From assembly GCA_002350855.1 (NCBI GenBank), contig DEFM01000035.1:1-40878 (forward strand): a DNA stretch of 40,878 nucleotides, in the 5' to 3' direction. This document shows, piece by piece, positions 1 through 40,878 of this stretch. Positions within the stretch are counted from its first letter, which is position 1. The number at the start of each line of letters is the position of its first letter. The stretch comes from Prevotellaceae bacterium UBA2852 (GTDB taxonomy: Bacteria; Bacteroidota; Bacteroidia; Bacteroidales; Bacteroidaceae). The translations under genes and the position numbers were made by a program. The notes beneath the pieces were generated by a model. It had not been told where the DNA came from. It made no database searches and was given only the letters and a program-made list of their open reading frames with translations.

Positions 1-1
1 A

Positions 2-610
2 GATACCCGTATCAAGGCAACCGTTGCGAGTACGATGTACGACATGACACGTGTGAGCGGCAACGGCTATTATGATGCCAACGACAACGAGCCTGACCGT
101 CATGCCGCACGCGAGGCACTTTCCAAACAGCGCCTTTCAGATCCGAAGAAAATGGCAGGTGGAGTCATCGACCCACTGCCTGATGATGCGCCACAATTTG
201 TTAAGGACTACTATGATTATTATAAAACAGAAAGAGGCTATCATGCACGCAGCGGCAATTCCAACGATGGCTGGCGTGTCATCGGCACCCAGGCCTACGC
301 CAATAGCCGCTTCCTATATTATATCAACGAGATTCGCTCTGCCGTCCTCGTGATGCATGGCGAGAAGGCCCACTCCCGCTACTTTGGTGAGGCAGCTTAT
401 CACTATATGGTTGATGGTAAGGCAGATGGGTACAAGTTTGTTGGCGAACCCAATCCCAACCCAGAGAACAAGCAGCTGCTCATCATCCCAGGAGCCTCAC
501 ATTGCGACCTCTACGATGGTGGATATACTGAACTCGTAGGTAAGGGCGAACCCAAGAATATGATTCCTTGGGATAAACTGGAGGAGTTTTTCAAAACGTA
601 TTTGAGATAG
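2..610 (+). CDS. Alpha/beta hydrolase, 3' part only
   Basis: The reading frame is open from base 2, so the gene begins before the window and the first ATG at 35 is internal (preceded in frame by DTRIKATVAST). The 203 visible residues are the C-terminal part of an alpha/beta hydrolase of the type common in Bacteroidales. Seen: VLVMHGEKAHS, the strand carrying the likely catalytic acid, and LLIIPGASHCDLYDGG, with the catalytic His. The nucleophile elbow must lie upstream. Substrate cannot be told; homologues are usually annotated only as hydrolases or esterases. The stop is TAG, and a strong hairpin terminator follows. Confidence 0.8.
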   Translation, partial: DTRIKATVASTMYDMTRVSGNGYYDANDNEPDRHAAREALSKQRLSDPKKMAGGVIDPLPDDAPQFVKDYYDYYKTERGYHARSGNSNDGWRVIGTQAYANSRFLYYINEIRSAVLVMHGEKAHSRYFGEAAYHYMVDGKADGYKFVGEPNPNPENKQLLIIPGASHCDLYDGGYTELVGKGEPKNMIPWDKLEEFFKTYLR

Positions 611-636
611 GCTTAGGTACAAGCTACACCAATAAG

Positions 637-670
637 CATCTCCCAAATCGAAAAGATTTGGGAGATGTTT
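637..670 (+). terminator. Intrinsic terminator after the hydrolase gene
   Basis: CATCTCCCAAATC (637-649) and GATTTGGGAGATG (655-667) form a perfect 13-bp stem with a 5-nt loop, followed by a short T-rich stretch. It lies 27 bases after the hydrolase stop. Confidence 0.75.
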
Positions 671-774
671 CGATATTTGTCCTTCAGAAATTTTGAGGCT
701 GTTATTTCCAAATTGTTCTCAAATAGGGTTTTAGGCTTCTGTGAAGGTTAATCGTATCAATGTTTATATGTCAG

Positions 775-987
775 TCACTTTAATATTCTCTGATATAATC
801 GCGTTTGCTTCTTGTCAAGATTCGATATCTTTATCTGAACCTTGGTTGGGCGTGGCACGTCTTCATGTAAAGACGAAAGGAGTCTCGTTATAACCTGTTC
901 GACGTTTGTAAATCCTGAGTCCTCGATTGTAGACACACGTTCACCACAGACGAATGCCTCTACGCGGATAAGATTGTACTTCGACAT
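775..987 (-). CDS. Small conserved-looking hypothetical protein
   Basis: This 70-aa product is not recognised. It begins MSKYNLIRVEAFVCGE and ends with a basic tail (KQTRLYQRILK). Alternating charged and hydrophobic residues suggest a small folded alpha/beta protein; there is no signal peptide or membrane segment. A longer frame could start at 1023, but those 12 extra codons lie inside a terminator hairpin (1004-1037), so the ATG at 987 is preferred. It lies just outside the island and would originally have been directly downstream of ppdK. Confidence that it is a real gene is moderate. Confidence 0.5.
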   Translation of the reverse strand: MSKYNLIRVEAFVCGERVSTIEDSGFTNVEQVITRLLSSLHEDVPRPTKVQIKISNLDKKQTRLYQRILK

Positions 988-1003
988 GCTCTCAAATGAG
1001 ATA

Positions 1004-1037
1004 TAAAAAAGAGACCTGTCCATTAGGGCAGGTCCCT
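1004..1037 (-). terminator. Orphan terminator, probably the original ppdK terminator
   Basis: On the minus strand AGGGACCTG (1037-1029) pairs with CAGGTCTCT (1018-1010), one G-U pair, and is followed by six T. It lies 25 bases after the stop of the ppdK tail fragment, as expected for a terminator left behind when an element inserted into the end of ppdK. Confidence 0.7.
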
Positions 1038-1060
1038 CAGCAAATTATGTAAGAGTGATT

Positions 1061-1091
1061 ATTACTCCTCAACGGCAGCCTGCGCGGCTGC
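1061..1091. repeat. Left att-like repeat (displaced ppdK end)
   Basis: 31 bases matching 8778-8808 in the same orientation. ATTACTCCTC is identical, and mismatches occur only at 1071, 1074, 1077 and 1083. Confidence 0.7.
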
Positions 1092-1100
1092 TAACGGGAA
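1062..1100 (-). pseudogene. Fragment of a ppdK 3' end (12 codons plus stop)
   Basis: Read on the minus strand this encodes FPLAAAQAAVEE and a stop. The intact ppdK at 8779-11499 ends with LAAAQAAVEE. The ten last codons give identical residues, and the four base differences from the intact copy are all at third codon positions. Upstream the similarity stops abruptly. It cannot be a gene by itself; it is the displaced end of a pyruvate phosphate dikinase gene, in the same orientation as the intact copy. Confidence 0.8.
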
Positions 1101-1127
1101 CTGATTATCAGCACTTTACGGCGAATC

Positions 1128-1149
1128 TGGGAAACATTTGGGAAACATT
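1128..1149. repeat. Tandem 11-bp repeat near island left end
   Basis: TGGGAAACATT occurs twice with no spacer (1128-1138, 1139-1149), 37 bases inside the left att-like repeat. Its position and size suit recombinase-binding sites; this role is inferred. Confidence 0.55.
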
Positions 1150-1162
1150 ATGAGCATATACT

Positions 1163-1364
1163 GCACATTCTGCACCCGATTTCCTCAAAATATCCAACCA
1201 TTTTTGCCACTTCGACTACTTTTCGATATTTTAATTGTTAAACACTATTGTTAGAACACAGATTGCATTACGACTTTTCAGCACGTTCTGCAAATTTTGC
1301 TTGCAAAATTAATGTTTTCTCATGACATTACGGTCGTTTTGCACGTTTTTCTTGCAGAACGTGT
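1163..1364. repeat. Three copies of a TGCAGAAYRTGY motif at island left end
   Basis: The motif is at 1163-1174 (minus), 1281-1292 (minus) and 1353-1364 (plus). The last two form a 12-bp inverted repeat (CACGTTCTGCAA / TTGCAGAACGTG, 1282-1293 and 1352-1363). A fourth copy (CGCAGAACATGC) lies at 8696-8707, close to the other end of the island. The pattern resembles arm-type integrase sites. Confidence 0.45.
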
Positions 1365-1475
1365 TTGTTTTTTTACAATTTCAGGTAAAGTGACATCTCT
1401 TCTTTCCACAATTATGTTTCAATCAAAAGAAAAACAGGCGGATTCAAATACCCTATTTATGTCTCTCTTAGACAA

Positions 1476-3146
1476 TTAATTTACAAATCCAATTCTTTTA
1501 CTTTTAGAATTCCTGATATTTTCATTGTGACAATAAGATCTAACGTGTGAAATATCTTGCTGGTGTCCATAGAGGATACTGTCAACAATCTGTTTTCGTG
1601 CGATATTTTCAATCTGACCGCCACTGAAATCATAGCTCTCTGCAAGACTTCTCGCTTCTTCACAACTTAGGGAGGGTAACATGGCGTTCCAAATTTGTTT
1701 CCTGGTGGCCACAGTCGGTTTCTCAAAACATATTTTATAAAGGAAACGTCGTTCGAATGCAGAATCCAAATTATTGGTGAGGTTGGTTGTGGCAATCATT
1801 ATTCCAGAGAGATTTTCCATAGCCTGAAGAATGATATTTTGACAGGCATTCTCCATCTTGTCAACAGCCGCATCGGTATTATTTGAGCGTTTGTTGATAA
1901 TAGCATCTGCCTCGTTGAAAAATAGTATAGGACAAATGTCATACTTCTTGACCATTGCTTCGTACTTACTGAAAAGTCCCTGTATCTTCTTCTCGCTCTC
2001 ACCAACCCACTTTGATTTTAAATCGGATATATTGACTTGAAAGATTGGACGTCTAGTCTTACGACTCAATTGCAACACAGTTTCTGTCTTTCCTGTACCA
2101 GGGGAACCATAGAAAAGGCAAGCGAAGCCTGTACGCATATTTGCTTCTTTAAGACGTCTCTGGATATCCTTAAATCTGTCTATAGAAAGCAGTTCTGTCA
2201 AGCGTTCTATCTCTTCTGTTTCACGTTCATTGTAATACATGTGTTTTTCTTCGATTACATCTGGCATAAGTAATAAGTTGCTTATGGTTTCGTCCTTTGT
2301 ATCTATGTATTCCTTAAGTTCTGAAAGAGTAGTTTCTAACATCTTATCTGTAAGACAGAATTTGTCTGGTTCAACCATACCGTTAACAGTGTAGTTTTCC
2401 ATCCACCCTTTTCTTATCAATACACACGTGTTGGCATTTAGAACAAATATGAAAGACTTTATGCCAGATTCTTCCGGAAGAACTCGTAAAATCTCGGAAG
2501 ACGAAATATAATCCGAATTGTGTTCTATCTTATCCATCACTGTGAGAAGAATCACCATTACGGCAAGGTTGTTCAGTTCGGAGGTCAGCAAGTCTTTGGA
2601 GAATGTCAGATGTCTTGTTGACTCCAAGAGTCGTCTGACGTTTTTAACTATATCTTCATAGAGCCCTTCATCGCGTTTTAGCATCTCTATCCATTTGGCA
2701 ATTTTTGTATAGACATCGTATGCTGTGTAGTCGTCATATTTCTTGGGGGTATATGGTTTGTTATCTATGATAGCCTCCATAAACTCATCACGAACGCGGT
2801 ATTCTAATGAGCATCTTGTCGCAACCCATTGTACAAAGTGCCTATAATGTAAATCGTCCAGTTCTTCTTTATGAATACGAAATCTGATTGGTGAACATTT
2901 CGTATAACGTGCCATATCGTTTAGAGATTCAGATTCGTCACTATTTGCTAGTATGGCAAGCATAATCGATTGAAAATGGGTAACATTTAATTCCTTGCTG
3001 ACAACAGTTATAGCATCATTACACGTGTTGTAGAACTCTGGTGAGAGTTTACTATCGCAAGATGCTTCATATATCATCTCAAATGCTGATGCCAGAGTAT
3101 AATTCTCAGGCGTATTCTTTATTATTTTCATTTCTTCTTTTATCAT
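1476..3146 (-). CDS. AAA family ATPase with N-terminal helical region
   Basis: A 556-aa protein with a single C-terminal AAA module: Walker A GSPGTGKT (about 347-354), Walker B ILFFNEAD (407-414), sensor-1 ATTN (452-455) and arginine-finger segment FERRF (464-468). The Walker B reads NE in place of the usual DE. The first 300 residues are mostly helical with no recognised domain and may bind a partner or DNA. The fold suggests a hexameric remodelling ATPase of the FtsH/spastin-like branch without protease or membrane parts. The ATG at 3146 was chosen; a TTG at 3182 would overlap the sigma-factor stop by 4 bases. It follows the sigma gene by 32 bases, so the two are probably co-transcribed. 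Its true role is unknown. Confidence 0.85.
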   Translation of the reverse strand: MIKEEMKIIKNTPENYTLASAFEMIYEASCDSKLSPEFYNTCNDAITVVSKELNVTHFQSIMLAILANSDESESLNDMARYTKCSPIRFRIHKEELDDLHYRHFVQWVATRCSLEYRVRDEFMEAIIDNKPYTPKKYDDYTAYDVYTKIAKWIEMLKRDEGLYEDIVKNVRRLLESTRHLTFSKDLLTSELNNLAVMVILLTVMDKIEHNSDYISSSEILRVLPEESGIKSFIFVLNANTCVLIRKGWMENYTVNGMVEPDKFCLTDKMLETTLSELKEYIDTKDETISNLLLMPDVIEEKHMYYNERETEEIERLTELLSIDRFKDIQRRLKEANMRTGFACLFYGSPGTGKTETVLQLSRKTRRPIFQVNISDLKSKWVGESEKKIQGLFSKYEAMVKKYDICPILFFNEADAIINKRSNNTDAAVDKMENACQNIILQAMENLSGIMIATTNLTNNLDSAFERRFLYKICFEKPTVATRKQIWNAMLPSLSCEEARSLAESYDFSGGQIENIARKQIVDSILYGHQQDISHVRSYCHNENIRNSKSKRIGFVN

Positions 3147-3178
3147 AGTTATTTGGTTCTTTTGAAATAATCTACTTA

Positions 3179-4042
3179 TCAAATGTATTGTGCCAATATT
3201 CCAATCTTATTGGAATGTCGAATTTTGCAGAGAGCCTTTTCGCGTATCTGGCGGACACGTTCTCTTGATAAACCGAATGCAAAACCAATCTCTTCAAGTC
3301 CTTCCTCCTTACAATTAATACCGAAGCTACGCATTAAGATTTCTTTTTCTTTGGCTGAAAGAATATGGTTGAGTATAGCAGTCATATCCTGATGCAGTGA
3401 CTCCTTATCTAAGGATTCATCTGTTTTAGAACCCGAAGAGACAAGGTCGCCAATGGAAGTATCTGTATCTTCAGAGAGAGGATCATCCATAGACAATGTC
3501 TTGGCGGTTTGCTCAATGAGTATGCCCGCCTTGTTCTCACTGATATTTGCAAACTCTGCAAACTCTGCTGTAGTTGGTTTTCTTTGTTCCGTCTGCATTG
3601 TCTCTTTTAATAGGATAGAATACATATTGAGGAGTGCCTGCTGGTTAAGAGGCAATCTGATGATTCTGCCATTCTCATAGATAGTTGAAGAGATGGACTG
3701 ACGGATCCACCATACGGCATACGATATGAACTTGAAGCCTCGTGTTTCGTCAAAGCGCTCTGCTGCCTTGATAAGCCCAATGTTTCCCTCTGAGATTAAG
3801 TCTGAGAGGTCCATATTGTACTGATGATACTGATTGGCTACAGAGATAACGAAGCGAAGGTTGGCTTCTACAAGTCTTTGCCGTGCCTTGTCAGCCTCCT
3901 TACCGCCTTGTCTGATCTTTTGTGCGAGAATCACCTCTTCATCAACCGTTACCATTGGATAACGACTTACTTCCTTGAAATATTTGTTTACTGAAATGTT
4001 GCTGCGCTCGGTAATGTTCTTGGTGTTTTTGAATTGTCTCAT
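3179..4042 (-). CDS. RpoD-like (group 2) sigma factor
   Basis: This 287-aa protein has the length and architecture of the short Bacteroidota primary sigma factor: a region 1.2 remnant (residues 15-60), region 2 (about 58-127) with RGFKFISYAVWWIRQSIS, region 3, and region 4 with the recognition helix GLSRERVRQIREKAL (257-271). It differs from the housekeeping RpoD at many otherwise conserved positions (for example HQYNMDLSDLISEGN and KEKEILMRSFGINCKEEG), so it is a paralogue. It probably directs RNA polymerase to a limited promoter set. It sits between the polymerase-palm-like gene and the AAA gene. The two genes upstream share an unusual promoter-region element that is a candidate target. Confidence 0.9.
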   Translation of the reverse strand: MRQFKNTKNITERSNISVNKYFKEVSRYPMVTVDEEVILAQKIRQGGKEADKARQRLVEANLRFVISVANQYHQYNMDLSDLISEGNIGLIKAAERFDETRGFKFISYAVWWIRQSISSTIYENGRIIRLPLNQQALLNMYSILLKETMQTEQRKPTTAEFAEFANISENKAGILIEQTAKTLSMDDPLSEDTDTSIGDLVSSGSKTDESLDKESLHQDMTAILNHILSAKEKEILMRSFGINCKEEGLEEIGFAFGLSRERVRQIREKALCKIRHSNKIGILAQYI

Positions 4043-4122
4043 TCGTTGCTGTTTTTTGTTTATTCAGAAGATGAAATAACTTTATGACTTGAGCACTCTT
4101 TTAATAACTATTCTTACATTCT

Positions 4123-4581
4123 TCAGTTTAAATAGGGTTGACCAAGGTATGAAGAAATCTCATATCCATTTGTTTTCATCCAGTTAACTGCTTGATTCCT
4201 AATTTCGTTGTCATAGGCGATAGTCACTTGTAGAGGCTGATGTGCCGTAAATATGCCAGGAACATAGGTGGTGCTGTTCGGTTGAGTTGCGGTGATGCCG
4301 AGGATGAATGGTACAAGGGAACCATTCAGGGAGCACTTGTCCACCTCCTGCTCGAAGCCCAGTTCCTTCCGTATTCCTTCTATTATTCTCGCCATGTCGA
4401 GTAAGGCATCCGTTAGGCAGTTTTGACAGATGGCATCCAGTTCAGCGGTCAAATTCTGTTCCATCCCTATGATGTCGATACCTTTTTGTTTTCTTGTATA
4501 TTCCACTTGAAAGCGGAATGATTCATTCTTTGCTCGTGCAGCCAATTGCGCCTTGCGCTTCTGATCTTTGTTCTTGCTCAT
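4123..4581 (-). CDS. Hypothetical protein resembling a fragment of C-family DNA polymerase palm
   Basis: A 152-aa protein with no certain family assignment. The first 30 residues are basic. Residues 62-140 can be laid over the DnaE palm: ARIIEGIRKELG matches the helix before the nucleotide-binding loop, NGSLVPFILGIT (86-97) matches the GAGSLVAYxLGIT motif, and VTIAYDNEIRNQAVNWMKTN (119-138) matches the DIDIDFxxxRRDEVIxY segment. The catalytic aspartates of that segment are replaced (V/I/A), so polymerase activity is not expected. This is motif matching by eye and remains an inference. The gene lies 80 bases upstream of the sigma factor gene and has a long leader with a 12-bp inverted repeat. 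Confidence 0.65.
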   Translation of the reverse strand: MSKNKDQKRKAQLAARAKNESFRFQVEYTRKQKGIDIIGMEQNLTAELDAICQNCLTDALLDMARIIEGIRKELGFEQEVDKCSLNGSLVPFILGITATQPNSTTYVPGIFTAHQPLQVTIAYDNEIRNQAVNWMKTNGYEISSYLGQPYLN

Positions 4582-4634
4582 GATTATTGAAATTACATAT
4601 AGTTAAGAGGAATAGCCCCCATATATATGTATCT

Positions 4635-4700
4635 TTATACGAATGAAAAGGCACAAAAAACGGCGTTTTTGCCTATTGATGTGCAAAAACGCCGCAGAAG
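4635..4700 (-). promoter_or_regulatory. Shared upstream element, copy 1
   Basis: The element is GTGCAAAAACGCCGCAGAA (4681-4699) plus TTATACGAATG (4635-4645), read on the plus strand. Both blocks recur with almost the same spacing (46 versus 45 bases) upstream of the metallo-hydrolase gene. No TAnnTTTG box is seen here, unlike the core genes. It may be a promoter read by the island's own sigma factor. Confidence 0.5.
4661..4694. promoter_or_regulatory. Perfect 12-bp inverted repeat upstream of the palm-like gene
   Basis: CGGCGTTTTTGC (4661-4672) and GCAAAAACGCCG (4683-4694) are separated by 10 bases. It lies 80-113 bases before the ATG at 4581. One half-site recurs at 6852-6863 upstream of the metallo-hydrolase gene. 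It could be an operator for a dimeric regulator such as the island's WYL protein, or an RNA hairpin. Confidence 0.55.
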
Positions 4701-4758
4701 AAGGCATAAAAAAGAGCTTTTTGCCAATTATAGTGCCAGCAATTACAATACTACTGTC

Positions 4759-6750
4759 CTAGAGAGTTTTTCCGTTGTCACTATAGGTTACACCCCATTC
4801 ATCTGTGTTACCGTATGGGAAGAGATAGACTCTTGGTACAATTTCCGTATCGGTCATCTGCTCATATTTAGACTTCAACTTTACCAACGGATGTACTACC
4901 ACAGAGTCCCAATGCCAGTCATCCCAGTCCTTTACATAGTCCTCATAGGTATTATAAAATTCATTCTTTTCCCAATATTCTCTTTCAGAATCTGGAGTTA
5001 TTGGACCGACTACTTTTACAGGCACGATAGCGTAGTAAGGAGCATGGAATACGGCAAGTGCCTTTTCCCCTGCCGCAAAACGACATGCTTCCTGATACTT
5101 GGCGCCGCCAGGCTGATGTCTACCATGAGTATAAGCTGCCAATAAATTCGTGCTCGCATCAAAAGTCTGTATCTTGAATGGCGACAAGTCTTCTTCTTCC
5201 TCTATCTCGTAGCCCACAATAGCAGCAGGTCTGTATAAAGTATGAACCAAAGCAAACTTGGAATCCTCGATTGTCTTGAAAGCACCGATAGACTTAACAT
5301 CGAGACCATGAGCCTCTTCCCTATCTTCTTGGCTTTCATAGACCGTTCCATCTTCAAGGACCTTGGTACAGAATATGCTTGCACTACAGGAATCTACCGT
5401 TGATGCAGATATTGGAGAAATAGACTGACCATCATAAAGCCTGATAACAGGCCATTCATCGCAGAACAGTTTTGCAAACTCATCTGGGCTGTCTGTATGG
5501 ATGGGGATTATGGCCTTTGGCTGAAGTTGATGGAAGAACTTGCTCAAATCTTTCATGTCAATATGGCCACTGGTATGCAAATTATCATATTCGCCATCCA
5601 ATGAGTTGGCTAAATTCTCATTGTATGCTTCGGTTCCCTCTTTGACATAGCCATCCCACATGGATAGCACTTTTTGCTTCTCTCCTGGAATTTGTTCAAG
5701 AAGATCATCAAAACGATCGCTACTCCGAGCGATAATCACATAACCTTTCTCGTTAAGAAACTCTTTAAAAGAGTCAGATACAAAGAAGCGATTCTTGTCA
5801 AACTTATGGTACATCAGTGCTTCTGGCACATTTTTCCCATATTGATACAATGAAGATTTAGTCCACATGGATTGACTGTTGACAACAACATCCATAATGT
5901 CTTTCTGATACTTGTCAACATAGAACGGTCGTCCAGCCTTTAAAGCTGCGTGATACAGAGAGAACAGCCTGTCAATATTGGTGGATGAGAGATAGACAAC
6001 ACAGGATTTCTTCTCTTTAAACAGAGACTCAAATTCGCGTTGTAGTGCAGATTCTTTTTTACTGGTTGCATTTGGTCGGAGAATATTGGTAGCTTCACAT
6101 ACCACATAGTCAACCTTGCCGACATACTGCTCCAGCATCTTGAAAAACTTACTACTTCTGAATCCATGCAAGCGGAAATCACCAGTATGATAGGCAGACA
6201 CACCATCAGCCTCGATCCTGAATGCGTATGCATCGAAAGCAGAATGGTCCACTGTCACAGGTCTGATGTTAAAAGGGCCAAATGTAAAAGCCTTTCCTGG
6301 TTCAAATGTTTGCACATTTTGCAGAAGCTTTACCATTTCATTGTGAGCAGGAAATACGGTCTTTAGGTGGTTAGACAGCACTAATTGTATCTCCCTTGCA
6401 ACTTCACCCATGTATATAGGAAGTTTCTCTGGCAGCTTTGTTATGCTACCAATATGGTCACCATGATAATGGGTGATTAGTAAAGCACTCTTTGACAAAT
6501 CTCCATGAGTCAAACCCTCGACTTGCAGCTCACCAGTCTTAGGGCCGCCAGGCAGTTCTTCGCCATAATCAACGAACAGATGCCAACCGTTATGTTCGTA
6601 TTCAGTGACACAACCGCCTATCTGATTTGTGCCACGATGAATGGTAATCTTCATTCCCAAACCCCTTTTGAAAGGTTTTGACACTTCTTGTTGTTCATCG
6701 GAGTTCGATAAAAAAATGCTCCGTCTGCGGGTCTTTTTCTCGTCGCTCAT
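4759..6750 (-). CDS. Beta-CASP metallo-beta-lactamase fold hydrolase (RNase J-like) with extra C-terminal domain
   Basis: A 663-aa protein. The metallo-beta-lactamase core begins near MKITIHRGTNQIGG (33-46) and has the metal motif THYHGDHIG (93-101), VDHSA (168-171) and HTGDFR (188-193), with Asp191 as the likely bridging ligand. A beta-CASP insert follows, with SGHID (394-398) and a C-terminal IHTD (417-420). This is the arrangement of RNase J/CPSF73-type nucleases. The N-terminal core resembles RNase J, but residues after about 450 do not match its usual C-terminal part and are unassigned. The first 32 residues are polar and could be non-essential; a start at codon 33 is possible. Predicted function: cytoplasmic RNA or DNA hydrolase. 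The upstream region carries the shared element also found before the palm-like gene. Confidence 0.85.
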   Translation of the reverse strand: MSDEKKTRRRSIFLSNSDEQQEVSKPFKRGLGMKITIHRGTNQIGGCVTEYEHNGWHLFVDYGEELPGGPKTGELQVEGLTHGDLSKSALLITHYHGDHIGSITKLPEKLPIYMGEVAREIQLVLSNHLKTVFPAHNEMVKLLQNVQTFEPGKAFTFGPFNIRPVTVDHSAFDAYAFRIEADGVSAYHTGDFRLHGFRSSKFFKMLEQYVGKVDYVVCEATNILRPNATSKKESALQREFESLFKEKKSCVVYLSSTNIDRLFSLYHAALKAGRPFYVDKYQKDIMDVVVNSQSMWTKSSLYQYGKNVPEALMYHKFDKNRFFVSDSFKEFLNEKGYVIIARSSDRFDDLLEQIPGEKQKVLSMWDGYVKEGTEAYNENLANSLDGEYDNLHTSGHIDMKDLSKFFHQLQPKAIIPIHTDSPDEFAKLFCDEWPVIRLYDGQSISPISASTVDSCSASIFCTKVLEDGTVYESQEDREEAHGLDVKSIGAFKTIEDSKFALVHTLYRPAAIVGYEIEEEEDLSPFKIQTFDASTNLLAAYTHGRHQPGGAKYQEACRFAAGEKALAVFHAPYYAIVPVKVVGPITPDSEREYWEKNEFYNTYEDYVKDWDDWHWDSVVVHPLVKLKSKYEQMTDTEIVPRVYLFPYGNTDEWGVTYSDNGKTL

Positions 6751-6804
6751 AATCTCTATAAGAATTTAAAGTTCAATATTGGGTTATAGTATGCCCCTAC
6801 TATA

Positions 6805-6868
6805 TTATACGAATGGAAACTGCAGTATCATAGGAAAAGTGACATTGTTGTGCAAAAACGCCGCAGAA
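6805..6868 (-). promoter_or_regulatory. Shared upstream element, copy 2
   Basis: TTATACGAATG (6805-6815) and GTGCAAAAACGCCGCAGAA (6850-6868), read on the plus strand, are identical to copy 1 at 4635-4700. On the minus strand the downstream block reads as TATAAT-like. It lies 55-118 bases before the metallo-hydrolase start. Confidence 0.5.
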
Positions 6869-6907
6869 AGTGGTGTAAAATATAATATTTTTCTGATTAT
6901 TGTTTAT

Positions 6908-7603
6908 TCAGTAACTTAACTTGCTCCATCCATCTATCCCTTCAAAAAGATCTCCATCATACACAGTTTGGAAACTCTCTTTATTTCTAGGGCACATAGA
7001 ATGAGCAATATATGTAATCCCTTTACGAGGTGTATGTATCTTGGACAACCTTTTTTTTATTCCTTTTTCAAGAGTCCCAGAATTTGAAGCTTCAATCAAA
7101 TCGATAAAGAGACATATTCTGTCTTCTTTTTCTTCATATAATTTGATAAAATCCTTTTCATACTTATCAGAATCACTCTCATTGTTCTTAAACTCAACAA
7201 GAGCTACAATTTTCCTATTTTTGTTATAAATGGCCATATCAAATCGGGCTGATACAGGTGATTCATCTTCTTTATCTGCTTTCCTGGGAAGAGGCTTCCC
7301 TGATTCTATTCTTTCAGAAAACACATACTTATATTGCGAAGGTGTTTCTATAGAATAATAATAATCCAAATTATTATCATCACAATATTTACAAAAAGTT
7401 TCTATAAATAAAAACCTTAATTCTTGCTCGCTGACCCTCACTAGATTTTGATTTGTTTTATTTTGGCTGTAATAACATGGAAATATCAAACGACTCCTAT
7501 TGTTATCAGTAATCTCTCCATATCTATTATTATATATCGTATCAATGGTTTTAAATGTGTCTTTTATTATTTCTTTCAAAGCATCTTTTAGATTTGAGTC
7601 CAT
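6908..7603 (-). CDS. Hypothetical protein with PD-(D/E)XK nuclease-like core
   Basis: A 231-aa protein, markedly AT-rich. No close family is recognised. Residues 57-145 carry the pattern of a PD-(D/E)XK core: acidic helix SEQELRFLFIETF (58-70), Asp in ARFDMAIY (119-126), then the E-x-K strand KIVALVEFKN (131-140; E137, K139). No signal peptide or membrane segment is seen. It may be a nuclease or a DNA-binding relative of one. The gene starts 5 bases after the WYL regulator stop, so the two form an operon, a pairing typical of defence loci. Assignment of the fold is by motif only. Confidence 0.7.
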   Translation of the reverse strand: MDSNLKDALKEIIKDTFKTIDTIYNNRYGEITDNNRSRLIFPCYYSQNKTNQNLVRVSEQELRFLFIETFCKYCDDNNLDYYYSIETPSQYKYVFSERIESGKPLPRKADKEDESPVSARFDMAIYNKNRKIVALVEFKNNESDSDKYEKDFIKLYEEKEDRICLFIDLIEASNSGTLEKGIKKRLSKIHTPRKGITYIAHSMCPRNKESFQTVYDGDLFEGIDGWSKLSY

Positions 7604-7608
7604 GGCTG

Positions 7609-8526
7609 TTATGAATATAAGTTAAACATATTTTTAATCCTCTCCTTCATCTTTCCTCTCAACTCCTCCGGCTCCAGCACCTCAACTGTATCACCCATTG
7701 CCAACAACTGACTGACCAACTCTGGTGTTATGCACAGTCTATAGGTGAATTCTGCAAACTCACGATATTTGGAGCGACCTTCGGATTGGCTTTTGTGGAG
7801 CGGAGTAGAGCGAAGGTATTCTGCCTGAGTACCGTAGGCGCGAATCATGACTTTCGTGACGGGCAGGTCGTTATTCACAAAGATGCCGACAACATTGGCA
7901 AAGTACTTCCTCGCATCGAAATCTTCAGGCAACTCAAAACTGGTCGAAAGGATTTTCAAGTCAAGAATGCGGTCGAGGGCGATGGTACGCAAATCACGCT
8001 TTTCTTTTATATACCCAAGCAGATACCAACGACGATTGAAAACCGTCAATGCGTATGGCTGGACATGAAACTCCTGCAGATTCTCTCCTTCCTGTTCGCT
8101 TTCATATCGTTGGTAGTCAATCTGCAGTTCAACATTCTTCTGCATTGCCTCAATAATGGAATTCAGGAATGTCGTTCCAAGAGGAATCTCTTCCAGCAAA
8201 ACCCTGTCCTTCATGCTATTAAAGGTTACAAAACCCTGAGGGATGCTATACTTGTGCAGCAACCACTTAGCAACCTTCTGTTTGTCCAGCACCTCTGGGT
8301 TCTTGACATAATATACATTACCATGTGAACGGTCGCATACTATCTCCACACCAAACATTTCCTTGATTCCCTTTCTCTGCTCGTGGAAAGTTCGTAGTGG
8401 TATAGGTCGTCCATCACTGGCTGGGCAAGCATCCCATAACATGTTTATCTCTTCAATCGTCAGAGGACAACTGTTCAGCAACGTGTCGAGGAGCCAAATG
8501 TATCTGTAATATGTTTTGCTAATCAT
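7609..8526 (-). CDS. WYL-domain transcriptional regulator
   Basis: A 305-aa protein with an N-terminal winged-helix-like segment (residues 1-75), a WYL domain around 130-195 that contains IDYQRYE (136-142) and RRWYLLGY (165-172, the WYL signature) followed by ALDRI (183-187), and a C-terminal WCX-like extension to 305. Proteins of this layout (BrxR/CapW type) bind inverted-repeat operators as dimers and often repress defence operons, sensing nucleic acid or nucleotide ligands. It is the first gene of the island's minus-strand run and the only one with a canonical TAnnTTTG box upstream (8634-8641). Its targets are not known; the 12-bp inverted repeat at 4661-4694 is a candidate. Confidence 0.9.
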   Translation of the reverse strand: MISKTYYRYIWLLDTLLNSCPLTIEEINMLWDACPASDGRPIPLRTFHEQRKGIKEMFGVEIVCDRSHGNVYYVKNPEVLDKQKVAKWLLHKYSIPQGFVTFNSMKDRVLLEEIPLGTTFLNSIIEAMQKNVELQIDYQRYESEQEGENLQEFHVQPYALTVFNRRWYLLGYIKEKRDLRTIALDRILDLKILSTSFELPEDFDARKYFANVVGIFVNNDLPVTKVMIRAYGTQAEYLRSTPLHKSQSEGRSKYREFAEFTYRLCITPELVSQLLAMGDTVEVLEPEELRGKMKERIKNMFNLYS

Positions 8527-8633
8527 ATATATTCAGAAGTTTTATGATAACTTTCTCAAAACAGGACCTATTTAGGCGCTGTGGGCTTACCAATGAATGT
8601 ATGCGCTGATGTTTCACATGCACCTATCGGGCG

Positions 8634-8641
8634 CAAAGTTA
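8634..8641 (-). promoter_or_regulatory. -7 box upstream of the WYL gene
   Basis: Minus-strand TAACTTTG matches the Bacteroidota -7 consensus TAnnTTTG, about 110 bases before the WYL start. A clear -33 TTTG at the usual spacing is not present. Confidence 0.4.
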
Positions 8642-8715
8642 CTAAAAATTATACAAAGAGAGGGCTTTACTATAAATGAATCTGCATTTAGAACTCGCAG
8701 AACATGCACAAAGAT

Positions 8716-8751
8716 AAAGGGCAAGTACCTAATTATAGATACTTACCCTTT
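8716..8751 (-). terminator. Terminator hairpin after ppdK
   Basis: AAAGGGTAAGTATCT (8751-8737, minus strand) pairs with AGGTACTTGCCCTTT (8730-8716) over 15 bp, with G-U pairs. It lies 28 bases after the ppdK stop. The T tract is short. Confidence 0.6.
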
Positions 8752-8777
8752 ATATAGCTAATTTTCAGCATCTTACG

Positions 8778-8808
8778 ATTACTCCTCGACTGCTGCCTGT
8801 GCGGCTGC
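8778..8808. repeat. Right att-like repeat (inside intact ppdK)
   Basis: Second copy of the 31-base repeat, forming the last codons and stop of the functional ppdK. An element that brings its own copy of the gene tail leaves the host gene intact, as seen here. Confidence 0.7.
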
Positions 8809-11499
8809 AAGACGTGCAATAGGCACACGGAATGGAGAGCAGCTTGCGTAGTTGAGACCAATCTTAGCGCAGAACTTAACTGAAGATGGTTCACCTCCGT
8901 GCTCACCGCAGATACCGGTGCGGAGATTTGGACGGATTGCGCGTCCCTTCTCAACTGCCATCTTAACGAGCTGACCTACACCGTTCTGGTCGAGTACCTG
9001 GAATGGGTCAACCTTCAGAATCTTCTTCTCGAGGTATGCAGGCAGGAACGATGCGATGTCGTCGCGGCTGTAACCGAAGGTCATCTGAGTGAGGTCGTTA
9101 GTACCAAATGAGAAGTACTGTGCCTCGGTTGCGATGCGGTCTGCTGTGAGGGCAGCACGTGGAATCTCAATCATTGTACCGATTTCGAATTCTACTTCTA
9201 CTCCGTATTCAGCGAACACTTCCTTAGCTGTAGCCTGGATGATGTCCTTCTGCTGCTTCAACTCGTAGAGGATACCGATGAGTGGAACCATGATTTCCGG
9301 CATTGGGTTCTTGCCTTCCTTCTTAAGTTCGCATGCTGCAGAGAGAATAGCACGTGTCTGCATAGCTGTGATTTCTGGGAATGTGATTCCGAGACGGCAG
9401 CCACGGTGACCGAGCATTGGGTTGTTTTCAGCAAGCGATGCAACACGGCGCTGGATAGTCTGGAGGTCAACTCCCATTTCCTTTGCCATAGTTTCCTGAC
9501 CTGCAAGATCGTGTGGTACGAACTCGTGGAGTGGTGGGTCGAGCAGACGGATGTTTACTGGCAGTCCGTCCATAGCTTCGAGGATGCCCTTGAAGTCTGC
9601 CTTCTGGTAAGGAAGGAGCTTAGCGAGTGCTTCTTCGCGTCCCTTAGCGCTGTCAGCAAGAATCATCTGACGCATTGCGATGATCTTCTGGTCGTCGAAG
9701 AACATGTGCTCTGTACGTGTAAGACCGATACCCTTGGCACCGAATGCGCGTGCAACCTGTGCGTCGTGTGGAGTATCTGCATTGGTACGTACCTGAAGCT
9801 TAGTGTACTTGTCGCAGAGGTCCATGAGTTCCTTGAAGTCACCACTGAGTTCAGCTGCCTTAGTTGGAACTTCACCTGCGTAAACCTGGCCTGTAGTACC
9901 GTTGATAGAGATGAAGTCACCTTCCTTGTAAACTACTCCGTCGATTTCTACAGTCTTGGTCTTGTAGTCAACGTTGAGTGAACCTACACCGCTGACGCAG
10001 CACTTACCCATACCACGTGCAACAACGGCTGCGTGTGAAGTCATACCTCCGCGTGCAGTGAGGATACCTTCTGCTGCAGACATACCTGCGAGGTCTTCTG
10101 GAGATGTCTCGATACGAACGAGAACTACACGGTGTCCGTCTGCGTGCCATGCCTGAGCATCGTCTGCATGGAATACGATTTGTCCGCATCCTGCGCCCGG
10201 ACTTGCTGGAAGACCCTGTGCGATAACCTTAGCATTAGAGAGTGCTTTCTTGTCGAATACAGGGTGGAGAAGTTCATCGAGCTTCTGTGGCTCGCAGCGC
10301 ATGATAGCTGTCTTCTCGTCGATTTTGCCTTCGTGGAGGAGGTCGATTGCGATCTTAACCATTGCAGCACCTGTACGCTTACCATTACGTGTCTGGAGGA
10401 ACCAGAGGTGGCCTTCCTGAACGGTGAACTCCATATCCTGCATATCACGATAGTGCTCTTCGAGCTTCTCCTGAATGCCGTTGAGTTGTGCGTAGATTTC
10501 TGGCATTGCCTCTTCCATAGAAGGATATTTGGCTGCACGTTCTGCTTCGCTGATACCTGCACGCTCTGCCCAGCGCTGTGAACCGAGCTTGGTGATCTGC
10601 TGTGGTGTGCGGATACCTGCTACAACGTCTTCACCCTGTGCGTTAACGAGGTATTCACCGTTGAATACGTTCTCGCCGTTTGCTGCGTCGCGGCTGAAGC
10701 ATACACCTGTAGCTGAAGTGTCGCCCATGTTTCCGAATACCATTGCCATAACTGAAACTGCTGTTCCCCATTCGTCTGGAATTCCTTCCATCTTGCGGTA
10801 GAGGATGGCGCGTTCGTTCATCCAAGAGCGGAATACTGCGCAGATAGCACCCCAGAGCTGTTCGATTGGGTCGTCAGGGAAGCTCTTGCCTGTACGTTCC
10901 TTGATGGCTGCCTTGAAACGCTTAACGAGTTCCTTGAGTTCGTCAACAGAGAGGTCCTTGTCGAGTTTTACACCACGGATTTCCTTAACCTGCTCGATGA
11001 TTTCCTCGAATGGATCGATGTCTTCCTTGTTGACTGGCTTCATTTCGAGAACCACGTCACCATACATCTGAACGAAACGACGATAAGAGTCGTAAACGAA
11101 GTGTGGGTTATTGGTCTTGCTAACCATTCCTTCTGCAACTTCGTCGTTAAGACCGAGGTTGAGGATGGTGTCCATCATACCAGGCATTGAAGCACGTGCA
11201 CCTGAACGTACACTGACGAGCAGTGGGTTTTCCTTGTCGCCGAACTTTGAGTTCATAAGTGTTTCGATGTGCTTCACAGCTGCCATGACGTCGTCGTTGA
11301 GCAACTCCATAATCTTCTGCTGACCTACTTCATAGTATTCGTTGCAGCAGTCGGTTGTGATTGTGAAACCAGGAGGAACTGGTACTCCGATGAGGTTCAT
11401 TTCGGCAAGGTTAGCACCCTTACCACCGAGTTCCTCGCGCATCTTTGCGTTTCCTTCGGCTTTTCCGTTACCGAAAGTGTAGACTCTTTTTTGACTCAT
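8779..11499 (-). CDS. ppdK: Pyruvate, phosphate dikinase
   Basis: A 906-aa enzyme that interconverts pyruvate + ATP + Pi with phosphoenolpyruvate + AMP + PPi in central carbon metabolism. The N-terminal ATP-grasp part contains GGKGANLAEM (26-35). The swivelling phosphohistidine domain has GGMTSHAAVVARGMGK, with the catalytic His near residue 489. The C-terminal PEP-binding barrel has the conserved Cys in GICGEHGGEPSS (near 867). Length is usual for the family. It is a single-gene unit with its own promoter (11573-11604) and terminator. The last codons (LAAAQAAVEE) are duplicated at 1062-1100, so this gene's 3' end appears to be the integration site of the adjacent island and may have been supplied by it. 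Confidence 0.97.
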   Translation of the reverse strand: MSQKRVYTFGNGKAEGNAKMREELGGKGANLAEMNLIGVPVPPGFTITTDCCNEYYEVGQQKIMELLNDDVMAAVKHIETLMNSKFGDKENPLLVSVRSGARASMPGMMDTILNLGLNDEVAEGMVSKTNNPHFVYDSYRRFVQMYGDVVLEMKPVNKEDIDPFEEIIEQVKEIRGVKLDKDLSVDELKELVKRFKAAIKERTGKSFPDDPIEQLWGAICAVFRSWMNERAILYRKMEGIPDEWGTAVSVMAMVFGNMGDTSATGVCFSRDAANGENVFNGEYLVNAQGEDVVAGIRTPQQITKLGSQRWAERAGISEAERAAKYPSMEEAMPEIYAQLNGIQEKLEEHYRDMQDMEFTVQEGHLWFLQTRNGKRTGAAMVKIAIDLLHEGKIDEKTAIMRCEPQKLDELLHPVFDKKALSNAKVIAQGLPASPGAGCGQIVFHADDAQAWHADGHRVVLVRIETSPEDLAGMSAAEGILTARGGMTSHAAVVARGMGKCCVSGVGSLNVDYKTKTVEIDGVVYKEGDFISINGTTGQVYAGEVPTKAAELSGDFKELMDLCDKYTKLQVRTNADTPHDAQVARAFGAKGIGLTRTEHMFFDDQKIIAMRQMILADSAKGREEALAKLLPYQKADFKGILEAMDGLPVNIRLLDPPLHEFVPHDLAGQETMAKEMGVDLQTIQRRVASLAENNPMLGHRGCRLGITFPEITAMQTRAILSAACELKKEGKNPMPEIMVPLIGILYELKQQKDIIQATAKEVFAEYGVEVEFEIGTMIEIPRAALTADRIATEAQYFSFGTNDLTQMTFGYSRDDIASFLPAYLEKKILKVDPFQVLDQNGVGQLVKMAVEKGRAIRPNLRTGICGEHGGEPSSVKFCAKIGLNYASCSPFRVPIARLAAAQAAVEE

Positions 11500-11572
11500 A
11501 ATTGATTCGTTAGTTTTATAAAATTGTTATTAAAAATGATTTTTAATTTCATGGTGTGTTAACATGATTTAG

Positions 11573-11604
11573 CAAAAATAGTGATTTAGTACGAGTGTCG
11601 CAAA
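11573..11604 (-). promoter_or_regulatory. ppdK promoter
   Basis: Minus strand TTTG (11604-11601), 20 bases, then TATTTTTG (11580-11573). This is an exact match to the Bacteroidota -33/-7 arrangement and lies about 75 bases before the ppdK start. Confidence 0.75.
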
Positions 11605-11635
11605 TTTTTTGCATCTTTTTTGAAAAAAAATGCAT

Positions 11636-12217
11636 TTACCACACCTTTAACTCGGTATAAAGGCGCTGAATTGGCAATCCCATGACATTAAAATAGGAAC
11701 CTTCGAGTCTTGTGACTCCAATGTAGCCAATCCATTCCTGAATGCCATAGGCACCCGCTTTGTCGAAGGGACGGTAGTTGACGATGTAGTAGTCAATCTC
11801 TTCGTCGGTAAGGTTGGCGAAGGTGACCTGGCTTGTTACGGCAAAGGTTTTCTGTCTATTCTTTGTGGCAATAGTCACGCCTGTTATGACTTCGTGTGTC
11901 TTGCCTGAAAGCTGACGGAGCATTTCCTTGGCAGTATCAGCGTCTTTGGGCTTGCCGAGGACTTTACGGTCGAGATAGACTATGGTGTCAGCGGTGATGA
12001 GGAGTTCGTCGTCGGCAAGAGTGGGTAGATAGGCTGCCGCTTTCTGTGCTGAGATGTGTTTGGGAATGTCCTCATCAACAAGATTGCCGGGATAGCTCTC
12101 GTCTATGCCTTGAAGGGTTCGTACCTCAAATTCCAACCCTAATCCTGAGAGGAGTTCGCGACGTCGTGGCGAGTTGCTCGCCAGTATGATTTTCTTACCA
12201 TCCAAATGCTGTATCAT
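11636..12217 (-). CDS. maf: Maf/YhdE-like nucleoside triphosphate pyrophosphatase
   Basis: A 193-aa protein that begins with the Maf signature [17 protein letters not shown] and contains ADTIVYLD and the KTHEVITGV segment typical of the family. Maf proteins hydrolyse non-canonical or methylated NTPs (dTTP/UTP-type subfamily) to monophosphates and pyrophosphate, a house-cleaning function once linked to septum inhibition. It overlaps kdsC by 23 bases, so the two genes are translationally coupled. It is the last gene of the minus-strand run that begins with the nitroreductase or earlier. Confidence 0.93.
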
Positions 12218-12713
12218 CGTTCATCCATTTTGATTGTGCCTTCAGAACCTGTTCTATGATGTCGCGTCCGCAGCCATCTCCACCGTTGAATGGTGATATG
12301 TATTTGGAGATGTTCTTAATCTCCTGTGCCGCGTCGGCAGGGCAGCAGGGGAGTCCAACGAGCATCATGATTTCGTAGTCGGGGATGTCGTCGCCAACAT
12401 AAATTATCTCTTCCGGCTTAAGACTGTATTTGCTGCAGAGTGCCTCAAAGTCCTTGATCTTGACTGAAGAACCGAGGGTGATGTCGGTGAGTCCCAGTCC
12501 TGCATAGCGATGAAGCACGGATTCGGTCTTTGCTCCTGAGATAATGGCGAGGTGGAGTCCGCACTTCACAGCGTACTGAAGGGCATAGCCGTCGCGGATG
12601 TTGACTGTGCGCATAGGTTCGCCATTGGGGTGAAGACTTATGGTCTGATGGCTCAACACTCCGTCAACGTCAAAGATGATGGCTCGTATCTTGGTTAAAT
12701 CATAGTTGATCAT
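12195..12713 (-). CDS. kdsC: HAD-family KDO-8-phosphate phosphatase
   Basis: A 172-aa HAD phosphatase of the small KdsC type: motif I FDVDGVLS (near 14-21), motif [10 protein letters not shown], and motif [15 protein letters not shown]. KdsC removes phosphate from 3-deoxy-D-manno-octulosonate 8-phosphate to give KDO for the lipopolysaccharide core. The size, the lack of a cap domain and the GxxxxIRDGYAL segment match KdsC rather than other HAD enzymes. It overlaps the upstream DUF2520 gene by 14 bases and maf by 23 bases. Confidence 0.9.
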
Positions 12714-13476
12714 AGTCCTGAATGCTTTTGCTTATGATATTATAAATATGTGCTAATTCCGGATGCTGTTCCCTGATCAGAATGTCGATGTGTGCCTGCA
12801 TGACTTTCTGGTCGCGTCGCACGGCAGGTCCTGTCTGTGCCTGGCGTGGCTGCATGTTGTGGAGCTTACCAATAGTCTCGTCGATGAGCGGCAGCATCAC
12901 GCTGAAAGGGATGTTGTGCTCCTGAAGTATCTGTGAAGCTATAGTGGCAAAGTGATTTGGAAAATTGCAGCAGAACACGGCGGCAAGATGCAGGTATTTG
13001 CGTTCGTTGCTGCTGAGTTCGATTACTGTTTTCGTGATTGAGTAAGCCAGATCTTTAACGATGCTCACATCCTCTGGTCTTGATGCTTCAATGAATACGG
13101 GTATGTTGCTGAAATCGACAATCCTTTCCTTTGAGAATGTCTGCATTGGATACATCACTCCTCGACGTTCACAGGTGAATGTGTCCATAGGAATGCTGCC
13201 GGCTGTGTGGAGCCACAACGCAGAAGTTCGTCCCTGGGAAAGAGTAGGGGCGAGCTGAGTGAGAGCGTTGTCGGTAAGTGCGACAATGTAAATATCGGAG
13301 TCGGAGTTGATTGCAGCCAAATCCGTTGTGTATGCTTCGAGACTAAGCTTTTGCGCTAATTCTCGTGCTGATTCTTCTGTACGGCTGTAAACTTGAAGAA
13401 TTTCATGGTTAGCTTTTTTCAAGGCAAGTGCTAAACTGGTAGCTAAGTTTCCTGCGCCTATTAACGTGATTTTCAT
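12700..13476 (-). CDS. DUF2520 Rossmann-fold oxidoreductase-like protein
   Basis: A 258-aa protein with an N-terminal nucleotide-binding motif, [19 protein letters not shown], and a C-terminal helical DUF2520 domain ([38 protein letters not shown]). The family resembles F420/NADP-dependent reductases such as pyrroline-5-carboxylate reductase, but no reaction is established. The ATG at 13476 was chosen because it overlaps the nitroreductase stop as ATGA; an upstream in-frame codon at 13497 lies inside that gene. In Bacteroidota this gene commonly sits next to kdsC and maf. Confidence 0.88.
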
Positions 13477-13994
13477 TTCACTTCCACAGCCTCCCATTTC
13501 AGTTTGTCTTCATCTTGCGGCTTGCGTTCTATGGCAGGATAACCGAAGGCGATGATGCACTCAGCCTCCCATGTGGTAGGATATTGAAGCAGCATGCGGA
13601 GCAGGTCGTTGGCCAGCACTCCTTCATCTTCTCTTCCTCGCAGACGTACCTGTGCCCAGCAGCTGCCAAGTCCGAGGTCGGCTGCCTGATACTGCATGGT
13701 TACGGCTGCTATGCTTGCGTCTTCCACCCAGACGTCGGTGAGTTCTGTGTCCATTAGTACAACTACGGCAAGCGGAGCGTCCTTCACGAAGTCTGCTCCT
13801 GCATTCTTGCATTGCGACATTTTCTCAAGCATGTTCTTGTCGTCAATAACGATGAAATGCCATGCACGGCTGCTCTTTGAAGTAGGCGACATCAATCCTG
13901 CGCGCAGGATGGTCTGCACGTCTTCGGGAGACAGCTCCTTGTCACTGAACTTGCGGATGCTGCGTCGTTTTTGTACTAAGTCTCTGAAGTCCAT
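13473..13994 (-). CDS. Nitroreductase family protein
   Basis: A 173-aa FMN-dependent nitroreductase fold. The N-terminal RRSIRKFSDKELS and the AGLMSPTSKSSRAWHFIVI segment are the FMN-binding signatures. DLGLGSCWAQVR and the C-terminal IIAFGYPAIE complete the fold. The length suits the short, NfsA/NfsB-unlike subgroup common in anaerobes. The substrate is unknown. It starts 4 bases after the DUF4293 stop region and overlaps the DUF2520 gene. Confidence 0.92.
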   Translation of the reverse strand: MDFRDLVQKRRSIRKFSDKELSPEDVQTILRAGLMSPTSKSSRAWHFIVIDDKNMLEKMSQCKNAGADFVKDAPLAVVVLMDTELTDVWVEDASIAAVTMQYQAADLGLGSCWAQVRLRGREDEGVLANDLLRMLLQYPTTWEAECIIAFGYPAIERKPQDEDKLKWEAVEVK

Positions 13995-13998
13995 TTTT

Positions 13999-14487
13999 TT
14001 ACCTTATTCTGTCGAGTGAGCGGACGAGACGTTCGTCCTTGCGGATGTTATGAATCGCCATGATGTTGAGGATGATGCTGATCACAGGAAAGATGGCCAT
14101 AGCGCAGAGCTGGAACTCTACATCTGCCTTTGCGTCCACAACAGCCAGTTTGTTGAGGTAGAGCCATGAGAAGAATCCATAGACAGCTACGTAGCCAACA
14201 AGCAGAATGGTGTTGAAGATGGTGAGTCGCAACTGGTGCATGCGGTGATTGAACATGAATATAGTTGCGATGGTCAGCAGAATAACCAGAATCAGAATAC
14301 ATCCCAACGCCCAAGGACCTGTGCTCGTCATTGCTGTGAACGGTTCCTTGAGTGTGGAGAAACTGAAGTTTGTGAATTCCGCTACGGTGTCCGCACCATT
14401 GGTGAATCGTGCTATAACGGAAAACAACGATACGCTACTCAATATGGCTACTATTGCGAGGTATATCGTCTGAATACGTTGTATCAT
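13999..14487 (-). CDS. DUF4293 family integral membrane protein
   Basis: A 162-aa protein with four hydrophobic segments (about 7-28, 57-78, 87-112, 126-145) and a basic C-terminus KDERLVRSLDRIR. This matches DUF4293, a Bacteroidota membrane family of unknown function encoded beside rpoZ and bamD. It opens MIQRIQTIYLAIVAIL, the usual start of the family. It lies 21 bases after the rpoZ stop. Confidence 0.88.
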   Translation of the reverse strand: MIQRIQTIYLAIVAILSSVSLFSVIARFTNGADTVAEFTNFSFSTLKEPFTAMTSTGPWALGCILILVILLTIATIFMFNHRMHQLRLTIFNTILLVGYVAVYGFFSWLYLNKLAVVDAKADVEFQLCAMAIFPVISIILNIMAIHNIRKDERLVRSLDRIR

Positions 14488-14508
14488 AATAAATGTGTAC
14501 TGATGCGA

Positions 14509-14847
14509 TTAGTACAGATTGTCCTGAACTTCCTTTGTTGGGTTGCGGAAGTAAATCTTGTCGTTTAGGAATTCCTCTGTGGCAATGAGTGTTGGTTTTG
14601 GCAGACGCTCGTAGAAGCGTGAGATCTGAATCTGCTCGTCGTTCTCAAATACTTCTTCAAGATTGTCACTTGTAGTTCCGAATTCCTGAAGTTTTTTAGA
14701 GAGTTCGTCTTTCATCTCTGCAGAAATCTGGTTTGCGCGCTTTGCGATGATTGCCACACTTTCATAAACATTACCTGTCTCCTTGCTCAAGTCGTTGAGG
14801 TTACGAGTAGTAGTTGTTGTTGGAGCTTTAATTTTCTTGAAATCCAT
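14509..14847 (-). CDS. rpoZ: RNA polymerase omega subunit, Bacteroidota type
   Basis: A 112-aa protein with the omega-like segment NVYESVAIIAKRANQISAEM (26-45), which corresponds to the region that clamps the beta-prime C-terminus. Bacteroidota omega is longer than the E. coli form and carries the tail seen here (EQIQISRFYERLPKPTLIAT). It assists assembly of RNA polymerase. The gene lies between bamD (24 bases upstream) and DUF4293, an arrangement conserved in Bacteroidales. Confidence 0.92.
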   Translation of the reverse strand: MDFKKIKAPTTTTTRNLNDLSKETGNVYESVAIIAKRANQISAEMKDELSKKLQEFGTTSDNLEEVFENDEQIQISRFYERLPKPTLIATEEFLNDKIYFRNPTKEVQDNLY

Positions 14848-14871
14848 ATGGTTTTGATTTTTAGTTGTTTT

Positions 14872-15696
14872 CTAATTACGTATTTTTGAATTTGAGTTAC
14901 GGAAAATCTTGTCTGCCTCACTCATGTATTTGCTGTCTGGAAACTCGTTCTTGAATCCGTAGTATTCGTCGATGGTCTGACGATAGCGTTCGTCTGCCTT
15001 GCCCTCAACGCTGTTCTGAGCCAGCTGGTAGCGTGCTCTGAGAATGAGCATGTACAACTCCTCGCGCAGGTTGTTGTAGGGATATGTTTCAAGTGCGTTT
15101 TCCGCAGTAATGATACTTGCCTCGTAGTTGCTACCGCCGTTGGCACAGTTTCCTGTGTAGCTTCCCAGGTTGTAGTAGAGCTTGGCTGCAGCGTATTCTT
15201 TCTCCACAAGTCTGTTCTGAAGTTGGTAAATCATGTCGTTCACTTCCTCACGCTTGTCGCTATAGGGATAGAATTCCAAGAAGTCGCGAAGTGAGTTGAG
15301 TGCGGTATAGGTAGGAGACTGGTCGAGACGTGGGTCGGGCGATTGCAGATATCCTGCCTTTCCGCTGTAGAATCGTGCCAGTTCGGTGAATTCTCCTCTC
15401 TGGTAGGTTTTGTAATAGCGGTCGAAGTAGCTGGTTGCTGTTTCGTAGTCACCCATGTTGTAATAGCACATAGCACACATAAAGAGTGATTCCTCTGCCT
15501 TGTCTGTGCCTTTCAACATCATAATCATGTCTCCAAGGAGTTGCTCGCACTGTGAATACCTGCCGTTGACGTAGCATTGCTTTGCAGCTTCGTATTTGTA
15601 ATCGATATCCTGTGTCTTGTATATCTGGTTATATTCGCTACAAGATATAATTAATAATGTGGCAGATACCAGTATGGTGAAAGTACTTTTCTTCAT
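14872..15696 (-). CDS. bamD: Outer membrane protein assembly lipoprotein BamD
   Basis: A 274-aa lipoprotein: signal peptide with lipobox LIIS-C (Cys19), then TPR-like helical repeats (residues 33-260) with MGDYETATSYFDRYYKTY and SPTYTALNSLRDFLEFYPYS. BamD is an essential part of the BAM complex that folds beta-barrels into the outer membrane. The length and repeats fit the Bacteroidota form. It has a perfect promoter (15729-15760) and starts the bamD-rpoZ-DUF4293 run. Confidence 0.95.
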   Translation of the reverse strand: MKKSTFTILVSATLLIISCSEYNQIYKTQDIDYKYEAAKQCYVNGRYSQCEQLLGDMIMMLKGTDKAEESLFMCAMCYYNMGDYETATSYFDRYYKTYQRGEFTELARFYSGKAGYLQSPDPRLDQSPTYTALNSLRDFLEFYPYSDKREEVNDMIYQLQNRLVEKEYAAAKLYYNLGSYTGNCANGGSNYEASIITAENALETYPYNNLREELYMLILRARYQLAQNSVEGKADERYRQTIDEYYGFKNEFPDSKYMSEADKIFRNSNSKIRN

Positions 15697-15728
15697 TGTA
15701 AATGGATGTCTCTTCCGGAAAATTTGTG

Positions 15729-15760
15729 CAAAATTACTAATTTGTAATTAATTAATCAAA
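15729..15760 (-). promoter_or_regulatory. bamD promoter
   Basis: Minus strand TTTG (15760-15757), 20 bases, TAATTTTG (15736-15729). An exact -33/-7 match 33 bases before the bamD start. Confidence 0.8.
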
Positions 15761-15830
15761 TAAATATTTCGTCTTTCGGCTTTTTTCGGTGTTTTTTTGC
15801 AAAAATTAAATGAAAAAAGGGTTGTGACTA

Positions 15831-15861
15831 TTTCCTGATTGGAGAAAAAAAACTAACTTTG
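15831..15861 (+). promoter_or_regulatory. ssrA promoter
   Basis: TTTC (15831-15834), 19 bases, TAACTTTG (15854-15861). It gives a transcript start a few bases before the mature tmRNA 5' end at 15884. Confidence 0.65.
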
Positions 15862-15883
15862 CGCCACGAAAACTATCTGTTAT

Positions 15884-16281
15884 GGGGTTGACATGGATTT
15901 GACAGCATGATGGAGTGGTACGTAAGCATGCAGAGCGTTGATGGCCGTCTCTTTAATCCAGGCTCTCGCAGAATTTATCTGGCAACAACACTTATGCTCT
16001 CGCAGCTTAATCGAAGTATAGTAGATTAACTTTATTCCCTTGCCAGGCGAGGGAACGAGACATCGCCCTGAAAGCTATTCGTCCCGAAGCGTTCAGTTCA
16101 GCGGTGCAGGAAAATCGGGAATAGTCTGCTGTGGCTCCGCACAGTTGATGAAATTTTAGGAGATAAGGCGTTAGTGGGTGGTTCAGGTCTTGCTGATGCA
16201 CGAAAACCGAAGTCTGAAATAAGCATGTAGAAAGCGTATGGCTTCCATGTTTGGACGAGGGTTCAATTCCCTCCAGCTCCA
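15884..16281 (+). ncRNA. ssrA: tmRNA
   Basis: The tRNA-like ends pair: GGGGTTG (15884-15890) with CAGCTCC (16274-16280), discriminator A at 16281. The T arm GGGTTCAATTCCC is intact, and GACATGGATTTGACAGC is the usual conserved tmRNA 5' segment. The tag frame is GGC at 15981 to TAA at 16008-16010, encoding GNNTYALAA. Bacteroidales tags have the form GxxxYALAA, so this fits. The 3' CCA is not encoded in full (the sequence after the discriminator is CAC), so CCA must be added after processing. The RNA releases stalled ribosomes and tags the nascent chain for proteolysis. Confidence 0.95.
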
Positions 16282-16292
16282 CACAGGGATTT

Positions 16293-16328
16293 AAGACATC
16301 TTGCACCATGGCAGGATGTCTTTTTTTT
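16293..16328 (+). terminator. ssrA terminator
   Basis: AAGACATCTTGC (16293-16304) pairs with GCAGGATGTCTT (16311-16322), one G-U pair, followed by a T tract to 16328. Confidence 0.9.
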
Positions 16329-16358
16329 GTGCCCAAAATCAAAATCTTAATAAAGTGG

Positions 16359-16390
16359 TTTGCGTATGTGCGCATTTATTGCTAATTTTG
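16359..16390 (+). promoter_or_regulatory. glyA promoter
   Basis: TTTG (16359-16362), 20 bases, TAATTTTG (16383-16390). It lies 58 bases before the glyA start and probably drives the long plus-strand run to 24818. Confidence 0.8.
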
Positions 16391-16447
16391 CACGGAATTA
16401 CGGATTTTGCTTAAAATTTTTTACACAAACATATTTATTTCTTTAAA

Positions 16448-17728
16448 ATGAAAAGAGACGATCAAATCTTCTCGTTGATTGAGAAGGAGCATCAGAGACA
16501 AGTAAAGGGCATGGAGCTCATTGCCAGTGAAAACTACGTAAGCGACCAGGTGATGGAAGCTCAAGGCTCATGCCTCACAAACAAGTACGCAGAGGGTTAT
16601 CCCGGCAAGCGCTACTATGGTGGATGTGAAGTAGTGGACCAGACAGAGCAGATCGCCATTGACCGCATCAAGCAGTTGTTCGGTGCTGAGTATGCCAACG
16701 TACAGCCTCATAGTGGAGCACAGGCAAACGCAGCTGTATTGCTGACTGTCCTTAAGCCAGGCGATTGCTTTATGGGTCTTAACCTCGACCACGGAGGTCA
16801 CCTCTCTCATGGTAGCCATGTGAATACCAGTGGTATCCTTTACCGTCCGGTTGGCTATAACCTCAATCCTGATACTTGCCGCGTGGACTATGATGAGATG
16901 GAACGTCTCGCATTGGAAAACAAACCAAAGCTGATTATTGGTGGTGGTTCTGCATATAGCCGTGATTGGGACTACAAGCGCATGCGCCAGATTGCCGACG
17001 AGGTAGGTGCAATGCTTATGATTGACATGGCTCATCCTGCAGGTCTTATTGCTGCCGGACTCCTCGACAACCCTCTGAAATATGCACACATCGTTACTTC
17101 TACTACTCACAAGACTCTCCGTGGTCCTCGTGGTGGTATCATCCTGCTTGGCAAGGACTTCGACAATCCTTGGGGACTCACTACTCCAAAGGGTGAAATC
17201 AAGAAGATGTCTGCACTCCTCAATTCTGCTGTGTTCCCAGGACAGCAGGGCGGCCCGCTCGAACATGTGATTGCTGCCAAGGCTGTTGCCTTCGGTGAAG
17301 CTCTCCAGCCAGAGTTCGTTGAGTACCAGAAGCAAGTTAAGAAGAACGCTGCTGTTCTCGCTCAGGCTCTCATCGACCGCGGATTCTATATCTGCTCAGG
17401 CGGTACCGACAACCACTCTATGCTTGTTGACCTCCGTCCAAAGTATCCAGACCTCACAGGTAAGGTTGCAGAGAAGGCTCTTGTTGCTGCCGACATTACA
17501 GCAAACAAGAATATGGTTCCGTTCGATACTCGTTCTGCATTCCAGACAAGTGGAATCCGTCTTGGTACTCCTGCCATGACTACTCGTGGCGCTAAGGAAG
17601 ATCTCATGCTGGTTATTGCTGAACTCATCGAAACTGTGCTGAACTCTCCTGAAGACGACCGTGTCATCACATCGGTTCGTGAGAAGGTTAACAGCATCAT
17701 GAATGACTATCCGATTTTTGCTTGGTAA
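16448..17728 (+). CDS. glyA: Serine hydroxymethyltransferase
   Basis: A 426-aa PLP enzyme that converts serine and tetrahydrofolate to glycine and 5,10-methylene-tetrahydrofolate, the main one-carbon source. It opens with [20 protein letters not shown] and [15 protein letters not shown], the substrate and folate signatures. The PLP lysine is K222 in [14 protein letters not shown]. Full length. It has its own promoter and is followed after 13 bases by rlmN. Confidence 0.97.
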
Positions 17729-17741
17729 GAAATTTTCTCCC

Positions 17742-18761
17742 ATGCTTTTAGGTAAGAATATATATGAACTGCAGGACGTGGCTGCCCAGATGGGTATGCC
17801 GCGTTTTGCGGCTAAACAAATAGCAGGTTGGCTCTACCAGAAGCATGTGCGAAGCATAGATGATATGACCAATCTCTCCAAGGATGCACGCGAGAGACTG
17901 AAACTGAACTATAGTGTGGGTGCTGTAGAACCCATTGAAAGTCTGAATAGTGTTGACGGCACGGAGAAACTTCTTTTTCCCACACAGAGTGGTCAGTTTG
18001 TAGAAACCGTCTATATTCCCGATGACGAACGTGCTACACTCTGCGTTTCCACTCAGGTGGGATGCAAGATGAATTGCCTCTTCTGCCATACCGGCAAACA
18101 GGGCTTTCATGGAAATCTCACCGCTACCGATATACTGGCATAGGTGAGTTGGGCTATGCGTGAACGTGGACTTACAAACCTTGTGTTCATGGGGCAAGGC
18201 GAACCATTCGACAATCTCGACGAAGTGATGAAGGCTCTAGAAATCCTCACTTCAAAGGATGGTTACGGATGGAGTCCGCATCGCATCACCGTATCAACTG
18301 TTGGTTTGCGCAAGAATCTGCATCGTTTCCTTGACGAGAGCGAATGCCACCTTGCTGTAAGCCTCCATTCACCCATTCATGAACAGCGCCTCCAGCTGAT
18401 GCCTGCTGAACGACAATTCGCTATTGCGGAAGTGGTGGAATTGCTACGTAAGTACGATTTTGCCCACCAGCGTCGTCTGTCGTTCGAGTACATCGTTTTC
18501 AAAGGCGTGAACGACTCCAAGCTTCATGCAGATGCGCTTCTCAAACTCCTTCGAGGACTTGACTGCCGCATCAACCTCATCCGTTTCCACACCATTCCTA
18601 ATGTGGACCTTGAGGGAACAGACGATGCGTCCATGACTGAATTCCGTGATTACCTCACTAAACATGGACTTTTTACTACAATTCGCGCATCGCGTGGCGA
18701 AGACATCATGGCTGCCTGCGGCCTTCTGTCAACTAAAAGGATGATGGAAGACCCTTCCTAG
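17742..18761 (+). pseudogene. rlmN: 23S rRNA (adenine-C2)-methyltransferase gene with an internal stop
   Basis: Radical-SAM methyltransferase for 23S A2503 and tRNA A37. The frame starts MLLGKNIYELQDVAAQ and carries the iron-sulfur motif CKMNCLFC (Cys108, 112, 115). Codon 134 is TAG (18141-18143). The same frame continues without other damage: VSWAMRERGLTNLVFMGQGE, then the C-terminal GEDIMAACGLLS with the methyl-carrier Cys. One C-to-T change from CAG (Gln, expected in ILxQxxW-type context) explains the stop. The first 133 codons lack most of the SAM domain, so neither half should work alone. It may be a recent mutation or a sequence error; TAG is an ordinary stop elsewhere in the window. 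Confidence 0.88.
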
Positions 18762-18769
18762 CCTCCGTG

Positions 18770-18813
18770 TTCTGCGGTCCTCCCGCAGAAAATAATTAGC
18801 GACATAATTATTT
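18770..18813 (+). other. Two consecutive hairpins between rlmN and the lipoprotein gene
   Basis: TTCTGCGG (18770-18777) pairs with CCGCAGAA (18783-18790). AAATAATTA (18790-18798) pairs with TAATTATTT (18805-18813). The second ends 5 bases before the next ATG. There is no T tract long enough for a convincing terminator; it may be an RNA processing or translation-control structure. Confidence 0.45.
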
Positions 18814-18818
18814 TAATA

Positions 18819-19796
18819 ATGGTAAGTTTGAAAAGATTATTGGGATGCATGGCTCTAGTATTGATGCTCGCATCCTGCTCCATGACTCCAAAGTCGTCGG
18901 GCAACCCTTATGAAGTGATGATTGTGGCAGAAGACTCTTTGTGGAACGGAGATCTCGGCAAAACCATCAAGGAAACTCTAGGTAAGTCCATGCCTATGCT
19001 TCCCCAGGAAGAACCTACGCTCCATATCAGCCGCGTGGCTCCCAACCACTACGACCGCATCACCAATCTTTTCCGCAATATCGTTGTCATAGACATAAAC
19101 AACCATTTCACCCGTGCCAAGATGGAGTATCAACGTGACGTCTTCTCTCGTCCGCAGCTCATTGTCACTCTCCACGGACCATCGAGCGATGTGGTTTCTG
19201 AGTATCTTTGGGATCATTGCGACGAACTCCTGAATTTCATCACAACCGAGGAGATTAACCGTGAGGCACGACGTCTTGAAGACGAGCACAACATCAAGTT
19301 TGATAAGAAGGTCGAGGAAATGTTCGGATGCCACATGCACATACCTGCCGACCTTAAACGCATGAAAATTGGCAAGGATTTCATCTGGGCGACCGACGAC
19401 GGCATCTCTTCCATCTCCAGCATTTGTATCTACAGCTATCCCTATGCTACCGAACGTGTATTCACTGAACCTGCTTTTCTCGCACTTCGTGACACCTTCA
19501 TGGGACGCAACATTCCAGGCGAACTTCCTGGCAGCAAGATGTCCACCAACCATGAATTCATCTCAGTCAAGGATATGACTGTTCAGGGACATTATGTTCA
19601 GGAATGTCGTGGACTTTGGGAAATGACTATAGATGCTATGGGTGGACCATACGTGTCGCACTCACAAGTTGATACAATTAATAATAAAGTAATAGTAGTG
19701 GAAGGATTTGTATATGCTCCCGACAAGATGAAGCGTTCTATGATACGCCGTCTTGAGGCAGCTCTCTATACGCTTCAACTTCCTGCAAAACAATAA
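18819..19796 (+). CDS. DUF4837 family lipoprotein
   Basis: A 325-aa protein with a lipoprotein signal peptide (LMLAS-C, Cys20). The remainder matches the DUF4837 family of Bacteroidota: NPYEVMIVAEDSLWNGDLG near the start, an IVVIDINNHFTRAKM strand, and VQGHYVQECRGLWEM near the end. Function is unknown; it is placed at the outer or inner membrane facing the periplasm. It lies between rlmN and pdxA, 12 bases before the latter. Confidence 0.85.
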   Translation: MVSLKRLLGCMALVLMLASCSMTPKSSGNPYEVMIVAEDSLWNGDLGKTIKETLGKSMPMLPQEEPTLHISRVAPNHYDRITNLFRNIVVIDINNHFTRAKMEYQRDVFSRPQLIVTLHGPSSDVVSEYLWDHCDELLNFITTEEINREARRLEDEHNIKFDKKVEEMFGCHMHIPADLKRMKIGKDFIWATDDGISSISSICIYSYPYATERVFTEPAFLALRDTFMGRNIPGELPGSKMSTNHEFISVKDMTVQGHYVQECRGLWEMTIDAMGGPYVSHSQVDTINNKVIVVEGFVYAPDKMKRSMIRRLEAALYTLQLPAKQ

Positions 19797-19808
19797 ATAT
19801 GTACGTAT

Positions 19809-20900
19809 ATGGGAAATCTGAAAATTGGAATAACTCATGGCGACATCAATGGTGTAGGTTATGAAACTATACTTAAAGCGTTTGCTGAAGAAGAGATGCT
19901 TTCTTGTTGTACGCCAATTATTTATGGTTCGCCAAAAGCTGCTACTTACCATCGCAAGGCAATCGAAAGTAATACCAACTTTACTGTGATTTCTTCGGCA
20001 AAGGATGCCGTTGTAAATCAGTTGAACCTCATCAATCTCTTTGGTGAGGCGGAACTGAAAATCGACTACGGTCAGCCGTCAGAGGAAGCTGGTGCGGCTG
20101 CGTTCAAGTCGCTGGAAGCTGCCATCAACGACTTGTCTAATCACAAGATTGACGCTGTGGTTACCGCACCTATCAACAAGAATACCATTCAGAGCGATAA
20201 GTTCCACTTCGCCGGTCACACCGAGTATATTGAGAACAAGGCTGGTGACGGAAAGAAAGCCTTGATGATTCTTATGAACAAGAACCTCAAGGTGGCATTG
20301 GTGACTACTCACCTGCCAATCGCAAAAGTGGCTGAGAATATCACCAAGGAGAAGATTCTTCAGAAACTGGAGATTCTTGACCTCTCCCTTAAGCGTGATT
20401 TCAAGATTGACAACCCTCGCATTGCTGTCCTTGCACTAAATCCTCATGCCGGCGACGGAGGTCTGCTTGGCCAAGAGGAGCAAACAATTATCACTCCTGC
20501 CGTTGAGGAAGCATTTGAGAAGGGAATCCGTTGTTTCGGACCATATTCAGCTGATGGATTCTTTGGAAGTGGAAATTATCGCCATTTCGATGCAATACTG
20601 GCTATGTACCACGATCAGGGACTTGCTCCATTCAAGGCACTTGCTATGGACGACGGAGTGAACTTCACCGCAGGTCTGCCTGTTGTCCGCACTTCGCCCG
20701 ATCACGGCACAGCCTACGACATTGCCGGCAAGAACCAGGCTTCTGCTTCATCAATGCGTGAAGCCATCTATGCAGCCATCGACATCTGTCGCAATCGTGC
20801 CACCTATGATGCCGCATTCGCCAATCCCCTCAGCAAGCAGTATTACGAAAAGCGCGATGACAGTTATAAACTTAAACTCGACCAGGAAACCGAAGAGTGA
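19809..20900 (+). CDS. pdxA: 4-hydroxythreonine-4-phosphate dehydrogenase
   Basis: A 363-aa metal- and NAD-dependent enzyme of pyridoxal 5'-phosphate synthesis. Seen: the N-terminal KIGITHGDINGVGYET, AVVTAPINKNTIQ, the metal-ligand segments FAGHTEY and AMYHDQGLAPFKAL, and RTSPDHGTAYDIAGK near the C-terminus. Length is typical. The stop TGA overlaps the GTG start of the next gene (GTGA). Confidence 0.95.
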   Translation: MGNLKIGITHGDINGVGYETILKAFAEEEMLSCCTPIIYGSPKAATYHRKAIESNTNFTVISSAKDAVVNQLNLINLFGEAELKIDYGQPSEEAGAAAFKSLEAAINDLSNHKIDAVVTAPINKNTIQSDKFHFAGHTEYIENKAGDGKKALMILMNKNLKVALVTTHLPIAKVAENITKEKILQKLEILDLSLKRDFKIDNPRIAVLALNPHAGDGGLLGQEEQTIITPAVEEAFEKGIRCFGPYSADGFFGSGNYRHFDAILAMYHDQGLAPFKALAMDDGVNFTAGLPVVRTSPDHGTAYDIAGKNQASASSMREAIYAAIDICRNRATYDAAFANPLSKQYYEKRDDSYKLKLDQETEE

Positions 20901-23440
20901 GTTCTAAAACCAGAAACATATTCTTCATTATCGGCATAGCTGCCGTAGTATTGATGATTCTCACCTTCGACGTGAGTCTCGCTCAACTGTGGCAGCAGCT
21001 TTGTAGTGCGGGCTACTGGCTCGTGCCAATCATCGGCATGTGGCTCGTGCTCTATCTCATGAATGCATGGTCGTGGCGCATCATCATCAAGGGAAGCGGA
21101 CCATGCAACGTGTCGTTCTGGCGACTGTTCAAAATAACCGTTTCCGCTTTCGCCCTCAACTATGCCACTCCCGTAGGCCTGCTTGGAGGCGAACCATATA
21201 AGATAATGGAGCTGAAACCCTACATCGGTGTTCAGCGAGCTTCATCGTCCGTCCTGCTCTTTGCCATGATGTTCATCTTCGCCCATTTCTGGTACTGGGT
21301 CACAGCCATAGTCCTGTACCTCATATTCGTTCCGCTCACTCCTGTAATGGGCATTCTTCTCGGCATCATCACACTTTTTGCCATGACCGGCATCTATTTC
21401 TTTGTGAAAGGCTACAAGAACGGGATGGTTCGCAAGCTCTTCCGATTCCTTTCACGCATCCCGGGACTTAAGAAGTGGAGCTTACGCTTCGTGCAGGAGC
21501 ATGAGGAAGACATCATAAAGATAGACACTCAGATTTCCGATCTGCACAAGCAGAACAAGCGCAGCTTCTATTCGTCGTTCATCCTCGAATATATAGGTCG
21601 TCTTCTCCAGTCCTTCGAGATATTCTTCATGTTGCAGATTTTCTCCGGTTCATCATTTATCAACCTACATTCACCATTTATGATTTTTATTTATTCCATC
21701 CTCATTCTTGCATTCACATCGCTGTTTGCAAACATACTCTTCTTCCTCCCCCTGCAACTTGGAGGACGAGAGGGCGGATTTGCGATGTCTGTAGCTAAAC
21801 TGGGAATGACGGCTCAAGTGGCTCTGTCGGTGAGCATCATCTGCAGAGTTCGTGAACTGGTCTGGACAGCCATTGGGCTACTCCTCATTAAGGTTGGAAA
21901 CAAGAAATCGCTGCCCAAGGCTGCCTGCGTGCTTCTCCTTGCACTTGGTACGGCTGCTCCGTCGTTTGCCCAGGATTCAACTGAGGCAGACCATCATTGC
22001 GACATCTTCGGCGGCGTGGACTTCAAAGACAGCCTCACACTCGAGGTATCGGGGACAGCCAGCTCGGGCGACTACGCTCCTCTGTGGCTGTCAAGTGGCA
22101 AATACGGTCTGTCGTCCGTTGAGAGCAACTCAGCCTATGAGCGTGTGGCGTTCGGCGTCGATGCCGATTTCTCTAAAGTCAAGGACCTGAGCATGCGGTT
22201 GGGACTCGATTTCGCTCTGATGCAGAACGGAGTTTCAGACCTAATCGTTCAGCAGGCCTTTCTGGAGGCCCAGTACAAGAAAGTCCGACTCATTATCGGA
22301 GCGAAGGAATATCCCATTAACCTGAGAAACGGAGAACTCACCAGTGGAGGACTTAGCGCAGGCAATAACGCACGTCCCATTCCACAGATTCGTGGCGAAG
22401 TGGATTATTGCAATTTGCCCTGGACCAACAAATGGGTGCAGTGGAAGGCGCGCCTTTCCTATGGACTTACCACCGACGGCAGCTGGCAAAGCAGCGTGGT
22501 CAACTATCCCAACCACTACACATCCAACACTCTATATCACGAGAAAGCACTCAGTCTGCGCTTCGGTAAGAAGGAAGTCTTTCCCCTGACCTACGAGATA
22601 GGCATTCAGATGATGTCCCAATTCGGAGGAACATCCTACAACGTCAAGGGACGAGGCATATCCGACTACACCACAATCCATCATAAGGGCGGACTTGCAG
22701 GATGCTGGGATGCGCTCTTCTGTCGTGGAGGCGACGCTACCGACGGAGTAGACCGCAACACAGCCGGCAACCACCTCGGTAGCTACATCATGGCACTCAA
22801 CTATTATGGAGGCCAGTGGCAGGCAAAAGCCTACTTCGAACGCTACTTCGAGGATCAGTCCATGCTTACCGTTCAATACGGCATCTATGACCACCTCATC
22901 GGACTCGAAGTCCAGTTTCCCAAGAACCGATTTGTTGATACTGCCGTTCTTGAGCATCTCAGCACCACCAACCAGTCGGGTGCAGTCTATCACGATGCCA
23001 CAGCCACCATGCCAGAGAAGATGAACGGACGCGACAGCTACTACAACCACAATCTTTATTCAGGTTGGCAGCACTGGGGTTACGGCATCGGACATCCCTT
23101 CCTCACATCCCCCGTCTATTTCAAGACAGAGGCATGGGACAATACAGGCAAACTCCTTTTCAACAACACCCGTGTCCAGGCATGGCATCTTGCCTTTTCA
23201 GGCACCCCCTTTAGCGAACTCCATTACCGGGTAATGATGTCGTTTACACGCAACTGGGGCGATTACAACCATCCCATTGCCGAGATAGTAAATCAGAACT
23301 ACTTCCTGCTTGAAACAACATACCGTCCCCATTGGGCTAAGCAATGGGCAGGACGACTCTCCCTCGGTCTCGATCATGGCCATCTCTTAGGCAACAGTTT
23401 TGGTGCAGCACTCACCGTCTCAAAAAAATTCAACCTATGA
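20897..23440 (+). CDS. Fusion: flippase-like (LPG-synthase TM) domain plus Wzi-like outer-membrane barrel
   Basis: 847 aa with a GTG start. Residues 1-335 form a polytopic inner-membrane domain of the lysylphosphatidylglycerol-synthase TM/flippase-like family (NYATPVGLLGGEPYKIMEL, PLQLGGREGGFAMSVAKLG). Residues 336-358 look exactly like a signal peptide: KKSLPK, a hydrophobic core, then PSFA before QDS. Residues 359-847 resemble capsule-assembly Wzi-type barrels with many aromatic beta-strands and end with Phe-Asn-Leu. There is no stop and no ATG, GTG or TTG at the junction that would start the second part before its signal peptide core, so the two genes appear fused. Cleavage after Ala358 could separate the parts after export. 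Confidence 0.85.
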   Translation: MSSKTRNIFFIIGIAAVVLMILTFDVSLAQLWQQLCSAGYWLVPIIGMWLVLYLMNAWSWRIIIKGSGPCNVSFWRLFKITVSAFALNYATPVGLLGGEPYKIMELKPYIGVQRASSSVLLFAMMFIFAHFWYWVTAIVLYLIFVPLTPVMGILLGIITLFAMTGIYFFVKGYKNGMVRKLFRFLSRIPGLKKWSLRFVQEHEEDIIKIDTQISDLHKQNKRSFYSSFILEYIGRLLQSFEIFFMLQIFSGSSFINLHSPFMIFIYSILILAFTSLFANILFFLPLQLGGREGGFAMSVAKLGMTAQVALSVSIICRVRELVWTAIGLLLIKVGNKKSLPKAACVLLLALGTAAPSFAQDSTEADHHCDIFGGVDFKDSLTLEVSGTASSGDYAPLWLSSGKYGLSSVESNSAYERVAFGVDADFSKVKDLSMRLGLDFALMQNGVSDLIVQQAFLEAQYKKVRLIIGAKEYPINLRNGELTSGGLSAGNNARPIPQIRGEVDYCNLPWTNKWVQWKARLSYGLTTDGSWQSSVVNYPNHYTSNTLYHEKALSLRFGKKEVFPLTYEIGIQMMSQFGGTSYNVKGRGISDYTTIHHKGGLAGCWDALFCRGGDATDGVDRNTAGNHLGSYIMALNYYGGQWQAKAYFERYFEDQSMLTVQYGIYDHLIGLEVQFPKNRFVDTAVLEHLSTTNQSGAVYHDATATMPEKMNGRDSYYNHNLYSGWQHWGYGIGHPFLTSPVYFKTEAWDNTGKLLFNNTRVQAWHLAFSGTPFSELHYRVMMSFTRNWGDYNHPIAEIVNQNYFLLETTYRPHWAKQWAGRLSLGLDHGHLLGNSFGAALTVSKKFNL

Positions 23441-23886
23441 AATCACATCGCAACATACTCATAATCATTCTGCTGTCGCTGCTCACATTCACAGCTTGTG
23501 ACAAACTGCCCATGAACGGAGTTCTCGATGGTATGTGGCAACTGCTTGAAGTGGAGCACAACAATCAGACAGAAACAGTCAAGGCAAAAGGAATCTATCT
23601 CTCCTTCCAGATGCATACTGTCCAGTTCGATGCAGAAGGCCAGATACATCAGTTCTTCTCTCTTTTCGAGCATTCCGGCCGCACCCTCCGTATATATAAT
23701 ATATGTAAGGAGAGCGAAAACGCCACATCTGCAGACGACAACCAGCTGCTTGACGAATCCGAAATATACCTCGTAGAGAAATGGGGAATCTACCACACCG
23801 ATGAAACCTTCCAGGTCCTTCAGCTTAACTCCGACGGCATGATTCTCCAATCAGAAGACGCTAAACTCAAGTTCAGGAAAATATAA
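23437..23886 (+). CDS. Small lipoprotein, lipocalin-like
   Basis: A 149-aa protein with a lipoprotein signal peptide (LTFTA-C, Cys21). The mature part begins DKLPMNGVLDGMWQLLEVE, the opening of lipocalin-like domains common in Bacteroidota, and is rich in beta-strand. The exact family is uncertain and no ligand can be named. The ATG overlaps the preceding stop (ATGA), so it is translationally coupled to the fusion gene and may assist the barrel. Confidence 0.75.
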   Translation: MKSHRNILIIILLSLLTFTACDKLPMNGVLDGMWQLLEVEHNNQTETVKAKGIYLSFQMHTVQFDAEGQIHQFFSLFEHSGRTLRIYNICKESENATSADDNQLLDESEIYLVEKWGIYHTDETFQVLQLNSDGMILQSEDAKLKFRKI

Positions 23887-23899
23887 CAGACCCACTCCC

Positions 23900-24352
23900 T
23901 TGCATTCCAAACTCATTACAACTGCTTTAGGTGTCGGCTACAGTCCAGTAGCACCAGGTACCATGGGTGCCCTCTTTGCTACAGCCCTGTGGTGGTTAGC
24001 TTCTTCGTATCTTGATTCATTCACTCTGCGCATAGCTACTGCTATCTCTATAGTAGTCATTACCCTCATCTCCATACCTGCCATCCGCCGTGTAGAGAAA
24101 GAGTGGGGAGAAGACCCCTCTCGGGTAGTCATTGATGAAGTCGTGGGCACATGGATCTGTCTGCTTGGAGTACCCGAATCCATGCATTGGGGCTACATCC
24201 TTGCTGCCTTTCTCCTTTTCCGCTTCTTAGACATCGTCAAGCCCCTTGGCATCCGCCGCATGGAAGCAGTCAGAGGCGGGTGGGGAGTAATGCTCGACGA
24301 TATCCTTGCCGGCATCTACGGACTCATAATCCTCCTCCTAATATCCTTATAA
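23900..24352 (+). CDS. pgpA: Phosphatidylglycerophosphatase A
   Basis: A 150-aa membrane enzyme that removes phosphate from phosphatidylglycerophosphate to give phosphatidylglycerol. Seen: the N-terminal ALGVGYSPVAPGTMGAL, the acidic VVIDEVVGTW motif, RFLDIVKPLGIRRME and VMLDDILAGIYG, all diagnostic. Membrane segments flank these. No ATG is available in front of the conserved part; the TTG at 23900 is the most likely start. It lies 13 bases after the lipoprotein gene. Confidence 0.92.
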   Translation: MHSKLITTALGVGYSPVAPGTMGALFATALWWLASSYLDSFTLRIATAISIVVITLISIPAIRRVEKEWGEDPSRVVIDEVVGTWICLLGVPESMHWGYILAAFLLFRFLDIVKPLGIRRMEAVRGGWGVMLDDILAGIYGLIILLLISL

Positions 24353-24398
24353 ACCCTCATCCGGATGGCTTTATAATTTATAATTTTTAATTATTATT

Positions 24399-24818
24399 TT
24401 GAAACTCCAGTTTCTCAAAGCACAGTTTTCAGCAATAGTCGCCACGGCATGCGATTTCCTGCTCACGGCATTTCTCTATCAGGTTCTGGGAATGCCTTTG
24501 GCAGTTAGTACCTTCTTGGGAGCTTTGACAGGAGGAGTAGTCAACTGCGTCATCAATTACCGTTGGACATTCAAGTCACAGGAAACGTCCAAGCGCCGTA
24601 TTGCGCTGCGCTATTCATTAGTGTGGGCTGGAAGCATCCTGCTCAACACACTAGGCAATGTCCTTGTCATATCCATTATTGAAGGATTTGGCTCGGGAGA
24701 GCGTGCGTCTCTACAACTTGTAATGATTGTTAAGACCATCATTGCCATTCTTGTCGCCGTCTTCTGGAACTATACCATGCAAAAACGCTTTGTCTTCAAG
24801 AATTCCTCTTCCAACTAA
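24399..24818 (+). CDS. GtrA-family membrane protein
   Basis: A 139-aa protein with four membrane segments (about 8-28, 35-53, 75-97, 105-127) and the GtrA pattern: AQFSAIVATACDFLLTAFLY, VNCVINYRWTFK, and the C-terminal WNYTMQKRFVFK. GtrA-like proteins are thought to move lipid-linked sugars across the inner membrane. The start is TTG; no ATG fits. It is the last gene of the plus-strand run. Confidence 0.88.
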   Translation: MKLQFLKAQFSAIVATACDFLLTAFLYQVLGMPLAVSTFLGALTGGVVNCVINYRWTFKSQETSKRRIALRYSLVWAGSILLNTLGNVLVISIIEGFGSGERASLQLVMIVKTIIAILVAVFWNYTMQKRFVFKNSSSN

Positions 24819-24970
24819 TGACTTGAATAAATGAAAATCGCTTCGTCTAACCTATGTAACCGAATCCACTAATCTCGCCCAGTAGGGGGATGATTCAGAT
24901 ATTAAGGGCTGGTTGATAAATGATTTTTGATTATTTTTTTATTAGCGAAATTCGGAACTAAATCCTGCGC

Positions 24971-25059
24971 CTGTACACGTGAAAATTTTGTCTCTACACA
25001 TGAAAAATACTTTGTCCGCGGTAAAAAGATTTTTTCAGCGTAGTTGAAAAATTTTTTGT
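24971..25059. repeat. Degenerate tandem repeats of about 22 bp
   Basis: Four units: 24971-24991, 24992-25015, 25016-25037, 25038-25059. Each has a GC-rich head (for example CTGTACACGTG, CTCTACACATG) and a GAAAAAT-rich tail ending TTTGT or TTTCA. Confidence 0.5.
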
Positions 25060-25242
25060 CTGTGCCGACTAGTGTTTCCGTTCTCTTTTCGCAATACAAA
25101 GATACGAAAAATCGAGTGTTAAATTTAACTTTAATAGTTAATTATTTTCACGTTTAACTATCTTTAACAAACGCCAGGTTTCAGAGTCAAACTTGATGTG
25201 GAAGAACCTCCATATTCAGGAATGGATATGAAAAGACAAAAC

Positions 25243-25384
25243 TTCAATTTTTCAATTTTTCAATTTTTCAATTTTTTGTATTTTATACATAGCCTATCAA
25301 ATAACTTATATTATTATATATATAATAATATAAATAGATTTTTCACCTAAAAAAATTGAAAAATTGAAAAATTGAAAAATTGAA
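25243..25384. repeat. Perfect 35-bp inverted repeat built from an 8-bp unit
   Basis: The left arm 25243-25277 is four copies of TTCAATTT plus TTT. The right arm 25350-25384 is its exact reverse complement, and the unit continues once more to 25389. The 72-base loop contains a 28-bp palindrome. The transcript would form a very long AU hairpin; as DNA it could extrude a cruciform. Confidence 0.85.
25306..25333. repeat. Perfect 28-bp AT-only palindrome
   Basis: TTATATTATTATAT followed by its reverse complement ATATAATAATATAA, centred at 25319/25320 inside the loop of the larger inverted repeat. Confidence 0.8.
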
Positions 25385-25494
25385 AAATTAAACTTACGTA
25401 GAAGCCCTGTATTTATGCGGTCTTCACGTACGGGAAAAGCATGTGGAAAAAGCGATGCATTTTACGTAAAAAAAACATGTTACTATTTTCATTA

Positions 25495-25620
25495 GTGTCC
25501 CGTTAAAATTGGGACGAGTTTATTATTAATCAAATAGCCCCGGGATAAGTGGACCAAGTTGCTCTCTTCCTCTTGCATTAAGATGTCGTACATTTAAGCA
25601 AATAGCTATAGTATAATGGA
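25495..25620 (-). mobile_element. Possible IS 3'-end remnant
   Basis: On the minus strand the frame ending at 25526 reads HYTIAICLNVRHL and then GREQLGPLIPGLFD before a stop, which looks like the C-terminus of a transposase. The stop is followed at once by GTCCC (25497-25501) and GGGAC (25511-25515) within GGGACACT, which looks like an IS terminal repeat. No transposase body remains. The family is not identified. Confidence 0.35.
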
Positions 25621-25726
25621 AGAGATAGAGCTTCAGGAATTGTATAAGATGTTGGATCAGCAGGAAAAGGAACCGATACGTGAAGCAGCAAAAGAAAATG
25701 TTCTGCGGTATGTCTTTTTGTCTTAA
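25616..25726 (+). CDS. Possible 36-aa small protein or gene remnant
   Basis: A frame reading MEEIELQELYKML, then DQQEKEPIREAAKEN and VLRYVFLS. It is strongly charged and helix-like, unlike random sequence in this AT-rich region. It is 90 bases upstream of clpB in the same direction. It could be a leader peptide, the start of a deleted gene, or chance. It overlaps the edge of the presumed IS remnant by a few bases. Confidence 0.3.
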   Translation: MEEIELQELYKMLDQQEKEPIREAAKENVLRYVFLS

Positions 25727-25802
25727 TTGTTGCCATTTTGTCTGTATCGAGTGGACTGGTACGACTCTTGCTGATTTTTGTTTGAAATAATTTGAAAAAG
25801 AA

Positions 25803-25809
25803 AAGGAGG
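25803..25809 (+). promoter_or_regulatory. Strong Shine-Dalgarno before clpB
   Basis: AAGGAGG with 7 bases to the ATG. Bacteroidota genes normally lack such sites, so it is unusual in this window and fixes the clpB start. Confidence 0.7.
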
Positions 25810-25816
25810 ATAGATT

Positions 25817-28453
25817 ATGAATTTCAAGAATTTTACAATAAAGGCGCAGGAAGCAGTCCAGGAGGCTGTGAACCTGGTTCAGCAATTGGGTCAGCAGGTA
25901 GTGGAACCTGCTCACTTGATGGCTGGTGTGATGAAAGTGGGAGAGAACGTGACTCAGTTCATTTTCCAGAAACTGGGTGTGAACGAGCAGAACCTGCTCC
26001 ACATTGTTCAGAGCGATGCTGCCAGCGGACCAAAGGTGAGCGGCGGTGAACCTTACCTAAGCAATGCGGCTAATCAGGTGCTGCAGAAATCTGTCGAGAT
26101 ATCCAAATCGATGGGTGATGAATATGTGTCTATTGAACCGATGCTGATGGCTCTTCTCGAGGTGGACAGCACGGTGTCGAAGATGATGAAGGACATGGGT
26201 GTGACGAAGAAGGAACTGGCCGCAGCCATTCAGCAGTTGAGAGGCGGAAGCAAGGTGAACTCTCAGTCGAGTGAAGATACTTACCAGGCTCTTGAGAAGT
26301 ATGCTACGAACTTGATAGAACAGGCGCGAAGCGGTAAGCTTGACCCTGTGATTGGTCGTGACGAAGAAATTCGTCGTGTGCTTCAGATTCTGAGCCGTCG
26401 TACTAAGAACAACCCTGTCCTTGTGGGCGAACCGGGTACTGGTAAGACTGCGATTGTAGAGGGGCTGGCTCACCGAATCCTGCGTGGCGATGTGCCTGAG
26501 AATCTTAAGAACAAGCAGTTGTACTCACTGGATATGGGTGCTCTGATTGCGGGCGCAAAGTACAAGGGTGAGTTCGAGGAGAGGTTGAAGAGCGTAGTAA
26601 ACGAAGTGACGAAGTCGGACGGCAATATCATCCTCTTTATCGACGAGATCCACACGCTCGTGGGTGCTGGCAAGAGCGAGGGTGCGATGGATGCCGCTAA
26701 CATCCTCAAACCAGCTCTGGCTCGTGGCGAACTGCGCAGCATTGGCGCAACGACCCTTGATGAATACCAAAAGTACTTTGAGAAGGACAAGGCGTTAGAA
26801 CGTCGTTTCCAGACGGTGATGGTGGACGAACCTGACACGGTGGACGCAATTAGCATTCTGCGTGGATTGAAGGAACGTTACGAGAATCACCACAAGGTAC
26901 GTATCAAGGACGAGGCTATCATTGCTGCTGTAGAACTCTCTAACAGATATATCACAGAGCGCTTCCTGCCTGACAAGGCCATCGACCTGATGGACGAGGC
27001 GGCTGCCAAACTGAGAATGGAGCGTGACTCTGTGCCGGAAGAACTGGATGACATCGAGCGTACTCTGAAACAACTGGAAATCGAGCGCGAAGCCATCAAG
27101 CGTGATGCGCCTTCCACCCAGCAACTTGCCGATGTTGAGAAGAAAATTGCTGAGCTTAAGGAGAAGGAGGCATCGTACAAGGCTAAGTGGGAGAGCGAGC
27201 GTAGTCTGGTGAATAAAATTCAGCAGAACAAGCAGCAGATAGAACAACTCAAATACGACGCTGAGAGGGCTGAGCGTGAAGGCAACTACGGACTGGTGGC
27301 TGAAATCCGCTATGGCAAGTTGCAGGCTCTGGAACAGGAAATCCGCGATATCCAGGCTGAACTGGCGAAGACTCAGGCAGGCAATGCGATGATTAAGGAA
27401 GAGGTGACTGCCGACGACATTGCCGAGGTTGTAAGCCGCTGGACCGGTATTCCAGTGGCAAAGATGCAGCAGAGCGAACGCAGCAAACTGCTTAACCTCG
27501 AGGCGGAACTGCATAAGCGTGTGATTGGTCAGGATAGTGCCATTACCGCTGTGGCTGATGCGGTTCGCAGAAGCCGTGCCGGATTGCAGGATCCCCGACG
27601 ACCGATAGGCAGTTTTATCTTCCTCGGTACGACCGGTGTGGGTAAGACTGAACTGGCAAAGGCTCTGGCTGACTACCTCTTCGACGATGAGAATCTAATG
27701 ACTCGTATTGATATGAGTGAATATCAGGAGAAGCACAGCGTGAGCCGACTGATTGGTGCGCCTCCAGGATATGTAGGTTATGACGAGGGCGGTCAACTGA
27801 CCGAGGCTGTTCGTCGCAAACCTTACTCGGTGGTGCTCTTCGACGAGATTGAGAAAGCTCATCCTGATGTGTTCAACACGCTGCTTCAGGTGCTTGACGA
27901 CGGACGTCTGACCGACAACAAAGGTCGTACGGTGAACTTCAAGAATACGATTATCATAATGACTTCCAACCTCGGAAGCAACCTCATACAGGAGAAGTTC
28001 GACATGGCTGCGCGTCGTTATGAGAAAGCTGAGGACAAATGGGATGTGAGGGTAAGGCAGGAAATTTACGATCAGGCTGCCGAAGATGCTAAGAAAGTGG
28101 TTATGGAGATGCTCAAGCAGACCATCCGTCCAGAATTCCTTAACCGAATTGACGAAATAGTGATGTTCGCTCCTCTGAACGAGCAGGAAATCCGTGAGAT
28201 TGTCCGTCTGCAGATTACTTCTGTGCAGAAGATGCTTAAGGAAAATAGCATTGAACTGAATGTTACCGATGCTGCCGTTGATTTCCTGTCAAAGGCTGGT
28301 TACGATCCTGAATACGGGGCAAGACCTGTGAAACGTGCAATCCAGCGTTATCTGCTAAATGATCTGTCGAAGCGTATCCTCGCAGGCGAAGTGAACAGCG
28401 AACACCCAATCAAGGTCGACGCCCAAGGCAACGAGATAGTGTTTAAAAATTAA
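25817..28453 (+). CDS. clpB: ATP-dependent disaggregase ClpB
   Basis: An 878-aa Hsp100 chaperone that, with DnaK, pulls polypeptides out of aggregates. Order: N domain (FTIKAQEAVQEAVNLVQQ, 1-145), AAA1 with Walker A GEPGTGKT (near 204) and IILFIDEIHTLVGAG, the long coiled-coil middle domain (about 400-525), AAA2 with GTTGVGKTE (near 605), SVVLFDEIEKAHPDV and sensor GARPVKRAIQ. The middle domain identifies ClpB rather than ClpA or ClpC. Full length. A strong ribosome site precedes it; no clear TAnnTTTG promoter is seen in the 90 bases upstream. Confidence 0.97.
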   Translation: MNFKNFTIKAQEAVQEAVNLVQQLGQQVVEPAHLMAGVMKVGENVTQFIFQKLGVNEQNLLHIVQSDAASGPKVSGGEPYLSNAANQVLQKSVEISKSMGDEYVSIEPMLMALLEVDSTVSKMMKDMGVTKKELAAAIQQLRGGSKVNSQSSEDTYQALEKYATNLIEQARSGKLDPVIGRDEEIRRVLQILSRRTKNNPVLVGEPGTGKTAIVEGLAHRILRGDVPENLKNKQLYSLDMGALIAGAKYKGEFEERLKSVVNEVTKSDGNIILFIDEIHTLVGAGKSEGAMDAANILKPALARGELRSIGATTLDEYQKYFEKDKALERRFQTVMVDEPDTVDAISILRGLKERYENHHKVRIKDEAIIAAVELSNRYITERFLPDKAIDLMDEAAAKLRMERDSVPEELDDIERTLKQLEIEREAIKRDAPSTQQLADVEKKIAELKEKEASYKAKWESERSLVNKIQQNKQQIEQLKYDAERAEREGNYGLVAEIRYGKLQALEQEIRDIQAELAKTQAGNAMIKEEVTADDIAEVVSRWTGIPVAKMQQSERSKLLNLEAELHKRVIGQDSAITAVADAVRRSRAGLQDPRRPIGSFIFLGTTGVGKTELAKALADYLFDDENLMTRIDMSEYQEKHSVSRLIGAPPGYVGYDEGGQLTEAVRRKPYSVVLFDEIEKAHPDVFNTLLQVLDDGRLTDNKGRTVNFKNTIIIMTSNLGSNLIQEKFDMAARRYEKAEDKWDVRVRQEIYDQAAEDAKKVVMEMLKQTIRPEFLNRIDEIVMFAPLNEQEIREIVRLQITSVQKMLKENSIELNVTDAAVDFLSKAGYDPEYGARPVKRAIQRYLLNDLSKRILAGEVNSEHPIKVDAQGNEIVFKN

Positions 28454-28477
28454 AAGACCCCATCCGCCCGACATGCA

Positions 28478-28497
28478 CCTCCCCCGTAAAGGGGAGG
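28478..28497 (+). other. GC-rich hairpin downstream of clpB
   Basis: CCTCCCC (28478-28484) pairs with GGGGAGG (28491-28497) across a 6-base loop. There is no T tract; it may be an mRNA end-protecting structure ahead of the true terminator. Confidence 0.5.
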
Positions 28498-28521
28498 AGT
28501 AGTTACCTACTGCGGGTGTAT

Positions 28522-28552
28522 AAAAAAGTCTCTCGACGAGGGACTTTTTTTG
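28522..28552 (+). terminator. clpB terminator
   Basis: AAAAAAGTCTCTCG pairs with CGAGGGACTTTTTT around 28522-28550 with one G-U pair; the T tract continues to 28551. Confidence 0.85.
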
Positions 28553-28580
28553 TTTCTGACAGGTTTATTGTGTATCTTTG
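28549..28580 (+). promoter_or_regulatory. MFS transporter gene promoter
   Basis: TTTG (28549-28552), 20 bases, TATCTTTG (28573-28580). The -33 box lies within the T tract of the clpB terminator. Confidence 0.75.
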
Positions 28581-28603
28581 CACTCGTAAATGATTAATCA
28601 CTT

Positions 28604-29779
28604 ATGGAGAAATTATGGAATAGCGATTTTGTTAAACTGAATATCGCAAACTTCCTTCTTTTCTTTTCTTTTTATATGTTAACTCCACTGCTGCCTATTT
28701 ATCTGAATGTGGAGTTTGGTGCAGGTAAGCATACGATTGGTGCGGTGCTTGCCGGCTATACTATTGTGGCATTGATAGCACGACCGCTTAGCGGCTTCAT
28801 CGTGGATTCGTTTCCGAGAAAGAAGGTTCTGCTGACTGTTTATGCCTTGTTCGCCTTGTTTTTTGGATGCTATCTGATTGCCGGTTCTCTGTTTGTCTTT
28901 ACTGTGGTGAGAACTCTGCATGGTGCTCCGTTTGGTGCGACAACGGTGGCGAACAGCACAATGGCTGTGGATTCATTGCCGGCAAGACGCAGAAGCGAGG
29001 GCATTGGTTATTACGGATTGAGCAATAATATAGCCTCGGCTTTTGCTCCATCGGTGGCTATATATATTTATGAGCTGACTCAGGATTTCAACATCCTTTT
29101 CTTTGTAGCCCTTGTGAGTGCTTGTGCAGGGTGGCTGGTCAATTCAACCTTAAAGGTGAAGGGTGTGCAGGTGATACGTGAGAAACGAAAACTGTCGGCT
29201 GGTAGTTTCTTCCTGATGAAGGGATGGAGAGACGGCATTGTGGTGATGCTGCTTGCCTTCTCCTATGGTGTTATCTCGACATATCTGGCCATCTACGGCA
29301 AGGAGGAGCTGGGAGTTACAGAGGGTACGGGAATGTACTTCCTTCTGCTCTCTCTGGGGCTTATGGCTTCAAGACTGATAGGCAGCCGTTCGCTGGCTCG
29401 AGGTAGAATCGTTAAGAATGCTTGTGGAGGAATGTTGTTTTCTCTGGTAGGCTATTTCGTATTTGCCGCTGTGCATAATATGGCCGGATATTATGCTTCT
29501 GCCATTATCATTGGTCTTGGTAATGGTCACATGTATCCTGCTATGCAGAATATCTTCATCAATCTGGCGTTACCGAGTCAGAGGGGCATAGCCAATGCGT
29601 CTATACTTACTTCTTGGGATGCCGGTATAGGACTTGGGGTGCTGCTTGGTGGTGCAATAGCCGAAACACTCGGCTATCACGCTGCGTTCTGGACAGCAGC
29701 TATAGGTAATATGATAGGAGTGGTTTTCTTCCTTATCTATGCAAGGAAGACATATATTGCCTCTACGGACATAAAATAA
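28604..29779 (+). CDS. MFS transporter
   Basis: A 391-aa protein with about twelve membrane segments. The loop 2-3 signature is seen as ARPLSGFIVDSFPRKKVLL, and a second-half equivalent as ASRLIGSRSLARGRIVK. No substrate-specific motif is recognised; it resembles the drug or sugar efflux (YhhS/arabinose-efflux-like) branch. It forms a single-gene unit between a promoter and a terminator. Confidence 0.9.
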   Translation: MEKLWNSDFVKLNIANFLLFFSFYMLTPLLPIYLNVEFGAGKHTIGAVLAGYTIVALIARPLSGFIVDSFPRKKVLLTVYALFALFFGCYLIAGSLFVFTVVRTLHGAPFGATTVANSTMAVDSLPARRRSEGIGYYGLSNNIASAFAPSVAIYIYELTQDFNILFFVALVSACAGWLVNSTLKVKGVQVIREKRKLSAGSFFLMKGWRDGIVVMLLAFSYGVISTYLAIYGKEELGVTEGTGMYFLLLSLGLMASRLIGSRSLARGRIVKNACGGMLFSLVGYFVFAAVHNMAGYYASAIIIGLGNGHMYPAMQNIFINLALPSQRGIANASILTSWDAGIGLGVLLGGAIAETLGYHAAFWTAAIGNMIGVVFFLIYARKTYIASTDIK

Positions 29780-29780
29780 G

Positions 29781-29820
29781 TAGGTTCTAAAAACAGAATT
29801 CTTAGAACCTACCTTTGTTT
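29781..29820. terminator. Terminator between MFS gene and glmS
   Basis: GTAGGTTCTAA (29781-29791) and TTAGAACCTAC (29803-29813) are a perfect 11-bp stem, followed by CTTTGTTTTT. It sits between convergent genes and could serve both. Confidence 0.8.
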
Positions 29821-29832
29821 TTATCAATTCAA

Positions 29833-31680
29833 TTATTCTACTGTTACCGACTTGGCGAGGTTGCGTGGCTGGTCAACGTCCTTGCCTTTGCAAACGGCAA
29901 TGTGGTAAGCCAGTAACTGGAGTGGAATAGTGGAGATAAGTGGTTCGAGACATTCGATGGTCTTAGGCAGTTCGATAAACTCATCGGCGAGTGCCTTGAT
30001 TTTCTCGTCCCCCTCGGTGACGATTGCAATGACACGACCTCGACGCGCCTTGATTTCCTGAATGTTGCTCATGAGTTTGTCGTATAGCAGATTCTGTGTG
30101 GCAACAACGACAACAGGCATTTCCTCATCGATGAGGGCAATAGGTCCGTGCTTCATTTCTGCTGCAGGATAACCTTCTGCGTGAATGTAACTTATCTCTT
30201 TCAGCTTGAGTGCTCCTTCAAGTGCAACGGGGTAGTTGTAGCCACGTCCCAGATAGAGGAAATTATGTGCATAGGTGAAGACTCTAGATATGTCACGGAT
30301 GTGGTCGTTCTGCTCCAGCACCTTCTTCATTTTCTCAGGAATTGAATTGAGTTCGGTGACAAGGCGGATGTATTCATCGTTCTTGATTGTGCCGCGTGCC
30401 TTACCAAGGGCAAGTGCCAACATGGTAAGAACGGTGACCTGACCGGTGAAGGCCTTGGTTGATGCAACACCTATTTCAGGACCTACGTGAATGTAGCAAC
30501 CTGTGTTGGTTGCACGTGGAATGCTTGATCCGATAGCGTTGCATATTCCGAAGATGAAAGCTCCCTTCTGCTTGGCCAGTTCGATGGCTGCCAGTGTGTC
30601 GGCTGTCTCTCCTGACTGGGAGATTGCAATAACCATATCGTGTTTGTCAATGACAGGGTTGCTGTAGCGAAACTCAGATGCGTATTCCACCTCAACCGGA
30701 ATCTGACAGATGCTCTCAAGTAGCTGCTTGCCGATGAGTCCAGCATGCCAGCTGGTGCCACAGGCAACGATGATGATGCGGCGTGCGTTGAGAAGTTCCT
30801 TGCGGTAGTCTATCACAGCTGAAAGCACAACATTGTTTACATCAACATTGACGCGTCCACGCATACAGTCCTGCAAGCATTTTGGCTGCTCGAAAATCTC
30901 CTTGAGCATGAAGTGGGGAAAACCGCCTTTCTCAATCTGGTCAAGGTTCAGATCAACAGTCTTCACTTCGTGGTCAATCTTCTCGTTGTTGAAATTGACA
31001 AATTCCACGTCCTTCTGTCCACGTTTGATGACGGCAATGTCGTTGTCGTCAAGATATACGACCTTGTCGGTGTATTCGATAAGTGGAGAAGCATCGGAAC
31101 CTATGAAGAACTCATCCTCGCCAACTCCCACTACCAATGGGCTGCTCTTGCGTGCAGCAATGAGCTGGTTGGGTTCGTTGCGGTCGATGATGGCAATGGC
31201 GTATGCACCGATAACCTGCTTGAGCGATAGACGAACTGCGGTAAGAAGGTCCACATTGAGATGCTGCTGTGTATAGTCAATCAACTGAACGAGTACTTCA
31301 GTGTCGGTACTGCTTTGGAATTTCACACCGTGACGCTGAAGCGCTTCCTTGAGAATGGCATAATTCTCTATGATCCCGTTGTGAATAAGAGCCAGGTTGC
31401 CTGAATTGGAAATATGAGGGTGGGCATTTGTGGAGTTTGGCTCTCCATGAGTTGCCCAACGGGTGTGGGCAATACCAATGGTACCTGTAATGTCCTTGTC
31501 CTTTACATATTCCTCCAAGTCAGAAACTTTACCCTTGGTCTTATATACTTGAAGAGAGTTGTTTTCTGTGATGAGTGCTACTCCAGCACTGTCGTATCCA
31601 CGATATTCAAGGCGCTTCAGACCTTTAATCAAAACAGGGTATGCGCTACGCTTACCCAGATAACCTACGATTCCACACAT
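29833..31680 (-). CDS. glmS: Glutamine-fructose-6-phosphate aminotransferase (isomerizing)
   Basis: A 615-aa enzyme making glucosamine-6-phosphate from fructose-6-phosphate and glutamine, the first step to UDP-GlcNAc for peptidoglycan and LPS. The N-terminal glutaminase starts MCGIVGYLGKRS with the catalytic Cys and contains HTRWATHGEP. Two SIS domains follow (ISQSGETADTLAAIELAK; GRGYNYPVALEGALKLKE), and the protein ends QPRNLAKSVTVE, the conserved C-tail that shields the active site. Full length. No glmS ribozyme is seen upstream. It follows spt on the same strand but a strong terminator separates them. Confidence 0.97.
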   Translation of the reverse strand: MCGIVGYLGKRSAYPVLIKGLKRLEYRGYDSAGVALITENNSLQVYKTKGKVSDLEEYVKDKDITGTIGIAHTRWATHGEPNSTNAHPHISNSGNLALIHNGIIENYAILKEALQRHGVKFQSSTDTEVLVQLIDYTQQHLNVDLLTAVRLSLKQVIGAYAIAIIDRNEPNQLIAARKSSPLVVGVGEDEFFIGSDASPLIEYTDKVVYLDDNDIAVIKRGQKDVEFVNFNNEKIDHEVKTVDLNLDQIEKGGFPHFMLKEIFEQPKCLQDCMRGRVNVDVNNVVLSAVIDYRKELLNARRIIIVACGTSWHAGLIGKQLLESICQIPVEVEYASEFRYSNPVIDKHDMVIAISQSGETADTLAAIELAKQKGAFIFGICNAIGSSIPRATNTGCYIHVGPEIGVASTKAFTGQVTVLTMLALALGKARGTIKNDEYIRLVTELNSIPEKMKKVLEQNDHIRDISRVFTYAHNFLYLGRGYNYPVALEGALKLKEISYIHAEGYPAAEMKHGPIALIDEEMPVVVVATQNLLYDKLMSNIQEIKARRGRVIAIVTEGDEKIKALADEFIELPKTIECLEPLISTIPLQLLAYHIAVCKGKDVDQPRNLAKSVTVE

Positions 31681-31741
31681 ATTGAGTTCTTTAGTTTTGA
31701 GTCCGTCCTGAAAACTCGGTTTTGAATATATATAAAAGGAA

Positions 31742-31798
31742 AAGAGTAAAAGTTAAGGTGTTTATTCATGTTTGAAAAACTTTAACTTTTACTCTTTG
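31742..31798 (-). terminator. spt terminator
   Basis: AAAGAGTAAAAGTTAA (31742-31757) and TTAACTTTTACTCTTT (31783-31798) form a perfect 16-bp stem with a 25-base loop. T-rich sequence follows on the minus strand. Confidence 0.8.
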
Positions 31799-31816
31799 TT
31801 ATTTTGTCTATTCTAT

Positions 31817-33004
31817 TTACTTGATGATTCCAAGGTCTTTGAAACTGTCGCGCAATGCAGAAACACAAGTGTCAACCTGTTCCTTAGTGTGAGTAGCCAT
31901 AAGAGCAACACGTACGAGTGTGTCTTGTGGTGCGCAAGCTGGTGGAATTACAGGGTTGATGAAAATGCCGCGGTCGAAAGCCAACTTAGTTACCTGGAAT
32001 GTCTTTTCTGTGTCACGCACATAAAGAGGAATAATTGGGCTTTCGGTGTCTCCAATCTCAAATCCGGCCTGCTTGAACTGTTCAAGTGCGTAGTTTGTAA
32101 TCTTCCACAGGTTCTCCTGGCGCTCTGGCTCTGACTGAAGGATGTGGAGAGCCTCGAGTGCGGCAGCAGTAGCAGCTGGTGTGTTGGAAGCAGAGAAGAT
32201 GTAAGTACGTGAGTTATGGCGCAGCCAGTTGATGGTGTCGCTGTCGGCAGCAACGAATCCACCGATAGAAGCGAGTGACTTGGAGAATGTACCCATAATG
32301 AGGTCAACGTCGTCGGTTACTCCGAAGTGATCGCAAGTACCACGTCCGTTGCGTCCGAATACTCCAAGACCGTGAGCTTCGTCAACCATGATGCTGGCGT
32401 TGTACTTCTTCTTCAGTTCTACAATCTGAGGAAGCTTGGCTAGGTCTCCTTCCATAGAGAAGAGACCATCGGTAACAATCAACTTGATAGCATCTTCACG
32501 GCAACGTTTGAGTTCGCGCTCAAGGTCGTCCATGTCGTTGTGCTTGTAGTGGAAGAATGTGCTGACAGAGAGACGACGTCCATCTACAATTGATGCGTGG
32601 TCGCGATCATCACCGAGAATATAATCGTTGCGTCCAGTAAGACAGCTGACAACACCTGAGTTAACAGTGAATCCTGTTGAATAAACCAATGCGTCATCCT
32701 TGCCTACAAACTCAGCAAGTTCTTTCTCAAGTTGAATGTGGAGATCGAGAGTTCCATTGAGGAAACGTGAACCTGCACAACCTGTACCATATTTTTTAGT
32801 TGCGTTTACAGCTGCTTCGATGATTCTCTTATCATAGGTGAGACCCATGTATGAGTTGGAACCGAACATCAAAACTTTCTTGCCACTCATGGTCACTTCT
32901 GTGTCTTGATGGCTGTCAATCTCGCGGAAATAAGGATAGATACCGAGATCCATAAATTTCTGCGGCTCTCTATACTTACTCAGTTTTTCTTGTAATAAAC
33001 CCAT
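31817..33004 (-). CDS. spt: Serine palmitoyltransferase
   Basis: A 395-aa alpha-oxoamine synthase. The sequence is strikingly like the Bacteroides sphingolipid enzyme: it begins MGLLQEKLSKYREPQKFMDL and contains GTGCAGSRFLNGTLDLH, VDEAHGLGVFGRNGRG and the PLP lysine K242 in GTFSKSLASIGGF. It condenses serine with an acyl-CoA to 3-ketosphinganine, the first step of sphingolipid synthesis. The related glycine C-acetyltransferase (Kbl) is the main alternative, but the N-terminus and NPVIPPACAPQDTLVRVALM match the SPT branch. It is divergent from a lipid kinase gene, which supports a sphingolipid role. Confidence 0.88.
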   Translation of the reverse strand: MGLLQEKLSKYREPQKFMDLGIYPYFREIDSHQDTEVTMSGKKVLMFGSNSYMGLTYDKRIIEAAVNATKKYGTGCAGSRFLNGTLDLHIQLEKELAEFVGKDDALVYSTGFTVNSGVVSCLTGRNDYILGDDRDHASIVDGRRLSVSTFFHYKHNDMDDLERELKRCREDAIKLIVTDGLFSMEGDLAKLPQIVELKKKYNASIMVDEAHGLGVFGRNGRGTCDHFGVTDDVDLIMGTFSKSLASIGGFVAADSDTINWLRHNSRTYIFSASNTPAATAAALEALHILQSEPERQENLWKITNYALEQFKQAGFEIGDTESPIIPLYVRDTEKTFQVTKLAFDRGIFINPVIPPACAPQDTLVRVALMATHTKEQVDTCVSALRDSFKDLGIIK

Positions 33005-33072
33005 AATTAAATAAGTTTTGGCAAAACAGCAGTCTTGCTGCTAACTACCTCTACTATAATTGTTTTATTGAT

Positions 33073-33099
33073 TCTGTGATACGTAATTCGTGATACAGA
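33073..33099. promoter_or_regulatory. Imperfect palindrome upstream of spt
   Basis: TCTGT (33073-33077) and ACAGA (33095-33099) frame GATACGTAATTCGTGAT, which is itself partly symmetric (ACG..CGT) and holds a direct repeat GTGATAC. It lies just downstream of the spt -7 box, over the expected transcript start, and suits an operator. Confidence 0.4.
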
Positions 33100-33102
33100 G
33101 TG

Positions 33103-33110
33103 CAAAGTTA
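33103..33110 (-). promoter_or_regulatory. spt promoter -7 box
   Basis: Minus strand TAACTTTG; no clear TTTG at the -33 spacing. Confidence 0.5.
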
Positions 33111-33205
33111 GTAAAAATTTAATGTTTAATTGCTATAAATCATCAAAAAAAATGTTTTTAAATAAAAATCTGCCATCTCTATACCATTCAGAGTAATTAA
33201 TTCCG

Positions 33206-33213
33206 TAATTTTG
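33206..33213 (+). promoter_or_regulatory. Lipid kinase promoter -7 box
   Basis: TAATTTTG at 33206-33213, 18 bases before the ATG at 33232. This rules out the upstream TTG at 33211 as the start codon. Confidence 0.55.
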
Positions 33214-33231
33214 CACAATATTTATTTTTTT

Positions 33232-34194
33232 ATGAAGAAAATACTATTCATAGTTAATCCTATTTCCGGTACTTCAAATAAAAGCCGAATACTTAAGCAG
33301 ATAGATAAACTGCTTGATAAGAGTCTCTATTCTTATGAAGTGGTTAAGACTGAAAATGCCGGTCATGCAGAGAACATTGCACGTGATGCTGTAGAGAAGG
33401 GGATTGATATTGTGTGTGCAATTGGAGGCGACGGCACGGTGAACGAAGTGGCACGTGGAATCATCAATACAGACACAGCACTGGCAATAATTCCTTGTGG
33501 CTCAGGTAACGGACTGGCTCGTCACCTCCACATTCCTATGGATGCTACACGTGCAATTAAACTGATTAATTCTGCTGTAGTTCACAAGATTGACTACGGA
33601 ATGGTGAATTCACACCCATTCTTCTGTACATGTGGCATTGGTCTTGATGCATTTATTTCCCAGAAGTTTGCCGAATCGGGCAAGCGAGGCTTGACCACTT
33701 ATATTGAGAATGCGCTGAAGACGGTGCTAAGATATCAACCCGAAACATACGATCTGGAGGTGGAGAACGAAAGTTCTGAGCATTATTCTTATAAGGCTGT
33801 ACTCATTGCATGCGCCAATGCCTGTCAATGGGGAAATAATGCCTATATAGCTCCGAAGGCATCCGTTCACGACGGACTTCTTGATGTGATTATTGTAGAA
33901 CCGTTTACAAAACTTGAAGCGGCAAACATGGCTGTACAACTGATGAGAGGTTCTCTTGACCGCCATAGCAAAATCCGCACTCTTCGTTGTAAGCGAGTTC
34001 TGATAAAGCGTCCTGAAGAAGGTGCCCTGCACTTTGATGGCGACCCAATGATAGAAAGTGCAAATGTGGAAGTCTCTATTGTCAAGGACGGTTTGAAGTG
34101 TGTGTGCAGCGAGGATGAAGGTGTGCAGACAGTGGGAACCAATCTACTGAATTTCCTTCGAGGTTACAAGAACAATGTCATGATGCGCTTTTAG
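33232..34194 (+). CDS. Diacylglycerol/sphingoid lipid kinase family protein
   Basis: A 320-aa protein of the DAGK catalytic family. It opens MKKILFIVNPISG and has the nucleotide loop GGDGTVNEVARGI (65-77), PCGSGNGLARHL, and the C-terminal LHFDGDP. Members phosphorylate diacylglycerol, sphingosine or related lipids. The divergent spt gene next door suggests a sphingoid or ceramide substrate, which is inference. The ATG at 33232 was chosen because the frame upstream runs into the promoter. The stop is directly followed by the ATG of the next gene. Confidence 0.9.
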   Translation: MKKILFIVNPISGTSNKSRILKQIDKLLDKSLYSYEVVKTENAGHAENIARDAVEKGIDIVCAIGGDGTVNEVARGIINTDTALAIIPCGSGNGLARHLHIPMDATRAIKLINSAVVHKIDYGMVNSHPFFCTCGIGLDAFISQKFAESGKRGLTTYIENALKTVLRYQPETYDLEVENESSEHYSYKAVLIACANACQWGNNAYIAPKASVHDGLLDVIIVEPFTKLEAANMAVQLMRGSLDRHSKIRTLRCKRVLIKRPEEGALHFDGDPMIESANVEVSIVKDGLKCVCSEDEGVQTVGTNLLNFLRGYKNNVMMRF

Positions 34195-35274
34195 ATGCTT
34201 CTTTGCAATTTATCCAACGATATGGCTTTGGCTGCTGATTGCATGCCATACTTCCCTCCGCGTCATATTCAGCAGATGGAGAGTGACTTGGCTATGCTTG
34301 CCTATGTGTGGGATGATGGTTCTGACCGTCCACAGCCATGGGGATGGAGCAAAGCTGCAAAGTCTTACTTCCTTCAGCATGGCGTGGATTCGTTATTATT
34401 GCCAACAGATGCAGAACTTGACAGATGGCGAGGGTTCTCAAGCAGGGAATTTGCAGCGGATTATATCAGACTTTTTTTACAGCAATATCATGATATGCCT
34501 GAACTGGTGGGGCAGGATATGCGTTTTGTCAGTTTGGATAAGATTGATGATGTCATAGGAGAGATGAAAAGACATAGCCAATGCTATGTCGTTAAGTCAC
34601 CATGGTCGAGTAGTGGAAGGGGAATTGTGGTGGTAAGGCAATGGGACGATGATGTGTGTAACCGCATCAAGAGTATTGCAAAGAAACAGGGTGGAGTGCT
34701 TGTGGATATATATTACGAGAAAATGCTTGATTTTGCGCTTGAGTTCAAGGTAGAAGAAGGTCAGGTCACTTTTCTTGGCTATTCGCTCTTCTCTTCTTCG
34801 CTTGAGGGAAAGTATGGCTACAACCTCGTTGCTTCACAGGAAGAGATTACCAATGAGATTGATTCACTAGTCGGGTGTTCGTTGGAATCGTTGCGTGATG
34901 CTCATCTTGCTTTGCTGCAGAAGCAGATTGGAGATAAATATCGTGGATTCCTTGGTATAGACATGATGGCTGTGAAGATTGACAATGTGATTGCGATCCA
35001 TCCATGTGTGGAAATCAATATGCGTCTGAATATGGGCATACTTGCACTCATGCTCTGGAAGAAGATTGACGACAGGCGTTTCTTTTCCGCCTTGAAAGAG
35101 AGACTGCTAGGTTCGACTCCTGCCACAAAAGACTATGTCCTGCGATGCTTGGATCGTTTTGAATGCTTGCGTGAATGCATGCGGTCGTCAACACGTGTGC
35201 CGTTGACACCAATTCGTGATGTTGGGTTCCATGCATTGATCGAAGGCGGTAGGTTGCTGATATCCTGCAACTGA
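34195..35274 (+). CDS. ATP-grasp fold protein of unknown function
   Basis: A 359-aa protein starting immediately after the kinase stop (TAG-ATG), so co-transcribed and probably coupled. Seen: VVKSPWSSSGRGIVVV (ATP-binding beta-strand and loop), a GGVLVDIYYEKMLDFALEF adenine/hinge segment, GIDMM, and CVEINMRLNMG (metal ligands Glu and Asn). These fit an ATP-grasp ligase in residues 110-320. The N-terminal 100 residues are unassigned. The partner substrate is unknown. The last 142 bases overlap the convergent GHL10-type gene. Confidence 0.8.
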   Translation: MLLCNLSNDMALAADCMPYFPPRHIQQMESDLAMLAYVWDDGSDRPQPWGWSKAAKSYFLQHGVDSLLLPTDAELDRWRGFSSREFAADYIRLFLQQYHDMPELVGQDMRFVSLDKIDDVIGEMKRHSQCYVVKSPWSSSGRGIVVVRQWDDDVCNRIKSIAKKQGGVLVDIYYEKMLDFALEFKVEEGQVTFLGYSLFSSSLEGKYGYNLVASQEEITNEIDSLVGCSLESLRDAHLALLQKQIGDKYRGFLGIDMMAVKIDNVIAIHPCVEINMRLNMGILALMLWKKIDDRRFFSALKERLLGSTPATKDYVLRCLDRFECLRECMRSSTRVPLTPIRDVGFHALIEGGRLLISCN

Positions 35275-36713
35275 ATAGGAGCGCTTTCGTTGCCGTAGCG
35301 ATCACACGATGTTATGGCGTAGTATTTTCTGAATTCATTCTTACCCTGGATGGTGTATGTGTTTCCGGTAACTCTTACCCTTACGAGGTTTGCTCCTTTG
35401 TTTGTATCAACTGGATATATGTTGTCGCCATACACATTATAATATATATATGTAGGTTCATCCGAAGCCATTGGTTCGTCCCAAGTCAGAACATTATCGT
35501 TGAGAGTGAGGCTTGACGGAGAAGCGGGACAAATGGTGTCGTCTGCCCAAATCATTCGCGGTGTGAGAGCAGGACTGCTGAAAAATTCCTGTTGGCAACA
35601 GTCGTACAGTCCCTGGTTGTTGCGAGTGAGGAAATCCGAACGGAACATTGCTACTCCACCTATGCCGCTTTTGCGAGATGTGTGGATCTGTGCCCTGATG
35701 TCGTTGATGTGCCAATTTTCCTCGCGCCGGTCAAGGAAATAGATTCCTAATCCCGGAGCAACAGGGTGGTTGTATGAGTTCTCTTTCCAGTCGAAAAGGA
35801 AAGGGTAGAAGTTGTCCCCCTGGAAGTACATCATCGGAAAGAGCATGTCCTGCAAGTTAAGTCTAAGCCATTCCTGCGGTTCCTGGTAAACAGCGTTAAA
35901 GCAGTCCCATCCTCCAGCACTATAACGGCTGAGATTGTTGTATTTGCCAATGGGTGAACTCGATAACTTAACCCATGGCTTGATTTTCTTGACTGTATCG
36001 TGTACGGCTTTTACGATTCTTGTGATAAAGGCACGTTTCTCAGAATTGGTCCCACTGTCCCGGAAATTGTAAATCTTCTCCGGATAGCGGATGTAATCCA
36101 AGGAAATTCCGTCAACATCGTATTTCGTGACAATTTCCTTGCAAATGGAGGCAATGTAGTCTGCTGTTCCAGGCGAAGAAGGAATCATGAAGTATTCACC
36201 CTTTGCGAGACGGCAAAGCTGAGGACGTTTCCTGATAATTGATGACGAGCCCAATGCACGCTGACGGTTTGTGTCACCCAGAGGAATTGCTACCAACCAT
36301 GCATGAAGTTCCATGCCACGTTTATGACATTCGTCTATTGCAAAGGCAAGCGGATCATAGCCAGGATTCATACCAGGCTTTCCTGTAAGACATTCGTCCC
36401 AAGGCTCTATACTGGATGGATAAATGACAGACCCACGGATTCGAGTCTGAAAAATAACGGTGTTGATATTTGCTTGGCAAAGTTTGTCAAGGATGTTACG
36501 GAGTTCCTGCTTCTGTCTTTCAATTGTGTTTCTGCTTGTGGCTCTGGTTTTTGGCCAGTCGAGATTCTTGATGGTCGTGAGCCACACTGCTCTCAGTTCA
36601 GTTTTTGGCAAATACACGGTATTCCAAGGCAATGTCTGTGCTGCAGCGGTGAGTATTCCGCAAAATGAGATGGTTAGTGCTAAAATGAATGTATATAATC
36701 GAACGACCTTCAT
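35133..36713 (-). CDS. GHL10-type (DUF187) glycoside-hydrolase-like secreted protein
   Basis: A 526-aa exported protein with signal peptide MKVVRLYTFILALTISF to about 26 (TAAAQ). The barrel has ELRAVWLTTIKNLDWP near the start, YDPLAFAIDECHKRGMELHAW, and DGISLDYIRYPE, which are family hallmarks. After the barrel (about 400) comes a fibronectin-III-like domain (SLTLNDNVLTWDEP ... YYAITSCDRYGNES). The final ~45 residues are basic and low in complexity and are encoded antisense to the ATP-grasp gene; they look like an extension due to a lost stop. The ATG at 36713 was preferred to a TTG at 36728. It may act on cell-wall or storage glycans. Confidence 0.88.
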   Translation of the reverse strand: MKVVRLYTFILALTISFCGILTAAAQTLPWNTVYLPKTELRAVWLTTIKNLDWPKTRATSRNTIERQKQELRNILDKLCQANINTVIFQTRIRGSVIYPSSIEPWDECLTGKPGMNPGYDPLAFAIDECHKRGMELHAWLVAIPLGDTNRQRALGSSSIIRKRPQLCRLAKGEYFMIPSSPGTADYIASICKEIVTKYDVDGISLDYIRYPEKIYNFRDSGTNSEKRAFITRIVKAVHDTVKKIKPWVKLSSSPIGKYNNLSRYSAGGWDCFNAVYQEPQEWLRLNLQDMLFPMMYFQGDNFYPFLFDWKENSYNHPVAPGLGIYFLDRREENWHINDIRAQIHTSRKSGIGGVAMFRSDFLTRNNQGLYDCCQQEFFSSPALTPRMIWADDTICPASPSSLTLNDNVLTWDEPMASDEPTYIYYNVYGDNIYPVDTNKGANLVRVRVTGNTYTIQGKNEFRKYYAITSCDRYGNESAPIQLQDISNLPPSINAWNPTSRIGVNGTRVDDRMHSRKHSKRSKHRRT

Positions 36714-36803
36714 TATTCTGGTTGTCAAGGATGGATTTGTAGTAAAAATGTTATTTTGTCATAAAAAAGTGCACTTCTCTTGCAATTCTTTATGATTTAG
36801 GTG

Positions 36804-36811
36804 CAAAGTTA
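36804..36811 (-). promoter_or_regulatory. -7 box for the GHL10-type gene
   Basis: Minus strand TAACTTTG, 91 bases before the ATG. It is back to back with the cstA box. Confidence 0.5.
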
Positions 36812-36824
36812 GTAAAAAAAACTA

Positions 36825-36832
36825 TAATTTTG
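36825..36832 (+). promoter_or_regulatory. -7 box for cstA
   Basis: TAATTTTG, 51 bases before the cstA ATG. Its -33 position falls on the -7 box of the divergent promoter, so the two may compete. Confidence 0.5.
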
Positions 36833-36883
36833 CACTGTTTTTGTGTTAAAAGCTGTTTATACCGTTAATACTAAATATATCAA

Positions 36884-38350
36884 ATGACAACATTTGTAGT
36901 ATCGCTTATACTATTGGTTTTAGGCTATGTCCTCTATGGCACGATAGTAGAACGCGCTTTTGGTTCGGACCCTCGTCGAAAGACTCCCTGCTTCACCAAA
37001 CAGGATGGTGTAGACTATATGCCTATGCCTACTTGGAAAGTGTTCCTCATTCAATTTCTGAATATTGCCGGTACAGGACCGGTTTTTGGTGCAATCCAGG
37101 GTATTCTTTTCGGTCCTGCTGCATTCTTCTGGATTGTACTTGGTTGCATTTTAGGAGGAGCAGTTCATGACTATCTTTCTGGTATGATTTCACTTCGTAA
37201 GGATGGTAAAAGCCTTCCGGAACTGGTAGGAGACGAGATGGGTAGTGTGGCACGTATAGGTATGCGTGCTTTCTCCCTCTTCCTTATGATTCTTGTAGGA
37301 ACGGTGTTTGTAAAGACTCCTGGAGATCTGCTTTCGGCTCAGACACATGAATGGGGCTTTTTCGGTTCACCGACATTCTGGTATATTCTGATTTTTGTTT
37401 ATTATGTGATGGCAACCCTTCTTCCTGTAGACAAAATCATTGGGCGCATATATCCTGTTTTTGGAGTGGCTCTTTTAATTATGGCTTTAGGAGTAGGCTT
37501 TGGCATATTCACTAATGGAGGCGAGATACCTGAGATTACGGATGCTTTTGCTAATCATCATCCTACATCACAGATTCCTCTCTTCCCTGGACTGTTCATA
37601 ACGATAGCATGCGGAGCAGTAAGTGGTTTCCATGCTACTCAGAGTCCTATGATGGCACGTTGTATGCAGAACGAGAAATGGGGACGTCCTGTGTTCTATG
37701 GATCTATGATTACTGAAGGTGTTGTTGCACTTATCTGGGCTGCAGCTGCTATTAAATTTGCCACATCACTGGATGTTGACGGTAATACTCCATACGAGAA
37801 ATTGATGAATGCAATGATAGATCCTGAAACGGGAAAGATGAATCCTGCACATCTCGTAAACCTTATCTGTAATACTTGGTTGGGCAGGGTTGGAGGTATC
37901 CTTGCAATCCTCGGTGTGGTTGCAGCACCAATAACCTCAGGAGATACAGCATTCCGTAGTGCACGTATTATTGCTGCGGACTTCATGCATTATAAGCAGA
38001 ATAAAATCTATAAGCGTCTGATACTCTCAGTACCTCTTTTCCTTATTGCTTTTATTTTGCTGTTTGTAAATTTCGACATCCTGTGGCGCTATTTCGGATG
38101 GGTAAATCAGACTTTGGCTGTCTTCACTTTATGGGCGGTTACAGTATGGATGGCTCGTAATAGACGTAATTTCTATATACCTCTTGTTCCTGCTCTTTGG
38201 ATGACTATGGTATGTTCGTCTTACATATTCGTGGCACCAAATGAGGGATTCGGACTGCTTCCATGGATATCATACACTATTGGAGGATTGACAACAATTG
38301 CTTGTCTCGTTTGCTTTATCCGTTTCAAGAATAAATTGCAGATTAAATAG
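36884..38350 (+). CDS. cstA: Carbon starvation protein CstA
   Basis: A 488-aa inner-membrane transporter with about 13 hydrophobic segments. CstA-family signatures are seen: NIAGTGPVFGAIQGILFGPAAF, GGAVHDYLSGMISLRKDGKS, SGFHATQSPMMARCM, and ITSGDTAFRSARIIAADF. Family members import peptides or pyruvate when carbon is scarce. It is shorter than the E. coli protein and typical of the Bacteroidota form. First gene of a five-gene plus-strand run. Confidence 0.95.
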   Translation: MTTFVVSLILLVLGYVLYGTIVERAFGSDPRRKTPCFTKQDGVDYMPMPTWKVFLIQFLNIAGTGPVFGAIQGILFGPAAFFWIVLGCILGGAVHDYLSGMISLRKDGKSLPELVGDEMGSVARIGMRAFSLFLMILVGTVFVKTPGDLLSAQTHEWGFFGSPTFWYILIFVYYVMATLLPVDKIIGRIYPVFGVALLIMALGVGFGIFTNGGEIPEITDAFANHHPTSQIPLFPGLFITIACGAVSGFHATQSPMMARCMQNEKWGRPVFYGSMITEGVVALIWAAAAIKFATSLDVDGNTPYEKLMNAMIDPETGKMNPAHLVNLICNTWLGRVGGILAILGVVAAPITSGDTAFRSARIIAADFMHYKQNKIYKRLILSVPLFLIAFILLFVNFDILWRYFGWVNQTLAVFTLWAVTVWMARNRRNFYIPLVPALWMTMVCSSYIFVAPNEGFGLLPWISYTIGGLTTIACLVCFIRFKNKLQIK

Positions 38351-38351
38351 T

Positions 38352-38543
38352 ATGAAGAAAATACCACGGTCTAAATATCTTCCCATCCTGTTGCTGCTTG
38401 TCGGAATAGCATTCTATGTGTACTATGGCATCAGCTATAATGCATGGAGGGAAAATCTTGCAAATCTTATAATATATGTAGTAATAATCTCCGCGCTCTA
38501 CTGGTCATTGAGGGCTAAGGAGAAAATGGAAGGTGAAAAATGA
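38352..38543 (+). CDS. Small membrane protein
   Basis: A 63-aa protein with two hydrophobic segments (10-27, 38-52), a basic N-terminus MKKIPRSKY and a charged tail RAKEKMEGEK. It starts one base after the cstA stop, and its stop overlaps the next ATG (ATGA). It may be a subunit or accessory of CstA; the family is not recognised. Confidence 0.75.
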   Translation: MKKIPRSKYLPILLLLVGIAFYVYYGISYNAWRENLANLIIYVVIISALYWSLRAKEKMEGEK

Positions 38544-39019
38544 AAAAAACTCTATTAATCTTCACGATGCTTGTTGCATCACTGAGTGCACAGGCTCAGT
38601 TTGAGAAAGGAAAGAAATACGTCAATGCATCTCTTGCGAGTGCAGGTCTGTCGTATAGTGATTACACAAAGTTTGCATTAGGCTTCAGCGCAGAGGCTGG
38701 TTACTTCCTTAATGATGACTGGATGGCGTTGGCAGAAGTTGGATTCGACTATCGTAACAGCAATGTTCAGCAAGTATATGTCGGTGCTAAAGGCCGTTAT
38801 TACATCGAGCAGAACGGACTATTTCTCGGAGCTGGCGTACGTCTGTTGCATGAATACAAGGGACACAATGACTTCCAACTCACTCCAGAGGTTGGATATT
38901 GTTTCTTTGTCAACAAGCATCTGACTATCGAACCCGTTGCATACTTTGACATGAGTCTTTCTGATTTCTCTCATAACAGCAAAGTAGGTCTTAAAATCGG
39001 GTTGGGCTACTATTTTTAA
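38540..39019 (+). CDS. Small outer-membrane beta-barrel protein
   Basis: A 159-aa protein with a signal peptide (MKKTLLIFTMLVASLSAQAQ) and alternating beta-strands, ending GLKIGLGYYF with a terminal Phe typical of BAM-inserted barrels. It resembles OmpA-like eight-stranded barrels common in Bacteroidota. No loop suggests a function. Translationally coupled to the small membrane protein. Confidence 0.85.
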   Translation: MKKTLLIFTMLVASLSAQAQFEKGKKYVNASLASAGLSYSDYTKFALGFSAEAGYFLNDDWMALAEVGFDYRNSNVQQVYVGAKGRYYIEQNGLFLGAGVRLLHEYKGHNDFQLTPEVGYCFFVNKHLTIEPVAYFDMSLSDFSHNSKVGLKIGLGYYF

Positions 39020-39044
39020 GGGATAGTACCGAAGGCAGTATTAA

Positions 39045-40322
39045 ATGTGTAGAATTATGAGTCGTTCCATAGTAATTGCGATATTGACCATTTTTGTGGT
39101 TTCGTGTGGTGAAGACCGTACATATCAGTACGAGCAGAAGACTGCACGTGATCACTGGATGATGGAGGTGATGCAGACGCATTATCTATGGGGCGACAGT
39201 ATCAAAGAAGAGAAAATTGCCTGGAAAGACTATTTTGCTGCTCCTGCTACATTCTTTGCCAAGCTCACTGCTTTCGCACCTATCACAGACAGTTTCTCTT
39301 GGTGTGAGATTGATACAATAGAGGAAGATCACCATCAGAGAGGACACTTCAACCATATCGATTCCTATGGATTAGACTTCGCTTTGATGACTGACCCAAC
39401 AGGTGCAACCAGCCGCCAATATGCGCGTGTTATCACAGTAATGCCAAATAGCCCTGCCTCAAGAGCAGGATTACATCGCGGTGATTTTATAGGAGTGGTT
39501 GACGGAAACCGAATTTCTTCTTCAAATGTCTCCTATCTGGAGAACGGAAAGGCTCGAACCATTGTTAGAAGTGTGCTTGGTGTAGATGCCGCTAAGGAAG
39601 AACTTATCTGGGAATCAAACGATACAATCCAACTGGAACGCTCTGAGCGAATTGCCGATGCCTCAATTGCCAACCTTGCTTTTCATACTACAATTGATGG
39701 AGACCCTCTGGTGTATCTTCAGTGCAACAAACTCGATTTTACTTCTTCCGAACTCGATAACCTGATATCTTCTGTCAGGGATATGTATCCCGATATTCTT
39801 GTTCTTGACCTACGCCTTTGCAATGATGGTACATTGGAGTCTGCTGTCAATTTGGGTTCTTATTTGCTCAATAGTTCTAATCCTGAACTTGTGTTTGCAA
39901 ATACCATCTATCGGGATAGCCGTAGTGAAGAGAACAGTCTGCTGAATTTCAATTCGCAATTATTATCAGACAGGCTTCATCTTGGAAATATATATATCGT
40001 TACATCCAACTATACTTGTGGACCTGCAGAATGGTTAATACGAGCTTTGAAGGCTGCAGATAACAATAATGGTTATATAACTACTGTCGGTACATCGACG
40101 GCAGGACAGATAGTTATGACTGAAGCTATAAATGCTCCTGACTACTATACCACAATCAATCCGGCTGTTTGTTATGTAGCTGATGCAAATTTGGATTATG
40201 ACTATGCGTCTGGTATTACTCCTGATATTGATCTGGATGAATTTGAATATGTTCATCTTTATCCCTATGGTGATGTAAGGGAAGTAATCCTTAGATATAT
40301 ATTAATGAATGGTGAAGAATAA
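39045..40322 (+). CDS. S41-family peptidase-like lipoprotein, probably inactive
   Basis: A 425-aa lipoprotein (IFVVS-C, Cys21). N-terminal S41-type helical region (32-88, YLWGDSIKEEKIAW), PDZ segment (about 105-200, VMPNSPASRAGLHRGDFIGVVDG) and S41 core (205-400). The core is altered at each expected site: DLRYNGGG is DLRLCNDG (255-262), the nucleophile motif TxSxxE is TCGPAE (324-329; Gly at the Ser position), and TxGK is TAGQ (352-355; Gln for Lys). It is therefore probably a non-catalytic peptide-binding protein. A start at the second Met (39057) is equally possible. Confidence 0.82.
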   Translation: MCRIMSRSIVIAILTIFVVSCGEDRTYQYEQKTARDHWMMEVMQTHYLWGDSIKEEKIAWKDYFAAPATFFAKLTAFAPITDSFSWCEIDTIEEDHHQRGHFNHIDSYGLDFALMTDPTGATSRQYARVITVMPNSPASRAGLHRGDFIGVVDGNRISSSNVSYLENGKARTIVRSVLGVDAAKEELIWESNDTIQLERSERIADASIANLAFHTTIDGDPLVYLQCNKLDFTSSELDNLISSVRDMYPDILVLDLRLCNDGTLESAVNLGSYLLNSSNPELVFANTIYRDSRSEENSLLNFNSQLLSDRLHLGNIYIVTSNYTCGPAEWLIRALKAADNNNGYITTVGTSTAGQIVMTEAINAPDYYTTINPAVCYVADANLDYDYASGITPDIDLDEFEYVHLYPYGDVREVILRYILMNGEE

Positions 40323-40339
40323 ATAATAGACTTTACATT

Positions 40340-40855
40340 ATGAAAAAATCTGCATTTACATTATTCTTATTGACATTGTTCTTTGGATTGACTGCGTTTA
40401 CAAGCAGTGAACCTGTTGATGAACCAAATTGTGAAACTACAAATACCGAAGAAAACATGAAAGAAGTACAGGAATACCTAAAAGAATGTGGTGCATTCTT
40501 CATCGCAACTGTTGATGTTGACCAACCGCGTGTACGTCCATTTGGAGTATCCGAGATTATTGACGGCAAGTTCTATATCATGACCGGCAAAGTCAAGGAT
40601 GTTTATAAGCAAATTGCAGCAAATCCAAAATTTGAGATTTGTGCTATGAAACCATCTGGAAGTGAATGGATGCGTTTGAGCGGCACTCTTGTAAATACTG
40701 AGTCTGTTGCTCTTAAGGAAGAGTTCCTAAACCGTAATTCGGGACTTAAATCAATGTATAAAGCTGATGATAATAATATGGCTCTCTTGCAAGTTACAAA
40801 TGCAACAGCTCGATTCTGTTCATTCGGTGCTGCGGAAAGAGTAGTTAAATTCTAA
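40340..40855 (+). CDS. Pyridoxamine 5'-phosphate oxidase-fold protein with signal peptide
   Basis: A 171-aa protein. Residues 41-171 match the short PNPOx-like flavin-binding split-barrel family: MKEVQEYLKECGAFFIATV, QPRVRPFGVSEIIDGKFYIM, DVYKQIAANPKFEICAM. In most relatives the protein begins at this MKEV. Here it is preceded by a signal-like segment (MKKSAFTLFLLTLFFGLTAF) and a linker with one Cys, so it is predicted to be exported. No exact reaction is known for the family. Confidence 0.85.
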   Translation: MKKSAFTLFLLTLFFGLTAFTSSEPVDEPNCETTNTEENMKEVQEYLKECGAFFIATVDVDQPRVRPFGVSEIIDGKFYIMTGKVKDVYKQIAANPKFEICAMKPSGSEWMRLSGTLVNTESVALKEEFLNRNSGLKSMYKADDNNMALLQVTNATARFCSFGAAERVVKF

Positions 40856-40860
40856 ATAGG

Positions 40861-40878
40861 TAGGTTCTATAAATTATG
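40861..40878 (+). terminator. Probable left half of a terminator, cut by the window end
   Basis: GTAGGTTCTA is the same ten bases that open the terminator stem at 29781. The second arm lies beyond the window. Confidence 0.35.

Follow-up and report, generated by a model that had tools for sequence, protein, structure and literature searches.

An island without an integrase between two copies of the ppdK 3' end in a Prevotellaceae bacterium, and its relatives at the same gene end

A 7.7 kb island of six genes, lying at about 1065-8778 between two copies of the end of ppdK, is on sequence grounds a member of a family of mobile blocks that pile up at this gene end in related genomes, most of the examined ones lacking an integrase of their own. 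The window, that is, the whole stretch of DNA analysed, comprises the 40,878 nucleotides of contig DEFM01000035.1 from Prevotellaceae bacterium UBA2852. Site-specific insertion at the ppdK 3' end had been proposed in the original prediction and gains support from a conserved arm at the outer tail and from the many related genomes that share this architecture; the island is very probably an integrated element, one of a family with the ppdK 3' end as its attB. With somewhat less confidence, the element is considered to be integrase-less and dependent on another element.

The duplicated tail and the ends of the island

The features at the two ends of the island are as follows.

8779..11499, minus strand: ppdK, pyruvate phosphate dikinase, with intact 3' end (TIGR01828; Pfam PF01326, PF00391 and PF02896)
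8778..8808, minus strand: inner tail (attL), the nine final ppdK codons and the stop, probably supplied by the element
8521..8810, minus strand: left-end module (tail, stop, hairpin at 8714-8753, spacer and start of the WYL gene)
1065..1434, minus strand: right-end module, from the last cargo gene to the end of the outer tail
1128-1136 and 1139-1147, minus strand: two A-type repeats, TGTTTCCCA
1090..1119, minus strand: conserved arm, GTAA-N4-CTGATAATCAG-N4-CGTTAGC, directly before the outer tail
1061..1091, minus strand: outer tail (attR), the displaced 3' end of ppdK
1009..1038, minus strand: terminator-like hairpin past the outer tail (-18.4 kcal/mol, z -4.1, T-rich tail)

Within the window, positions 1061-1091 and 8778-8808 are direct repeats with 27 of 31 bases in common. 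The duplication had originally been described as ten codons and the stop; the 27/31 match stands, and the count becomes nine codons and the stop. On the minus strand the inner copy reads GCA GCC GCA CAG GCA GCA GTC GAG GAG TAA and the outer copy GCA GCC GCG CAG GCT GCC GTT GAG GAG TAA, and the four mismatches, as had been stated, are all at third positions and synonymous. The body of ppdK (8779-11499, 1333 bits to TIGR01828) continues the inner copy only, and the outer tail is severed from it and followed by a hairpin, again as predicted. A further hairpin lies past the inner tail (8714-8753, -27.9 kcal/mol, z -5.5); a simple terminator scan of 600-9000 reported neither of the two.

It is almost certain that the tail duplication is real and marks a site-specifically integrated element. 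Chance likeness or an assembly artefact is exceedingly improbable: a number of metagenome contigs do end close to these repeats, but the 27 identical bases compare with a maximum of 22 in 100 shuffles of 3-base blocks (the runner-up site elsewhere in the window has fewer than 20 of 31), and genomes G129, G277, G356 and G361 carry the same structure inside contigs 2.7 to 3.7 Mb long. Duplication by recombination, or the decay of a second full ppdK, would also leave a tail copy with no site-specific insertion; this is highly improbable, since the outer tail is preceded by the conserved arm and by no ppdK body, and the arm is found by matrix score at 81 of 91 displaced tails, the matrix missing the other 10 at its cut-off.

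The arm consensus was built from 90 displaced tails, the window's among them. A matrix scan of 1.66 Mb (both strands summed), in which 87 of the scanned sites had served for training, gave 83 matches, all on the ppdK strand, with 81 at known tails and two ahead of ppdK-tail-like sequences. The exact pattern of arm plus tail had no match in IMG/VR.

Both ends of the island fit integrase type A, and the integrase and the left repeats are absent. The left-end module is 97.6% identical over 288 bp to the ppdK 3' flank of G265, despite only 73.3% identity over 389 bases between the two ppdK 3' ends. The match to G265 is mosaic, with 97-100% over the first 300 bases, 71-91% over the following 900 and about 50% thereafter. 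The first 103 bases past the inner tail have their best matches in A-type integrase elements (89/103 and 88/102). The right-end module has counterparts at right ends in 18 other genomes, with 86-95% identity across more than 200 bp (for example, 91.1% over 372 bp in G206 and 94.7% over 264 bp in G343), others matching more weakly. The A repeat occurs on the forward strand upstream of the integrase, five times in G003 (L032) and twice in G258.

Cargo and outer flank

The six cargo genes and the features beyond the outer tail are listed below.

7609..8526, minus strand: WYL-domain regulator, 305 aa (PF13280 and PF25583)
6908..7603, minus strand: 231 aa protein without family match
4759..6750, minus strand: metallo-beta-lactamase/beta-CASP-like protein, 663 aa (PF12706 and PF07521)
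4123..4581, minus strand: 152 aa protein without family match
3179..4042, minus strand: sigma-70 family factor, 287 aa (Pfam sigma-70 regions 1.2, 2, 3 and 4)
1476..3182, minus strand: AAA ATPase, 568 aa counted from the first start codon (PF00004)
775..1023, minus strand: integrase C-terminus remnant of the ppdK-array type, left end of a second, decayed unit
1..620, plus strand: cargo of the next unit outward, with ORF 35-610, cut by the window edge

With Pfam and NCBIfam, none of the six genes showed an integrase or transfer domain, and tblastn found no integrase relative in the unit, in agreement with the predicted lack of an integrase. The window contains no tRNA gene, and Rfam gave no match in positions 1-9000 at E up to 0.5. 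The 231 aa and 152 aa proteins match nothing in Pfam, PADLOC, NCBIfam or PHROGs; a possible PD-(D/E)XK-like motif, FDMAIYNKNRKIVALVEFK, was spotted by eye in the former, and an 86% relative of the latter occupies the equivalent operon position in G033. The beta-CASP-like protein matches RNase J partially, with a score far under that model's cut-off. The AAA ATPase has an IetA-like PADLOC match (E 6e-29), and its relatives show 69-97% identity among the best 120 listed. PADLOC gave only weak IetA-like, MzaA-like and WYL matches and no complete known system. The WYL-associated operon of nuclease-like, beta-CASP-like, sigma factor and AAA ATPase genes might resemble a defence module, a suggestion that we regard as slightly less than an even bet. 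Relatives of the beta-CASP-like gene occur in 28 of 398 genomes and lie off the ppdK contig in all 12 for which both positions are known, which indicates that this cargo spreads without ppdK as well.

The outer copy had been expected to open onto the original locus, with a gene at 775-987 belonging to the empty site. Instead, the ORF at 775-1023 is 72-81% identical to the integrase C-termini of G387, G123, G206, G162 and G022 (80.6% over 273 bp to G206 at the DNA level). Furthermore, window positions 1-620 match G387 16085-16704, in another species, at 99.4% identity along all 620 bp as far as the window edge; in G387 this segment sits between the tails of a ppdK array at 15916 and about 20743; the ppdK 3' ends of the window and G387 are 76.4% identical over 250 bp. 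Given the integrase remnant and the correspondence of positions 1-620 to DNA inside the G387 array, the outer flank is itself array. The name 'hydrolase', given by eye to ORF 35-610, was dropped, as the ORF has no match in Pfam or NCBIfam.

Tails, integrases and empty sites in related genomes

The search for other elements at ppdK 3' ends, called for in the original prediction, placed what had been one odd repeat within a mapped insertion hot spot. Among 398 genomes of the genus of a near relative of the window's bacterium, at least 70 carry displaced ppdK tails: 90 tails were found in 69 related genomes, in addition to that of the window and that of G009. The tails bound units of 1.4 to 48 kb, some in tandem, and an integrase is present in two of the 26 fully delimited units and absent from 24. 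The hot spot receives toxin-antitoxin, nuclease, metabolic and possible defence genes in gut and rumen bacteria. The published attB motif is fitted at 19 or 20 of 20 positions by 74 of 91 displaced tails, in a search whose pattern favoured tails of that kind. Variation of the tails at codon positions 1, 2 and 3 amounts to 1.5, 1.1 and 34%; it was not retained as proof of selection, since the search pattern is itself biased towards changes at third positions.

Repeats that stand upstream of some of the ppdK-adjacent integrases return at the right ends of units: A, B or C occur at 71 of 85 unit right ends (67 on the ppdK strand) and in 42 of 5,369 interior windows (25 on the ppdK strand), counts that express concentration at the ends and not an independent prediction, the motifs having been chosen from the same ends; 14 of the 85 right ends have no scanned repeat. 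Where a contig holds an integrase unit with a right end behind it, the repeat types agree in one case of four (G128, E/E), the mismatches being G123 (left D plus one inverted C, right C), G206 (D/A) and G387 (none found/B). Strict matching of left and right arm types is not claimed.

In 25 genomes a tyrosine integrase gene begins 183-423 bp past the end of ppdK, on the same strand. Integrases interrupted by stops or shortened were seen in G003, G221, G367, G382, G074 and G271. In the viral contigs L293 and L294, the ppdK tail, stop and hairpin-like sequence stand ahead of an integrase and non-ppdK DNA precedes the tail, as would be expected for a putative attP.

An empty site of the predicted form, with ppdK followed by the terminator at 1004-1037 and the 775-987 gene, was found in none of the genomes compared, which belong to species other than the window's, nor was a circular form seen. 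The equivalent comparison succeeded in another pair: from the displaced tail into the next gene, occupied G068 matches empty G277 from its ppdK tail onward (881/953), the extra unit in G068 being 6.0 kb. An AraC label for the gene behind the G277 tail was by eye only and is not used. Moreover, unit 1 of G370 equals unit 2 of G387 (91.3% over 3,984 bp from the tail onward, the two units differing in array position) and the ppdK 3' ends of the two genomes are 72.0% identical; the contrast was counted as evidence for probable horizontal movement.

Mode of movement and comparison with known systems

A circular element would have carried the arm, ppdK tail, stop and hairpin, and a tyrosine integrase would have recombined it with the resident tail. 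ppdK would retain a complete end and the old tail would be shifted outward, consistent with the replacement tail originally proposed. We infer that the island is carried along by an integrase-bearing neighbour or moves in trans, or that it has ceased to move. Because the integrase and left repeats are missing, it probably moved, or can move, solely through the arrival of a type-A element at the same tail; integrase and left repeats would then come from the newcomer and the right repeats from the window unit, and the pair may excise jointly. Such cis-mobilization by accretion, the route proposed for CIMEs, is given about an even chance.

Somewhat less favoured is a decayed autonomous A-type element, from which the integrase and left repeats were deleted, leaving a fixed block whose sole means of spread is homologous recombination, acting between ppdK ends or between right-end modules. 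The integrase remnant at 775-1023, the interrupted integrases and the mosaic match to G265 agree with such decay, but the G370/G387 match between units without an integrase, bounded at the tail, shifted in array position and set between diverged ppdK ends, argues against it. It is unlikely, though worth weighing, that the unit excises and integrates alone through an unlinked integrase, using only the core and the right end. Genomes with a unit-bearing contig of about chromosome size (G356, G361 and G129, and G277 with 3.56 of about 3.8 Mb) have no integrase match at E 1e-40 or better, which, with the 24 integrase-less units, would suit mobilization in trans. Against this, of the 111 left ends that no known integrase follows, 109 have no A, B or C repeat, and lambda-type integrases normally require both arms.

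The element is CIME-like and so of a known kind, in a setting that has been little described. CIMEs are described as having attL and attR flanks without integration or transfer genes and as accreting in tandem at the end of a target gene (PMC5704250). Here, the tail copies, arm and A-type ends relate the flanks to integrase-bearing elements at the site, and the six cargo genes include neither integrase nor transfer genes; unlike the CIMEs described there, the island targets a protein gene and replaces its last codons. An IME would encode its own recombinase, and the island has none.

The original prediction regarded ppdK as an unusual attachment site, which had already been published in 2024 for PvCTn-type conjugative transposons of Phocaeicola vulgatus (PMC11005914). 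These target the ppdK 3' end inside a 20 bp attB motif, GYSGCNCARGCKGCHRTHGA, matched at 20/20 positions by the outer copy in the window and 19/20 by the inner; insertion gives imperfect direct repeats and regenerates the stop codon, and related integrases are reported at the site (PMC11005914). The island shares the motif and imperfect direct repeats, whereas PvCTn elements encode an integrase, T4SS genes and BVU3432-BVU3433 regulators (PMC11005914) and its six genes hold no integrase or transfer domain. The main text of that article makes no mention of Prevotella, tandem or satellite, and searches of open-licence PMC papers, judged by their listings, showed no ppdK-anchored arrays or integrase-less ppdK islands. 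The ssrA islands of Dehalococcoides are likewise tandem; their direct repeats copy the end of the target, a conserved motif lies next to the repeat, and 15 islands lack an integration module (PMC3146451); they differ in using serine recombinases and a tmRNA gene where the window's family uses tyrosine integrases and ppdK.

About 90 natural sites with distinct repeats, and alongside them integrases of types A, B and C at about 80% identity, offer a direct way to test integrase arm specificity and mobilization in cis as against in trans.

More tentatively, ppdK may anchor a Prevotella-wide cassette-array system whose units are for the most part non-autonomous and a few kb long. The left end of each would be standard, with replacement ppdK codons, a stop and a terminator, and its right-end module would be typed by the arm repeats; a few integrases whose arms match would collect, reorder and exchange units between species. 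If so, defence and metabolic cargo would be delivered in an integron-like manner through a protein gene's 3' end. Integron gene cassettes are mostly integrase-less units in arrays anchored at one place; ppdK units differ in being often multi-gene and in using the 3' end of a gene as their site.

The duplicated ppdK tail and the conserved arm

The island in the window is genuine: an element of the CIME (cis-mobilizable element) type, inserted site-specifically and lacking an integrase. The features concerned are as follows.

8778-8808, minus strand, ppdK tail, attached copy, continuous with the gene
1061-1091, minus strand, ppdK tail, detached copy, separated from the gene
Between the tails, all minus strand, six genes: WYL regulator, 231-aa protein, beta-CASP-like protein, 152-aa protein, sigma-70 factor, AAA ATPase

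As originally predicted, the ppdK tail occurs twice in the same orientation: 27 of 31 bases are identical, 100 shuffles never exceeded 22, and elsewhere in the window no match reached 20. The four differences are all synonymous, as had been stated, while each copy holds nine codons and the stop, not ten codons. The terminator behind the outer copy had been called an orphan; a stable hairpin stands behind each copy. The six genes yielded no recombinase or transfer domain, in agreement with the integrase having been reported absent.

Among 80 ppdK loci, one (L066; L denotes a fetched locus or contig) displayed an arrangement like that of the window, with a 2.2-kb unit encoding a PD-(D/E)XK protein. 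A pattern search through 398 genomes of the genus of this relative (G denotes one of these genomes) gave matches in 81. After region fetching, a displaced tail was present in 70 of the 398 (69 plus G009), a lower bound from a biased sample, since the pattern allowed no more than one mismatch to the GTTAGC preceding the tail and many of the genomes are in fragments. Ten of the remaining 11 matches are genuine ppdK ends with identical letters, and the eleventh is G134. The bases preceding 90 displaced tails, that of the window included, share the arm GTAA-N4-CTGATAATCAG-N4-CGTTAGCC. A matrix of 32 positions of the arm consensus, trained on 87 of the sites, gave 83 matches over 1.66 Mb (both strands summed), of which 81 fell at known tails and the other two likewise before ppdK-tail-like sequence; 10 of 91 displaced tails scored below the cut-off. 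Site-specific integration at the ppdK end, as first proposed, is borne out by the duplicated tail together with the shared arm, and the outer tail is an attachment site.

Arrays at ppdK and the associated integrases

Where ppdK and displaced tails share a contig they bound units, 26 in all, spread over 19 arrays from 18 genomes plus the window, with sizes of 1.4 to 48 kb and a median of 4.8 kb. An integrase lies inside two of these. G123 and G206, outside this count as their ppdK tail was unmatched, carry one between ppdK and the first displaced tail, giving 4 of 28 units. Large conjugative elements are probably undercounted, as their far ends lie on separate contigs. Fic, AbiEi/AbiEii and beta-galactosidase are among the cargo carried by other units. 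Five metagenome contigs (L001, L005, L010, L013, L019) stop 57-255 bp past the ppdK match, as expected of an assembler halting at variable or repeated element ends.

Behind ppdK of G387 lies a 487-aa protein with Phage_int_SAM_5 above the cut-off and Phage_integrase slightly under it (24.2 bits against 27.1). Relatives with E below 1e-40 were found in 52 of the 398 genomes. In the 41 genomes with a match of at least 42% identity (two tables combined, plus G008 and G022), 25 integrases, three of them partial only (G169, G074, G271), start 183-423 bp past the stop of ppdK and run in its direction; two adjoin ppdK inverted (G214, G209), and 14 are on other contigs, further away (G206, 1.7 kb) or without a listed ppdK position. 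Among 12 weaker matches (29-37%), the five whose genome has a ppdK of known position (G008, G092, G149, G045, G396) all lie on another contig. Behind ppdK and the integrase in G310, G155 and G008 (L282, L285, L078), small proteins rich in glycine were observed together with a giant ORF (1,855 to 3,556 aa) that the end of the stretch truncates; these look phage-like by eye.

The original prediction regarded ppdK as an unusual attachment site; it was, however, already on record as a hot spot of conjugative transposons in gut Bacteroidota. PMC11005914 places the conjugative transposon PvCTn at ppdK. Related integrases downstream of ppdK in L022, L039 and L041, 54-57% identical to that of G008, agree with PvCTn in location. 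What is new, as far as a search of open-licence papers shows, is integrase-less ppdK arrays in Prevotella and typed repeats at unit ends.

Relatives of the integrase are encoded on eight IMG/VR contigs. Three are prophage-like with a ppdK end before the integrase (L288, L289, L291), L292 starts at the tail and L290 at the integrase; L295 lacks a ppdK tail. In L293 (~2725) and L294 (~73), a ppdK tail with stop precedes the integrase, an inverted repeat follows, and the DNA ahead of the tail is not ppdK, including a repressor-like gene in L293. Both have the form expected of attP and are candidate phage attP sites with a replacement ppdK end, although the same arrangement may instead represent a second prophage in tandem.

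Repeats at the unit ends and the type of the window's unit

Several integrase-bearing left (ppdK-proximal) ends carry type-specific direct repeats; none stood out at those of G387 and G022.

Table. Direct repeats at integrase left ends
A: TGTTTCCCA; G003, G258
B: TTTACACTAA; G002
C: TGTTGACCA; G203, G109
D: TGTTTACCA; G123, G206, G162
E: TGTTGAGA; G128, G078

At right ends, counted in the 250 bp before displaced tails on either strand with B taken as TTTACACTAA or TTTACAATAA, repeats A, B or C precede 71 of 85 tails: A at 38, B at 24 and C at 9. Counting the ppdK strand alone gives 67. Interior windows contained them in 42 of 5,369 cases on either strand (25 on the ppdK strand), and left ends without a known integrase following in 2 of 111. 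Two A repeats lie in the right end of the window's unit, and its left end comes closest to A-type elements, with 89/103 and 88/102 where B gives 80/97 and C gives 73/100 and 77/99. On these grounds the unit resembles an A-type element whose integrase and left repeats are missing, a cargo operon standing in their stead. Where an integrase unit and a right end share a contig, types match in only one of four, which counts against a strict matching rule. The integrases of G002, G203, G109 and G258 are 78-90% identical to one another and their upstream repeats differ (B, C, C and A, respectively), so the specificity for arms may evolve quickly.

Outer flank, exchange between genomes and cargo

An 82-aa ORF at 775-1023 aligns to the C-terminal part of the integrase, and its closest matches are the group formed by G387, G123, G206, G162 and G022 (72-81%). 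It is what remains of an integrase C-terminus, so the outer flank belongs to an array as well, and the next unit outward probably once bore an integrase and has decayed; no outer border of that unit lies within the window.

Similar units are found beside divergent ppdK ends, which speaks for their movement from species to species. An AbiE unit that holds the first place in G370 and the second in G387 is 91.3% identical over 3,984 bp with its boundary at the tail; the ppdK 3' ends are 72.0% identical over 250 bp. Window 1-620 matches G387 16085-16704, within the array, at 99.4%, and the ppdK 3' ends at 76.4%. At their left ends, the units of the window and of G265 are 97.6% identical over 288 bp, with ppdK 3' ends at only 73.3%; this similarity decays within the WYL gene, hence the units are mosaic. 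G068, with a 6.0-kb unit between ppdK and the displaced tail, and G277 form an occupied/empty pair: 881 of 953 aligned bases match from the displaced tail and the intact ppdK tail, respectively, into the next gene. G277 is empty at this position and not element-free, since its own displaced tail lies 26 kb further on.

The cargo operon (window 1476-8526; L271 4647-12028; L272 5743-10941) is laid out as WYL, variable gene(s), beta-CASP-like MBL, 152 aa, sigma-70 and AAA. Outside the window it occurs in G033 and G243, on other contigs or away from known ppdK. That of G033 comprises WYL, two other proteins, beta-CASP-like, 152-aa, sigma and AAA (81-86%); that of G243 comprises WYL, a relative of the 231-aa protein, beta-CASP-like and AAA (38-87%), the 152-aa and sigma genes not being found there. 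PADLOC recognised no complete known system in the window's genes. The part between WYL and beta-CASP is exchanged among genomes, which suggests a modular defence system.
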